Source of the DNA: Liolophura sinensis
Lineage: Eukaryota > Mollusca > Polyplacophora > Chitonida > Chitonidae
Assembly: GCF_032854445.1 (NCBI RefSeq)
Contig: NC_088305.1
Coordinates: forward strand, 22,050,955-22,114,954
DNA length: 64,000 nt
Reading direction: 5' to 3'
The position numbers and the translations under genes were made by a program. A model generated the notes under the pieces. It had not been told where the DNA came from. It did not search any database and saw only the letters and a program-made list of their open reading frames with translations. Below, piece after piece: positions 1 to 64,000 of the stretch; the stretch's first letter is position 1, and each line of letters begins with the position of its first letter.

Positions 1-769
1 ACAGAGATACACGTCCTACAACGGTCCGTCACGCCACGCCAACAATCCTGCCTAAGGACGCCAGTCATGCTGGGTCTGGTGTTTTACTACATCTCCCCGT
101 GACAACAAACAGCTGAAAGTATCCCAGAAGGCAGGAAGAACAGAGATACACGTCCCACAACGGCCCGTCACGCCACGCCAACAATCCTGCCTAAGGACGC
201 CAATCATGCTGGGTCTGGTGTTTTACTACATCTCCCCGTGACAACAAACAGCTGAAAGTATCCCAGAAGGCAGGGAGAACAGAGATACACGTCCCACAAC
301 GTCACGCCAACAATGCAACCCAAGGACGCTAATCGGGCTACGTCTGGTGTTTTACTACATGTTCCCGCGACTCAACCAACGGCTGAAGGTATCCCAGAAG
401 GCAGGAGGATCAGGGATACACGTCCCGCAACGGTCCGTCACGCCAACAATGCAGCCCAAGGACGCTAATCGGGCTACGTCTGGTGTTTTACTACATGTTC
501 CCGTGACTCAACCAACGGCTGAAGGTATCTCAGAAGGCAAAAGGAACAGAGATACACGTCCTACAACGGTCCGTCACGCCAACAATGCAGCCCAAGGACG
601 CTAATCGGGCTACGTCTGGTGTTTTACTACATGTTCCCGTGACTCAACCAACGGCTGAAGGTATTCCAGAAGGCAGGAGGAACAGAGATACACGTCCCAC
701 AACGGACCGTCAAGCCAACAATGCAGCCCAAGGACGACAATCTGGCTAGGTCTGGTGTTTTACCACATG
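1..769. repeat. Tandem repeat, about 131-139 bp unit, 5.6 copies
   Basis: A unit beginning ACAGAGATACACGTCC recurs at about 1, 140, 279, 410, 546 and 682, with spacings of 139, 139, 131, 136 and 136. The first two units carry an extra CACGC and a CAACAAACAGC variant; later units read CTCAACCAACGGC, so the array holds two sub-variants. It runs off the left edge and degrades after about 769. The small open frames across it are periodic translations of the repeat and not genes. Confidence 0.93.
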
Positions 770-894
770 ACTTAGTACAATGATTCTTTGGGAAACTAAT
801 TACCATAGTTAAAATGGCTGTGGCACAAATTAAATGATACATGGAACGCTTGGGTTTTATTTCATAATGTGATTATCATGTGTAGTAACATATA

Positions 895-1576
895 AAAGTT
901 GCCCTATACAAACCTGTATCTCGGGTTAAAATCCCGTATACTGACGTGAAGTCTGATATTCTTAAATATATTCGTCGCCTTTGGCAGGGTGAATGAGACT
1001 TGCAGATCCATAATAAACTGGATGCCATTCATCCTGTCATTGGCTACAGTGCCTATACTTGTCACATGTCTCGTAGAGACCAAGTAGTCTTAACGAGGTG
1101 TCGGGTTGGAAATTTACGTCTAACACACAGTTATATACCAGATGGGAGCAGTGCTCCCGAGTGTGTTGGGTGTGATGCTGAATACGGCATCAAACATATC
1201 CTTGTTGACTGTGTGGACTTTGCCCATGTTCGGCAAAGATTCTACACGATAAGTGTGATGTAAGTACATCGCCAGTCATGTTGTCAAAAAATATTTGAGG
1301 CTCATTTGCCTTTAGCATAAGATATGAATTTTAATTATATATATATATATATAAATTAGTTTTCAAGATAAACTATTTAAAAAAATGTAATGGTTTTCGA
1401 ATTTTAACTTTTGGTTTTTCTGATCTGTTTTTAAACATGTCCAAACATTTTTGTTTTATGTTTGATGTTTTCATTACCATATCGAAAACCTACACCACCC
1501 CGTGTGTTCAACTTAGTCTCGCTAGGATATTGCTGAAATATTGCCGATGCGGCGTTAAGCGATAATCATTCATTAT
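895..1576 (+). mobile_element. Family A copy 1: 5'-truncated 3' end of an I/Nimb-like retrotransposon
   Basis: The segment starts abruptly inside the ORF2 C-terminus (frame around AAL.KP) and continues through the CCHC region, the 3' UTR, the terminal hairpin (1528-1564) and two CATT repeats. Against the intact copy at 13741-19635 it has a TGA in place of the Trp codon of the GEW motif near 994, and the last ~25 ORF2 codons are rearranged after RQRFYT. The Cys and His residues of the C-terminal CX2CX7HX4C motif are still readable in 1000-1263. This is a dead, 5'-truncated insertion. Confidence 0.9.
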
Positions 1577-2399
1577 GTGAAATGCAGCACACAGAACATT
1601 CTGTCAAACTGCATTCAATAAAACTGAAACCCGGTGTTTCCGCATGTGCTTTTATTGCTGTCAAATAAACCACTTGCAAGTAAATAATACTTTTATTAAG
1701 TGCTTTGTCCCGATTTGCCCTCGGTGTCTGATTTCAGCTACAACTGATGTTTGTGAAAAATGATGATTAAAAAATCTACATTACTTTGTATTTAACTTAA
1801 AGTCACTTATAATTGTTGACAGTATAAATTATAATAATTGTTGTCTTCATCTGTTTCTTTTATGCCAGATTACCATGACAGCAAAATCTTACATATTAAC
1901 ACTGTGGTTCCTCGTCACCTATCAGCTCAAAGCATCCTAATCTATAACAGCGATCAGTGGTGATTCCTCTGACACAATGTCACTCAACTTATGGGAAACT
2001 TGCGAACATAAACTCCTGGCCAATCACACCTAAAAATTTATTGATGTCAAAATCACCGAATCTGATGCCATAAGAGGAATGAGCTTAGGGAATCGTTCGG
2101 AAGTTATTGAAACTACAGACATAACCACCGTTGACATGCCTACAACCCCATTTAGCACAATTACAGCAGCAATTCAGACGGTTAATATTCAAATGGATTA
2201 CCACTGTGGAGCTTCTTTCCAATCCATTGTCTTCAACGAAAGACAATTGATCAAATGTGCCTACTACAGAAATCTACCAATGTAAAGAAAATAAGTCATT
2301 GCCGAAGTGACGCCTGGCACTCAAAATACCAAAGTATTGCCCATAACATCCCCTCTACTCACACAAGCATTTAGTTAAGTAAACAACTCAGATGTCTTA
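1577..2399. other. Unassigned AT-rich spacer
   Basis: No similarity to other parts of the window was noticed. A 68-codon open frame (2079-2285, plus) is Thr- and Ile-rich with no motif, and I do not consider it supported as a gene. The spacer separates two family A fragments. Confidence 0.6.
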
Positions 2400-4005
2400 C
2401 CCCCGTGGGGTCTCCGGGGTGAAAAGAATATGACCTCAGCCTTCTAGGCAAGCTTATCGTGAAAGGCGACTTACCTAGAGCTCACCCGTGTGGGCCCAGT
2501 AAATATAATAGGTTCACATCTTCTTGCTTGTGGGAGAGCCAACGGGGAAGCGACTTGTTTGCCGTGGGTTGCGACCAGTAATCTCCGAGGACGGGATCCT
2601 GGTGACTGAAGGCGTGCTGGTCTTACGAGATCCTCGTCTCCAACACGCCACTTAGGCCCTTGCTTGGAGAGAGACGGGAGGTCGGTATGGGCCCGGTCCG
2701 ATCAATCGGCTGGTCGCGTCAAGCCCTGCTCTTGATCCCGTTTGTCATTCTTTCACTTACTGTGATGTCAGTTCGGTTTTTCTTCAGATGCTTTTGTTCG
2801 GGGTAAAACACTGACATCTGTCATTGAAGGTTATTTATGTATAGATGATTCCTTATGTGCTATCCTGCTAAAAATACGCATAACATCGAGCGGCAACTGC
2901 AGGTTTGTCTCAATAAGATCGAGAAATGGGCAGTTGCCAATGGTTAAAGATTGTCTGCGTATAAAATGGTATGTATGCGTTTTTTTGTAATAAACTGAAA
3001 TTTCGGTTTCACTCCGAGGTAAAATTTTATGGTGAACCAGTGAAAATTGTTGAAGAAAATAAATGTCTATAAAAAAATAATAAATTATCTTTTATATCTC
3101 GTATAAAAATGCTTAAAGCTAAATATACAGAGGTTCTCGATATAAGTAAGGACGTGTCTAGAACCGATTGGGGTTCTGCCGATCTATTTCATTAACTTAT
3201 ATCGTTTTCTGATTAGGTCTAAGTTGGACTATAGGTCCATAATTTACGGTTCCGCTACGAAATCGTATATTAAAATGTTGCAGCGGATCCATCACCAAAG
3301 TTTGAGACTCAGTCTTGGTGCTTTTAGAACCTCCCCAGTAGAGAGTTTATACGTGGAGGCAAATGAGCCTTCTTTATATCACCGACGTATAAAACTGAGC
3401 CTTCAATATGCTACAAAACCTAAAGCTCATCCAACAAACCCTGCCTACGACCGTGTTTCCAATTCATCATATGTAGATAAATTTACTAAATGTCCCAATA
3501 AGATCCCCTCGTTCGGTCTTCGTATACAGGACCATATTGTGGGAGCTAACATCAAGCTGGAGGACATACCTCTGGTGTTTTCCTTAGTCTCCTCCATGGC
3601 TTCTTTCACAACCTAATTTGATTCTTGATCTACGTAAATATAATAAATCCAATACAAAACGTATAATTTAGCAAAATTTTGCTGAGATTAAGGCTAACTA
3701 TGCGGATTACAAATTTATATATATTCATGGGGATAGAGTTGCGGCCGCGGCTGCTTTGGAAGAGCGGGTCTCTCCTTATCGTCTGCCATCCTCTTCCCCA
3801 ATTTACGGCTATACCTCTGGCCTTATCATATATTTCTTCTGGGCATGCCCGGATGGCAGTGATTTGTAGTGACTGGCTCACTTCCCTTTTGGTAATACAC
3901 AATAATAAATTTAAAAATCCACTCATTCTTTGAGTGGATTTTAACCTTACATAGAAAACTAATTAGAAGGGGTAAATATATTCTCTCCTGTTGGATACCG
4001 AGCCA
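2400..4005 (+). mobile_element. Family A copy 2: internally deleted, 5' UTR joined to RT/RNase H
   Basis: The copy begins with the canonical CCCCCGTGGGG 5' end at 2400 and carries about 420 bp of 5' UTR. Near 2825 it jumps straight to the RT motif C region of ORF2 (GYLCIDD, related to YVDD). ORF1, the endonuclease and most of the RT are therefore missing. The remainder (130-codon frame 3224-3616, then 3679-3933) matches the RT-RNase H linker and RNase H with stops and frameshifts. The 5' UTR here has diverged but preserves stem pairing (2489-2496 with 2511-2518). The copy ends where an inverted fragment begins. Confidence 0.85.
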
Positions 4006-4615
4006 TATTATCAGTAGGGCATATATTAAAGCTTCGCTGGGCCTTTCCGTGGTTCTTCATGGCTTTGCGACAATCCTTATCATACCAGGGTTTACTTTTT
4101 GGAGTTGGATCTTAGGGATAGTTCTATCGACAGCTCGTAAAACAAGTTCATTAAACTTTAATATAGGATCATCTGCTGCATTGAGATTCTCTGAAGTGAT
4201 GTTAGCATCACAGAACATCTCAAATGCAATCCAATCTCTGCTTTATCGAAATTCCGCCAAGCTATACGTTCTAAAGAATTAGAGGTGACATACTCTAGGA
4301 TTATAGGAAAATGGTCAGTACCACAAAGAACATGCATTTTCAAGAAAAATCAGGGAGAAGTGATTGACGATTGATTATGGGAACGATAGCAGAATAGCAG
4401 TCTTCCACTATTTTGTCCTTATTGTTTATGTTATTACTGCCCCATAAGGGTTTATGGGAATTAAAATCTCCCATTATTGTAAAGGCTTTAGGTAATTGTT
4501 CTTTTAGTTATGCAACTGGGAAGCTGACAAAGAAGTGGTTGGAGGAATATATACGAACACAATATGATTATTTCAGACAATGAAGCACGAATGGCCACAG
4601 CCTGGATGTCTGTAT
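4006..4615 (-). mobile_element. Family A copy 3: inverted endonuclease-region fragment
   Basis: The plus strand here reads as the reverse complement of the ORF2 N-terminal region. It matches 16750-17430 of the intact copy, including the GDFNSHNPLWG-encoding segment near 4435-4475. It abuts copy 2 head-on at about 4005 and contains internal deletions and frameshifts. The 61- to 77-codon frames on both strands are remnants only. The fragment stops at about 4615, where a DDE transposase relic begins. Confidence 0.8.
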
Positions 4616-4619
4616 CCAT

Positions 4620-6115
4620 TGAAGAAGATAGAAGGGTCACTTTTCAAAATGATTTTCTCAGTCATTCTCATGATTTTTTTTCTCAAAAAAAAAGTGGGGA
4701 TATTTACTGTAACATCATAGGGTATAAATATATCCTGAACATCAAAGCCCCTGTCTGACATAACCGAGTCCCCAGAATCACAAAGTTTTGGTAGATCTGT
4801 CCTTTCTATTATTTGGCGAGCAGTAGTAGATCCACCATAAGCTGTTTAAACGTATGTACTCATTCCACCAGGAGAAATACCTACTAATACCCTTACTGTG
4901 TTTTTATTTTTGTATGTACTGAATGTACAAGGCTGAGATGTAGGAAATTTTGGTTTCATCACTGGGCATTCTGTGCCATCTACAATGAGTCTGGTACTGG
5001 TGAATTGACTTTTGAATCCAGATGGAGAATAGAATTAAACAAGATCTCGAGAAGGCCACAATGGAATTTTTCTCCACTGAAGAGACATAAATCTAACCCA
5101 AGTACAAAAATGTTGTAAACATCAGCTTCACTGATATCAAACACATGGCTTATTTCAAAGTTGAAGTAATGTTTTCTCAACTTTATCAAAAAAGAAAAAA
5201 AACTATTAATAACAGAGCCAACAACTGCCCTAAACATATAATTTAAATGATAGGAAGCTGTACCTAAACTGCCAAATACAAACTTATACTTCTCATAATT
5301 TTCCAAGCCAGTAAAGCAGTGAATACCACAGGAATCAGCATAAAACTTTGAAATTGAAAATGAAGGCTGGTAAGATGGGTTGGTGAAACCAATTTTTGTG
5401 TCTTCTTGATCTGTATGAGTACGAACTGAATTATACTGAGGAATGAGAGCGGTGTTACAGGTTATGTTACCAGAGACTACAGTGGCTTCTTTTGCTACAT
5501 CTGGCACACTGTGAGACCGAAGTTATGTATCCTCCAAAATTTCATGACATTCCTTGGGATCCAAAAACGATGTCTGTCTTCTTTGCGGTCTTCTCTTTGG
5601 TACCCTTGTCCAAGCAAACACAGAGGGAACAGAAGTGGACTTTAGGCGCTTTATTTTGAGATCGCTACCTTTATAAAAAAAATCAACCATAACATAATCA
5701 AAAATAGAACAATAATTTTGTCAGAAGTTTAACAATAACGTTTCAACATGAAGGCATTAGCTTTTTTAAAGACATTCTCTATTAAAGAAAAATATTGTTT
5801 CAAATAGATAACAGCAACTCATGAACAAATCCATACTAGTTTACATGATCAGTGGGCTACGTAATGAACAATTAACCGCAAGGTATCTTTCTGTCGCTCA
5901 CACACTAGACGGACACAGAGGAAGTTCATTTTGTCTGGATTAAAAGCATTTCCATTTCGCAAAAAAGGTGACCAATCACAACTTGTTTTTGTCACGTAGT
6001 TGGATGCCAGAAAATGATCCGAACATACAACATCCATCGACTCGGTCCAATGAATATCCAATGTTTTCATATTGTAGGACGATCTAATCCAAGAAACGCG
6101 TGCCCACCGCGATTT
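4620..6115 (-). pseudogene. Degenerate ISL2EU-type THAP/DDE transposase
   Basis: On the minus strand, 4980-5507 encodes a helix-turn-helix-like segment (FTGLENYEKYKFVF). Translation of 4760-4985 in the adjacent frame gives a first catalytic region (LIVDGTECPV), and 4573-4761 gives the second (SDRGFDVQDIF..VNIP). These correspond to LDCTE and ADKGF..LNIPPF of the better preserved transposase at 27368-28461. Upstream on the same strand, 5985-6115 reads W-x-R..HWTES..VVCSDHF, which looks like the C-terminal half of a THAP finger. The first cysteines are missing, and there is an in-frame TAA near 4850 plus frameshifts. No YqaJ remnant was seen between the parts, so this is probably another subfamily. 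The right end is replaced by family A sequence. Confidence 0.7.
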
Positions 6116-6442
6116 AAGCACAACACTGAGTTTACGGCATTGCCTACGGGCCTACGCGATTTCACAGTCGATTTCGAGACTCGTTATTCTTTGTCTTACT
6201 GAGATGTCAACTTGGCTCTTTTTCAGATGCTCTTCCTTTGGGGGTCAATGCAGAAGGCGGTGGTTAATGGGTCAGTCGAGTAGACTGAATTTAACCTTTT
6301 GGTATAACTCAATCTGTTCGAGTATACCTTGAGTGGATTCCCTGTTTTTATTCTCTGCTGGTCATCCGCAGAGGTAGATTCGCCCTTGTTGGCACTCCGT
6401 GGCGGGTGGGGGACACGTAAGGCGAAATTGCTTTAATAAATA

Positions 6443-7689
6443 ATGGCCTCATTTTAAGTTTCAACTTAGAATATATCTAGGTGGCCGGCTTTTATTGTTC
6501 TCTCGACTAAGAGTGAACAAATACCGGCCCTTAAAGGGCTCTACACGGCACAGCTGGAGCATTAAAAACCGTTAAAAAGTTAAAATCCGGAGACATTCTC
6601 ATTGAATGTTTCCGGAGGCAACAATCAAAAACTTTATTGTCAATAACTAAAATATCTGATATACCTGTTTTCGCATCCCCGCACAATTCCCTGAACAGCT
6701 GTCAGGGGATAATTCGTGACCGGGATGGTAATATTATTGACTTATCTGAAGAGGAAATATGCGCAGAACTGAAATCACAGGGTGTTGCCAAAGTTAAACG
6801 CTTCACTACGAAGAAATCTGGCAACATCATTAAACTTAATACATATCTTAAGGCCTTCAACACAACCTCGCTTCCGTCGTATATCTAGATTGGCCCGTAT
6901 AGGGTTAGCGTAGATTTATACATTCCTAACCCTACACGCTGCTTTACTTGCCAAAAATTTGGTCACGTCAAGGGCCAATGTAAAATAAACTGGTTTGTTT
7001 TAGATGCAGCAGTGAGGGTCATGATTGGTTTCGACTGCAGCAGCACAGTTAAGTGTTGTAATTGCAGTGGAGATCACATGGCCTCCTCCAAGGACTGTCC
7101 GTTTTTTATTAAAGAAAAGCAAATAATAAATCTAAAAACTAAAAATAATATCTCTTATCAGGAGGCCCGCAAATTGGCCTCCCTCTTTAACATTTCAATG
7201 CAAGCTTCGTTTGCCAATGTGGTCAAGCGAACTACAACATCTGTTGGAACTCAAACTTTATTAACATGGCCCATTGGAATCGACTAACCTAGCTCGACAT
7301 CTTTACAACCTGCTGCTCAACCTGCGCATATTTCCTGCTCAACACAGACCACTGCAGAACAGCAAATAAAACCAGTCAATAATAAACAACAAACTGATAC
7401 ACCTGAACTTAACCAATTCAAAAGCAAAACTGCCAAAACCAAATCCGGAAATAAAAATATAACAATGCTAATAGTAAAACTAGCGGTCCCACAGAGCGTC
7501 CCTCTAAGGCCACTAGGGACCCTGTCCAAACTTGTGATAGGTTTGGATCGTTGAAGGACCCTTTAGCATCAGATGCGTATGTGATGGATACATCACCTGC
7601 ACCAGAGAGATTTTCCAGCCGATCTCCAAGGAAAAGTCGTCCTCGGTCCAAACATAAAGAGAAATCTCCTATACGTCTCCCTCCATAAT
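6443..7689 (+). pseudogene. ORF1 (gag-like) remnant of family A copy 4
   Basis: Frames 6637-6888 and 7012-7287 give the conserved pre-knuckle block (IIRDRDGNIIDLSEEEI, KVKRFTTKKSGN) and the last zinc knuckle (CCNCSGDHMASSKDCPFF). The N-terminus is missing, a TAG interrupts after SLPSYI at 6886, and the middle knuckles are frameshifted near 6985. The Pro/Ser/Lys tail with TERPSKATRDPVQT-like sequence follows to the TAATG junction at 7687-7691. Confidence 0.85.
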
Positions 7690-10600
7690 GTCCATAATGG
7701 TAAATATAAAGATAACACAACTCTTAAAAATTATTCCTTATACAGTACTTATTCAAATGAAGAAGAACGAGCTGCAGGCGTCTCTTTTATCTTCATCAAT
7801 AACAATATTATTCACAGCCCTGTTCCTCTGGATATAGAGCTTCAGGCTGTGGCCGTTCATGTTTCACTGTCTGAAACAATCACATTATGTTCGGTGTATA
7901 TACCTCCGAACACTTTTTTGTCAATTTCTCAGTTACACACTTTAATAAAACAACTACCTAAGCCGTTTATTATAATGGGAGATTTTAATTCCCATAACCC
8001 CCTATGGGGAAGTAATAACGTAAATAATAAAGGCAAGATATTAGAAGACTTCTTATCTAAGGAGGAACTGTGTTATTTCAATGATGGTTCTAATACCTAT
8101 TTACATTCGGGTAATGGCACTTATTCTGCTATCGATCTCACTATCACTTCTCTCGGATTTTTCCTGGAAGTTGCCTGATGATCTTTGTGGTAGTGACCAT
8201 TTTCCTATTATACTAGAGCATATCACTTCAAATTTTTTGGGACGTTTAGCTAGGTGGAAATTTGAGATGTTCTGTGAGGCTGATATCTCTCCAGAGGATC
8301 TCAACGCAGCAGATGATCCTATATTGAAATTTAATCAGCTTGTATTACGAACTGCCGATAGAACTATACCTAAAACCTCGACAAATTCCAAATCCAAAAG
8401 CAAACCCTGGTATAACAATGACTGTCGTAAAGCCATACAGGACCGTAAAATGGCTGATCGCAGATTTAATCATTGTCCCACTGACAATAATTTAAACCAG
8501 GTTCGTATTTTTCAAGCTAAGGCTCGTCGATTACTCAAATCTAAGAGACGATCTTGTTGGCGGAACTTTGTTTCGGGCATTACGTCATGGTTGAACCTGA
8601 ACATGGTTCAGAAGCTTAAGGGAAAAAATAATAAAGCAAAAGTCCAGCATTTGAAAGATGGAGATAATATATTAACCTCTCCATCCGATATAACTAATAA
8701 ACTAGCCGAGACAATTTCCAAGAAATCTTCGTCTGAGAATTATACTTAAGGATTCCAACATATTAAAAACCAGAAGGAGAAAGTTAAATTGCTCTACTGA
8801 TCCAATTAATTACCGTCCCATAGCTCTTACCAGCTGCGTCTGTAAGACTATGGAACGGATGATTAATAATAGACTTGTTTGGTTTCTTGAAACCAACAAG
8901 CTACTCTCTAATATTCAATATGGTTTTCGGCAGGGTAGATCTACCATGGACCACCTTGTTCAATTTGAAATTTTTATTCGCGATGATTTCATCGATAATG
9001 AACATGTGGTGTCCATATTTTTTTACTTCAAAAGGCCTATGACATCACGTGGAAATATGGTATTTTAAAAGACCTTGCGGATATGGGATTAAAAGGTCGA
9101 TTACCATTATTTACATCAGAATCATTATCCGATCGTCAGTTTAAGGTACGGGTTGGGTCCACTCTTTCTCACTCTTATGGGCAGGAAATGAGTTTACCCC
9201 AGGGCAGCATTCTATTAACAACTTTGTTTAGCATGAAAATAAATAGCCTAGCAAAAGCTTTAACATGTGGAACAGAGCTTCCTTTATATGTTCATGACTT
9301 CCTTATATGCTACCGAGCTAAGAATATCAATAATATCGAGCGTCAGTTGTAGCTTTGTCGAGAAATGGGCAACTGAAAACCGTTTTAGATTTTCAACGTC
9401 TAAAACTGTCGGTATGCATTGTTGTGATAAACAAAAACTTCACCTTGAACCTGAGCTTATTTTCTTGTGGTGAGCAGATTAAAATTGTTGGAGAAACAAC
9501 AGTTTTAGGTATAATATTTGATAGTAAGCTATCTTTTATACCTCATATAAAAATGCTTAAAGCTAAATGTACAAAGGCTTTCGATATAATTAAGGTCGTG
9601 TCTAGCACCGATTGGGGTGCTGACCGATCAGTTTTATATAACTCATATCGTTCTCTGGTGAGGTCTAAATTGGACTATGGATCCATCATTTACGGTTCCG
9701 CTAGGAAGTCGTATATTAAAATCTTGGATCCAGTTTATCACCAGGGTTTGAGGCTCAGCCTTAGTGCTCTAGAACCTCACCAGTAGATAGTTAATACGTG
9801 GAGGCAAATGAGCCTTCTTTATATAACCGACGTATAAAACTGAGCCTTCAGTATGCTACAAAGCGTAAAACTCATCCAACTAACCCAGCCTACGACTGTG
9901 TTTTCAATCCATCTTATGTAGACAAATTTAATAAAAGTCCCAATAAGATCCCTTCGTCTCGTCTTCGTACACGGGACCATATTGTGGGAGCTAACATCAA
10001 GTTGGAGGATATAGCTCCGGTGTCTTTTCGGAGTCTCCTCAATGGCTTCTTTCACAACCCAAAACTGATATTCGATCTACGTAAATATAATAAATCGAAT
10101 ATAAATCCTCTTATAATTCAGCAAGGTTTTGCTGAAATTAAGGGTAATTATATGGATTATAAATTTATATACACTGACGGGTGAAAGGATGGGCACAGGG
10201 TTGCGGCTGCAGCTGTCATGGAGCAGCGAGTCTCTTCTTTTCGTCCTCCATCCTCTTCTTCAATATTCTCTGCCGAGGCCAGAGCAATACTTCTGGCCTT
10301 ATCATATGTTTCTTCTGGGCGTGCTCGAAGGGCAATGATATGCAGTGACTCGCTCTCTTGCCTTTTAGCAATACATAATAATAACTTTTAAAATCTCTTG
10401 ATCCTTCAAATTTTAGCCATACATAAAAAACTAATTCGAAGAGTTAAATATATTATATTCTGCTGGAAACCAAGTCATACTGGTATCCATGGAAACACAG
10501 TCGCAGACAGGGCGGTGAAAGCTGCCCTATATAAACCCACATATAAGATTAAAATCTGTTATACTGACACGAAGGCCAATTTTCTTAAATATATTCGTGG

Positions 10601-10945
10601 CCTTTGGCAGGGTGAATGGGACGTGCAGGTCCATAATAAACTCAATGCTATTCATCCGGTCATTGGCTACAGTAATTATACTAGAGTAATTATACTAGCA
10701 AAAAGCCTCGTAGAGACCAAGTAGTTTTAACAAGGTGTCGTATTGGGCATTCTCGTCTAACACACAATTATATCCTGTAAGGGAGCAGTGCTCCCGAGTG
10801 TGTTGGATGTAGTGCCTAATATGGCATCAAACATATTCTGGTTGACTTTGCCCATGTTCGGGAGAGATTCTACAGGATACTAAGCATCGCTGGCGATGTT
10901 GTCACAAATTATTTGAAGGCCATTGGTCTATATCATAAAATATAA
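7687..10945 (+). pseudogene. ORF2 (endonuclease-RT-RNase H) remnant of family A copy 4
   Basis: Pieces in several frames cover the APE endonuclease (7849-8178; MGDFNSHNPLWGS present), the linker (8081-8749), the RT (8850-9352; QGRSTMDH, then PQGSI), the post-RT linker (9355-10184), RNase H (10129-10724) and the C-terminal CCHC. At least seven frame breaks or stops and a 390-bp deletion at 8783 are visible. The RT motif C Asp pair is altered to VHDF near 9290. Not functional. Confidence 0.88.
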
Positions 10946-11413
10946 TTCTAATTGTCATAAATATTTACAGATAAAAAGTTATATACATATAGATTTCTAG
11001 ATGAACTATTTTTTAAGACATATTGGTTTTTGAGTTTTAACTGTTTTGGATTTTTCTTCTCTGATTTTAAACAGGTCCGAACTTGTTTTATTTTTGATGT
11101 TCTCACTATCGTGTCGAAAACCTTAACCGTCTCGTGTTTTCAGCTTGTTATCGCCACAATATGGCTGAAATATTGCCGATGTGGTGTTAAGCCATAATCA
11201 TTCATTCATTCATTCATTCATTCACGGGTATGGGCAATCAACATTTTTTATGTCATTGGCTCTCTTTTATCAGTAGTACTGGAGTTTTAATATGTTCCAA
11301 ATTTTGACAAATTCACAGCTGTGGAGTATATTGTTGTGTAATTAATTTGGAGAAAGACGTTTTAAGGAAAACCTGTTAACAAAAGTAAACAAGTAATCTA
11401 TTATATCTGTTTT

Positions 11414-12934
11414 ACAGGATCCGTAAACAAAATCCTCAACAACTTGAGCATGCTGTGCCCACGTGGTATGTCGGCTCAAGGGACAGGGGATGAGACGAGG
11501 GCAAGAAGATCCGACAAGCCCCTTGTTGCACCCACCGTGATAAAGGATACTAACAATAGCCCTACAGAACTTTAAGATATTACTATTACTTTTCATGAAT
11601 ATTTTTGTGTGGATTGCTGGATATTGGGTGCGGAAGTCAAATGTACAGTCACAGCACTTTTGGTGAATCTCGTGCCAGACCCGACAATAAAACCTAATTT
11701 TTGATAGGCATGTCTGACGTTTTTTGTCTCAACTGCAGCATTAAAGCATTGAAAATAAAAATGGAACTCCAATGAAAGAGCATCCTCTACTTAAATTTGT
11801 GGAGCTTTTAATTCTTCAGTTTTAAAGTCTCGAAACTACATTTGGTTTGACGTGGTTATTGGACCATTTTTTGTTTCTGTAGTCTATTAAGCCTGTTGGA
11901 CCATTTTTTCTTTCTGTAGTCTATCAAACCTGTTGGACCATTTTTTCCTTCTGTAGTCTATCAAGCTTGTATCACCCCTCTGATTCATTGCAGACCACTG
12001 GCCCTTGAACCATAAGGTGTAGTTTTTGAGTCTGGCTGTTGTTGTATGCTGCAGTTTGACATCATTACTTTTGACAGGCATATCTGCCAATTAAGGTATG
12101 GCAATATCTGGTTTCCGGGAATCTTAAATTTGACAGCCGTGAGTTACGTGAAATACCACTGCGTACGTCGTAAAACACTGTCGTTCAACAATCAAGAAGA
12201 AAGGTACGCTGGCTAAGGTGATCGAGAGTAAATTTGTATGGTAGGATGGGTGTTGGTGGAACTGTGTATGCCCATGTGCAGCCCACCTGGGACCCACTCA
12301 AAACAAACACACAACCAGGTGTCAGCCCGCCCAAACCCCATGTTTGACCCAGTGGGCAGCCCACTGTGGACTCAATTGGAACATGTGACCAAAATGACAC
12401 AGGCCCTAGTTTGGTAGCCCAATTAGGCAACACTGATCAGCCCACTTAAGACCCATGTTGGGCCCGATTATGTTTGCTAGCTGGGTATCCGCTATAAGTT
12501 GCGCAGAGCTATTGCGATTTACAAAGTCCTACATTCTTTCGCCGTACTTAGTGGGCGACTGCATTATAGTGTGCTGTGTTTTCGCTACATACAAGGGCAC
12601 ACAAAGTATCCCGTTATCGTCGATTATATAAGCCCTCTTTATGCTTTCTAACCGCGGGATAGTCACAAATAGTAAGGTAGTCTGTGAATCACCAGACGTT
12701 AAGAAATCTTTAGGCATCTTGCAGATAAACGATGTTATAACCTAAAAATCATCACTCCGCTGACAACACAGATGGCGCTGCTAATTATCCCAATGCCATT
12801 GTCAGTAAGACCCAACACTGCGTAGTAATGCAACTGGCTTGTGATCAGATAAATACAAAACTGTAGTGCATTAATCAGCGTTTAAAAACGAAACAGCTGA
12901 GTACATAGGTGAGAGTGACGGGAGACTGAAGTTA
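11414..12934. repeat. Repeat unit B, copy 1 (left part of segmental duplication)
   Basis: This non-coding block recurs almost base for base at 24745-25673 plus 31379-31944. It includes a 37-bp tandem motif (starts 11861, 11898, 11935; about two copies in the paralog at 25192-25267) and a degenerate GGGC/GCCC-rich minisatellite at 12250-12480. The intact sequence GGACTCAATTGGAAC at 12368-12382 is the empty site for the ISL2EU-type insertion in copy 2. I see no protein that the block supports; the 82-codon frame 12185-12433 is a translation of the minisatellite. Confidence 0.9.
11861..11971. repeat. 37-bp tandem repeat x3 inside unit B
   Basis: GGACCATTTTTT followed by CTGTAGTCTAT starts at 11861, 11898 and 11935. 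The paralogous block at 25192 has about two copies, so array length differs between the two duplicates. Confidence 0.9.
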
Positions 12935-13281
12935 GCGGCGGGTTAGGTATTAGTTATTCGAATAACTAACACAGCAGCGGGTTAGTTATTCGAGTAAGCA
13001 ATAACTAAGCCAGCACCGGGTTAGTTATTTGAATAACTAATAATTATTCACCAGTGGGATATTTATTTAAATAACTAATAACTAACACAATAGCGGGTTA
13101 GTTATTTGATTAACTAATAACTAACTATCAGTGAGTTAGGTAATCGAATAACTTATAACAAACTTGCTGCTCCTTAGTTAATCCAAATCAGTTATTTGAA
13201 TAACTAACGGACAGCGGGTTAGTTATTGGAATAACCAATATCTAACCGAGCAGCGGTGTAGTTATCCAAATAACTAATACA
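12935..13281. repeat. Palindromic AGTTATTYRAATAACT minisatellite, left part in copy 1
   Basis: Degenerate units contain the palindrome AGTTATTCGAATAACT or close variants, joined by GCAGCGGGTT-like spacers. The array breaks at the AATACA target duplication (13276-13281) where the TIR element inserted and continues at 20534. A related array sits at 31945-32520. Confidence 0.88.
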
Positions 13282-13293
13282 CAGGCATGGGAA

Positions 13294-13727
13294 TTTTCCG
13301 TCTTTAGACGGAATTCCGTCTTTTTTTTGTATGAAAATGTCGTTTCTGAGATTCGTATAAATCCGGTGAGAAAATGGGGGGGGGGGGGGGGCGGTGAAGA
13401 GCTTGAATCTGACCTGAGCAAGAGTTTCAAACCTGCATTGACTTTATTTAATATCTGTAATCTTTCACTTCATCTGGTCTTCCGACTTCCCGAGTTGCGC
13501 GTATCGGGCATTCGTGTACTGCCGTAAACTGAAGTGATATTTGGTTGTCGCAATCCGGACAACCCCATTCCCATAAGACACGTACAGAAACTAAATGATA
13601 CAAATAGAAGTGGAGATTGACCTGCCTTCGAGACTATGTGAACCAGAGCGAGTACAGTTTTCGGTAGTCGTTAAACCGGAAATCGCCAACCGTGTGTGCG
13701 TGAAGGTCGGTCCGTGAAGGTCATCGT
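13294..13727. other. Left interior of the TIR element
   Basis: Non-coding. It starts with a small hairpin (CCGTC TTTA GACGG near 13309) and contains a 16-base G run (13376-13391). No protein motif was found. The open frames across the G run (62 and 66 codons) are low-complexity artefacts. Confidence 0.6.
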
Positions 13728-14003
13728 CGTCCGGAAAGAATGAATGAATGAATGAATGATTATGGCTTTGCGCCACATCGGCAATATTTCAGCCATATCG
13801 TGGCGAGAACATGTTTAAAACCAGGAATCAGTATATGGTTTTCAAGACTGAAGTATGAACATACAAAACAAATGAAAAATGACAGACATGTTTAAAACTA
13901 GGTAAAACAATCAAAGCTCTTTAAAAACTTGAAAACCACAAAGCTTTTGAAATTTTAATTTGTATATATGAACTAAAAATATCTATGTGAAATAAAAATG
14001 AAA

Positions 14004-17000
14004 TTATATCTTATGATATAATCCAATATGTTTTAAGTAATTAATGACAGTATCGCCAGCGACACTGTCAAATAAATCAAATATAGAGTTGACCGTGTAG
14101 AACCTTTGCCGAACATGGGCAAAGTCCACACAGTCAACCAAAATATGTTTGATGCCATATTGAGCATCACATCCAACACACTCGGGAGCACTGCTCCCAT
14201 CTAAGATGAAATTGTGTGTCAGATGAGAATGCCCAATACGACACCTTGTTAAAACTACTTGGTCTCTACGAGACATTAGACAGGTATAGGCATTGTAGCC
14301 AATGACAGGATGAATGGCATGCAGTTTATTATGGATCTGCAAGTCCCATTCACCCTGCCAAAGGCGACGAATATATTTAAGAATATTAGACTTCACGTCA
14401 GCATAAGGGATTTTAACCTGAGATACAGGTTTATATAGGGCAGCTTTCGCTTCCCTGTCCACGACTGTGTTTCCATGGATACCAGTGTGACTTGGTATCC
14501 AACAGAATATAATATCTTTACCTCTTTTAATTAATTTTCGGTGTTTAGTTATTATCTCAAGTATCAATGGATTTTTAAATTTATTATTCTGAATTGCCAA
14601 AAGGCAAGACAGCGAGTCGCTGCATATCACTGCCCTCTGGACATGCCCAGAGGAAACATATGATAAGGCCAGGCGTATAGCCCTGGCCTCTGCAGAAAAG
14701 ATAGAAGATGAAGGTGGCAGACGAAGAGAAGTGACCCGCTGCTCTAAGACAGCCGCAGCCGCAACCCTGTCCCCATCCTTTGACCCGTCAGTATATATAA
14801 ATTTATAGTCCATATAATCAGCCTTGATTTCAGCAAAACCTTGCTGAATTATAAGAGGATTTGTATTGGATTTATTATATTTACGTAGATCAAATATTAG
14901 TTTAGTTTGTGGGAGATGCCATGGAGGAGACTCTGGAAAAGATACCGGAGCTATATCCTCCAGCTTGATGTTAGCACCCACAATATGGTCCCGTATGCGA
15001 AGACCGAACGAAGGGATCTTGTTAGGACATTTAATATATTTGTCTACATACAATGGATTGAAAACACAGTCGTAGGCAGGGTTTGTTGGATGTGCTTTAA
15101 GCTTTGTAGCATATTGAAGACTAAGTTTAATACGTCGGTTGTATAAGGAAGGCTCATTTGCCTCCACGTATAAACTTTCTACTGGTGAGGTTCTAAAAGC
15201 ACCAAGGCTGAACCTCAAACCTTGGTGATGAACAGGATCCAACATTTTAATATACGACTTCCTAGCGGAACCGTAAATGATGGATCCATAGTCCAATTTA
15301 GACCTCACCAGAGAACGATATAAATTAAGTAAAACTGATCGGTCAGCACCCCAATCGGTGCTAGACACGACCTTAATTATATCGAGAGCCTTTGTACATT
15401 TAGCTTTAAGCATTTTTATATGAGGTATAAAAGATAGCTTACTATCAAATATTATACCTAAAAATTTTGTTTCTCCAACAATTTTAACCTGTTCACCACA
15501 AAAATTAAGCTGAGGGTCAAGATGAAGTTTCCGTTTGTTACAAAAATGCATACCGACGGTTTTAGACGTTGAAAATCTAAAACCGTTTTCAGTTGCCCAT
15601 TTCTCGATCTTATTGAGACAAAGCTGCAACTGACGTTCGATATTATTCATATTCTTAGCTCGGTAGCATATAAGGAAATCATCCACGTATAAAGAACCCT
15701 CTGTGCCAGATGTTAATGTTTTTGCTAGGCTATTTATTTTAATGCTGAACAGAGTTGGTGATAGAATACTGCCCTGGGGTACACCCATTTCCTGCTCATA
15801 AGAGTCAGAATGAGTGGACCCAACCCGTACCTTAAACTGACGATCGGATAAAAATTGGGATATAAATATAGGTAAGCGACCTTTTAGACCCATATTCGCG
15901 AGATCTTTTAAAATACCATATTTCCATGTGGTGTCGTAGGCCTTTTCAAGGTCAAAAAATATGGACACCACATGTTCATTATTGATGAAGCCATCGCGAA
16001 TAAAAGTTTCGAATCGAACAAGGTGATCCATGGTAGATCTACCTTGCCGAAAACCACATTGAATATTAGATAAAAGCTTGTTGGTTTCAAGAAACCAAAC
16101 AAGTCTATCATTAATCATCCGTTCCATAGTCTTACAGACACAGCTGGTAAGAGCTATGGGACGGTAATTATTTGGATCAGTATGATCCTTACCCGGTTTG
16201 GGAACCGGAATAATACACGCCTCCCTCCATGATGGTGGAAAATTACCAGTTATCCAAATATCATTAAGCAAGTCCAAGAGAGTCTCCAGTGGCTCAGGTG
16301 GTAAATGGTTCAGAAACTTATAATATACATTATCAGGACCACAGGCAGTATCGTGGGCCTTTTTTAATGCAGTTTTAAGTTCCTCGATATTAAAAGGATG
16401 ATTATAATCTTCTAAATTCTTAGAAGAAATGGGCAATTTAATTTTCTCCTTCTGGTTTTTAATACGTTGGAATTCTTTAGAGTAATTCTCAGAAGAAGAT
16501 TTGTTTGAAATTGTTTCAGCAAGTTTATTTGCTATATCGGGTGGAGAAGTTAATATATTATCTCCATCCTTTAAATGCTGAACTTTTGCTTTATTATTTT
16601 TGCCCTTAAGTTTCTGAACCATGTTCCAGACCTTACGCATGGGTGTTTTTGACGTAATGCCTGAAACAAAGTTCCGCCAACAAGATCGTCTCTTGGACTT
16701 GAGTAATCGACGAGCCTTAGCTCGAAAAATGCGAACCTGGTTTAAGTTATTATCAGTAGGACATATATTAAAATTTCGCTCGGCCTTTTTGCGGTCGTTA
16801 ATGGCTTTGCGACAGTCCTTATCATACCAGGGTTTGCTTTTGGAATGTGGATTTGTCGAGGTTTTAGGGATAGTTCTATCGGCAGCTCGTAATACAAGCT
16901 CGTTAAATTTTAATATAGGATCATTTGTTGCATTGAGAGTCTCTGGAGAGATATCAGCCTCGCAGAACATCTCAAATGCGATCCAATCTGCTTTATCGAA

Positions 17001-17699
17001 TTTCCACCTAGCTACACGTTCTAAAGAATTAGAAGTGATATGCTCTAGGAAAATAGGAAAATGATCACTACCACAAAGATCGTCATGCACTTTCCAAGAA
17101 AAATCTGGGAGAAGTGATGGATCCGTGATAGTGAGATCGATAGCAGAATAAGTGCCATTACCCGGATGTAAATAGGTATTAGAACCATCATTGAAATAAC
17201 ACAGTTCTTCCTTACATAAGAAGTCTTCGACTATCTTGCCCTTATTATTTATGTTATTACTGCCCCATAGAGGGTTATGGGAATTAAAATCTCCCATAAT
17301 AATAAACGGCTTAGGCAATTGTTCTGTAAGATTATGTAGCTGAGAAGCTGACAAAGAAGTGTTCGGAGGTATATACACCGAACATAATGTGACTGTTTTA
17401 GACAGTGAAATACGAACGGCCACAGCCTGAAGCTCTGTATGCAGAGCAACAGGGCTGTGGATAATACTGTTATTTATGAATATCGAGGAGCCGCCTGCAG
17501 CTCGCTCTTCTTCCTTTGAATAAATACTATATAAAGAATAATTTTTAAGATTTACTTTATCTTTGTCAGATGTCTTCAGGTGAGTTTCCTGAAGACATAG
17601 GGCAACTGGATTTAAAGATTGAACTAGCTGTGTTATTTCAATAAAATTTACCTTAAGGCCTCGACAATTCCATTGTATAATTTTGTCATATATCGCCAT
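14004..17699 (-). CDS. Family A ORF2: APE endonuclease, reverse transcriptase, RNase H
   Basis: A 1231-residue polyprotein for target-primed reverse transcription. The APE-type endonuclease occupies residues ~5-220, with N11, E38, D137 and N139 (MGDFNSHN), D188 and the SDHFPI block at 211-216. Reverse transcriptase covers ~440-720: NYRPIALTS at 511-519, motif A around D583 (FFDLEKAYD), PQGSILSP at 641-648, and YVDD at 671-674. RNase H spans ~965-1090: D971 (YTDGS), E1004 (AEARA), D1028 (CSDS) and D1081. A terminal CX2CX7HX4C motif uses C1174, C1177, H1185 and C1190. All catalytic residues are present and no stop or frameshift interrupts the frame. The start ATG overlaps the ORF1 stop as TAATG (17701-17697), so translation is probably coupled to ORF1. 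Other family copies align over the whole length, which supports the start and end. Confidence 0.96.
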   Translation of the reverse strand: MAIYDKIIQWNCRGLKVNFIEITQLVQSLNPVALCLQETHLKTSDKDKVNLKNYSLYSIYSKEEERAAGGSSIFINNSIIHSPVALHTELQAVAVRISLSKTVTLCSVYIPPNTSLSASQLHNLTEQLPKPFIIMGDFNSHNPLWGSNNINNKGKIVEDFLCKEELCYFNDGSNTYLHPGNGTYSAIDLTITDPSLLPDFSWKVHDDLCGSDHFPIFLEHITSNSLERVARWKFDKADWIAFEMFCEADISPETLNATNDPILKFNELVLRAADRTIPKTSTNPHSKSKPWYDKDCRKAINDRKKAERNFNICPTDNNLNQVRIFRAKARRLLKSKRRSCWRNFVSGITSKTPMRKVWNMVQKLKGKNNKAKVQHLKDGDNILTSPPDIANKLAETISNKSSSENYSKEFQRIKNQKEKIKLPISSKNLEDYNHPFNIEELKTALKKAHDTACGPDNVYYKFLNHLPPEPLETLLDLLNDIWITGNFPPSWREACIIPVPKPGKDHTDPNNYRPIALTSCVCKTMERMINDRLVWFLETNKLLSNIQCGFRQGRSTMDHLVRFETFIRDGFINNEHVVSIFFDLEKAYDTTWKYGILKDLANMGLKGRLPIFISQFLSDRQFKVRVGSTHSDSYEQEMGVPQGSILSPTLFSIKINSLAKTLTSGTEGSLYVDDFLICYRAKNMNNIERQLQLCLNKIEKWATENGFRFSTSKTVGMHFCNKRKLHLDPQLNFCGEQVKIVGETKFLGIIFDSKLSFIPHIKMLKAKCTKALDIIKVVSSTDWGADRSVLLNLYRSLVRSKLDYGSIIYGSARKSYIKMLDPVHHQGLRFSLGAFRTSPVESLYVEANEPSLYNRRIKLSLQYATKLKAHPTNPAYDCVFNPLYVDKYIKCPNKIPSFGLRIRDHIVGANIKLEDIAPVSFPESPPWHLPQTKLIFDLRKYNKSNTNPLIIQQGFAEIKADYMDYKFIYTDGSKDGDRVAAAAVLEQRVTSLRLPPSSSIFSAEARAIRLALSYVSSGHVQRAVICSDSLSCLLAIQNNKFKNPLILEIITKHRKLIKRGKDIIFCWIPSHTGIHGNTVVDREAKAALYKPVSQVKIPYADVKSNILKYIRRLWQGEWDLQIHNKLHAIHPVIGYNAYTCLMSRRDQVVLTRCRIGHSHLTHNFILDGSSAPECVGCDAQYGIKHILVDCVDFAHVRQRFYTVNSIFDLFDSVAGDTVINYLKHIGLYHKI

Positions 17700-19075
17700 T
17701 ATGGAGGAAGACGTATTGGGGATTTATGTCTTGACCGAGGACGACCCTTTTTGGGAGATCTACTAGGAGATCTCCCAGGTGCAGATGATGTATCCATCAG
17801 GTCTGCACATGAAGTTGAAAGATCGACATCCTCCAACGATCCAAACTTATTAAAAGTTTGAATTGGGTCCCTAGTGGCCTTAGAGGGGCGCTCCAGGGGG
17901 CCACCAGGTTTATCCCTTTTATGATTTTTGTCAGATTTATTTTTCTCACCCGTTGCTTTCTGTGAAGAAGAATCAACGGGTTTATCAGATTTAGATTTAT
18001 TATCACATGATGTGTTAGATACAGAAAGTGCAGAATAATCAGGTAAAGTATTATGTTTTTTAGATAGGTTTATATCAGTTTGTGATGAACTGGCTGTCTT
18101 ATTTAAGGAATTCATGACCAGTTTCTGTGGCTGTTCTTTGCCAATGGGCCAAGTAAAAGTCGTTTGGACCCCCACAGAAACAGTGGTTTTCCTTATAACA
18201 TTGGCATATGTAGATGTAGTAAGGCCATGTGTGACAGAGACCAGACGCTTCGCTTCCTGGTATGAGATATTGTTTTTACACTTTAGGGTTATGATTTCTT
18301 TTTCTTTTTTGAAGAGAGGGCAGTCCTTGGAAGAGGCCATGTGGGCTCCGCGACAATTGAAACATTTTATTGTATTTGTGCAGTCAAATCCCTCATGTCC
18401 TGCTTCCGCACATCTAAAGCAGACCAGTGTGTTGCGGCATTGACTCCTGCCGTGACCAAACCGCTGGCAAGAGAAACACCGGGTGGGGTTGGGTATAAAT
18501 AACTCCACCCTTACACTATATGGCCCGATAAATATAGATGACGGAAGTGCCGGTTTATTGAAAGTTAACATATATGTGTTTGTTTTAATGAGATTCCCAT
18601 CTCTTTTAATTACAAAACGTTTCACTTTTATCACTCCTTGGTTTTTTAGTTCTTCAGTTATTTTTTCTTCAGTTAGTTCGAAAAGGTCTTGGTCTCTGTC
18701 ACGAATTATGCCATGACAGCAGTTTAATGTATTATGTGGAGAAACAGAAACAGGCTGCTCTCCTATATTTTGAATTTTCAGCAAATTGATATATTGTTGT
18801 TTTCTGGAAACTTCCAACAAAATGTTTCCAGATTTCATTTTTTTAACCTGTTTTAATGTCCCTGCGTAACTTTCTAATGTTTTTTTTAATACGAATGGGT
18901 TGATTTTCATTTTGCCTTCATTTTTATTGGATATAACTAAAAATGTAGGAAAGTAATCTTTTTCTGTTTCTATTTCTAGTGGAATTTCATTTCTCCTTTT
19001 TTTACCAACGACTGTTGAAGGTTGAGACGAGGCCATGATGTATATTTTATTAATTTCACCGTACGTGCTCCCCAC
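17699..19075 (-). CDS. Family A ORF1: gag-like nucleic-acid-binding protein, three CCHC knuckles
   Basis: A 458-residue protein expected to coat the retrotransposon RNA. Residues 45-170 form the conserved N-terminal block (FVLKKTL, SGNILLEV, IIRDRDQD, VKRF). Knuckles follow: C200-C203-H208-C213, C219-C222-H227-C232 (both CX2CX4HX4C), then C238-C241-H245-C252 with unusual spacing. The tail is Ser/Lys/Pro-rich and ends in SRSPKKGRPRSRHKSP, a basic stretch. The first ATG is at 19075; Met-14 (MASSQPS, 19036) lines up better with the paralogous start at 61806 and is a likely alternative. The stop overlaps the ORF2 start. The N-terminal half differs noticeably from the 61806 paralog, so at least two subfamilies coexist. 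Confidence 0.95.
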   Translation of the reverse strand: MGSTYGEINKIYIMASSQPSTVVGKKRRNEIPLEIETEKDYFPTFLVISNKNEGKMKINPFVLKKTLESYAGTLKQVKKMKSGNILLEVSRKQQYINLLKIQNIGEQPVSVSPHNTLNCCHGIIRDRDQDLFELTEEKITEELKNQGVIKVKRFVIKRDGNLIKTNTYMLTFNKPALPSSIFIGPYSVRVELFIPNPTRCFSCQRFGHGRSQCRNTLVCFRCAEAGHEGFDCTNTIKCFNCRGAHMASSKDCPLFKKEKEIITLKCKNNISYQEAKRLVSVTHGLTTSTYANVIRKTTVSVGVQTTFTWPIGKEQPQKLVMNSLNKTASSSQTDINLSKKHNTLPDYSALSVSNTSCDNKSKSDKPVDSSSQKATGEKNKSDKNHKRDKPGGPLERPSKATRDPIQTFNKFGSLEDVDLSTSCADLMDTSSAPGRSPSRSPKKGRPRSRHKSPIRLPP

Positions 19076-19635
19076 CCGCCACGGAGTGCCAACAAGGGCG
19101 AATCTACCTCTGCGGATGACCAGCAGAGAATAAAAACAGGGAATCCACGCAAGGTATACTCGAACAGATTGAGTTATACCAAAAGGTTAAATTCAATCTA
19201 CTCGATTGACCCATTAGCCACCGCCTTCTACACTGACCCCGAACAAGAACACCTGGGGAAAACCCAACTTTACATCACAGTACGTGAAAGAATAACTGGA
19301 TCAAGTGTAGGGCTTGACGTGACCAGCCGATTGATCAGACCGGGCCCATCCGACCTCCCGTCTCTCTCCAAGTAAGGGCCAAAGTGGCGTGTTAGGCGTG
19401 AGGATCTCGCAAGACCAGCACGCCCTCAGCCACCAGGATCCCGTCCTCGGAGATTACGGGTCGCAACCCACGGCAAACAGGTCGCTTCCCGGTTGCCTCT
19501 CACACAACCGAGAAGATGTGAGCCTATTATATTCACCGGGCTCACACAGGAGAGCTCTAGGTTAGTCGACTTTTACGACAAGCTTGCCTAGAGGGCTGAG
19601 GTCCTATTCTTATCACCCCGGAAACCCCACGGGGG
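19076..19635 (-). promoter_or_regulatory. Structured 5' UTR of intact family A copy
   Basis: This block starts CCCCCGTGGGGTTTCC and is repeated at every family A 5' end (2400, 22706, 33360, 47044, 61204, 63717). It contains nested complementary arms, described at 61246-61349 for the cleanest copy. Non-LTR elements of this type usually carry an internal promoter here; I cannot locate it from sequence alone. The segment TGTTGGCACTCCGTGG near the ORF1 start is among the best conserved parts across copies. Confidence 0.7.
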
Positions 19636-19648
19636 CGTCCGGAAAGAA

Positions 19649-20521
19649 ATTGTATCGATCGATCAAAGATAGATGCGAGTACTCCCTGAATTTCAAATAG
19701 TCAGAAATATATCTTCTTTATAAATGTGTAAATGTAACTTTTGTGTGATGTTCTGCGTGTTTTACACACAGTGAAGATAACATTTCTAAATCTGTCTCCT
19801 CTGCTTGATACTGAGTGAACTTCTCCAAAGTTGTCTCCCCTGAATATCGGGTTACGAAAACCGCAGGCTTTTGAATTGATTGATCAAGACAACGACAAGC
19901 TTTACACTCCGTAACCCAAGAAAAGGCGATCAGCAAAAAGCAATCCGTATTGTTGGCAGGGAAAGCTTCCAAACGGGCTAGGAATGCTCACCTTCGGGGT
20001 GTTCTGGAGAAGCTAGCAGCTAAGAAGAGGGCAGGGGTACCAGCCACAGATACCAGTCCGAGGAAGAAGGCCTAACGTGTTTGATGGGATGGGAAGCTGA
20101 CGGTGTTAATATATATATACAATTGTTGTAAATAATCAGTAAAAATGTTGTGACAGTGTGAGGCTATGGAAATGGCCCTATCCGTGAATTTGTAAATATG
20201 TGAAGTCCTGAGTGAACTTTCCAGAAGTGAAGGTGTGTCATTGACCAGAAAAAAAGCGGCCAATTTGGAAGGTAACATTTGTGAAAAGTAACTAACATCT
20301 GAAAGCTTTTATTGTATGTTAGGGTAACTGAAGAAGATCCAAGAAAAACACTTTTTTTTTTCACCTATGGTCACGAAACATTGTTATTTCATCTAAAATT
20401 CGCCTACCGGCGAGAAGGGGGCACTGCCCCCCTCTCGTGCTCTCCCCACGCTCGAGCGCAAGCGCTCTCGGCTCCGGCGCTTTCGCGCCGTCAATTTATC
20501 AGTCTTTTTTATTATCACCTG
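19649..20521. other. Right interior of the TIR element, with GC-rich hairpins
   Basis: This stretch is mostly non-coding. From about 19890 to 20074 the plus strand has an open frame without a clear start ending KLAAKKRAGVPATDTSPRKKA and TAA; it looks like a basic protein C-terminus but I cannot name it. At 20411-20490 three strong hairpins follow one another: CGAGAAGGGGGC with GCCCCCCTCTCG (20411-20437), GAGCGC with GCGCTC (20454-20467), and CGGCGC with GCGCCG (20475-20490). They lie just inside the right terminus. Confidence 0.55.
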
Positions 20522-20533
20522 TTCCCATGCCTG

Positions 20534-21224
20534 AATACAGCAGTGGGTTAGTTATTCAAATAACTGATAACTTACTAGAAACGGGTAATTCAAATGACCA
20601 GAAACTAACCAGCAGTGTGATAGTTATTTGAATAACTAATAACTAACCAGCAGTGGGCTAGTTATTTGAAATCAGTTATTTGAATAACTAATAACTAACC
20701 AGCAGCGGGCTGGTTATTTGAAATCAGTTATTTGAATAACTAACCCGCTGCTGTGTTAATTATTCAAATAACTGATTTCAAATAACTAACCTGCTGCTGG
20801 TTAGTTATTAGTTATTCAAATAATTAACCTGCTGCTGTTTGGTTATTAGTTATTCGATTAATCGATTTTGAATAACTACACCGGTGCTGGGTTAGATATT
20901 GGCTATTTCAATAACTAACCTGCTGCTGGTTAGTTTTTAATTATTCAAATAACTGATTTGGAATAACTACAGAGCAGTAAGTCTGTTATAAATTATACGA
21001 TTACCTAACCCACTGCTAGTTAGTCATTAGTTAATCGAATAACTCACCCACTGCTGTGTTAGTTATTAGTTATTCAAATAACTGATTTAAAATAACTAAC
21101 CCTCTGCTGGTTAGTTATTCAAATAACTAACCTGATGCTGGCTTAGTTATGGGTTATGCGAATAAATAACCCGCTGCTGGGTTAGTTATTAGTTATTCGA
21201 ATAACTAATAACTAACCCGCTGTT
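20534..21224. repeat. Palindromic AGTTATTYRAATAACT minisatellite, right part in copy 1
   Basis: More than a dozen units built on AGTTATTTGAATAACT with spacers such as AACCAGCAGCGGG. Orientation of the spacers flips near 20750, making long imperfect inverted repeats. The 3' half (20960-21224) is nearly identical to 32260-32520. Confidence 0.88.
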
Positions 21225-21779
21225 AACTTCAGCGTGCTGAGTGACCGTACTGGAGATGTTGTTGCACCAGATGGCATGATGGCGTTGTGTGGAAGATTTT
21301 ATCTAGTAACGGTGAACTAAACTGACGGCCATTAGAAACTTTACCATAGATTTAACGGCCCAAATTTGTATTAACACAAAACAGATGCTAGACATGAAAT
21401 ATATGGAAAACAACAATATGTTTAGTTCATCCCAGTGAATTTGTTAGGGTCTTCAACCAATAGGACTTTTGTCCTGAACACACCCAATTCAATGGGCCAT
21501 TTTTGGCCTTGATGGGAAATTGAATAAAGGAATTCAGATTTTCAACGAGACTGTTTGGTGTTTGTTTTTCTGTGTCAAAGCAGAATGAGTGGGATGTTTT
21601 CAAGTATGATAATCACTTATAAACAAGCTAAAGGTATATATTTTAGAAGCATTTTATTCCATCAACATGACTACATGACTAGTCTTGCCTTGCTGAAACC
21701 AAAGCAGTCAGTACATGTAGGTTATCAGAGAGATGGATTAATCCTTATACAGATGAAATTATATTATCAGACGAGAACC
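21225..21779. other. Duplicated non-coding segment
   Basis: This segment matches 32521-32980 with scattered differences, up to CATGACTAGTCT. The 124-codon frame 21555-21929 crosses into the antisense of the hAT fragment and is not convincing. It lies downstream of the hAT-like coding remnant and may be its 3' region. Confidence 0.6.
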
Positions 21780-22705
21780 TCATTTACACATGAACCTTTT
21801 CCTGTCTTTGCTCCTCCACCTCTGCAGGGAAGAATCAAAGTCAAACTCATTCCGTTGACCACCCTCTATTTTAATCCTAAGAAGGTGTTCCTGCGATTGA
21901 GGTGTGAAACGATTTCTCAAACAAGTTAAAATTGTGTTCTGGGCACTGAACCCCTTCTCACACCCAGCTGTGTTGATTGCACATACTAATGCCAACTGGG
22001 CCAACTTTAATAAATTAGGAAATTCTTCCCTGTGATATTTGTACAACAAAAACCATAGAGTTTCTACATTATCTGTGGGATATATCTGAGGAATGACACA
22101 TTGTTTTATTTGGAACCATTCATGAACCGTCTCTGTTGCACTTATCAGAGCCACTGAGGTTTTCATGTGATCATCATTGCTGTCATCTTTCCACAAGTGG
22201 GTTTTGTCGTGACCTTAGTGCTGTACTAATTTGTCAATTTGTTCTTCACCCCAGGTCTTGACTTCTTCAGCAGAGAGTAGATGGACTGGCCTCCTAATTA
22301 AAACACCAAAAGCGGAAAGAACATCAGTTTCAGGAAATCTGTAAAAAAACAAAAAAAAAACAAAAAGAAACGACGTGATCGCTAATCTAGTTTTCACATG
22401 TTGAGATACCATTTGCCAACAAATGCACGCTTATTTAGATATGTATTTTGCACAGGTTTTGTACGAATCTGAAAGTAGGGTGTCTCATTGCCATTTCTGG
22501 GGCAATTTATGGCAATATTCCCTATCTCTCCGATGTCAAGGCATCTCAAAGACACCAGAACACATATGACCACGAGTATACTACCTGCTGATTAAGTTAG
22601 CAATGATGTTGTCCAGGAACTTCTGTTTGTCTGATTTTATGTCATTCTCTGGGCAAAGGCTGATCTTGTGCTCCTCAGCAAACATGTGACTTTCCCTATC
22701 CAAGC
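21780..22705 (-). pseudogene. hAT-type transposase / ZNF862-like C-terminal fragment, two exons
   Basis: Minus-strand exon 22585-22705 encodes FAEEHKISLCPEND..LDNIIANLISR and ends at a GTAGTA donor. After a 246-bp intron, an acceptor TTTTTACAG leads into 22338-21780, encoding FPETDVLSAFGVL and a hAT dimerisation region (FPNLLKLAQLALVCAINTAGCEKGFS..NRF). The codon is split as AG|A, so phase agrees. One nonsense codon (TAA after KLVQH, about 22216) interrupts an otherwise continuous frame. The 5' part is missing because a family A 5' end begins at 22706. In the duplicate, about 640 bp including the dimerisation exon is deleted near 32982. It could be a hAT transposase or a domesticated hAT-like gene; the fragment cannot decide. 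Confidence 0.72.
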
Positions 22706-24735
22706 CCCCCGTGGGGTTTCCGGGGTGATAAGAATAGGACCTCGGCCCTCTAGGCAAGCTTGTCGTAAAAGACGACTAACCTAGACCTATCCTGTGTAAG
22801 CCCGGTGAATATAATAGGCTCACATCTTCTCGGTTGTGTGAGCGGCAACCGGGGAGCGACCTGATCTCCGAGGAAGGGATCCTGGTGGCTGAGGGAGTGT
22901 TGGTCTTCCGAGATCCTCGCGCCCAACACGTCACTTTGGCCCTTACTTGGAGTGAGACGTGAGGTCGGATGGGCCCGGTCCGATCAATCGGCTTGGTCAT
23001 GTCTTGCCTCTGCGTTGTCCCAGAATTTCTCCATAACACCATTCCTTAGAGAAAATGTTATTTCTGAAACTTCGTTTACAGGACTACGTTTTGCGGCGGT
23101 GGCTTATGGGTCAATCGAGTAGATTGAATTTAACCTTTTGTATAAATCAATCGGTTCGAGTATACCTCATATGGAGTCCTTGGTGTCTTTCCTGCTGGGT
23201 ATTCCCAGGTTCAGGCATCGCCCTTGTTGGCACTCCGTGGTGGGTGGGGAACATATCGGGTGAATCATATATATATATTGCCATGTCATCTTTAACCTAA
23301 ATTCGAATGTTTCTAATCTAAATAGCAGGTCTTCCTCTCAGCCGCTTTCAAGCGCTGACAAAAAGAGGAAATTAGAGGTTTTATCGGATTCGGTTGATAA
23401 CGAACAGGACAGTTGGCCGGCCTTTATAGTTCTCTCAACAAAGAGTGAACAAAAGCCGGCCTCCAAAATTCATCCATTTGTACTGAAAAGGGATTGCAGG
23501 GTTCAGCAGGTACATTAAAAAACATCAAGAAATTACGATCCGGAGACATTCTCATTGAGGGAATTATACGTGACAGGGATCAGGATATCATTAACTTATC
23601 CGAAGAGGAATTCTACACTGAACTGAAGTCACAGGGTGTTACCAGAGTGAAACGCTTCACTATGAAGAAATCTGGTAACATCATTAAACTAGAGTTAGTG
23701 TAGACTTATACATCCCTAACCCAACACGTTGTTTTACGTGCCAGAAATTTGGTCATGGCAAGGGCCAATGTAAAAACAAACTTGTTTGTTTTCGATGTGG
23801 CAGCGAGGGTCATGATGGTTTCGACTGCAGCAGTACGGTTAAGTGTTGCAATTGCGGTGCAGATCACATGGCCTCCTCTAGGGACTGCTCACTTTTCGTA
23901 AAAGAAAAACAAATTATCACTGTGAAGACTAAAAACAATATATCGTATCAGGAGGCCCGGAAACTAGTCTCACCTCCTAATACTTCACTGCAGACTTCAT
24001 TTGCCAATGTGGTCAAGCGAGTAGCATCTGTTGCTACTCAAACATCAATGACTTGGCCCATTGGAAACCAGAAACCATGTCCTATTTCTGTTGAACCTAC
24101 TGTTCGACCTGCTTTTTAATACGTCCTCAACCCAGACTACCTCAATACAACAGATAAAACCAGCCAATAATACTGACCAACCAGATATCCCTAAACCTAG
24201 TCAACCTAAAAGCAAAAATATGTCCGAAAATAGACCTCAAAATAATAATAAACCTATAAACCCAGTGTCCCAACAGAGCGTCTCTCTAAGGCCACTAGGG
24301 ACCCTGTCCAAACTTGTAATAAGTTTGGATCGTTGGAGGTCGTTGGTCCTTCAACATCAGATGCGAATGTGATGGATACATCACCCGCACCAGGGAGATC
24401 TTCAGCCGGCCTCCAAGGAAGGGTTGTCCTCGATCCAAACACAAAGAAAAATCTCCTATACGTCTCCCTCCGTAATGGCGATATACGACAAAATTATACA
24501 GTGCAATTGTCGAGGCCTTAAGGTTAATTTTATTGAAATAACACAGCTTGTTCAATCATTAAATCCTATAGTCCTTTGTCTTTAGGAAACTTACCTGAAG
24601 ACATCTGACAAAGATAAAATAACTCTTAAAAATTATTCCTTCTACAGTACTTATTCAAATGAAGAAGAGCGAGCTGCAGGCGGCTCTTCTATCTTCATCA
24701 ATAACAATATTATTCACAGCCCTGTTCCTCTGGAT
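22706..24735 (+). mobile_element. Family A copy 6: 5' part only, cut at duplication junction
   Basis: The copy begins with CCCCCCGTGGGG at 22706, with a full 5' UTR, a decayed ORF1 (about 23285-24476) and the first ~80 codons of ORF2, stopping at CCTCTGGATA (~24735). Its sequence is nearly the same as 33360-35195, which continues as a full ORF2. ORF1 lacks two segments: one between the pre-knuckle blocks near 23555, and one at 23695, where SGNIIKLELV terminates. The abrupt end coincides with the start of unit B copy 2, so this truncation is the joint of the segmental duplication and not an insertion end. Confidence 0.9.
23285..24476 (+). pseudogene. ORF1 remnant of family A copy 6
   Basis: Frames 23494-23703, 23868-24119 and 24061-24372 carry GIIRDRDQDIINLSEEE, VKRFTMKKSGN, the third knuckle region (MASSRDCSLF) and the Ser/Lys tail in shifted frames. 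The knuckle-bearing stretch 23715-23870 is readable in another frame. The stop before ORF2 reads CCGTAATGG instead of CCATAATGG but keeps the TAATG overlap. Confidence 0.8.
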
Positions 24736-25673
24736 AAAAAAAATCCTCGGACATAAACATGTACAAGACAACAACTTGAGCATGCTGTGCCCACGTGGTT
24801 TGTCGGCTCAAGGGACAGGGAATGAGAGGAGGGCAAGAAGATCCGACAAGCCCCTTGTTGCACCCACCGTGATAAAGGATACTAACAATAGCCCTACAGA
24901 ACTTTAAGATATTACTATTACTTTTCATGAATATTTTTGTGTGGATTGCTGGATATTGGGTGCGGAAGTCAAATGTACAGTCACAGCATTTTTGGTGAAT
25001 CTCGTGCCAGACCCGACAATAAAACCTAATTTTTGATAGGCATGTCTGACGTTTTTTGTCTCAACTGCAGCATTAAGGCATTGAAAATAAAAATGTAACT
25101 CCAATGAAAGAGCATCCTCTACTTAAATTTGTGGAGCTTTTAATTCTTCAGGTATAAAGTCTCGAAACTACATTTGGTTTGACGTGGTTATTGGTCCATT
25201 TTTTGTTTCTGTAGTCTATCAAGCCTGTTGGACCATTTTTTGTTTCTGTAGTCTATCAAGCCTGTATGACCCCTCTGACTCATTGCAGACCACTGGCCCT
25301 TGAACCATAAGGTGCAGTTTTTGTGTTTGGCTCTTGTTGTATCTGCTGCAGTTTGACATCATTACTTTTGACAGGCATATCTGCCAATTAAGGTATGGCA
25401 ATATCTGGTTTCCGGCAAGCTTAAATTTGACAGCCGTCAGTTACGTGAAATACCACTGCGTACGTCATAAAACACTGTAGTTCAACAATCAAGAAGTAAG
25501 GTACGCTGGCTAAGGTGATCGAGAGTAAATTTGTATGGTAGGATGGGTGTTGGTGGAACTGTGTATGCCCATGTGCAGCCCATCTGGGACCCACTCAAAA
25601 CAAGCACACAACCAGGTGTCAGCCCGTCCAAACCCCATGTTTGACCCAGTGGGCAGCCCACTGTGGACTCAAT
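24736..25673. repeat. Repeat unit B, copy 2, left part
   Basis: Matches 11414-12376 (GAGCATGCTGTGCCCACGTGG, the ~37-bp motif, the GGGC-rich minisatellite) and stops at GGACTCAAT, where the ISL2EU-type transposon begins. Compared with copy 1 there is an extra ~22 bp near 24748-24768 (GGACATAAACATGTACAAGACA). Confidence 0.9.
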
Positions 25674-25686
25674 ACACCGATCCATT
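25674..25686 (+). repeat. Left terminal inverted repeat of ISL2EU-type element
   Basis: ACACCGATCCATT, the exact complement of 31366-31378. Preceded by AT, the duplicated target. Confidence 0.93.
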
Positions 25687-25756
25687 TCCGCCGCGTAGGC
25701 CACGCCTCCCTTGCCGACGCCATAGCAACGCCCAAGGTCGGACATAAAATGTACAC

Positions 25757-28700
25757 ATGGCGGCCGGTTCAAATTTCAACTTGCTGCTTCAGTAAATTTC
25801 TACCGATTATTTTGGCGATGCCAACGTTTTAACCAAGCGTGCAAAAGAGAAGGGGTATAATTTTTTCGTTAATGGTTACGTTCATGCGCTCAAAGTGAAC
25901 AGTTCCAGTAAAAATATTGTCGATATCAGTGCTAAATGCTATCGTTCTATGAGGAAAAGCGAGCAACCTCATCGAACTGACATGACGATTCATACCCAGG
26001 AGAGAAGAATCACGGACAGTCATTGTTCATGTAAAGCTGGGTATGTGTGCTTTTCCTGTTTATGTAGTGAATTGGTGTATAATTATAAATATCTTGTAAT
26101 GTTCATAAATGTAGATTTAAGTTTAACATGTTGCGGCAGGTATTTTAACTGTTGTCGTTGTTGTTTCGACGTTAGCCTTGGATTTAGACTTATAGTTTGT
26201 TGTCCAAAGCGCGTTGGCGCCTTCAATTTTGTTGTATATGTTATAAAATAAAATCTGTACCATAGAAACTAATAGAGACCTAGCTTGTACTTCTAATTCT
26301 GAGGTTAAGACTGTCCAGCGATGGTTCACTTACGTTGTATATTTGCATACTACGAAAAAATATTCGGAGCTGTTGAGCCCATAAGTTAACTCACACTAGT
26401 GTTATGGTACCGATATCTTCTTTATTTTTACAGAATAACTGGGGCATGTTCTCATGCTGTTAGCGTCGTCTACACAGTTGGCCACTATAAACGTTTGGGA
26501 CTGAAAGATATCCCTTCACAGCCGGCTTGTACCAGTTTGCCTAAACAGTGGCACAAACCGCGGGGCCCAAAGATCAATGCCGAGCCCGTAGCTGCAATAG
26601 TTTTTGCTAAACCAAGGCCAACACCTCGCCGAAAAAGGCCAGTGTGTTGTTCTACACCAACACTTAGGTAATTATTAACTGCAGTGCAAAATCCTTCCTC
26701 TCATCAGTGACCAGCCTGTGCAGCTCAGTTTATTGGCCTGTAGAGCATCATTAATTGGCTGAGAGAACCAGGTTAAACCCTTTGTCAATTCAGTAGGAGC
26801 TGCTGTTAGGGTAGCCTGGTTGGCCAGGTGTCCGCATGATTTGACCTTATAAACAGATTTACAAGCGCCGTCAATCGCCTCATATTTTTTTTAAAATGTT
26901 TTCCATCAAGCAACAAATCAGGTCATCAGTGCACTTTTTGTGACAGAAACTGATATATTTTTACCAACAGGATCCCAGAATTGAAGGAAGATGACATAAA
27001 GAAGTTGGAAGTAGACAAGTCCACACCATTATCATATTTACTGCAAGATGAACTGCACACAGAAAAAACAGAGTATGGAATTGTGCAGAAGGGCTCAATG
27101 TTACCTTTACAGGTCTGTATAACAATAACAAGAAATTAATTATTTTTGGGTTAGGATCCTTTAATACACTTCAAGTATATTACAAATCCATCAGTCCACA
27201 CCAGATGAACAATCAATCATAGTCATCCATATATCTCGATCATTTATAATGGGTTTTTTTTTTACACAATTTCCACATCAGTTTCTAAATCTGGTATATA
27301 TGTTACCACTCCATATTTCCCCTGATGATGAAATTGTTTGTCCAAATTGTAATATATGGTACAAAAGTTATAATTTTACCAAAGTATCTTGAAAATTAGT
27401 TAAGATTGCAGCAACAAACCAATTTTCATTAATGCAGTGAAACAAGCTAACTGGAATTTTTCTTCTCAGTAACTTAAAACATTTTATTTTATTAATTGCC
27501 CGTTCAACATGAATCCTATGTGCTGCAATTTTTTTAGTCATATTTACTTCTGATTCACTTAATGGTTTTCCACTTGAAGCAAATGGAGGTATATTCAGAT
27601 TAATATCAAATTCTGACAGAATGCCTTCAATCCTAAACCCCTTATCTGCCATTAGTGCATCTCCAGCAACAATGAAGCCCCGTTCTTTCAAATCAGGTAC
27701 AAAATCATAGAACCCACTTTGTTCACAAATTTCATTGTCTGAAATTGACCCAGAAAACAAATCTGAAACAAACATAACTGATCCTCTAGGATCACAAACA
27801 ACTAATGACTTCAAGGTATTGGATGATTTATAGTCTGAAAAGCACTGACTCTGTACTTGTAAGGAAGATGGTTTTTCACATTTAAGCTCTGTACAATCAA
27901 GGATTGCTAAACAAGTCGGAAAATCAGCTTTGTAATTCTCAGGCATGTTTTCTATAATTACATTTCTATGTGGCCAATAGCTAAGGGAGCCTAACCTGAC
28001 ATACATATATTTTGCAACACCGATGAGAACTGTTGACACTGTTGGCACTTTCACATTAAATCTGAAGGCCAGGTCTTTAACATGTAACCCCGTTCTGAGT
28101 CGACACAGGTACATAAAAACTTGTTGTGATAAGGGGAATTTTTTTACATTAGTTTCCTTTCTTTTCTGTGGATATGAAATTGGATTTGCACAATCACTGG
28201 GAAAGAGGAATGATAGTAACATCAGAAATCTGGCATATGTTAAGCCTGTATAAAACTTAAACAAATTTTTAATATTTGACTCAACAACTTCTTCAATTTC
28301 AAATCCACCTCTCTGTTTAAATTCCTCAGTCTGACACTGTTTATCGCACTTATTAATATTTAGAAGTTCCCTCTTGGCAAAGTCTCTGATCAATTTATTG
28401 TTTTCCTCTTTCAGCTGCCTGATTCTTGCAACCATGGAGAACACATCCAACTCAGAATAGACTGAAATAGTAAATAGTGAACAGGATTGATTAACTGACT
28501 GGGCAGTAATGCAATTAAAAAGCTACTGGAAAATTTCTCACAACAACGAAACTCAGTTTGGAATGAGATGGATATTCCCCGTTTCCAGAGTATGGAGTTA
28601 TCTTTCCTTTAGACCCGGTATCTGCCTTCTGTCGTGTCCCACAGTGACCACATACTAAACATACCATCTTTCAACTGTCTGGCTTTACAATATGAAATAG

Positions 28701-29804
28701 GGAGTATTCACCCACTACAAGGGAAGTAAAGGTGTCACTCTCAGTACAGTGGAGACCTCTGTTTCATTGACTAAGAAAGCCATATAGGTATTCATGGGAT
28801 TTTGTTTTTGTCAGTCCGTGAGATAGAGGTCTCCAGTGGACTGTGAATATTCCCCATTAGAACAGATATGTTACTAAGGGCAAATAACTCCTTATTCTGC
28901 AAATGGGGAATACTGTCTGAAATATTTACTCTCCTTTCAGTGTTTCTTGCACTTTCATTCCTTGTGATATTAAACCTATACATTTCATATTTCACATTAC
29001 AGAGATGTACCAAATCTTGCACCAAAGACGACAACTTGTGGAAGAATTGTATTTCCCCAACCCAACAATGAAATGCAGCCGGCCATTAACAATCAGATGC
29101 GCAGCCTTATCAACGCAATATTTTGCACAACTCAAGAAGAGGCTGAAAAAATTGAGATGTCAACACGGGACCAAGCAGACAGCGCTATGTGGTTTGAGGA
29201 AAGACGAAATCGTCTGACAGCTTCACAGTTTGCAAAAATTTGTAAAAGGAAAAAGGATATCAATGAAAAATTCATTAACAGTTTATTTGGAGAAGTTAAT
29301 ACCTTTACATCTCCAGCAACATCGTATGGCAGGGCCAATGAATCTGTTGCCAAGCAAGTATACTTGGCCAAAAATACAAACATTCACATTCATGACTGCG
29401 GGCTGGTTGTCAATCCACAATTCTCGTTTTGAGCTGCAACACCTGATGGTAAAATTTGTATCAATGGCCAGACGGGAATACTTGAAATAAAATGTCCTTA
29501 CTCAGCCAGAGATTTGACGATTTCAGAAGCTGCAAATACAGTTCCAAATTTCTGTCTAGTGAAACTGGCAACAAGTCCTACCTTAAACCAGAATCATGAC
29601 TACTATTTTCAGGTGCAAGGGCAACTGTTGGTAACTGGAGCTCCTTTTTGCTTATTTCTGGTGTATACAAAGAAAGACATGTTTGAAGAACAAATACTGC
29701 CCAATTTAAATTTCATGACAGATATGTACAAGAAGTTGTTGAGGTTTTACTCTCAGTATGGCCCGAAGAGTATATCATTACATTCTCCTAGTGGAAGTGA
29801 ATAG
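25757..29804 (+). pseudogene. SWIM zinc finger - YqaJ-type nuclease gene of ISL2EU-type transposon
   Basis: Exon 1 is 25757-26040: ATGGCGGCC in good context, then YFGDANVLTKRAKEKGYNFF..GYVHALKV and the SWIM half-motif HCSCKAG. Exon 2 is 26434-26667; ITGACSHAVSVVY completes the SWIM CxCx(n)CxH. Exon 3 starts at 26971 and ends at 27072 or 27112. The last exon, 29003-29804, carries the YqaJ domain (RDQADSAMWFEERRNRLTASQFAKIC, TSYGRANESVAKQVY, TPDG, EIKCPYS, YYFQVQGQLL). Splice sites are GT-AG, and phases agree for exons 1-3. The join into the last exon fits in phase from a GTATGG donor at 27073; the donor at 27113 would need one more small exon. Two nonsense codons are present: TAA at 25793 (codon 13) and TGA at 29430, just before the TPDG motif. 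The protein probably assists transposition as a lambda-exonuclease-like nuclease, by family analogy. This copy is inactive. Confidence 0.85.
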
Positions 29805-31174
29805 GACATACTTACTCTGTTCTTCAGTCTGGCTTGCAGAATCACAACTGTGAGAAGAACCTTCTGGTGGTGATGAGTCTGTAATATCACTGGGAATTAA
29901 GCAAACACAGTCACTATTTACTGTAACACATGTCTTGATTAACTTGTCCAGATTTATAATTTATTACAATCATTATTTCTGTATTCATTTATGTGACCAG
30001 ATTTATAAATTAACTTGCTACTAATGGCAAGTGGTGTTGTGTATCCAGATTAAGTAAACTGTGCCAAAGTTCCTATAAGCCTCAATAAATTTTAGCTGGA
30101 CACTTAACTGTGTGAATATTCAGAGTTAATAACACACTAATGAAATACTCTTGGTTATTGTTAACATAATGATAAATATTGTTCATATCAACCTACTGTG
30201 ATAATGTGTTGTTCTGGGCATATGATACGTGGCGGCGTGATTTTCTAAATTCCCCACTTAAAGCATCATTTGGATCAGGATATTCTTCATTAGGTCCACT
30301 GAGAGATATGAAATGCTGCAAGTAAATAAAGACACATATGAGTTGGTATTCGTGAGATTTCATTAAAAGTGAGCGAGTGCTTGGGTTTAACAACCTAATG
30401 AACAGTATTTCAGCCATATACAGACGGTGTCTCCTTGTTGCAGGATGGATTTCCTCCGCTCTTTTAAGGTGCTACAGTTGTACCTCAGCAAGACAACTTG
30501 CCTAAAAAGACACCCAGCAAGCCCCCTCACCCAGTCACATTATGCTGACACCGGGCCGACCAGTCGCTGCTCTAACCCCACAACAGCTCCCACTGTTAGA
30601 GTTTCTGGTCTGACTAGACCCACGTTTGACCCTGGATCTCCCAGCCCAGAAGCGGACATGCTAATCAATAATGACAGACTTAACATGTTAACGCAATCCC
30701 TCCCCTCTCCTATACCCCATAAAATAAAATAAAAATAAAAAAAATATTGCACTTAGGGACGTGGGGACAGTGGAACACTAACAAAAGAGTCTAAATTTCG
30801 GACACAACTTTGTTACAAGGAATATTCGCAAACGCACATGCACAGGCCTTTTACATGTACAACAACACCACCGCCTTATGAATATCTGACAGATAAGCGG
30901 CGATGGAGCCTCACAGAAAGTTACCAAGCTTCGACAACCATTACATACATCAAAATAGATTCACTTACCTTTGAACAAATATATGTATGCTTAGTTATTT
31001 TTTCCACGTTGAGATGGGAATGTGGACGGCGACACAAAGCTATCCAGCGCAGGCATTTTTGCAGGTCAGACTTTGGCTTCGGGAAACCCGGAAAGGAATA
31101 AATTTAGCTCCTCCTAACTTTTCCGGGTACCTGCTATCAGATTTGCAAGTCCCATATGAACAATGCTTCACCAT
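27368..31174 (-). CDS. THAP-DDE transposase gene of ISL2EU-type transposon, four exons
   Basis: Exons on the minus strand are 31174-30969, 30315-30197, 29889-29816 and 28461-27368. Exon 1 encodes a THAP finger (MVKHCSYGTC..SRYPEK), continued in exon 2 (CSK/HFISLSGPNEEYPDP). Exon 3 joins as LSH/DITDSSPP and exon 4 as EEQ/IYSELDVF. All junctions are GT-AG with matching phases, predicting about 494 residues. Exon 4 contains a coiled segment, a helix-turn-helix region and the DDE_4-type core. Numbering from the TTG at 28450, the core residues are D185 (AILDCTE), D269 (MADKGF) and E316 (HVERAINKIK), all present. Lesion: exon 1 carries 8 extra bases near 31082-31089 (GGGTTTCC, a near duplication of neighbouring bases), which breaks the THAP frame; without them exon 1 is exactly 66 codons. 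The main exon is undamaged. Exon 4 lies within an intron of the YqaJ gene. Confidence 0.87.
29805..30196. other. Transposase intron with exon 3 (29816-29889)
   Basis: This stretch holds the small third transposase exon (acceptor TTAATTCCCAG, donor GTAAGTATG on the minus strand) and intron sequence. The YqaJ stop at 29804 lies 12 bp from the exon 3 end, so any YqaJ 3' UTR would be antisense to transposase exon 3. Confidence 0.7.
30316..30968. other. Transposase first intron
   Basis: About 650 bp between the THAP exon and exon 2 on the minus strand (donor GTAAGTG, acceptor TTTACTTGCAG). It contains a 101-codon plus-strand frame 30427-30732 (Pro/Ser/Thr-rich) without a motif; I do not call it a gene. 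Confidence 0.65.
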
Positions 31175-31365
31175 TTTCACAAGAGGCAAACATTCAGACA
31201 GTATATAGGATGTCTTGAGGCTGAGTTTACTTAGACTTCTGCAACCAGTTTCACGCGTCACTGTAACAGCCATGTTGTCGGAGTTTTGTCCAACCTGTGG
31301 GCGGAGCTAAAGGGTTGAACGCGTTGTGCAATTTGATTGGCTTATCGCCCGTCAATCATATCGCG

Positions 31366-31378
31366 AATGGATCGGTGT
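31366..31378 (-). repeat. Right terminal inverted repeat of ISL2EU-type element
   Basis: AATGGATCGGTGT, the perfect complement of the left end; followed by the AT target duplicate at 31379-31380. Confidence 0.93.
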
Positions 31379-31944
31379 ATTGGAACCTGTGGCCAAAATG
31401 ACACGGGCCCTAGTTTGGTAGCCCAATTAGGCAACACTGATCAGCCCACTTAAGACCCATGTTGGGCCCAATTATGTTTGCTAGCTGGGTATCCGCTATA
31501 AGTTGCACAGACCTATTGCGATTTACAAAGTCCTACATTCTTTCGCCGTACTTAGTAGGCGACTGCATTATAGTGTGCTGTGTTTTCGCTACATACAAGG
31601 GCACACAAAGTATCCCGTTATCGTCGATAATATAAGCCTTCTTTATGCTGTCTAACCGCGGGATAGTCACAAACAATAAGGTAGTCTGTGAATCACCAGA
31701 CGTTAAGAAATCTTTAGGCATCTTGCAGATAAACGATGTTATAACCTAAAAATCATCACTCCGCTGACAACACAGATGGCGCTGCTAATTATCCCAATGC
31801 CATTGTCAGTAAGACCCAACACTGCGTAGTAATGCAACTGGCTTGTGATCAGATAAATACAAAACTGTAGTGCATTAATCAGCGTTTAAAAACGAAACAG
31901 CTGAGTACATAGGTGAGAGTGACGGGAGACTGAAGTTAGCGGCG
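31379..31944. repeat. Repeat unit B, copy 2, right part
   Basis: Resumes exactly where the transposon ends and matches 12377-12934 (TGTGACCAAAATGACAC region, CACAGATGGCGCTGC, CGGGAGACTGAAG). The conserved 62-codon minus frame (31533-31721, twin at 12529-12717, three residue differences, no motif) is most likely chance conservation within a young duplicate. Confidence 0.9.
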
Positions 31945-32520
31945 GGTTAGGTATTAGTTATTCGAATAACTAACACAGCAGCGGGTTAGTTATTCGAATA
32001 AGCAATAACTAAGCCAGCACCGGGTTAGTTATTTGAATAACTAACAATTATTCACCAGTGGGATAGTTATTTAAATAACTAATAACTAACACAATAGCGG
32101 GTTAGTTATTTGATTAACTAATAACTAACTATCAGTGAGTTAGGTAATCGAATAACTTGCTGTATTAGTTATTTGGATAACTACACCGCTGCTCGGTTAG
32201 ATATTGATTATTCCAATAACTAACCCGCTGTCCGTTAGTTATTCAAATAACTGATTTGGAATAACTAAAGAGCAGTAAGTCTGTTATAAATTATACGATT
32301 ACCTAACCCACTGCTAGTTAGTCATTAGTTAATCGAATAACTCACCCACTGCTGTGTTAGTTATTAGTTATTCAAATAACTGATTTAAAATAACTAACCC
32401 TCTGCTGGTTAGTTATTCAAATAACTAACCTGATTCTGGCTTAGTTATGGGCTATGCGAATAAATAACCCGCTGCTGGGTTAGTTATTAGTTATTCGAAT
32501 AACTAATAACTAACCCGCTG
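31945..32520. repeat. Palindromic minisatellite, copy 2
   Basis: Same AGTTATTYRAATAACT units as 12935-13281 and 20534-21224. The segment 32155-32245 is inverted relative to copy 1 and contains GCTGTATTAGTTATTTGG, the complement of the undisturbed AATACA target of the TIR element. Confidence 0.87.
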
Positions 32521-33359
32521 TTAACTTCAGCGTGCTGAGTGACAGTACTGGAGATGTTGTTGCACCAGATGGCATGATAGCGTTGTGTGGAAGATTTTAT
32601 CTAGTAACGGTGAACTAAACTGACGGCCATTAGAAACTTTACCATAGATTTAACGGCCCAAATTTGTATTAACACAAAACAGATGCTAGACATGAAATAT
32701 ATGGAAAACAACAATATGTTTAGTTCATCCCAGTGAATTTGTTAGGGTCTTCAACCAATATGACTTTTGTCCTGAACACACCCAATTCAATGGGCCATTT
32801 TTGGCCTTGATGGGAAATTGAATAAAGGAATTCAGATTTTCAACGAGGCTGTTTGGTGTTTGTTTTTCTGTGTCAAAGCAGAATGAGTGGGATGTTTTCA
32901 AGTATGATAATCACTTATAAACAAGCTAAAGGTATATATTTTAGAAGCATTTTATTCCATCAACATGACTACATGACTAGTCTGTAAAAAAACAAAAAAA
33001 AAAAAACAAAAAAAAGAAAAAGAAACGACGTGATCGCTAATCTAGTTTTCACATGTTGAGATACCATTTGCCAACAAATGCACGCTTATTTAGATATGTA
33101 TTTTGCACAGGTTTTGTACGAATCTGAAAGTAGGGTGTCTCATTGCCATTTCTGGGGCAATTTATGGCAATATTCCCTCTCTCTCCGATGTCAAGGCATC
33201 TCAAAGACACCAGAACACATATGACCACGAGTATACTACCTGCTGATTAAGTTAGCAATGATGTTGTCCAGGAACTTCTGTTTGTCTGATTTTATGTCAT
33301 TCTCTGGGCAAAGGCTGATCTTGTGCTCCTCAGCAAACATGTGACTTTCCCTATCCAAG
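32521..33359. repeat. Duplicate of 21225-22705 with 640-bp deletion
   Basis: Matches copy 1 to CATGACTAGTCT, then jumps to GTAAAAAAACAAA (22340 equivalent), losing the hAT dimerisation exon; both edges share TCT. The upstream hAT exon remnant (FAEEHKISLCPEND) is retained on the minus strand at 33230-33359. Confidence 0.88.
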
Positions 33360-33749
33360 CCCCCCGTGGGGTTTCCGGGGTGATAAGAATAGGACCTCGG
33401 CCCTCTAGGCAAGCTTGTCGTAAAAGACGACTAACCTAGACCTAGATCAATCGGCTTGGTCATGTCTTGCCTCTGCGTTGTCCCAGAATTTCTCCATAAC
33501 ACCATTCCTTAGAGAAAATGTTATTTCTGAAACTTCGTTTACAGGACTACGTTTTGCGGCGGTGGCTTATGGGTCAATCGAGTAGATTGAATTTAACCTT
33601 TTGTATAAATCAATCGGTTCGAGTATACCTCATATGGAGTCCTTGGTGTCTTTCCTGCTGGGTATTCCCAGGTTCAGGCATCGCCCTTGTTGGCACTCCG
33701 TGGTGGGTGGGGAACATATCGGGTGAATCATATATATATATTGCTATGT

Positions 33750-34932
33750 CATCTTTAACCTAAATTCGAATGTTTCTAATCTAAATAGCAGGTCTTCTTC
33801 CTCTCAGCCGCTTTCAAGCGCTGACAAAAAGAGGAAATTAGAGGTTTTGTCGGATTCGGTTGATAACGGACAGGACAGTTGGCCGGCCTTTATAGTTCTC
33901 TCAATAAAGAGTGAACAGAAGCCGGCCTCCAAAATTCATCCATTTGTACTGAAAAGGGATTGCAGGGTTCAGCAGGTACATTAAAAAACATCAAGAAATT
34001 ACGATCCGGAGACATTCTCATTGAGGGAATTATACGTGACAGGGATCAGGATATCATTAACTTATCCGAAGAGGAATTCTGCACTGAACTGAAGTCACAG
34101 GGTGTTACCAGAGTGAAACGCTTCACTATGAAGAAATCTGGTAACATCATTAAACTAGAGTTAGTGTAGACTTATACATCCCTAACCCAACACGTTGTTT
34201 TACGTCGCAGAAATTTGGTCATGGCAAGGGCCAATGTAAAAACAAACTTGTTTGTTTTCGATGTGGCAGCGAGGGTCATGATGGTTTCGACTGCAGCAGT
34301 ACGGTTAAGTGTTGCAATTGTGGTGCAGATCACATGGCCTCCTCTAGGGACTGCCCACTTTTCGTAAAAGAAAAACAAATTATCACTGTAAAGACTAAAA
34401 ACAATATATCGTATCAGGAGGCCCGGAAACTAGTCTCACCTCCTAATACTTCACTGCACACTTCATTTGCCAATGTGGTCAAGCGAGTAGCATCTGTTGC
34501 TACTCAAACATCAATGACTTGGCCCATTGGAAACCAGAAACCATGTCCTATTTCTGTTGAACCTACTGTTCGACCTGCTTTTTTAATACGTCCTCAACCC
34601 AGACTACCTCAATACAACAAATAAAACCAGCCAATAATACTGACCAACCAGATATCCCTAAACCTAGTCAACCTAAAAGCAAAAATATGTCCGAAAATAG
34701 ACCTCAAAATAATAATAAACCTATAAACCCAGTGCCCCAACAGAGCGTCTCTCTAAGGCCACTAGGGACCCTGTCCAAACTTGGATCGGTGGAGGTCGTT
34801 TGTCCTTCAACATCAGATGCGAATGTGATGGATACATCATCTGCACCAGGGAGATCTTCCAGCCGGTCTCCAAGGAAGGGTTGTCCTCGATCCAAACACA
34901 AAGAAAAATCTCCTATACGTCTCCCTCCATAA
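33750..34932 (+). pseudogene. ORF1 remnant of family A copy 7
   Basis: Frames 33960-34169, 34334-34624 and 34687-34932 reproduce the copy 6 ORF1 with the same two internal losses, confirming that both come from one ancestor. The C-terminal basic tail (SRSPRKGCPRSKHKEKSPIRLPP) is intact and ends at the TAATG overlap at 34930-34934. Confidence 0.85.
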
Positions 34933-37900
34933 TGGCGATATAGGACAAAATTATACAGTGGAATTGTCGAGGCCTTAAGGTTAATTTTATTGAAATAACA
35001 CAGCTTGTTCAATCATTAAATCCTATAGCCCTTTGTCTTCAGGAAACTTACCTGAAGACATCTGACAAAGATAAAATAACTCTTAAAAATTATTCCTTCC
35101 ACAGTACTTATTCAAATGAAGAAGAGCGAGCTGCAGGCGGCTCTTTTATCTTCATCAATAACAATATTATTCACAGCCCTGTTCCTCTGGATACAGAGGT
35201 TCAAGGTGTGGACGTCCGTGTTTCATCATATGAAACAATCACATTATGTTCAGTGTATATACCCCTGAACATTTCTTTGTCAGCTTTGCAGTTACATAAT
35301 TTAAAAGAACAGTTGCCAAAACCTTTTATACTAATGGGAGATTTTAATTCCCATAACCCCCTATGGGGCAGTAATAACAAAAATGATAAGGACAAGATTG
35401 TGGAGGATTTCTTATCTAAGGATGAACTGTGTTATTTCAATGATGGTTCTAATACCTATTTACATCCGGATAATGGCGCTTGTTCTGCTATCCACCTCAC
35501 TATCACAGATCCATGACTTCTCCTGGATTTTTCTTGGAGTACATGGCGATCTTTGTGGTAATGACCATTTTCCTATAATCTTAGAACATATCACTTCTAA
35601 TTCTTTAGAACGTGTAGCTAGGTGGAAATTCGATAAAGTAGACTGGATCACATTTGAGATGTCTTGTGAGGCTGATATCACCTCAGATACTCTTAATGCA
35701 GCAGATGATCCTATGTTAACATTTAATGATCTTGTTTTACGAGCTGCCGATAGAACTATTCCTAAGACATCGACAAATCCAAAATCCAAAAGTAAACCCT
35801 GGTATGATCAGGACTGTCGCAAAGCCATTAAAGATCGCAAAAGGCCGAGCAAAATTTCAATATAAGTCCTGATGATAATAGCTTAAACCAGGTTCGTATT
35901 TTTAGAGCTAAGGCTCGCCGATTACTCAAGTCCAAGAGACCATCTTGTTGGCGGAACTTTGTTTCAGGCATTACGTCAAAAACACCCATGCGTCAGGTCT
36001 GGAACATGGTTCAGAAACTTAAGGGCAAAAATAATAAAGCAAAAGTCAAGCATTTAAAAGATGGAGATAATGTATATACTTCTCCATCCGATATAGCTAA
36101 TAAACTAGCCGAGACAATTTCCAAGAAATCTTCTCAGAATTAAGTTGAGCATTTAAAAGATGCAGATAATATATTAACCTCTCCATTTGATATAGCCAAT
36201 GAATTAGCAGAAACAATTTCAAACAAATCTTCTTCTGAGAACTATACTTAAAACTTCTAACATATTAAAAACCAGAAGGAGAAAATTAAATTGCTCTTTT
36301 CTTCTAAGAATTCAGAAGATTATAACGGCCCTTTTAACATCGAAGAACTTAAAAATGCATTAAAAAAGGCCCATGATACTGCTTGTGGTCCTGATAACGT
36401 ATACTATAAGTTTCTAAATCATTTACCACCAGAGCCACTGGAGACTCTCTTGGACTTGCTTTATAATATTTGGATAACTGGTAATTTTTCACCGTCATGG
36501 AGGGAAGCGTGTATTATCCCGGTCCCTAAACCGGGTAAGGATCATACTGATCCAAATAATTACCGTCCCATAGCTATTACCAGCTGCGTCTGTAAGACTA
36601 TGGAACGGATGATAAATGATAGGCTTCTTTGGTTTCTTGAAACCAACAAGTTACTTTCTGATATTCAATGTGGTTTTCGTCAAGGTAGATCTACCATGGA
36701 TCACCTTGTTCGATTTGAAACCTTTATTCGAGATGGCTTCATCAATAACGAACATGTGGTGTCCATATTTTTTGACCTTGAAAAGGCCTACCACACTACA
36801 TGGAACTATGGTATTTTAAAAGACTTCGCGGATATGGGTTTTAAAGGTCGCTTACCTATATTTATATCTCAATTTTTATCTGATCGTCAGTTTAAGGTAC
36901 GGGTGGAGTTCACTCTTTCTGACTCTTTTGAGCAGGAAATGGGTGTACCCCAGTGCAGCATTCTATTAACAACTCTGTTTAGCATAAACATAAATAGCCT
37001 AGCCAAAACATTAACATCGGGCATAGAGAGTTCTTTATACGTGGATGACTTCCTTATATGCTACTAAACCAAGAACATGAATAATATCAAACGTCAGTTG
37101 CAGCTTTGTCTCAATAAGATCGAGAAATGGGCAACTGAAAACGGTTTTAGTTTTTCAACGTCTAAAACCGTCGATATGCATTTTTGTAACAAACGGACTC
37201 TTCATCTTGATCCCGAGCTTAATTTTTGTGGTGAACAGGTTAAAATTGTGGGAGAAACAACATTTTTAGGTATAATATTTGATATTAAGCTATCTTTTAT
37301 ACCTCATGTTAAAATGCTTAAAGCTAAATGTACGGGGGCTCTCGATATAATTAAGGTCGTGTCTAGCACCGATTGGGGTGCTGACCGATCTGTTTTACTT
37401 AACTTATATCGTTCTCTGGTGAGGTCTAAACTGGACTATGGATCCATCATTTTCGGTTCCGCTAGGAAGTCGTATATCAAAATGTTGGACCCTCTCCATC
37501 ATCAAGGTTTGAGGCTCAGCCTTTGTGCTTTTAGACTCTCAACAGTACAAAGTTTATACGTGGAGGCAAATGAGCCTTCTTTATATAACCGACGTATAAA
37601 ACTTAGCCTTCAATATGCTACAAAGCTTAAAGCACTTCCAACAAACCCTGCCTACGGCTGTGTTTTCAATCCATTGTATGTAGACAAATATACTAAATGT
37701 CCTAACAAGATCCCTTCGTTCGGTCTTCGTATACAGGACCATATTGTATGAGCTAACATCAAGCTGGAAGATATAGCTCCGGTGTGTTTTCCGGAGTCTC
37801 CTCCATGGCTTCACCCACAACCTAAACTAATATTTGATCTACGTAAATATAATAAATCGAATATAAATCCTCTTATAATTCAGCAAGGTTTTGCTGAAAT

Positions 37901-38697
37901 TAAGGCTGACTATATGGATTATAAATTTATATATACTGACAGGTCGAAGGATTGGGACAGGGTTGCGACTGCGGCTGTCTTAGAGCAGCGGGTGTCTTCC
38001 TTTCGTCTTCCATCCTCTTCTTCAATATTCTCTGCCGAGGCCAGAGCTATACTCCTGGGTGGTTTCTTCTGGGTGTGCCCGGAGGGCAATGATATGCACT
38101 GACTCGTTGTTTTGCTTATTGGCAATACAGAATAATAAATTTAAAAATCCATTGATCCTTCAAATTTTAGCTATACATAGGAAATTAATTAGAAGAGGTA
38201 AAGATATTATATTCTGCTGGATACCAAGTCATATTGGTATCCATGGAAAGACAGTCGCAGACAGGGACGCGAAAGCTACCCTAAATAAACCCATATCTAA
38301 GATAAAAATCCCTTATACTGACATGAAGTCCAATATTCTTAAATATATTCGTTGCCTTTGGCAGGGTGAATGGAACTTACAGGTCCATAATAAACTGCAG
38401 GCTATTCATCCGGTCATTGGCTACAACAATTATACTTGCGAAAAGTCTCGTAGAGACCAAGTAGTTGGGCATTCTCGTCTAACAAACAATTTCATACTAG
38501 ATGGGAGCAGTGCTCCCGAGTGCGTTGGATGGGATGCCCAATATAGCATCAAACATATTTTGGTTGACTGTGTAGACTTTGCCCACGTTCGGCAGAGATT
38601 CTACACGGTCGACTCTATATATGATTTGTTTGACAACATCGCTGGGGATGTTGTCATCAATTATTTGAAGGCCATTGGCCTATATCATATGATATAA
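34932..38697 (+). pseudogene. ORF2 remnant of family A copy 7
   Basis: Endonuclease pieces at 35208-35516, the linker at 35383-35865, RT at 36291-37067 (motif A FFDLEKAYH with the second Asp changed to His; YVDD intact), post-RT at 37077-37751, and RNase H plus C-terminus at 37782-38697. Stops include TAG at 34941, TAA near 36240, TAA at ~37067 (Y-to-stop after LICY) and TGA at ~37751. In the last part, SRRDQVV.GHSRL lacks the TRCRI residues. Confidence 0.9.
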
Positions 38698-38947
38698 TAT
38701 ATTAATATATAATGTTATATATACATTTCTTGATATATTATTTTTAAAATATGAGGGTTTTCGAGTTTTAACTGTTTTTGGTTATTCTAATCTGGTTTTA
38801 AACATGTCCAAACATTTGTTTCCATTTTTAATGTTCTGACCACCATATCGGAAACCTCAACCGCCTCGTGTTTCGACCTTGCTCTCGCCACGATATGGTT
38901 AAAATACTGCCGATGTGGCGTTAAACCATAATCATTCATTCATTCTA

Positions 38948-39340
38948 ATATTTGTTGTGCATATGATAAGGTAAAATTGAGGAAGGTGCTGGATTGTCCA
39001 GAATTTGCTTTAAAAAAGTCGATCATGTCAGAAAGTTCAACAAAATCTAAAACGGAATTTGATACATCACCATATATATACAAATTTATCCAGTCACGTA
39101 TGTTTTGGCATCGTCATTAATATTATGCCTTAAGCTTTTGTCTCGGTATGTACTGAAACAGGTCACCGTTACATTAACGTCAGAAGTAATAAGGTTTTCT
39201 TGCGTTCTACTATTTTTAAAAATTACCACTCATGAATTACTTGAATTTCTCATTAACAACATCTGTGTTAAATTCGGGGATCCCATTCACCAACAGTGCA
39301 TAGGTTTTCCAATGGGTACCAATTATGCGCCTTTTTTTGG
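38948..39340 (+). pseudogene. Reverse transcriptase fragment of a second retroelement (element E, left part)
   Basis: About 39195-39330 encodes FLKITTHELLEFLINNICVKFG followed by CIGFPMGTNYAPF, an RT region around motif B with a P-M-G-T-N-x-A-P signature. I have seen this signature in reverse transcriptases of metazoan retroelements but cannot place it in a clade with certainty (Penelope-like is one possibility). The fragment is cut at 39340 by family A sequence and its continuation appears at 41007. 38948-39195 shows nothing recognisable. Confidence 0.6.
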
Positions 39341-41006
39341 CATTAAAATGCTTAAAGCTAAAAAGGCTCTCGATATAATTAAGGTCGTGTCTAGCACCGA
39401 TTGGGGTGCTGACCGATTAGTTTTGCTTAGTTTATATCGTTCTCTGGTGAAGTCTAAATTGGACTATGGGTCCGCCAGGAAGTCGTATATTAAAATGTTG
39501 GATCCTGTCCATCAACAAGGCTTGAGGCTCATCCTTGGTGCTTTTAGAACCTCACCGGAAGGAAGTTTACACGTGGAGGCTGATGAGCCTTCTTTACATC
39601 ACTGACGTATAAAACTGAGCCTTCAGTATGCTGCAAAGCTTAAGGTCGTGTCTAGCACCGATTGGGGTGGTGACCGATTAGTTTTGCTTAGTTTATATCG
39701 TTCTCTGGTGAAGTCTAAATTGGACTATGGGTCCGCCAGGAAGTCGTATATTAAAATGTTGGATCCTGTCCATCAACAAGGCTTGAGGCTCATCCTTGGT
39801 GCTTTTAGAACCTCACCGGAAGGAAGTTTACACGTGGAGGCTGATGAGCCTTCTTTACATCACTGACGTATAAAACTGAGCCTTCAGTATGCTGCAAAGC
39901 TTAAAGCTCATCCAACAAACCCTGCTTACGACTGTGTTTTTTAACTATCATGTGTAGATAAGTATAATAAATGTCCCAATAAGATCTCTCCATTCGGTCT
40001 GCACATACGGTCTTCGTATATGTTTGTCAAGTTAGAGGATATAGCTCCGGTGTCTTTTCCAGAGTCTCCTCCTAATGTTTGATCTACAAAAACATAGTAA
40101 ATCACATACAAATCCTCTTACAATACAGCAAAATTTTGCGGAAATCAAGGCAAATTATCTGGATTACAAATTTATATATACTGACGGGTCAAAGGATGGG
40201 GACAGGGTTGCGCCCGCGGCTGTCTTAGAACAGCGGGTCACTACTTTTCGATTACCACCTTCATCTTCTATCTTTTCTGCAGAAGCCAGGGCTATACTCT
40301 TGGCCTGATCATGTTTGCAGGGCAGTGATATGCAGGGACTCGCTGTCTTGTCTTTTGGCAGTTAAGAATAATAAATTAAAAAATCCATTAATTCCTGAGA
40401 GTATAGCCTTGCATAGAAAACTGGTTAAGAGAGGTAGAGATATCATATTCTCTGGGATACCAAGTCATATTGGTATCCATGGAAACACATTCGTGAACAA
40501 GGAAGCAAAGGCTGCCCTATATAAACCTCTATCTCATTTTAAAGTCCCGTGTTCTGACTTTGGCCCAAATATTCTTAAATATATTCGTCGCCTTTGGCAG
40601 GGTGAATGGGACTTGCAGATCCATAGTAAACTGCATGCCATTCATCCTGTCATTGGCTACAATTCTTACACTTGTGGAATGTCTCGTAGGTGTGTCGTAT
40701 TGGGCATTCTCATCTAACACACAATTTTATCTTAGATGGGAGATGTTTCTTTGATCTGATTTTAAACGCGTGTACTTTTTGTTTTACTTTTGATGTTCAC
40801 ACTATCCTATCGAAAACCTTAACGGTCTCGTGTTTTCACTTTGTTCTCGCCAAGATGTGGCTGAAGTATTACCGATGTGGCGTTAAGCCGTAATCATTCA
40901 TTCATATCGAAAACCTTAACTGTCTCGTGTTTTCACTGTGTTCTCGCACCATATCGCTGAAACATTGCCGATGTGGCGTTAAGCCATAATCATTCATTCA
41001 TTCATT
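39341..41006 (+). mobile_element. Family A copy 8: 3' fragment inserted in element E
   Basis: Starts inside the post-RT region (KMLKAKKALDIIKVVSSTDWG) and ends in a doubled 3' tail. It contains a nearly perfect 261-bp tandem duplication (39381-39641 and 39642-39902), RNase H remnants (40075-40308, 40325-40717) and two successive copies of the last ~97 bp (40808-40904, 40905-41006). The duplication is a multiple of three and leaves the frame in phase, but both units end with a TGA at LHH. The 166-codon frame 39105-39605 fuses element E RT to this fragment by chance. Confidence 0.88.
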
Positions 41007-41443
41007 CAAATCCAGAAATTACTTCAAAGTAATAGCTTTAAAGCTCGATCCTTTTCATTTACCAAGCGGTATGTTGAAGATGCATTGGCGAAAAATAATC
41101 CCCATATTGCTGAAGCGTTGAAGGAAATTTATTGGATTTAAAGGCGACCACAGATAGTCCTAATGGTACATGTTCCTTGGATCTATATCTGTACAAAGAC
41201 GAACAAGGTCTCCTTTCATGCCGCCCTTACGATAAAAGGGATAATTTCAATTTTGATATAGTAAATTATCTTTATTTGGACAGGAATAAACGAAAGGGTC
41301 CTGTATATGGCGTATACATGTCTCACCTTGTAGCATTTGTCAGATGTTGCGGAAATTGTGATGACTTTAATCTGCGTCACAAGTTGTTAGTTCAAAAACT
41401 AGTTTGTCGAGGATACTCCATCCACCAAACCCCTTCATTCTGA
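41007..41443 (+). pseudogene. Reverse transcriptase fragment, element E right part
   Basis: 41036-41130 followed by 41132-41443 encodes LKATTDSPNGTCSLDLYLY..YDKRDNFNFDIVNYLYLD..YGVYMSHLVAFVRCC..DFNLRHKLLVQKLVCRGY. This downstream-of-RT domain accompanies the PMGTN-type RT seen at 39290-39330. A frameshift near 41130 separates KEIYW from DLKATTD. With 38948-39340 it formed one gene before the family A insertion. Confidence 0.6.
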
Positions 41444-41484
41444 GTTTCACAATTTTACAAAGAGTATAACACTCCCATTGGAAG

Positions 41485-41835
41485 GTATGGACAAGAGCGC
41501 TCAGAATCTCTGGCGATCTGCATGGTGATCAACCACATAGACGGCGCTGTTATCCCTATGTACATATCTATCACGTACATGGCAGTTAACAACATAGATG
41601 GCGCTGGTTGGCGCGTGTAAACGTCTCTCTTGTATGTCATGTGAAGCATCATAGATGGCGCCTCTTGTTTCAGAAACTGGCGATCTTCATGTGACCAACC
41701 ACATAGACGGCGCTATTGTCCCTATGTACATATCTATCGCATACATGGTATTTAGAAACATAGATGGCGCTGGTTGCCTGTAGACAGCTTTGATACAGAT
41801 TAGCATGTCATGTGTGACATCATAGATGGCGCCTC
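41485..41835. repeat. CATAGAYGGCGC array, 57-bp period in ~168-bp higher-order units
   Basis: CATAGA(T/C)GGCGC starts at 41536, 41593, 41650, 41702, 41759 and 41821. Every third spacer is alike (ACCACATAGACGG; AACATAGATGG; ATCATAGATGGCGCCTC), so two triplets of about 168 bp are visible. Confidence 0.88.
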
Positions 41836-42090
41836 CTGTAGGAAGAGATTCTTACATATTAACGAGAAAGCCGTAATCGTCCGTTAGTTTTGAATCACAA
41901 TCTGTTCGCTAAGGGTCTGTAACGCTCGTCATTTTCGAACTGGATCTAAAACCGCTTAACCCTCTAGTGCCCAGACCCATTTTCCTCTAAAGGAAAATTC
42001 TGAAACCTTCAAAACATGATCAAATAGACACAATGAAGACAAAAATACCTTCAGATATATTCTTTTATTGATTTCTTTGGAAATATTTTG

Positions 42091-42143
42091 TGTATCATAT
42101 TTGATACAGTGAGCATTCAAACAAGTGTATCATATATGATACA
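42091..42143. promoter_or_regulatory. Two 18-bp palindromes near left piggyBac end
   Basis: TGTATCATATTTGATACA (42091-42108) and TGTATCATATATGATACA (42126-42143). Candidate subterminal transposase-binding sites; the function is inferred from repetition and position. Confidence 0.6.
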
Positions 42144-42155
42144 GCGGGGTGACAG

Positions 42156-43949
42156 TTACTTGTTGGAATGAAAATCTTTGAAACAGTTCCGGTCTTTGTT
42201 AAAACACAAATGGGTTTTGCACTTCGTGCAGACAACAAAGCTGAGTTTCTGGCAGGATGGGGCCTTGCATCGACCTCTGGTTGTCCACTCTGGCAGGTGA
42301 CCGACGGAGTCCAGACGAACATCAGCGAATGGCACCTGCTCATTTGTACTGGAGGCTGCAGGTTTGGGTGTTAAAGGGGAATTCATCGCGGGTCTTCCAG
42401 GAACTTTCTTCACATTGATAAGACAACTGGCAATATTGGATTGGAAATCAGAGAGCTGGAGTGACTTTTCCGCGAGAAGAGAGCAGTGGCGACGATACCA
42501 GTTCCATGAATTTACGACAGCCATGTTTATCGTGTGGTAGAAGATGTACAGATACCAGCGCCTTGACTTGATGCCAAATTTGTACAGGGCTGTGAGAGAA
42601 TCCAAGAGATCAACCCCTCCCATGTTTTTGTTGTACATTTTCACTATGGCGGGGCACTCTACTTCAACAAACTGTTTCCGTTTCTTATCATATCGGTTCA
42701 CAGTTGTAATGGGTTCCACTCCTACAAATGACGAAATCAGGTCTACCTTTCTGTTGTCCATCCAACGGACTACCACAGTGTTGGAATTAACCTCCAGTTT
42801 ACTATCCACAGCACCCCGTTTCTCTTTCTTCAGATGTTTCTCTGACTTCAAGTTACAGCCTTTCAGTCTGTTCTCACGGACTGTACCAACATACCACATC
42901 CCCCTATCTCGGAGTTCATTTACCAGAGCCAGTCCAGAGAAAAGGTTATCAGCATAAATGCGGAAATTGGCATCTGTAGGGAGTTTTCGTGTCATCTCTA
43001 ACACCACATTCCCACCCATACCCACTCTATTTGAGTTATCTGTATCCCTCTTCCCTTGGTAGACATCAAAATCATGGAGTATTCCATCAGACCCAGCACG
43101 AGCCCACAGCTTGAATCCCCATTTTCTGGGCTTGTTACGGATGTATTGTTTTAGTCCAGATCTACCTTTGAAGGCAACCATTATTTCATCAACGCTCTGG
43201 TCTTGCAATGGAATAATTTTCTCAAGATTTGTGCGTAACATGCCCAACCAAGGCCGTACCTTCCATACGCGATCAGCTGCTTTCTGCTCATCTGTGAGTG
43301 ATGTGTTCTCACAAAAGTGAATATGCCTTGCCAACAGTTCAAATCTATTTCTTGACATCTCCTCTGCCACAGGTGGATAGCGTGTTTCCCATGACCAATA
43401 TGCCCTGACGCAGTGACTTTTCATAAGGCCCATACGCAAGTATAGTCCTATGAACACTTCGATTTCTTTTGCAGTTGTTTTCAGTTCGATACCACTCTTA
43501 GACATTGCATAGAGATTTGTTTGCCTTTCCACATGTTCTAGCATGTTGTCAGTAATCAGCAGCCGAAAAAATTCATAGGGGGATTGCAAACCATCTGTGA
43601 GCAGCTGCTCGATTGGTCCTTTGAAGGCAGTATCAGTTGGCCCCAGTGGAAGCTCAGCCCACATCGGTGAATCTAGCATTTCGGACAACATTTCGGAGTC
43701 AAAGTCTTCTTCACGGGACTCGCGAATCCGGTCACGTAAGACAGCTAATGGAATGTCATCATCCGTATCAGCTGGGCAAGATCGTCTTTTCTTTGCCTTT
43801 GGTGGTTTGGCCCTCCTGGCAGCTGGTTCATCTTCTATTTCACTCTCTTCAGAAGAGTTAGGAGTGTATTCATCATCAGATGTATCATATTCACTGTCAT
43901 CTATGTCAACAGCGTCAAGAATGTCATCTACATCAATATTACTCGCCAT
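42156..43949 (-). CDS. piggyBac transposase, apparently intact
   Basis: Cut-and-paste transposase with a DDE_Tnp_1_7 (piggyBac) core. The frame opens at 43973, but Met-9 (43949, GAAATGGCG) is the better start, because a splice-acceptor-like TTTATCTGCAG lies just upstream and may end a 5' UTR intron. In the 605-residue numbering, residues 12-50 are acidic, followed by a basic run at 54-64. The catalytic aspartates are D262 (QSVDEIMVAFKG), D342 (IYADNLFS) and D455 (MGGVDLLD). A C-terminal cysteine-rich domain (C569, C574, C582, C585, C590, C597 and H602) matches the PHD/RING-like finger of the family. No stop or frameshift is seen, and with perfect TIRs the element may still be mobile. Confidence 0.95.
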   Translation of the reverse strand: MASNIDVDDILDAVDIDDSEYDTSDDEYTPNSSEESEIEDEPAARRAKPPKAKKRRSCPADTDDDIPLAVLRDRIRESREEDFDSEMLSEMLDSPMWAELPLGPTDTAFKGPIEQLLTDGLQSPYEFFRLLITDNMLEHVERQTNLYAMSKSGIELKTTAKEIEVFIGLYLRMGLMKSHCVRAYWSWETRYPPVAEEMSRNRFELLARHIHFCENTSLTDEQKAADRVWKVRPWLGMLRTNLEKIIPLQDQSVDEIMVAFKGRSGLKQYIRNKPRKWGFKLWARAGSDGILHDFDVYQGKRDTDNSNRVGMGGNVVLEMTRKLPTDANFRIYADNLFSGLALVNELRDRGMWYVGTVRENRLKGCNLKSEKHLKKEKRGAVDSKLEVNSNTVVVRWMDNRKVDLISSFVGVEPITTVNRYDKKRKQFVEVECPAIVKMYNKNMGGVDLLDSLTALYKFGIKSRRWYLYIFYHTINMAVVNSWNWYRRHCSLLAEKSLQLSDFQSNIASCLINVKKVPGRPAMNSPLTPKPAASSTNEQVPFADVRLDSVGHLPEWTTRGRCKAPSCQKLSFVVCTKCKTHLCFNKDRNCFKDFHSNK

Positions 43950-44150
43950 TTCTATCTCTGCAGATAAACACAAACAAAATTGTTAGATTCATCAGAAATT
44001 CCATACGCTGATAATCATGCTCCAAATCAAGTTAAATGTTAGTTATATCTGACCGATGAAGTTAAAAGATGCTTTATATCCATGCGGTATGTCATCAACA
44101 ATTTTGATAAATTTTGACAAGTTTTTATGCTAGACTTACTTAATGCCCAG

Positions 44151-44562
44151 TGTATCACATATGATACATCAAAACTGGGCAATCCGCCAGCGTATCATAT
44201 ATGATACACTCAAATTCAATCACCTCTTATAAATACACTCTTCACTAATTTTCTCTAAAACAGGTATTTACTAGCACAATGGGCTGTATTTTAACAGATA
44301 AAACTGAAATTATAAAATAGTATGCATACCTTGACTGGATGATGATGGATTTGACACCACGTGGTAACGAAGCCAACTTGAGCAGACGACAGGAAATGGA
44401 AAGGAAGTTGTCAGCCAATCAAAACATCTAACATTTGTTGTCACACAGCGCCCCCATAAGTCATTGTAAGGGAAGCAACTTAGCCATGTTATGATTTTAT
44501 AAAATTGTTCATGGTTACCTCCCCTTATGGGCTTCTTATCTGGGCGTATCATATATGATACG
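44151..44562. promoter_or_regulatory. Three 18-bp palindromes near right piggyBac end
   Basis: TGTATCACATATGATACA (44151-44168), CGTATCATATATGATACA (44191-44208) and CGTATCATATATGATACG (44545-44562). The last lies 2 bp inside the terminal repeat. The first two lie upstream of the transposase start and could also act in its promoter. Confidence 0.6.
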
Positions 44563-44581
44563 ACGGGCACTAGAGGGTTAA

Positions 44582-46399
44582 CCTGGGGCTGGAGGCCGTA
44601 ATGGCAACCATGCTCATTACATCTGCATGATGCCTTTATGAACAGTTGCAATCAAAGCGGACGTGAGATACCTTGTGTAACTGTTGTATGACCTGGAACT
44701 CATTCATGGATAACGATTTTGAACTTTGATATGGAATTCATGCCTGGAATATCCGCTGTCTGCCCGGCATCATTGAAAACTGATGACCGCTTCTCTCTTG
44801 TGTGTTACTGGCTTTATTTCCTGTTTGTATAATTTCTTTTACATACCTTTGTCTTCGGGAGCTAGTGTTAAACGTTGTTTTGGAAATGGATCTTGCGATT
44901 ATCGACTTGAAACACCCTTTACGGATTATGAATGGTATGCGAATGTCGGACATGACGCTATATTTAGTATATAATTCAATTTGTACCTCCAAATGACTTG
45001 ACAAATAGTACTAGACGGGACAATACAAGGGGTATTGATGAAAAAATACTGATTTTACAACTTTCATGAGCGGACAATTTATGATCACAAATGTTTCAGA
45101 AAACAGTGACAGAAACTTTTACTTTTTGAACTATTACCTACAGAAACTAAACTGTAGCCTAGTAATTTCAGCTAACCAGGAATTGAAGTCCAAGAAAGAC
45201 GTCCCCGCCTTAAGCTTTTCCTCAGCCTGATCTAATCCGAATCTATCTTATATGCACTTGACCAAAAGAATGACACACTCTTTCATTTCATCAGAACTTG
45301 ATGAATTGCCATTTAAATCTAGGTCATAAAATTTGCTTGCAGTTTGTAGAAATCTCCTGTGGTTCAGACCTGATCTGTGTAGTGCACAAATATGTATTTA
45401 TTTGCTTTGGATTTTTTGGTAATGCTGTTCAGATTATTTCTCCTTACAGGATAGGCTGAATAACAAATGACAGTAAACTGGAATTATTTTTAGGCTTAAA
45501 ATTCAGCATTGTAGGGTTGACAAAGAGAATACTACAATTTAGGGGCACAGGAATTACTTTTGGGCATAAACTGCCGAAATATAGCACTGAAAAAGGAAGT
45601 AGAACATTTTAGGGAGACGTTTTACAAAACATGTTATGTAGGCTAAATATATTAAAGTTCCTGGTATGAATTTTATTCAAGGCAGAGATGGTGTCATCAA
45701 CCAGATGAGGTACTTTACCAACTGTCTTGCTTCTCATCTGAAATTTGGCTGAAAGACCTCTCAGGACAACAACAGCATCAAGCAGAAAGTGGCCAAATTC
45801 TAAAACTTCCCAGAGGATTGAACCCCTAAACCAATGCACTCATAAAACATCAATTTTGACGTGTTTTTTTTTGTTTGTTTGATTGTTTTTGTCTATAGGA
45901 AAGGGTATCCATGATATAACGCATGGAGTGTCATGTCCACGTACATGTGTGGTAGTATACCAACCTCAAGCAGATGTTGGACAATTGCAGGGAAACGAGA
46001 AAAGAGATTTTTTATTGCTCTGTGTGTGTGACATCCACCTAGTACCTCCAGTCCTAGTGAGTATGAATTTTTTCACTCCAAAGCTGCAGCTGCTCTTCCT
46101 AGCAATCCCCTCTTCAATGTATCCTGGTGGTAAAACAAAGACAGATGTCCAACAGCAGCTGGTCGAGCTTGTCGTAGATCTTCACTTCTTTTTAGGTACG
46201 GCGTAATAAAATCAAAACACCAATCAAATAAATCATAATCTGATATATCTCCTGAATGGGTCCGCAGTACCCCTCCCCTCCCAAGTTTTACATACTTTCC
46301 TTGCTCCCATCGTCTTATAAGTATTCTTGAGTACGAACACCAATTCATGAAATAAGCACATTATCGCTTAAAAAAAGCCTTTAACATGAATTGAAAAAA
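44582..46399. other. Unassigned region, possible exon remnants
   Basis: No repeat shared with the rest of the window was noticed. Minus frames 46073-46348 (91 codons: RRWEQGKYVKLGRGGVLRT..DYDLFDWCFDFITPYLKRS) and 45609-45839 (76 codons) have protein-like composition but no motif I can name. A plus-strand acceptor-like TTTTTGTCTATAG precedes an open stretch at 45899. I cannot confirm a gene here. Confidence 0.4.
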
Positions 46400-46604
46400 C
46401 CTACTCCAAAAATGTCGGATCAAGATTATCACACTTACAATAATAAAAACAAAGAACTTTCATAACTTCAATGCACGATTTACACGACGGGCAACAGAAA
46501 ACCCCGTCACTTGCAAATTTTTTGGCAAGCATCTCCAGTAACGGGTCCTTCACACCTGAGCTTGCTGTACATAAACTAGAAGGACACAAAGAAGACACCG
46601 TCAT
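46400..46604 (-). CDS. Possible first exon of an unknown Cys-rich protein
   Basis: Starting at ATG 46604 the minus strand encodes about 60 residues (MTVSSLCPSSLCTASS..DPLLEMLAKKFASDG..CCPSCKSCIEVMK) and reaches a GTAAGTG donor-like site near 46440. Cysteine spacing CC-x2-C-x2-C suggests metal binding, but I recognise no family. It lies downstream, on the same strand, of the exon at 46816-46915 and might be a separate neighbouring gene. Confidence 0.35.
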
Positions 46605-46815
46605 TTTAGTCCCGTCACAGGCCGAACCATGTCGCCATCAATCAAAATATATATATAGATATCACTTACGGTGAATCAATAACCCCTAGCTCAACTAACC
46701 CGAGGTACAGTTGAGAAATAACCAACACAAAGACCGAGGAAATTCAACCTTAAAACATTTTTTATTACCTGTGAACTCCAACAATGAATGATGTGTGTGT
46801 GTGTCAAATATTTTT

Positions 46816-46915
46816 TTAGGGTAAGACATGTCTCGTAGTGACTGTGATAAATGAATCGCCAGTATGAAAGTCTTGGCAATGGTCCATGTTCAGAACTCGC
46901 ACCCTAGTCACCTCC
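46816..46915 (-). pseudogene. Terminal exon of unknown gene, paralog 1
   Basis: After an acceptor TTTTACAG the minus strand encodes EVTRVRVLNMDHCQDFHTGD, then SFITVTTRHVLP and TAA. The same exon, diverged but with intron edge and stop position preserved, occurs at 60598-60694. The matching 5' exon is absent here; family A copy 9 starts 130 bp beyond. Non-coding sequence between 46605 and 46815 also matches 54355-54404 plus 60433-60597. Confidence 0.6.
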
Positions 46916-47378
46916 CTGTAAAAGCCGAACGGTTTGTACCATTTGACTACGTGGTGAAGCCCTCGTCTAGGGTCGACACATCACCTCATAAAAGACTTTT
47001 TTTCCTTTCTTTCTTCCTTTCCCAGGACTTTATATATTTTTAGCCATGTGGGGTTTCCGGTGTGATAAGAATAGGACCTCAGCCCTCTAGGCAAGCTTGT
47101 CGTAAAAGACGATTAACCTAGAGTTCTCCTGTGTGAGCCCGGTGAATATAATAGGCTCACATCTTCTCGGTTGTGTGAGAGGCAACCGGAAAGTTACCTG
47201 TTTGCCGTGGGTTGCGACCCGTAATCTCCGAGGACGGGATCCTGGTGACTGAGGGCGTGTTGGTCTTCCGAGATCCTTGCGCCCAACACGTCACTTTGGC
47301 GCTTACTTGGAGAGAGACGGGGGGTCGGATGGGCCCTGTCCGATCAATCGGCTTGGTCACGTCTTGCCTCTGCGTTCT

Positions 47379-47610
47379 CCCAGAATTTCTCCATAACACC
47401 ACTCAGTAAAGAATAAATGTTATTTCTGAAACTTTTGTCCCAGAATTTCTCCATAACACCACTCCTTAGAGAAAATGTTATTTCTGAAACTTTTGTCCCA
47501 GAATTTCTCCATAACACCACTCCTTAGAGAAAATGTTATTTCTGAAACTTTTGTCCCAGAATTTCTCCATAACACCACTCCTTAGAGAAAATGTTATTTC
47601 TGAAACTTTG
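47379..47610. repeat. 58-bp tandem repeat x4 in a family A 5' UTR
   Basis: CCCAGAATTTCTCCATAACA starts at 47379, 47439, 47497 and 47555. Other family A copies have one unit (for example 23020-23080). The last three units are almost identical. Confidence 0.93.
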
Positions 47611-47816
47611 TTTACGGGACTACGCTTTGAGGTGGTGGCTCATGGGTCAATCAAGTAGATTGAATTTAACCTTTGGTATAAATCAGTCGGTTTGAGTGTA
47701 CCTCATACAGAGTCCTTGGTGTCTTTCATGCTGGCTATTCCCAGGTTCAGGCACCGCCCTTGTTGGCACTCCGTGGTGGGTGGGGAACATGGGGTAAATT
47801 ATATACACATATTGCC

Positions 47817-48787
47817 ATGTCATCTTTAAACCTAAATTCGAATGTTTCTAATCTAAATACCAGGTCTTCCTCTCAGCCGATTTCAAGCGCTGACAAAAAG
47901 AGGAAATTAGAGGTTTTATCGGATTCAGTTGATAACGGACAGGACAGCTGGGCGCCCTATATATTTCTCTCAACAAAGAGTGAACAGAAGCCGGCCTCCA
48001 GAATTCATCCATTTGTACTGAAAAGGGACTTGCAGGGTTCAGGAGGTACATTAAAAAACGTCCAAAAATTACGATCCGGAGACATTCTAATTGAATGTTT
48101 CAGGAAACAACAGTCCATAAATTTATTAGCTTTAAACAAAATAACTGATATACCTGTGTATACCTCACCTCATAATTCCCTGAGCAGCTGCCCACTTTTC
48201 GTAAAAGAAAAACAAATAATCACTGTTAAAGACTAAAAACAATATATCATATCAGGGGGCCCGGAAATTGGTCTCGCCTTCTAATATTTCACTGCAGACT
48301 TCATTTGCCTATGCAGTCAAGCGAATAGCATCTGTTGCTACTCAAACATCAATGACTTGGCCCATTGGAAACCAGAAACCATGTTCTATTTCTGTTAAAC
48401 CTGCTGTTCGACCTGCTTTAATACGTCCTGGACCCAGACTACCTCAATACAACAGATAAAACCAGCCAATAATACTGACCAACCCAATATCCCTAAACCT
48501 AGTCAAGCTATAAACAAAAATATGTCTGAAAATAAACCTCAAAATGATAACAATAAACCTAATAAACCCAGTGGCCCAACAGAGCGTCCCTTTAAGGCCA
48601 CTAGGGACCCTGACCAAACTTGTAATAAGTTTGGACCGTTGGAGGACGTTGGGCCTTCAACATCAGATGCGAATGTGATGGATACATCACCCGCATCAGG
48701 GAGATCTTCCAGCCGGTCTCCAAGGAAGGGTTGTCCTCGATCCAAACACATAGAAAAATCTCCTCAAATCATAGATTACGTCTCCCT
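47817..48787 (+). pseudogene. ORF1 remnant without zinc knuckles, family A copy 9
   Basis: The N-terminal block is well preserved (MSSLNLNSNVSNLN.., FVLKRDLQGSGGTLKN, SGDILIECFRKQQSINLL) to SPHNSLSSC. It then continues directly with PLFVKEKQIITV, which normally follows the third knuckle, so about 135 residues are missing. One extra T in GTTAAAGAC shifts the frame 10 codons later. The Ser/Lys tail is readable at 48522-48787. Confidence 0.85.
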
Positions 48788-48792
48788 CCGTA

Positions 48793-51700
48793 ATGGCGAT
48801 ATACGACAAAATTATACAGTGGAATTGTCGAGGCCTTAAGGTCAATTTTATTGAAATAACACAGCTTGTTCAATCATTAAATCCTATAGCCCTTTGTCTT
48901 CAGGAAACTTACCTAAAGACATCTGACAAATATAAAATAACTCTTAAAAATTATTCATTACTTATTCAAATGAATAAGAGCGAGTTGCAGGCGGCTCTTC
49001 CATCTTCATCAAGAACAATATTATTCACAGCCCTGTTCCTCTGGATACAGAGCTTCAGGCTGTGGCCGTCCGTGTTTCATTGCCTGAAACAATCACATTA
49101 TGTTCAGTGTATATTCCCCCGAACATTTCTCTGTCAGCTCTGCAGTTACATAATTTAATAGAACAGTTGCCAAAACCTTTTATACTAATGGGAGATTTTA
49201 ATTCCCATAACCCCCTATTGGGCAGTAATAACAAAAATGATAAGGGCAAGATAGTGCACGATTTCTCATCTAAGGAGGAACTGTGTTATTTCAATGATGC
49301 TTGTAATACCTATTTACATCCGGGTAATGGCGCTTATTCTGCTGTCGACCTCACCATCACAGATCCATCACTTCTCCCGGATTTTTCTTGGAAGGTGCAT
49401 GACGATCTTTGTGGTAGTGACCATTTCCCTATAATCCTAGAACATATCACTTCTAATTCTTTAGAACGTGTAGCTAGGTGGAAATTCGATTAAGGAGATT
49501 GGATCGCATTTGAGATGTTCTGTGAGGCTGATATCACTCCAGAGACTCTCAATGCAGCAGATGATCCTATGTTAACATTTAATGATCTTGTTTTACGAAC
49601 TGCCGATAGAACTATTCCTAAGACCTCGACAAATCCAAAAGTAAACCCTGGTATGATAAGGACTGTCGCAAAGCCATTAAAGACCGCAACAAGGCCGAGC
49701 GAAATTTTAATATATGTCCGAATGATAGAAACGATCTTGTTGGCAGAACTTTGTTTCGGGCATTACGTCAAAAACACATATGCGTAGGTCTGGAACATGG
49801 TTCAGAAACTTAAGGGCAAAAATAATAAAGCAAAAGTTCAGCATTTAAAAGATGGCGATAAGATATTAACCTCTCCATCTGATATAGCCAATAAATTAGC
49901 CGAAACAATTATAACGAAATCTTCTTCTGAGAACTTTACTAAAGAATTCCAACATATTAAAAACCAGACGGAGAAAATTAAATTGCCCTTTTCTTCTAAG
50001 AATTTGGAAGATTATAATGGCTGTTTTAATATCGAAGAACTTAAGACTGCATTATAAAAGGCCCACGATACTGCTTGTGGTCCTGATAAAGTATACTACA
50101 AGTTTCTGAATCATTTACCACCTGAGCCACTGGAAACTGTCTTGGACTTGCTTAATGATATTTGGATAACTGGTAATTTTCCAGCCTCATGGAGGGAGGC
50201 GTGTATTATCCCGGTTCCCAAACCGGGTAAGGATCATACTGATCCAAATAATTACCGTCCCATAGCTCTTACCAGCTGTGTCTGTAAGACTATGGAACGG
50301 ATGATTAATGATAGACTTGTTTGGTTTCTTGAAATCAACAAATTACTTTCTGATATTCAATGTGGTTTTTGCCAAGGTAGATCTACCATGGATCACCTTG
50401 TTCGATTCGAAACCTTTATTCGAGATGGCTTCATCAATAACGAACATGTGGTGTCCATATTTTTTGACCTTGAAAAGGCCTGCGACACCACATGGAAATA
50501 TGGTATTTTAAAAGACCTCGCGAATATGGGTCTTAAAGGTCGTTTACCTATATTTATATCACAATTTTTATCTGATCGTCAGTTTAAGGTACGGGTTGGG
50601 TCCACTCTTTCTGACTCTTATGAGCAGGAAATGGGTGTACCCCAGAGCAGCATTCTATCACCAACTCTGTTTAGCATAAAAATAAATAGTCTAGCAAAAA
50701 CATTGACATGTGGCACACAGGGTTCTTTATACGTGGATATTTCCTTATATGATACCGAGCTAAGAATATGAATAATATCGAACGTCAGTTGCAGCTTTGT
50801 CTCAATAAGATCGAGAAATGGGCAACTGAAAACGGTTTTAGATTTTCAACGTCTAAAACCGTCGGTATGCATTTTTGTAGTAAACGGAAACTTCATCTTG
50901 ACCCTGAGCCTAATTTGTGTGGTAAACAGATTAAAATTGTTGGAGAAACAAAATTTTTAGGTATAATATTTGATAGTAAGCTATCTTTTATACCTCATAT
51001 TAAAATGCTTAAAGCTATATGTACAAAGGCTCTCCATATAATTAAGGTCGTGTCTAGCACCGATTGGGGTGCTAACCGATCAGTTTTACTTATATTGTAT
51101 CGCTCTCTGGTGAGGCCTAAATGGGACTATGGATCCATCATTTACGTTTCCGCTAGGAAGTCGTACATTAAAATGTTGGATCCTGTTCATCACCAAGGTT
51201 TGAGGCTCAGTGTTGGTGCTTTTAGAATCTCACCAGTAGAAAGTTTATACGTGGAGGCTGATGAGCCTTCTTTATATCACCGACGTATAAAACTGAGCCT
51301 TCAATATGCTACTAAGCTTTAAACTCATCCAACAAACCCTGCCTACGACTGTGTTTTCAATCCATTATATGTAGACAAATATACTAAATGTCCTAACAAG
51401 ATCCCTTCGTTCGGTGTTCGTGTTAAGGACCATACTGTGGAAGTCAACATTAAACCTGGGGACATAGCTCCGGTTTCTTTTCAGGGGTCGCCTCCATGGC
51501 TTTTTCCACAACCTAAACTGATATTTGATCTACGTAAATATAGTAAATCCAATACAAATTCTCTTATAATTCAGCAAGGTTTTGCTGAAATTAAGGCTGA
51601 ATATTCGGTTTATAAATTTATATATACTGATGGGTCAAAAGATATGGACAGAATTGCAGCTGGAACTGTTTTAGAACAGCGAGTTGCTTCTCTTCGTCTT

Positions 51701-52365
51701 CCATCCTCTTCGTCTTCCATCCTCTTCGTCAATCTTTTCTGCAGAGGCCAGGGCTATACTCCTGGCCTTATCATATGTTTCTTCTGGGCATGCCCAGAGG
51801 GCAGTGATATGCAGCGACTCGCTTTCTTGCCTTTAGGCAATTCAGAGTTATAAATTTAAAAATCCGTTGATCCTCGAAATATTAGCCATACATAGAAAAC
51901 AAATTAAGAGAGGTAAAGATATCATATTTTGCTGGATACCAAGTCATACTGCTATCCATGGAAACACAGTCGTAGACACGGAGGCAAAGGCTGCCCTAAA
52001 TAAATCCATATCAAAAGTTAAAATCCCTTATACTGACGTGAAGCCCAATATTCTTAAATATATTCGTCGCTTTTGGCAGGGTGAATGGGTCTTGCAGATC
52101 CATAATAAACTGCATGCTATTCATCCTGCCATTGGCTACAATGCCCATACTTACCAAATATCTCGTAGAGACTAAGTAGTTTTAACTAGGTGTCGTTTTG
52201 GGCATTCTCATCTAAGATACAGTTTCATCTTAGATGGGAGCAGTGCTCCCGATTGTGTTGGATGTGATGCTGAATACGGCATCAAACATGTCCTGGTTGA
52301 CTGTGATGTTCGGCAAAGATTCTACTGAGTCAACTCTATATATGATTTGTTTGACAGCATTGTTG
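48793..52365 (+). pseudogene. ORF2 remnant, family A copy 9
   Basis: Open pieces are 48793-49158 and 49062-49493 (endonuclease), 49515-49787 and 49797-50057 (linker), 50142-50771 (RT; motif A FFDLEKACD), 50768-51322 (post-RT), then 51437-51853 and 51867-52175 (RNase H and C-terminus). Stops at 49491 (TAA in place of an Ala codon after KFD) and 50055, and frameshifts between pieces, show it is dead. Motif C reads YVDIS, losing the second Asp. Confidence 0.9.
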
Positions 52366-53040
52366 GCGTGAGCAGAGCAAAGATTTTATTTTACATGTGC
52401 GTCTTGGCTTATTAATTTTTCCTAACTTTCCATTAATTAATGATTGTGTTATGCCGTTGAACTTGTAGAATTTCTGAAAGAAAATTAAAGGCAAAATGTT
52501 AAGCCTCACTAAATATCTATAAGTTTTAACAGTGAGAAAATACAGGTGATTTGAATTTGATGAGATGCATCTGTTAACACAGTAATGTTTCCCCACCTTT
52601 TTAAATTTACTATAGGATACTCTTTCAAACCTGGTGAAAAGTAATAACTGAAAAGAGATAGAACACTTCGACAGAACATTTCGACAACTCTGATGTTGCA
52701 CTCAGTTATATATGGTACATGATAACATTACCATCTGTAACTGCAAGTTTTTCGTTGTCTTCCACTCGTTCCTTGGTGGGCGCAAACGTATTGGGCCTAC
52801 TCCCCGTTCGAGATTTTCCCAACCACTCTTCCTCAATCGAAGACCAGCCGAACAAAAGTTTTCCTGCCTTAATGAACTGTGTGCAGTTGGCTACTTCAAC
52901 CTTAAGCTGGTCCTGTTGAAAATAAAACATAACGGTTAGTACGACACATTATATAATAAGTAGTAAAACAAAGTAAACACCATGTAAGAATTGATGAATG
53001 CTCTATTAAGGGTTGTTTTAAAGCTATACTTTACATTATT

Positions 53041-53242
53041 TTAGTCATATGACGACGGTGCCAGTGTATTACGGTGGGAGAGGACCTGACAAAGTCCCGC
53101 TGAAAACCGGCTCTCCATAGGCAGCTACTCTGGCAAGGTTGTCCAACAAAACCGGGGAGAGAAAGACCCAAGTCGGAATCCAGCTCTGACCTCACTGCTG
53201 TAAGGCTACAAAGGCCTTAGACCACTTGGCTATCGAGGGCCC
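53041..53242 (-). mobile_element. Possible tRNA-derived SINE
   Basis: On the minus strand TAGCCAAGTGGTCTAAGGC (from ~53233) resembles a tRNA box A, and GCTGGATTCCGA about 45 bp later could be a decayed box B. A non-tRNA body follows (GAGCCGGTTTTCAGCGGGAC) and ends near CATATGACTAAAATAATG. Only one copy is in the window, so identity rests on the box-like motifs. Confidence 0.45.
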
Positions 53243-53319
53243 AATATTCCAAGAACATTTCGCACACAAAGAAAATGTGAGTTATTTTGTATGGAATGAA
53301 GCCATAGAAAAATTTTAAA

Positions 53320-53765
53320 ACACCAGGGACGTGGGATGGGGTGATATCAGGAGAATGGATGAGATCCGGAGAAGGGACAGGAGAAGGGTAGAGGGAAAGG
53401 GTGAAGTCAGGAATAGGAACGTGGGAAGGGGCGAGGTCGGGAAAAGGGTTTGAGGGAGAGGTGTCAGAAGAAGGGCTCAGCTCAGAAAAAGGGAAGGGGG
53501 AAATGGTGCGTTCAGGAGAAGAGACATGGGAATTGGTGAGGTCAGAAGAAGGGATTGGGTGAGCGGTGAGGTCAGGAGAAGGAATTGGGTGAGGGATATG
53601 GTCAGGAGGACGGAGCAAAGTGTGAGGTCAGGAGAAAGGATTTGGGCATGGTTAACTTCAGGGAAGGGGAGGGGGGTGAGATCAGAAGATGGGAAAGGGC
53701 AAATGGTAAGGTCAGGAGAAAGGATGAGAAAAGGGGTGAGGTCGGGAGGAAGGGGAGTAAAGGTA
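53320..53765. repeat. Purine-rich minisatellite (GGTGAGGTCAGGAGAAGG-like)
   Basis: Irregular units of about 24-36 bp built on GAGGTCAGGAGAA. Because the unit lacks stops, it creates long open frames on both strands (98, 85, 75 and 133 codons) that are artefacts. Confidence 0.85.
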
Positions 53766-54030
53766 GAAATGAAGGATGTCTGTTTAAAACAAAAACAGGT
53801 TCTAATAAGTGGATATTGTTAAGTTTCACAATTTTAAATTAGTGATAATATATGGTAATTAACCTCATAAACTAATTATTTTTACTAACCCGCTCCATCT
53901 TCTGATGACCAACAGCATCATGAGAGTCTCCTTGTGTTCTTGTTCTTGTCTTTCTTGGTCTTCCTTTTGGCTGACGAAAAATTGGAAGATTTCAGTTTTT
54001 ACAAAAAACAGAACGGACTGAAAGACATGA

Positions 54031-54352
54031 AGATGTTGTTATAAATTATTTGAAGGCCATTGGCCTATATCATAAAATATAAATTTTAATTGTCATAAAT
54101 ATCTATAGATAAACAGTTATATACAAATAGATTTTTACATGTACTATAACCCTGGTTTTCGAGTTTTAACTCTTATTTTTCTTTTATACGATTTTAATCA
54201 TGTCTGTACTTTTTGTTTTACTTTTGATGTTCATATTGACATATCGAAAACCTTAACCTTCTCGCGTTTTTCACCTTGTTCTCGCCACGATATGGCTGAA
54301 ATATTGCCGATGTGGCGTTAAGCCATAATCATTCATTCATTCATTCATTCTA
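54031..54352 (+). mobile_element. Family A copy 9, 3' end
   Basis: GATGTTGTTATAAATTATTTGAAGGCC continues the last ORF2 codons, followed by the 3' UTR, hairpin (54290-54329) and (ATTC)n. It directly complements 47044-52370. Confidence 0.9.
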
Positions 54353-54934
54353 ATGCCGTCACCGACCGAACCCTAGCCACAGCAATCAAACGATAGATAG
54401 ATAGAGCTTTGGAGGTCGGACGTGTTGTCAGATCGCTCCATCTGTCAGGCTTCATTTCTCTGGATTTCCAGTGATTTCTTGTGTGTTTCTGATACTTACA
54501 GATTTCTCTTGTCACGAGCTATCGATTGATATAGTTTGTAGTCAGAAATTCCATATTTTTGACTAGTTTTTTGACGTTTTGGTGTTTGGCCAGCGTGGCC
54601 GGTGGGCCAGCCCGCGCGGCTTGGCTCCGGCACCAGTTGTCGTGGCCTGTGTTGGAGGCCTATACAGGTTACAGCATAGGACAGTGAACAAGGTCAACTT
54701 GCCCGGTCGAGCGCCATTCATCCCGGGCTAGCAGGGCACACAAAGGCTTTTGTCAATAACAGGCAGCAAATTCGTGCACTCTTGCACGAAGTTCATTGGC
54801 CACTGTCACTTGACAGTTGATCAGTGAAGGGGTTGAGCACGCAGTGCAGTACCTGACTGGCCGTCAACACAGTTGGACGTGTCAGCCGGGTAGCGCCTTT
54901 GGGCGAGGGTTTTTTTTTTTTTTTTACCACCAGA

Positions 54935-56315
54935 ATGGCTTTCCGGATTAAAAGGCCTGTTAGCCTTAAATTGCGTATTAAAGGAATTGTAAAAGCGATT
55001 GACGTTGATCATGGATTGCAGGAACGCATCGGCAGCGGACCCAAAGTGTTGAGCGGTTTGGTCCACGTTAATGGGGATCTGTGGAATGTCACTGTCGCCA
55101 AAATGGTGCTTGATGGAGTTAACTGTCCGGTTTATGAAGTTGAGCAATCCAGAACTTTGGTTAAGGTGAAGAGCCTCTATGAGATTCCGGATGAACGGAT
55201 AGGGGCTGCTCTCAAACAGTTTGGAACGGTGCACTCTGTCGAACGAGAATGCTATCTGTTCGACAGAACCTTGCAAAATGGGGTTAGGAGAATATGGATG
55301 AGCAACATTTCGTCCACCATTCCTGAAGCCATATGGGTGGGAGCATCTTTTCGGTTACCAGTCTGGTACAGAGGGCAGGTGCGAGCTTGTCACCTGTGCC
55401 AGGCGACAGACCACCTCAAAAATGACTGCCCACTGAGAAACAAATGTTTGATTTGCAAGCAAGAAGGTCATTTTCAAAAGAATTGTCCTCAAGATCTGGA
55501 CACTGAGAGTAGCGACAATGGCACAAGTAGTGGAGATGAAGATGACATCGCAGTTGCGATGGATGATAGTGGTAATAAGCACGACGAGGATATGAATAAT
55601 GATCATGACAATGAGCAGGGAGATAATGACGGAAGGGATGACAGTGATGATGACACGGATGATAGTAATGAGGCTGAGGATGATGGTGAATGGGGATACG
55701 GATGGTGGACAGGAGAGTAGCAATGATGTAGTGGGTAATGATGATAAAAATGAGGTGAATGAGGCAGAGGACGAGAATGATAAAGATGCTATGGATAATG
55801 GTAAGGATGGGCTGGAGGGTGGTAGGAATGAAGGGGGTAAAGAGGAGGAAAATGATGTGGACAAAAATGCAGATGATGGTATTTCATCAGTTTCTAGCCA
55901 GGTCAAACAGGAGGAAGTATCGTTGAGTTTCACTGAACCGTTGGTTCCGTACAGCTCGACCGGTCAGTCTCCCGAGCAAGACTCTTCACAAGACTTGTGG
56001 AGTCAGTCATTTACCTTTTCCCAGCCAATTGCAAAACAAGATGTAAATGAGTCCTTATGGAGCACCGCTTCAGAGGCCATTTTTGTAGACACCTCAAAAG
56101 ACCAAGTTAGCGGCATTGAAGCCTCTGGATCGGTTATCCCCATGGACGACACGACGTCGGAAATGGAGGATTCCGTTCCGGGAGAAGATCTAGACGAGTC
56201 AATGCCGGCATACGCTAACGATCAAGGCGAGGTTTTAGTCCCTGTCTCCACTTCTTTAGGAGTCCATTATCGGACCATGCGCCGCGACTCAAAAATTGAG
56301 AAAGTCAGGAAATAG
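54935..56315 (+). pseudogene. Tx1-like ORF1, zinc-knuckle protein with acidic tail (frameshifted)
   Basis: From MAFRIKRPV (54935) the frame runs to 55720. It carries two knuckles, CX2CX4HX4C (CHLCQATDHLKNDC and CLICKQEGHFQKNC), then a long Asp/Glu/Asn-rich region. The frame then shifts by one or two bases near 55690, and the sequence continues in the frame ending at 56315 (ENDVDKNADDG..SSVSSQVKQEE..DSKIEKVRK). The low-complexity acidic repeat is a likely site for the slip. Expected function is RNA binding in the retrotransposon particle. Confidence 0.8.
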
Positions 56316-56409
56316 AGGAAAGTGATTTACCTGTCCCAGGAGGACTTTGCTGCACGCAAGGCTGCCCTGTACAAGAAGTCGAGAAAAACAAAACTTAAAT
56401 AGATCCATA

Positions 56410-59400
56410 ATGGCTCTGAATGTTGTCTCACTAAATTGTCAGGGTTTGCTTTCGGACTGGAAGCAATTTTCCCTTGGCCATACCTTCAGGTCATTAAAAG
56501 CAGATGTTGCTTCTCTACATGAGACGCACTTTACTGACATCAATGACGTAACCCGGTTTGAAACAGCTGTGAAAGGGAAAGTCTTTTCCTCTTCCGGCTC
56601 GAATCATAGAGCGGGCACGGCTATTGTGTTTCTTGCTTCTTTCCTCGCCTCTGGGACCATAGTGTCATCTGTCACTGATCCCGGTGGTCGTTGGGTCAAG
56701 GTTGAGGCGGAGTATTCAGGCTTTGATTTTACGTTTGTCGCCGTACATACACCAACATATGTTCCTGACCGTCGTCGGTTTTTCCAAGGTGTAGAAAGTG
56801 TTCTGGGTGATTCAAACAACAACGTCTTCCAGGCCGGCGATTTCAATTGCGTCTTAAATCCTCTAATAGATAGGCGAAGCACGGCCGCGGTAGCTTCTGA
56901 TTCGTCTACTGCTCCCTTGGCAACTTTGATAAAAACATATTCTCTGTCGGATACTTTTAGGTTCCTTCATCCTGATGCCCATGAATACACTTGGACCTCG
57001 CCAACTGGTGCGCACTCTTCGCGTCTGGATAGAGTGTATTGTAGCAAGGATCTCCTTGGACATCTGGTTCATGCAGGTCATGAACCCACTGCCATGTCTG
57101 ATCATACTATGGTCACAGCCAAATTTGATTCAGGGGATTGGGTAGAGAAAGGTCCGGGGTTCTGGAAGCTCAACGTCAGCTTTTGAATGACGAAGAGTTT
57201 CACAAGAACATGCGAGATTATTTTGCCGCTTGGATGTCAAAGAGGGATTCTTTTAGGTCTGCTGCTGAATTCTGGGAGGAGGGCAAATCTGGGCTTAAGC
57301 GGGTGGCACTGTCGTACAGTAGAGCTAGGGCACGTCGCTGTAAACGGGCTCAACGTAAACTGCTAAAGGATTACAACAAGGTCTCTAAAAGAGTTAGTGA
57401 TGGGGAGACCCATCTAGTTGACCTGTTGGAAGGTCTAAACGTAAAGTGCGGGCTGGTGAGCAACAGGCTTATAAAGCAGCCGCCGTTCGTGCCAGAGTCA
57501 AGTGGCAGGTGGAAGACGAGAACCCCACTCGCTATTTCTGTTCTTTGGAGAAGTCGCGTGCTACTGAAAAACTTATCCGCGAAGTAGCAACTCCTAATGG
57601 CCGTTCAGTCCGGTCCACCGAGGATTTATTGCAGGCCACATGCGATTTCTACCAGAGCCTCTTCACCTTAGAGGGAGTTGAGAGAAATTGCATGGAGGAG
57701 TTGATCTCCCAGATCTCCCAGATCTTGCCTCCTCAGCAGGCTGCGATCTGTGAACAGCTGTTCACTTTGGAAGAGCTGCACTCTGCAGCAAAATCCATGA
57801 CGCTGAACAAGTCCCCCGGTATCGATGGTCTTCCTGTCGAACTGTATTTGGCTTTCTGGAATGTGCTAGGCCCTATCCTGCTGGACGTTGCCAACAAGGC
57901 TTTTGAGCAGGGTGAGTTAACCAATTCAATGCAGCAGGCTCGTTCACAAGCGGGGGCCAAAAGAGGACCTGCGGAATTGGAGGCCGATTTCACTCTTGTG
58001 TGCCGATTATAAGATCATCACGAAGGCGCTAACCCGCAGACTTGGATCCGTGATGGCCTTGTTGTTCAGTGATCAGACCTGTTCTGTGCCAGGGAGGTCA
58101 ATCCTCACCAATAGCTTCCTTGTTCGGGACCTTATAGAGCTGGTCGAACACGAGGATATCGAGGCGGCAATCATAAGCCTTGATAAGGAGAAGGCTTTCG
58201 ATCGTTTGAATGGGCTTTTATGAACAAAGTGTTGGAGCGGATGGGGTTCGGGCCTGTTTTTTTGTAAATGGATCCGGCTTCTTTACAAGTCCCCTGTAAG
58301 TCGTGTAATGGTGAATGGTTTTATTGGTGACCCTGTTCTCCTCGAGCGTGGAGTTCGCCAGGGCTGTCCTCTGTCTCCCCTGCTTTACGTTCTGGTCGCA
58401 GAGGTTCTTGGGGTGGTTGTGAGGTCTTCTGACATGAAGGGAGTGAGAGTCCCTGATGTCGAAGAACCGATCAAAATCTCCCAGTATGCCGACGACGCAT
58501 CTCTCTTCGTGGGAGATGATGAAGACTTCCACATTGCTGAGACGATCTTGAATAAGTTCCAGAAAGCATCTGGCTGCAAAGTCAACAGATCCAAGTCAAA
58601 AGGGTTATTCTTGGGTGCTTGGAGGGGTCGTGCTGATACTCCCTTGGGTATTGAATGGTCACAGGATCACGTCAAACTCTTGGGGGTAAAACAAGGTGCA
58701 AAAAACGCGGCTTCTGTTAACTGGAATGACCACATCCAGAAGGTCGGCAGAACCCTCAAGGGGTGGAGCAAGAGAGGCCTAAGCATTGTTGGGCGAGTCC
58801 TTGTGTTAAACGTGCTGGCAATGTCGAAATTGTGGTATGTTGCCTCAGTTTTTGACTTGCCGGCGGATAAGGAGAACACATTAGTTGGGATGTGTCGGGA
58901 TTTTTTGTGGAAGAGTAGAAAGCCTCTGGTCTCTTCCAAAGTTTGTACCCTCCCCAAGGCAAGTGGAGGTCTAGGCCTCGTAGATATCCCTAAGAAGGTT
59001 CAGTCCTTAAAGCTGGCTTTTTTGGAGCGGCTTATGTTGAGTTCGCCTCGGTGGGCTCAGGTAGGCCGGAGGTTTGTGGCGTCATAAAGTGAACCCCACG
59101 CTGTGGTTGATTTTTTCCGGCTGCTTAAAGCTCCAACGCGTTTCAGTTCTCTTCCTCGGTGGTACTTCGACCATCTGAAAACCTTCTTTAAGCTGAAACG
59201 GACTGAGGCTGATCCGGTTTCGTGGCAGGAAGCTCTGGATCAGCCTTTGTATGGAAATCCCCTAATTTTGGGAGAGGGTGGAAGACCCTTGATGCCTGGT
59301 AAGACGTCCACGCCCAGTTTCCGGCGATTGTCGGATATTGTGGATGGAGGCATCAGAGTGTGGCTGGTCTTGGAGTCGGTCAATTGGCGTCACCTAGCAG

Positions 59401-60170
59401 CTGTGCGAAGGGCAATACCGAAGGCATGGTTCAATCTGCCGGATACTGTCACGAATCCCAGCCGGACGAGGTATCAAGTTAACCAACAGGACCTTTCTCA
59501 GCTTTCCTCCAGGAGATGGTATCGGATCCTTCTGGTGGACAACAGTGTAACCCCCGCCGGAGTCCAGAAGTGACAACAGTTGGGTTCGGTGCCATCGTCC
59601 TGGAAGAACTTGTTTTTATCGCTCTGGAAGTCTGGGGTAGACAACCGAGCTAAGGAGGCTGTTTGGCTGCTGTGGCACAGACAGTGGTGGGTCGGGCAGA
59701 AGTTAGTCCGAGCAGGACTGTCTGCATCTGCCGACTGCCCTTTGTGCTCGTCTCAGGACGAGACCGTAGAACACCTTGTGTGGCATTGCCCGGTTGCGTC
59801 CAGCATGTGGCAGATGTTGGAACGGACAATTGGGCGCCTCCTTGGACGAGGGTTCTCGTTCAGCCTGAAAGATGTGTTGTGGGGAGACTTGAGACAAGTG
59901 CCGCCTTCATTGAAACCGGTTGTCAGGGATCAGGTGTTTCTTTGTATCTGGTCAATTTGGAGGCATCGGTGCTACGTGGTAGCACACAGTCACGTGATCG
60001 ACCATCTTAAGGTGGTGCCCAGCCTTTTCCACAGGGACCTGCAGTACCACTTGCTGACTGTTTTTGAACGGCATCGCAGGCTCGGAAAGTTGGCGACATT
60101 CAAGACCACCTGGTGTCGCAATTCTATTCTTTGCGTTGTGCGGAACGGCAGGCCCGTTGCCCAATTTTAA
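56410..60170 (+). pseudogene. Tx1-like ORF2, APE endonuclease and reverse transcriptase (frameshifted)
   Basis: Starts MALNVVSLNCQGLLSDWKQF. The endonuclease, with ETHF, AGDFNCVL and SDHTMV, runs to ~57170. RT follows in pieces: 57446-58012 (SPGIDGLPVELY), 57996-58223 (motif A LDKEKAFD) and 58308-59087 (GVRQGCPLSPLLYVL, QYADDASLFV). The C-terminal part, 59103-60170, contains CPLCSSQDETVEHLVWHC, a CX2CX8HX4C motif. Frame changes lie near 57170, 57440, 57960-58000 and 58220, with stops at 59085 and 59571. Catalytic motifs are otherwise preserved, so decay is moderate. Confidence 0.85.
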
Positions 60171-60432
60171 TCTCGCAATTGTTCGTGACCTGGTGTCATA
60201 ACTTCACGTTTTCAGCAGTTCCGCCTATTTTGAGGCGGAAGTTTTACTGTAAATTTTAATGGATATTTGTTTCTTGTGTCTGTCCTGGCTCCATCTGTGT
60301 GCCGGTTGTGACGTTTTAGTCATATAATGATGGGCTGGTCCTGTCAGTAAGGATGTAGGTATGTTTTACATATCGCGGACAGATTTGGTTCTGTTTTCCC
60401 ACAGCCTAGATTGCTGTGGCGTACAAAAAAAA
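60171..60432 (+). other. 3' UTR of the Tx1-like element
   Basis: Non-coding. It ends in a 7-bp stem CCACAGC/GCTGTGG (60399-60419), then GCGTAC and A9. Confidence 0.7.
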
Positions 60433-60597
60433 AGATAGACTATCCCTTAACAAACAGGTAAAGACAATAACCAACACAAAAGACCAGGGTAGTCAACCTG
60501 AAAACTTTTTTTTTTTAAATTTTTTTCGAACTCGAACAGTGAACACATCAACGAATGAACGAATAAATACATGCTGTAAGTGTCCATTATTTTGTTG

Positions 60598-60984
60598 TCA
60601 CGGTGAGATATGTCTCGTTATGACGATTGTATCGCCAACATGAAAGTCCCGACACTGGTCAATGTTTATAATGCGCACCACCCTAGTCATCTCCCTGTAA
60701 AAAACACACATAGGTAGAAACAAATCAAAACGAGAATGAATGAAGGGAAAAACAAAAAAAAAAGCTGGGTAAGGGTGGTGCGGTTAAAAAAAACACTCAC
60801 TCGGTCATCGTCTGGATGGCCTGGGTAGCCTGCTTGGGCTGGTTGGCTTGGTTGTTAGGTCGGATTGTAGGCTGCTCGTCAGGTGCAGAGAGGTTGTTGG
60901 CTGTCATCAAATACTCCACGTACATCTGGGCGAATGCCGGGTTCGATTTGTTGATCGGTGTATCATTTAAAAACTGCCGCACTT
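60598..60984 (-). pseudogene. Unknown spliced gene, paralog 2: last two exons
   Basis: The minus-strand exon 60984-60801 encodes FLNDTPINKSNPAFAQMYVE, then YLMTANNLSAPDEQPTIRP and a Gln/Asn/Ala linker to TMTE. It ends at donor GTGAGT. The next exon, 60694-60598 (acceptor TTTTTTACAG), encodes EMTRVVRIINIDQCRDFHVG, then DTIVITRHISP and TGA; GA|G joins in phase. The exon pairs with 46816-46915. The C-terminal I-x-I-x-x-C-x-D-F-H-V-G-D pattern loosely recalls RHIM-type amyloid motifs; that is speculation. The upstream exon is cut at 60984 by a family A tail. Not identified. Confidence 0.6.
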
Positions 60985-61055
60985 GTTTTCACCTTGTTCT
61001 CGCCACGATATGGCTGAAATATTGCCGATGTTGCGTTAAGCAATAATCATTCATT
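60984..61055 (+). mobile_element. Family A copy 10: 3' tail only (~72 bp)
   Basis: TTGTTTTCACCTTGTTCTCG followed by the terminal hairpin (with AGCAATA, so one arm is mismatched) and two CATT repeats. Nothing upstream belongs to family A. It is either an extremely 5'-truncated insertion or a member of a short non-autonomous family sharing the tail. Confidence 0.8.
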
Positions 61056-61245
61056 CCTTCCGTACCCTGAGACCTGACTAACCACAGCCTGGTGAGGGAG
61101 AGAGCCGGTTGACCTGCCCGACCTGTGGCCGGGGAAATTTGGCATTGTGAAGACTGCCTGCCTGATATCTATCACTCGGCTTCCAGCCCTCCCCCCCCCC
61201 CCCCCCCCGTGGGGTTTCCGGGGTGATAAGAATAGGACCTCAGCC

Positions 61246-61349
61246 CTCTAGGCAAGCTTGTCGTAAAAGACGACTAACCTAGAGCTCTCCTGTGTGAGCC
61301 CGGTGAATAGAATAGGCTCACATCTTCTCGGTTGTGTGAGAGCCAACCG
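61246..61349 (+). promoter_or_regulatory. Conserved RNA stems in family A 5' UTR
   Basis: CTCTAGG (61246-61252) pairs with CCTAGAG (61278-61284), enclosing GTCGT/ACGAC (61260-61264 with 61270-61274). TGTGAGCC (61293-61300) pairs with GGCTCACA (61315-61322). CGGTTG (61329-61334) pairs with CAACCG (61344-61349; one pair is wobble or offset in some copies). The same arms occur in the other copies, with pairing-preserving changes in copy 2. A role in translation, RNP assembly or cleavage is possible but unproven. Confidence 0.65.
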
Positions 61350-61805
61350 GGAAGCGACCTGTTTGCCGTGCGTTGCGACCCGTAATCTACGAGGACGGGA
61401 TCCTGGTGGCTGAGGGTGTGTTGGTCTTGCGAGATCCTCACGCCCAACACGGCACTTTGGCCCTTACTTGGGGAGAGACGGGAGGTCGGATGGGCCCGGT
61501 CCGATCAATCGGCTTGGTCATGTCTTGCCTCTACGTAGTCCCAATTGCCTCAATAACAGCATATCGTTTGGCGAACAAATATTATTTCTGAAATATCGTT
61601 TGTAGGACTACGTTTTGAGCGGTGGCTCATGGGTCAATCGAGTAGATTGAATTTAACCTGTTGGTATAAATCAATCTGTTCGAGTATACCTCATATGGAA
61701 TCCTTGGTGTCTTTCCTGCTGGGTATCCCCAGGTTCAGACATCGCCCTTGTTGGCACTCCGTGGTGGGTGGGGAACATATGGGGTGAACTTCATACATAT
61801 AAACC

Positions 61806-63155
61806 ATGTCTACATTAAAAATTTCTGCAAATGTTTCCAATTTATCCAACCGAACTTCCTCTCAGCCGACTTTGTTGCCGTGTGTTGATAAAAAGAGGAA
61901 GCTATCTGACTCAATCGATAATGAACAGGACAGCTGGCCGGCTTTCATTGTTCTCTCAACAAAGAGTGAACAAAAGCCGGCCTCCAAAATTCATCCGTTC
62001 CTTTTGAAAAGAGCTCTCCAGGGTGCAGCTGGTACTCTTAAAAATGTTAAAAAGCTGAAATCCGGAGACATTCTCATTGAATGTTTCCGGAGGCAACAAT
62101 CTAAAAATCTGCTGTCACTGAAAAAAATTTCCGATATACCTGTTTTCGTATCCCCTCACAATTCCCTGAACAGCTGTCAGGGAATAATTCGTGATAGGGA
62201 TGCTGATATTATTGACTTAACCGAAGAGGAAATCTGCGAGGAGTTAAAATCACAAGGTGTTGCCAGAGTAAAACGCTTCACTATGAAGAAATCTGGCAAT
62301 GTCATTCAATTAAATACATATCTTTTAACATTCAATACTACATCTCTTCCGTCATATATCTATATTGGCCCGTATAGGGTTAATGTGGCTTTATATATCC
62401 CTAACCCTACACGCTGCTTCACTTGCCAAAAATTTGGCCATGGCAAGGGCCAATGTAGAAATAAACTGGTTTGTTTCCGGTGCGGCAGTGGGGGTCATGA
62501 TGGTTTCGATTGCAACAGCATAGTTAAGTGCTGCAATTGCGGTGGAGGTCACATGGCCTCTTCTAGAGACTGTCCACTGTTCGTAAAAGAAAAGCAGATA
62601 ATCAACCTCAAATTTAAAAACAACATATCTTATCAGGAAGCCCGCAGATTGGTCTTGCCTTCTAATTCCTCTCTGCATACTTCGTTCGCCAATGTGGTCA
62701 AGCGAGTAGTATCTGTTGCTACTCAAACTTCATTGACTTGGCCCATTGAAAACGACAAACCTAGTACCACTTCTGTCAAACTTTCGGCTCAACCTGCGCA
62801 AAACACTTGCTCAACCCAGACTACTTCAGCAGAACAAATAAAAACAGTAAACATTATCGAAAACTCTGATAAACCTGAACCTAATGACAGCATCAAATCA
62901 AAAAACAAACCTCACAGTAATAACAATAAAACTAATAAACCTAGTGGCCCCACAGAGCGTCCCTCTAAGGCCACTAGGGACCCTGTCCAAACTTTTAACA
63001 AGTTTGGGTTGTTGGAGGACGTTGGTCCTTCAGCCTCAGATGCGGAGGTAATGGATACATCACCCGCACCAGGGAGATCTAACAGCCGATCTCCACGGAA
63101 GGGTCGTCCGCGGTCCAAACATAAAGAGAAATCCCCCATACGCCTCCCTCCATAA
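61806..63155 (+). CDS. Family A ORF1: gag-like protein, intact second copy
   Basis: 449 residues starting MSTLKISANVSNLSNR. It has the same architecture as the ORF1 at 17699-19075: N-terminal block (FLLKRALQGAAGTLKN, SGDILIECFRRQQ), IIRDRDADIIDLTEEE, three knuckles (CFTCQKFGHGKGQC, CFRCGSGGHDGFDC, CCNCGGGHMASSRDC), then a Ser/Thr/Lys tail ending SPRKGRPRSKHKEKSPIRLPP. Its stop overlaps the ORF2 ATG as TAATG (63153-63157). It is closer to copies 4, 6, 7 and 9 than to the minus-strand intact copy, so it represents a second subfamily. It probably binds retrotransposon RNA. No lesion is visible. Confidence 0.95.
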   Translation: MSTLKISANVSNLSNRTSSQPTLLPCVDKKRKLSDSIDNEQDSWPAFIVLSTKSEQKPASKIHPFLLKRALQGAAGTLKNVKKLKSGDILIECFRRQQSKNLLSLKKISDIPVFVSPHNSLNSCQGIIRDRDADIIDLTEEEICEELKSQGVARVKRFTMKKSGNVIQLNTYLLTFNTTSLPSYIYIGPYRVNVALYIPNPTRCFTCQKFGHGKGQCRNKLVCFRCGSGGHDGFDCNSIVKCCNCGGGHMASSRDCPLFVKEKQIINLKFKNNISYQEARRLVLPSNSSLHTSFANVVKRVVSVATQTSLTWPIENDKPSTTSVKLSAQPAQNTCSTQTTSAEQIKTVNIIENSDKPEPNDSIKSKNKPHSNNNKTNKPSGPTERPSKATRDPVQTFNKFGLLEDVGPSASDAEVMDTSPAPGRSNSRSPRKGRPRSKHKEKSPIRLPP

Positions 63156-63716
63156 TGTCTTACTTAGACAAAATTATACAGTGGAATTGTCGAGGCCTTA
63201 AGGCAAATTTTATTGAAATAACTCAGCTAGTTCAATCTTTCAATCCAGTTGCCCTCTGTCTTCAGGAAACTCACCTGAAGACACTTGACAAAGATAAAAT
63301 AACACTTAAAAATTATTCATTATATAGTACTTATTCAAATGAAGAAGAGCGAGCTGCAGGCGGCTCCTCGATATTCATAAATAACAGCATTATCCACAGC
63401 CCTGTTGCTCTGAATACAGAGCTTCAGGCTGTGGCCGTTCGTGTTTCATTGTCTAAAACAGTCACATTATGTTCGGTGTATATACCGCCGAACACTTCTT
63501 TGTCAGCCAATGAGTTACATAATCTGACACAACAATTACCCAAACCGTTTGTAATACTGGGAGATTTAAATTCCCATAACCCCCTTTGGGGAAGTAATAA
63601 CATAAATAATAAGGGCAAGATAGTCGAAAACTTCTTATGTAAGGAAGAACTGTGTTATTTCAATGATGGTTCTAATACCTATTTACATCCAGGTAATGGC
63701 GCTTATTCTGCTATCT
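63155..63716 (+). pseudogene. ORF2 N-terminus (endonuclease), disrupted by insertion
   Basis: MSYLDKIIQWNCRGLKANFI, then LQETHLK, LGDLNSHNPLWGS and HPGNGAYSAI are open to 63716. The catalytic GDFN is GDLN here. The downstream half of the endonuclease and all of RT are replaced by copy 12 after GCTATCT. Confidence 0.9.
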
Positions 63717-64000
63717 CCCCCGTGGGGTTTCCGGGGTGATAAGAATAGGACCTCAGCCCTCTAGGCAAGCTTGTCGTAAAAGTCGACTAACCTAGAGCTC
63801 TCCTGTGTGAGCCCGGTGAATATAATAGGCTCACATCTTCCCGGTTGTGTGAGAGGCAACCGGGGAGCGACCTGTTTGCCGTGGGTTGCGACCCGTAATC
63901 TCCGAGGACGGGATCCTGGTGGCTGAGGGTGGGTTGGTCTTGCGAGATCCTCACGCCCAACACGTCACTTTGGCCCTTACTTGGAGAGAGACGGGAGGTC
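63717..64000 (+). mobile_element. Family A copy 12: 5' UTR, continues past window
   Basis: CCCCCGTGGGGTTTCCGGGG begins at 63717 and the conserved stems follow. It gives an exact 5' end for the family, because the interrupted host sequence is known codon by codon. Confidence 0.95.

Follow-up and report, generated by a model that had tools for sequence, protein, structure and literature searches.

The locus analysed here raises the question of whether two genes of one mobile element can run through each other, so that each gene has the other's catalytic exon in one of its introns, and whether such an arrangement is inherited or arose by accident in a single copy. Drawings of two-gene transposons usually show the genes side by side. 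The reading that we favour for the 64,000-nt window (the whole stretch of DNA that was analysed), at a probability of roughly 0.8, is that it holds a decayed two-gene cut-and-paste transposon of the ISL2EU group, whose transposase gene (T) and nuclease gene (Y) are reciprocally nested in a layout that was inherited.

An ISL2EU-group element and its two genes

The ends of the element follow from a comparison of an empty and a filled site. The host repeat that received the element has an element-free paralog at 12263-12496, inside the same window, whose flanks are 97.3% and 96.6% identical to those of the filled site. The sequence is AATT in the paralog and AAT-element-ATT at the filled site, which sets the ends given in Table 1; AT is duplicated within an AATT target, and the inverted repeat measures 13 bp. 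The 16-base exact match between the two ends consists of the first three bases of the target (AAT) and the 13-base inverted repeat. The left end of one family copy, L007, falls inside a run of N.

These features agree with the ISL2EU group, to which the locus had been assigned in a preliminary description. Han et al. (2015; PMC4482050) describe ISL2EU elements as duplicating AT in an AATT target (A-AT-T) and as encoding a THAP-HTH-DDE transposase and a YqaJ protein; the inverted repeats measure 6-259 bp and usually begin with GG, a trait that is not strictly defining, and the mean length is about 4.8 kb. The present element resembles this portrayal in its AT duplication in AATT, its THAP-HTH-DDE transposase and its YqaJ second gene, and its 13-bp repeat falls within the range given there, whereas its repeat starts with AC and its length is 5.7 kb. 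The assignment stands on the empty site and target duplication, the domains and the second gene. Two other groups were considered and set aside: PIF/Harbinger elements have a TWA duplication and a Myb/SANT second protein, whereas the duplication here is AT and none of the six pieces scanned has a Myb/SANT match; Spy elements make no duplication, use an AAATTT target and carry a single gene, whereas here AT is duplicated in AATT and there are two genes.

Along the plus strand the exons follow the order Y1, Y2, Y3, T4 (minus), Y4 (plus), T3, T2, T1 (minus), where Y is the SWIM-YqaJ nuclease gene on the plus strand and T the THAP-HTH-DDE transposase gene on the minus strand. The catalytic exons are reciprocally placed, T4 within Y intron 3 and Y4 within T intron 3, and the distance between the low end of T exon 3 and the final base of the Y stop codon is 12 bases. 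The exon borders, order and strands first proposed for the locus hold up, with GT/AG borders and agreeing phases at every listed junction of both genes. Two ends had been offered for Y exon 3; that at 27072 keeps the frame and is retained, and that at 27112 does not.

Pfam searches bear out the proposed gene identities (SWIM-YqaJ and THAP-DDE), with SWIM remaining below its cut-off. T4 matches DDE_Tnp_4 (E 5.9e-42) and HTH_Tnp_4 (E 3.8e-9), and Y4, read through the window's stop, matches YqaJ (E 8.1e-16). A three-row profile of Y4 relatives further matches solved exonucleases (best 3syy, E 8.8e-15); the search of the transposase against solved structures gave no match. Each of the two zinc motifs, THAP and SWIM, is split by the first intron of its own gene. 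In the family copy L001, Pfam gives nothing for the T1 peptide by itself and 33.4 bits for THAP (cut-off 23.9) once T1 and T2 are joined; singly, Y1 and Y2 likewise have no match, and they reach 15.0 bits for SWIM when joined (cut-off 19.6). The window's own half of T1 scores 17.3 bits for THAP, below the cut-off.

Table 1. Features of the element and its insertion site, in window positions.
Feature	Position	Strand	Basis
ISL2EU-group DNA transposon, 5705 bp	25674..31378	.	ends common to family copies with different flanks
Target site duplication AT (5'), A before	25672..25673	.	empty-site comparison
Target site duplication AT (3'), T after	31379..31380	.	empty-site comparison
5' terminal inverted repeat, 13 bases, starts AC	25674..25686	+	16-base exact match between ends
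3' terminal inverted repeat	31366..31378	-	same 16-base exact match
Paralogous empty site AATT of the repeat that received the element	12374..12377	.	empty-site comparison
Y exon 1, start codon and first half of SWIM zinc motif (CxC); TAA at codon 13 in window copy	25757..26040	+	
Y exon 2, second half of SWIM (CxH)	26434..26667	+	acceptor and donor kept in L009
Y exon 3	26971..27072	+	acceptor kept in L009
T exon 4, HTH and DDE catalytic domains, in Y intron 3	27368..28461	-	Pfam; acceptor at same place in L009
Y exon 4, YqaJ nuclease domain, in T intron 3; TGA at 29430-29432 in window copy	29003..29804	+	Pfam; open in L001
T exon 3	29816..29889	-	acceptor region recognisable in L009
First AATAAA after Y stop, candidate poly(A) signal	30084..30089	+	in 8 of 8 copies
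T exon 2 as in window copy	30197..30315	-	acceptor kept in L009
T exon 1, first part of THAP; frameshifted in window copy	30969..31174	-	copy comparison

Decay and copying within the family

Both genes are broken in the window copy. The reading frame of Y is interrupted by the TAA at codon 13 and by the TGA, which stands just ahead of the TPDG motif; T1 is 8 bases longer than in five of the seven other copies, which amounts to a frameshift, and T2 is 44 bases shorter than in all seven. From the second half of T1 on, the window's transposase exons run for 463 codons with no stop. Exon 2 with the borders listed would contain in-frame stops in the other copies, so that T2 probably uses another donor there.

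Eight family copies with different flanks were compared, L001-L007 being 98.1-98.6% identical to the window copy and the copies differing among themselves by about 0.3-2.1%. Y1 is open in L001-L004, Y2 in L001-L006, Y3 in L002-L007, Y4 in L001 (the sole other copy that has this exon) and T1 in five copies; among the eight compared, T4 is fully open in the window copy alone. Y4 and T3 are kept by two of the eight, the window copy and L001, the latter having lost Y3 and having T4 reduced to its start. The remaining six, L002-L007, lie at different sites and have one common deletion of window positions 28732-30005 (1.27 kb), by which Y4 and T3 were lost together. The occurrence of this deletion in six copies at different sites indicates that the deleted form was itself copied, presumably helped by complete elements. 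In Y4 the window copy and L001 show eight residue differences for about ten base differences, as expected of dead copies. The element was, we infer, active in the past.

Crossed and plain layouts among relatives

Places found by protein searches alone, 41 for the nuclease exon and 66 for the DDE domain (65 of the 73 rows of one list and one more), were paired where they lay within 12 kb of each other. The 26 paired rows divide into six crossed ones, from five loci, and 20 plain tail-to-tail ones, of which two have a DDE place in common; no pair lies on the same strand, and 15 nuclease rows have no DDE place nearby. As repeat counts from a genome search, these numbers of paired places are lower bounds. 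The crossed loci are the window, L001, L008, L009 (continued in L017) and L010, and those beyond the window's family are single decayed loci. L001, the second copy of the window's family with this order, lies on another contig. L009/L017 follows the order of the window, with Y1, Y2, Y3, T4, Y4, T2 and T1 plus a T3-like acceptor region; L010 has Y1, T4, Y4 and T1, and L008, crossed and decayed, has Y2, T4 and Y4.

We further note that the proteins of these loci have diverged widely. Between L009/L017 and the window's family, identity is 54% in Y1, 54% in Y2, 68% in Y3 and 47% in Y4, and 65% in T1, 53% in T2 (15 codons) and 49% in T4. In L009, T4 lies in two pieces about 6 kb apart, and its residues past 196 were not found. 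Six of twelve splice sites fall at the same place in L009/L017, five by nucleotide alignment (Y2 acceptor, Y2 donor, Y3 acceptor, T4 acceptor and T2 acceptor) and the T1 donor by protein match; two are nearby (the Y4 acceptor, about six columns off, and the T3 acceptor), two are not kept (the Y1 and Y3 donors) and two are not alignable. Terminal repeats were sought in L009, L010 and L008, and none convincing was seen. The same crossed order in broken relatives within one genome suggests that the layout is old and inherited, and not an accident of one copy. The idea that the interlock is conserved in relatives holds for L009/L017, L010 and L008 and fails for the other 20 paired rows, which are plain tail-to-tail. 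By sequence comparison, the crossed layout in this genome marks a single ISL2EU lineage that inherited it and is not typical of the whole group, and the original interpretation of the interlock is supported, now with these relatives as its footing.

The substitutions between crossed families fall in a coding pattern. In codon alignments of the window's family with that of L009, third positions hold 43-59% of the differences in Y1, Y2, Y3, Y4, T1 and T4 (one-sided p 0.003 or less per exon; p 0.075 for T2, which has 15 codons). Nucleotide alignments, covering the 5' part only of T4, give third-position shares of 43-56% (p 0.015 or less each), and an intron control that is short and not clear in its homology gives 32%. 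Among the distant loci, p is under 0.05 for 3 of 3 exons in L008, 3 of 4 in L010, 2 of 2 in L020, 1 of 3 in L011 and 1 of 2 in L018. This excess at third positions indicates that both genes were kept as proteins on the lineages with the common crossed order.

Comparison with plain families bears on whether the scattered exons make up one gene each. L013, L012 and other plain families encode the same two proteins as the window, on opposite strands and converging; in L013, unlike the window, the order is uncrossed and Y is one frame, as apparently is the transposase. Y in L013 occupies one frame, 511 codons long, that matches YqaJ and, weakly, SWIM. The product of the window's four Y exons, when these are joined, aligns to it over one continuous stretch (window residues 24-443 and L013 residues 52-491, E 3.5e-42, 27.6% identity), the Y1/Y2 junction falling inside the SWIM motif of both proteins. 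In L013 the 467-codon transposase frame includes HTH, DDE and the final two thirds of THAP, whose first third is out of frame in that copy; in five further copies of this family, frames of 527 codons are open. Between the window's T exons and the L013 transposase the match is confined to the T4 part, T2 and T3 not being covered, so that the joining of T3 to T4 is argued from phase, the conserved T4 acceptor and gene content. Retrocopies with joined exons were not found, all listed matches being exon by exon. Taken together, we infer that both genes are spliced.

Origin, rival readings and significance of the crossed layout

In the transposase tree (22 rows, L025 and L035 left out), one change suffices between crossed and plain labels, and the branch that parts 15 plain and T-only rows (without the long-branched L026) from the crossed side has a support of 90/99; when unclear and T-only rows are treated as other groups, the crossed label takes three changes. 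The nuclease tree (12 rows, with L030 left out) does not resolve a crossed clade and takes three changes. L027 yielded no row. Forcing crossed and unclear rows into one clade is rejected in neither tree (p 0.33 and 0.22). The crossed order was probably derived from a plain tail-to-tail ancestor, the direction and route being our reconstruction: in an ancestor with adjoining Y4 and T4 exons, the Y4-T4 block would have been duplicated in tandem, and one Y4 and the other T4 would then have been lost, leaving the crossed order. Inversion of the block was rejected as an origin, as it would flip the strands and cannot produce this order. A neutral origin through block duplication and reciprocal loss appears the likeliest.

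Under the nested reading, each gene would start near its own end of the element, transcription would converge, and each pre-mRNA would splice out the catalytic exon of the other gene; the transposase presumably cuts and inserts at AATT, as we assume from knowledge of the family. The exons could instead belong to separate genes, Y1-Y3 making a small SWIM protein and Y4 and T4 each having a promoter of its own in the other's intron, with no splicing across. Both Y4 and T4 do have an in-frame Met near the exon start, and the Y3 donor is not conserved in L009, but in L013 a single unbroken frame covers SWIM and YqaJ and a second one covers HTH, DDE and all but the first third of THAP, the position of the T4 acceptor is the same in L009, and a few Y4 residues ahead of the internal Met (CG-TV) are common to the window and L009; we regard separate genes as quite improbable. 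The other simple account, a local rearrangement or assembly error that displaced exons in one copy, would suit a broken copy from a family in which internal deletions are common. It is largely refuted by the other loci, as three divergent families, and L001 on a different contig, have the same order, which takes one change on the transposase tree, and it is scarcely credible.

The nested layout could also be a regulatory device, in which the two proteins are limited or balanced through double-stranded RNA or competition in splicing, brought about by convergent transcription and complementary mRNA. It was kept between families about 50% identical in protein, and the AATAAA past T exon 3 is present throughout the window's family; the eight copies are nearly identical, however, so that this conservation weighs little, and L009 has one AATAAA/ATTAAA in the approximately 930 bases scanned after Y4. 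At a distance of about 900 bases, this sole plus-strand signal argues against conservation of a short Y 3' UTR. On the minus strand an ATTAAA at 27160 follows the T stop in seven of eight copies, those keeping that stretch. If both signals were used, the pre-mRNAs might overlap in antisense over about 3 kb, and if the AATAAA at 30084 were used, the mature Y mRNA might carry 74 bases complementary to T exon 3; a regulatory effect of such overlap is possible. Plain rows outnumber crossed ones here (20 against 6), which also tells against a regulatory device, and we think it unlikely. Similarly doubtful is the proposal that reciprocal nesting was selected, expression of each gene requiring transcription through the other's catalytic exon and its removal by splicing, with enzyme doses thereby coupled and transposition limited by antisense RNA. 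If true, the crossed lineage would be a self-regulating kind of transposon and not a frozen accident.

MuDR and RAG-like elements have two genes that point at each other, as here, and to our knowledge show no reciprocal exon nesting. Animal genomes contain nested or interleaved antisense gene pairs, in which introns of one gene house exons of its opposite-strand partner; those are pairs of host genes, whereas the window's pair are two genes of one mobile element. Our literature search, with most subscription papers and Repbase outside its scope, found no description of crossed or reciprocally nested genes in ISL2EU. None is given in the accessible parts of PMC4482050, PMC9179366, PMC12730594 and PMC10225492, and the words intron, orientation and overlap, and any form in splic-, are absent from the main text of PMC4482050.

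The two genes are inseparable by a simple cut, each catalytic exon being intronic to the other gene, and their layout persisted while the proteins diverged to about 50% identity. Where genes of such elements are modelled one strand at a time, exons may be missed. The lineage offers a tractable case of the origin of reciprocal gene nesting, of whether convergent overlap limits a transposon, and of how such elements behave under internal deletion.

A shared internal deletion and a divided exon

Six non-identical further copies of the window element's family (L002-L007) have one internal deletion in common, corresponding to window positions 28732-30005, which takes out one exon from each of the two genes. 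Judged from their sequences, these copies are a deletion derivative that multiplied. At L009, the locus of the second crossed family, about 6 kb (about 2560-8670) parts two pieces of the transposase exon. This gap holds two weak chance matches whose letters appear to resemble integrase and RNase H, suggesting that a retroelement was perhaps inserted between the pieces.

Surroundings of the element

The palindrome array lies ~560 bases past the 3' end of the element. The zinc knuckles of the CCHC frame resemble those of retroelement gag proteins. Two stops interrupt the second DDE fragment in the window.

Positions of the additional features
Feature	Coordinates	Strand	Remark
AT-rich palindromic units in array	window 31937-32530		around TTAGTTATTCGAATAACTAA
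CCHC zinc-knuckle frame	window 23688-24119		143 codons; just upstream of element
Decayed DDE_Tnp_4-type fragment	window 4669-5094	minus	31% to transposase exon
DDE frame at L018	L018 4166-5335 (G000:C10:7745665-7746834)		uninterrupted; 390 codons

An uninterrupted DDE frame

In the transposase tree, the L018 frame falls outside the plain (tail-to-tail) group, and its next best genome match reaches 39%. No YqaJ partner was found within the 9.5 kb examined at this locus. The MADKGF of the window transposase is MAGKDF in L018, indicating loss of the presumed catalytic Asp though the reading frame is still open. The frame is a possible domesticated transposase.
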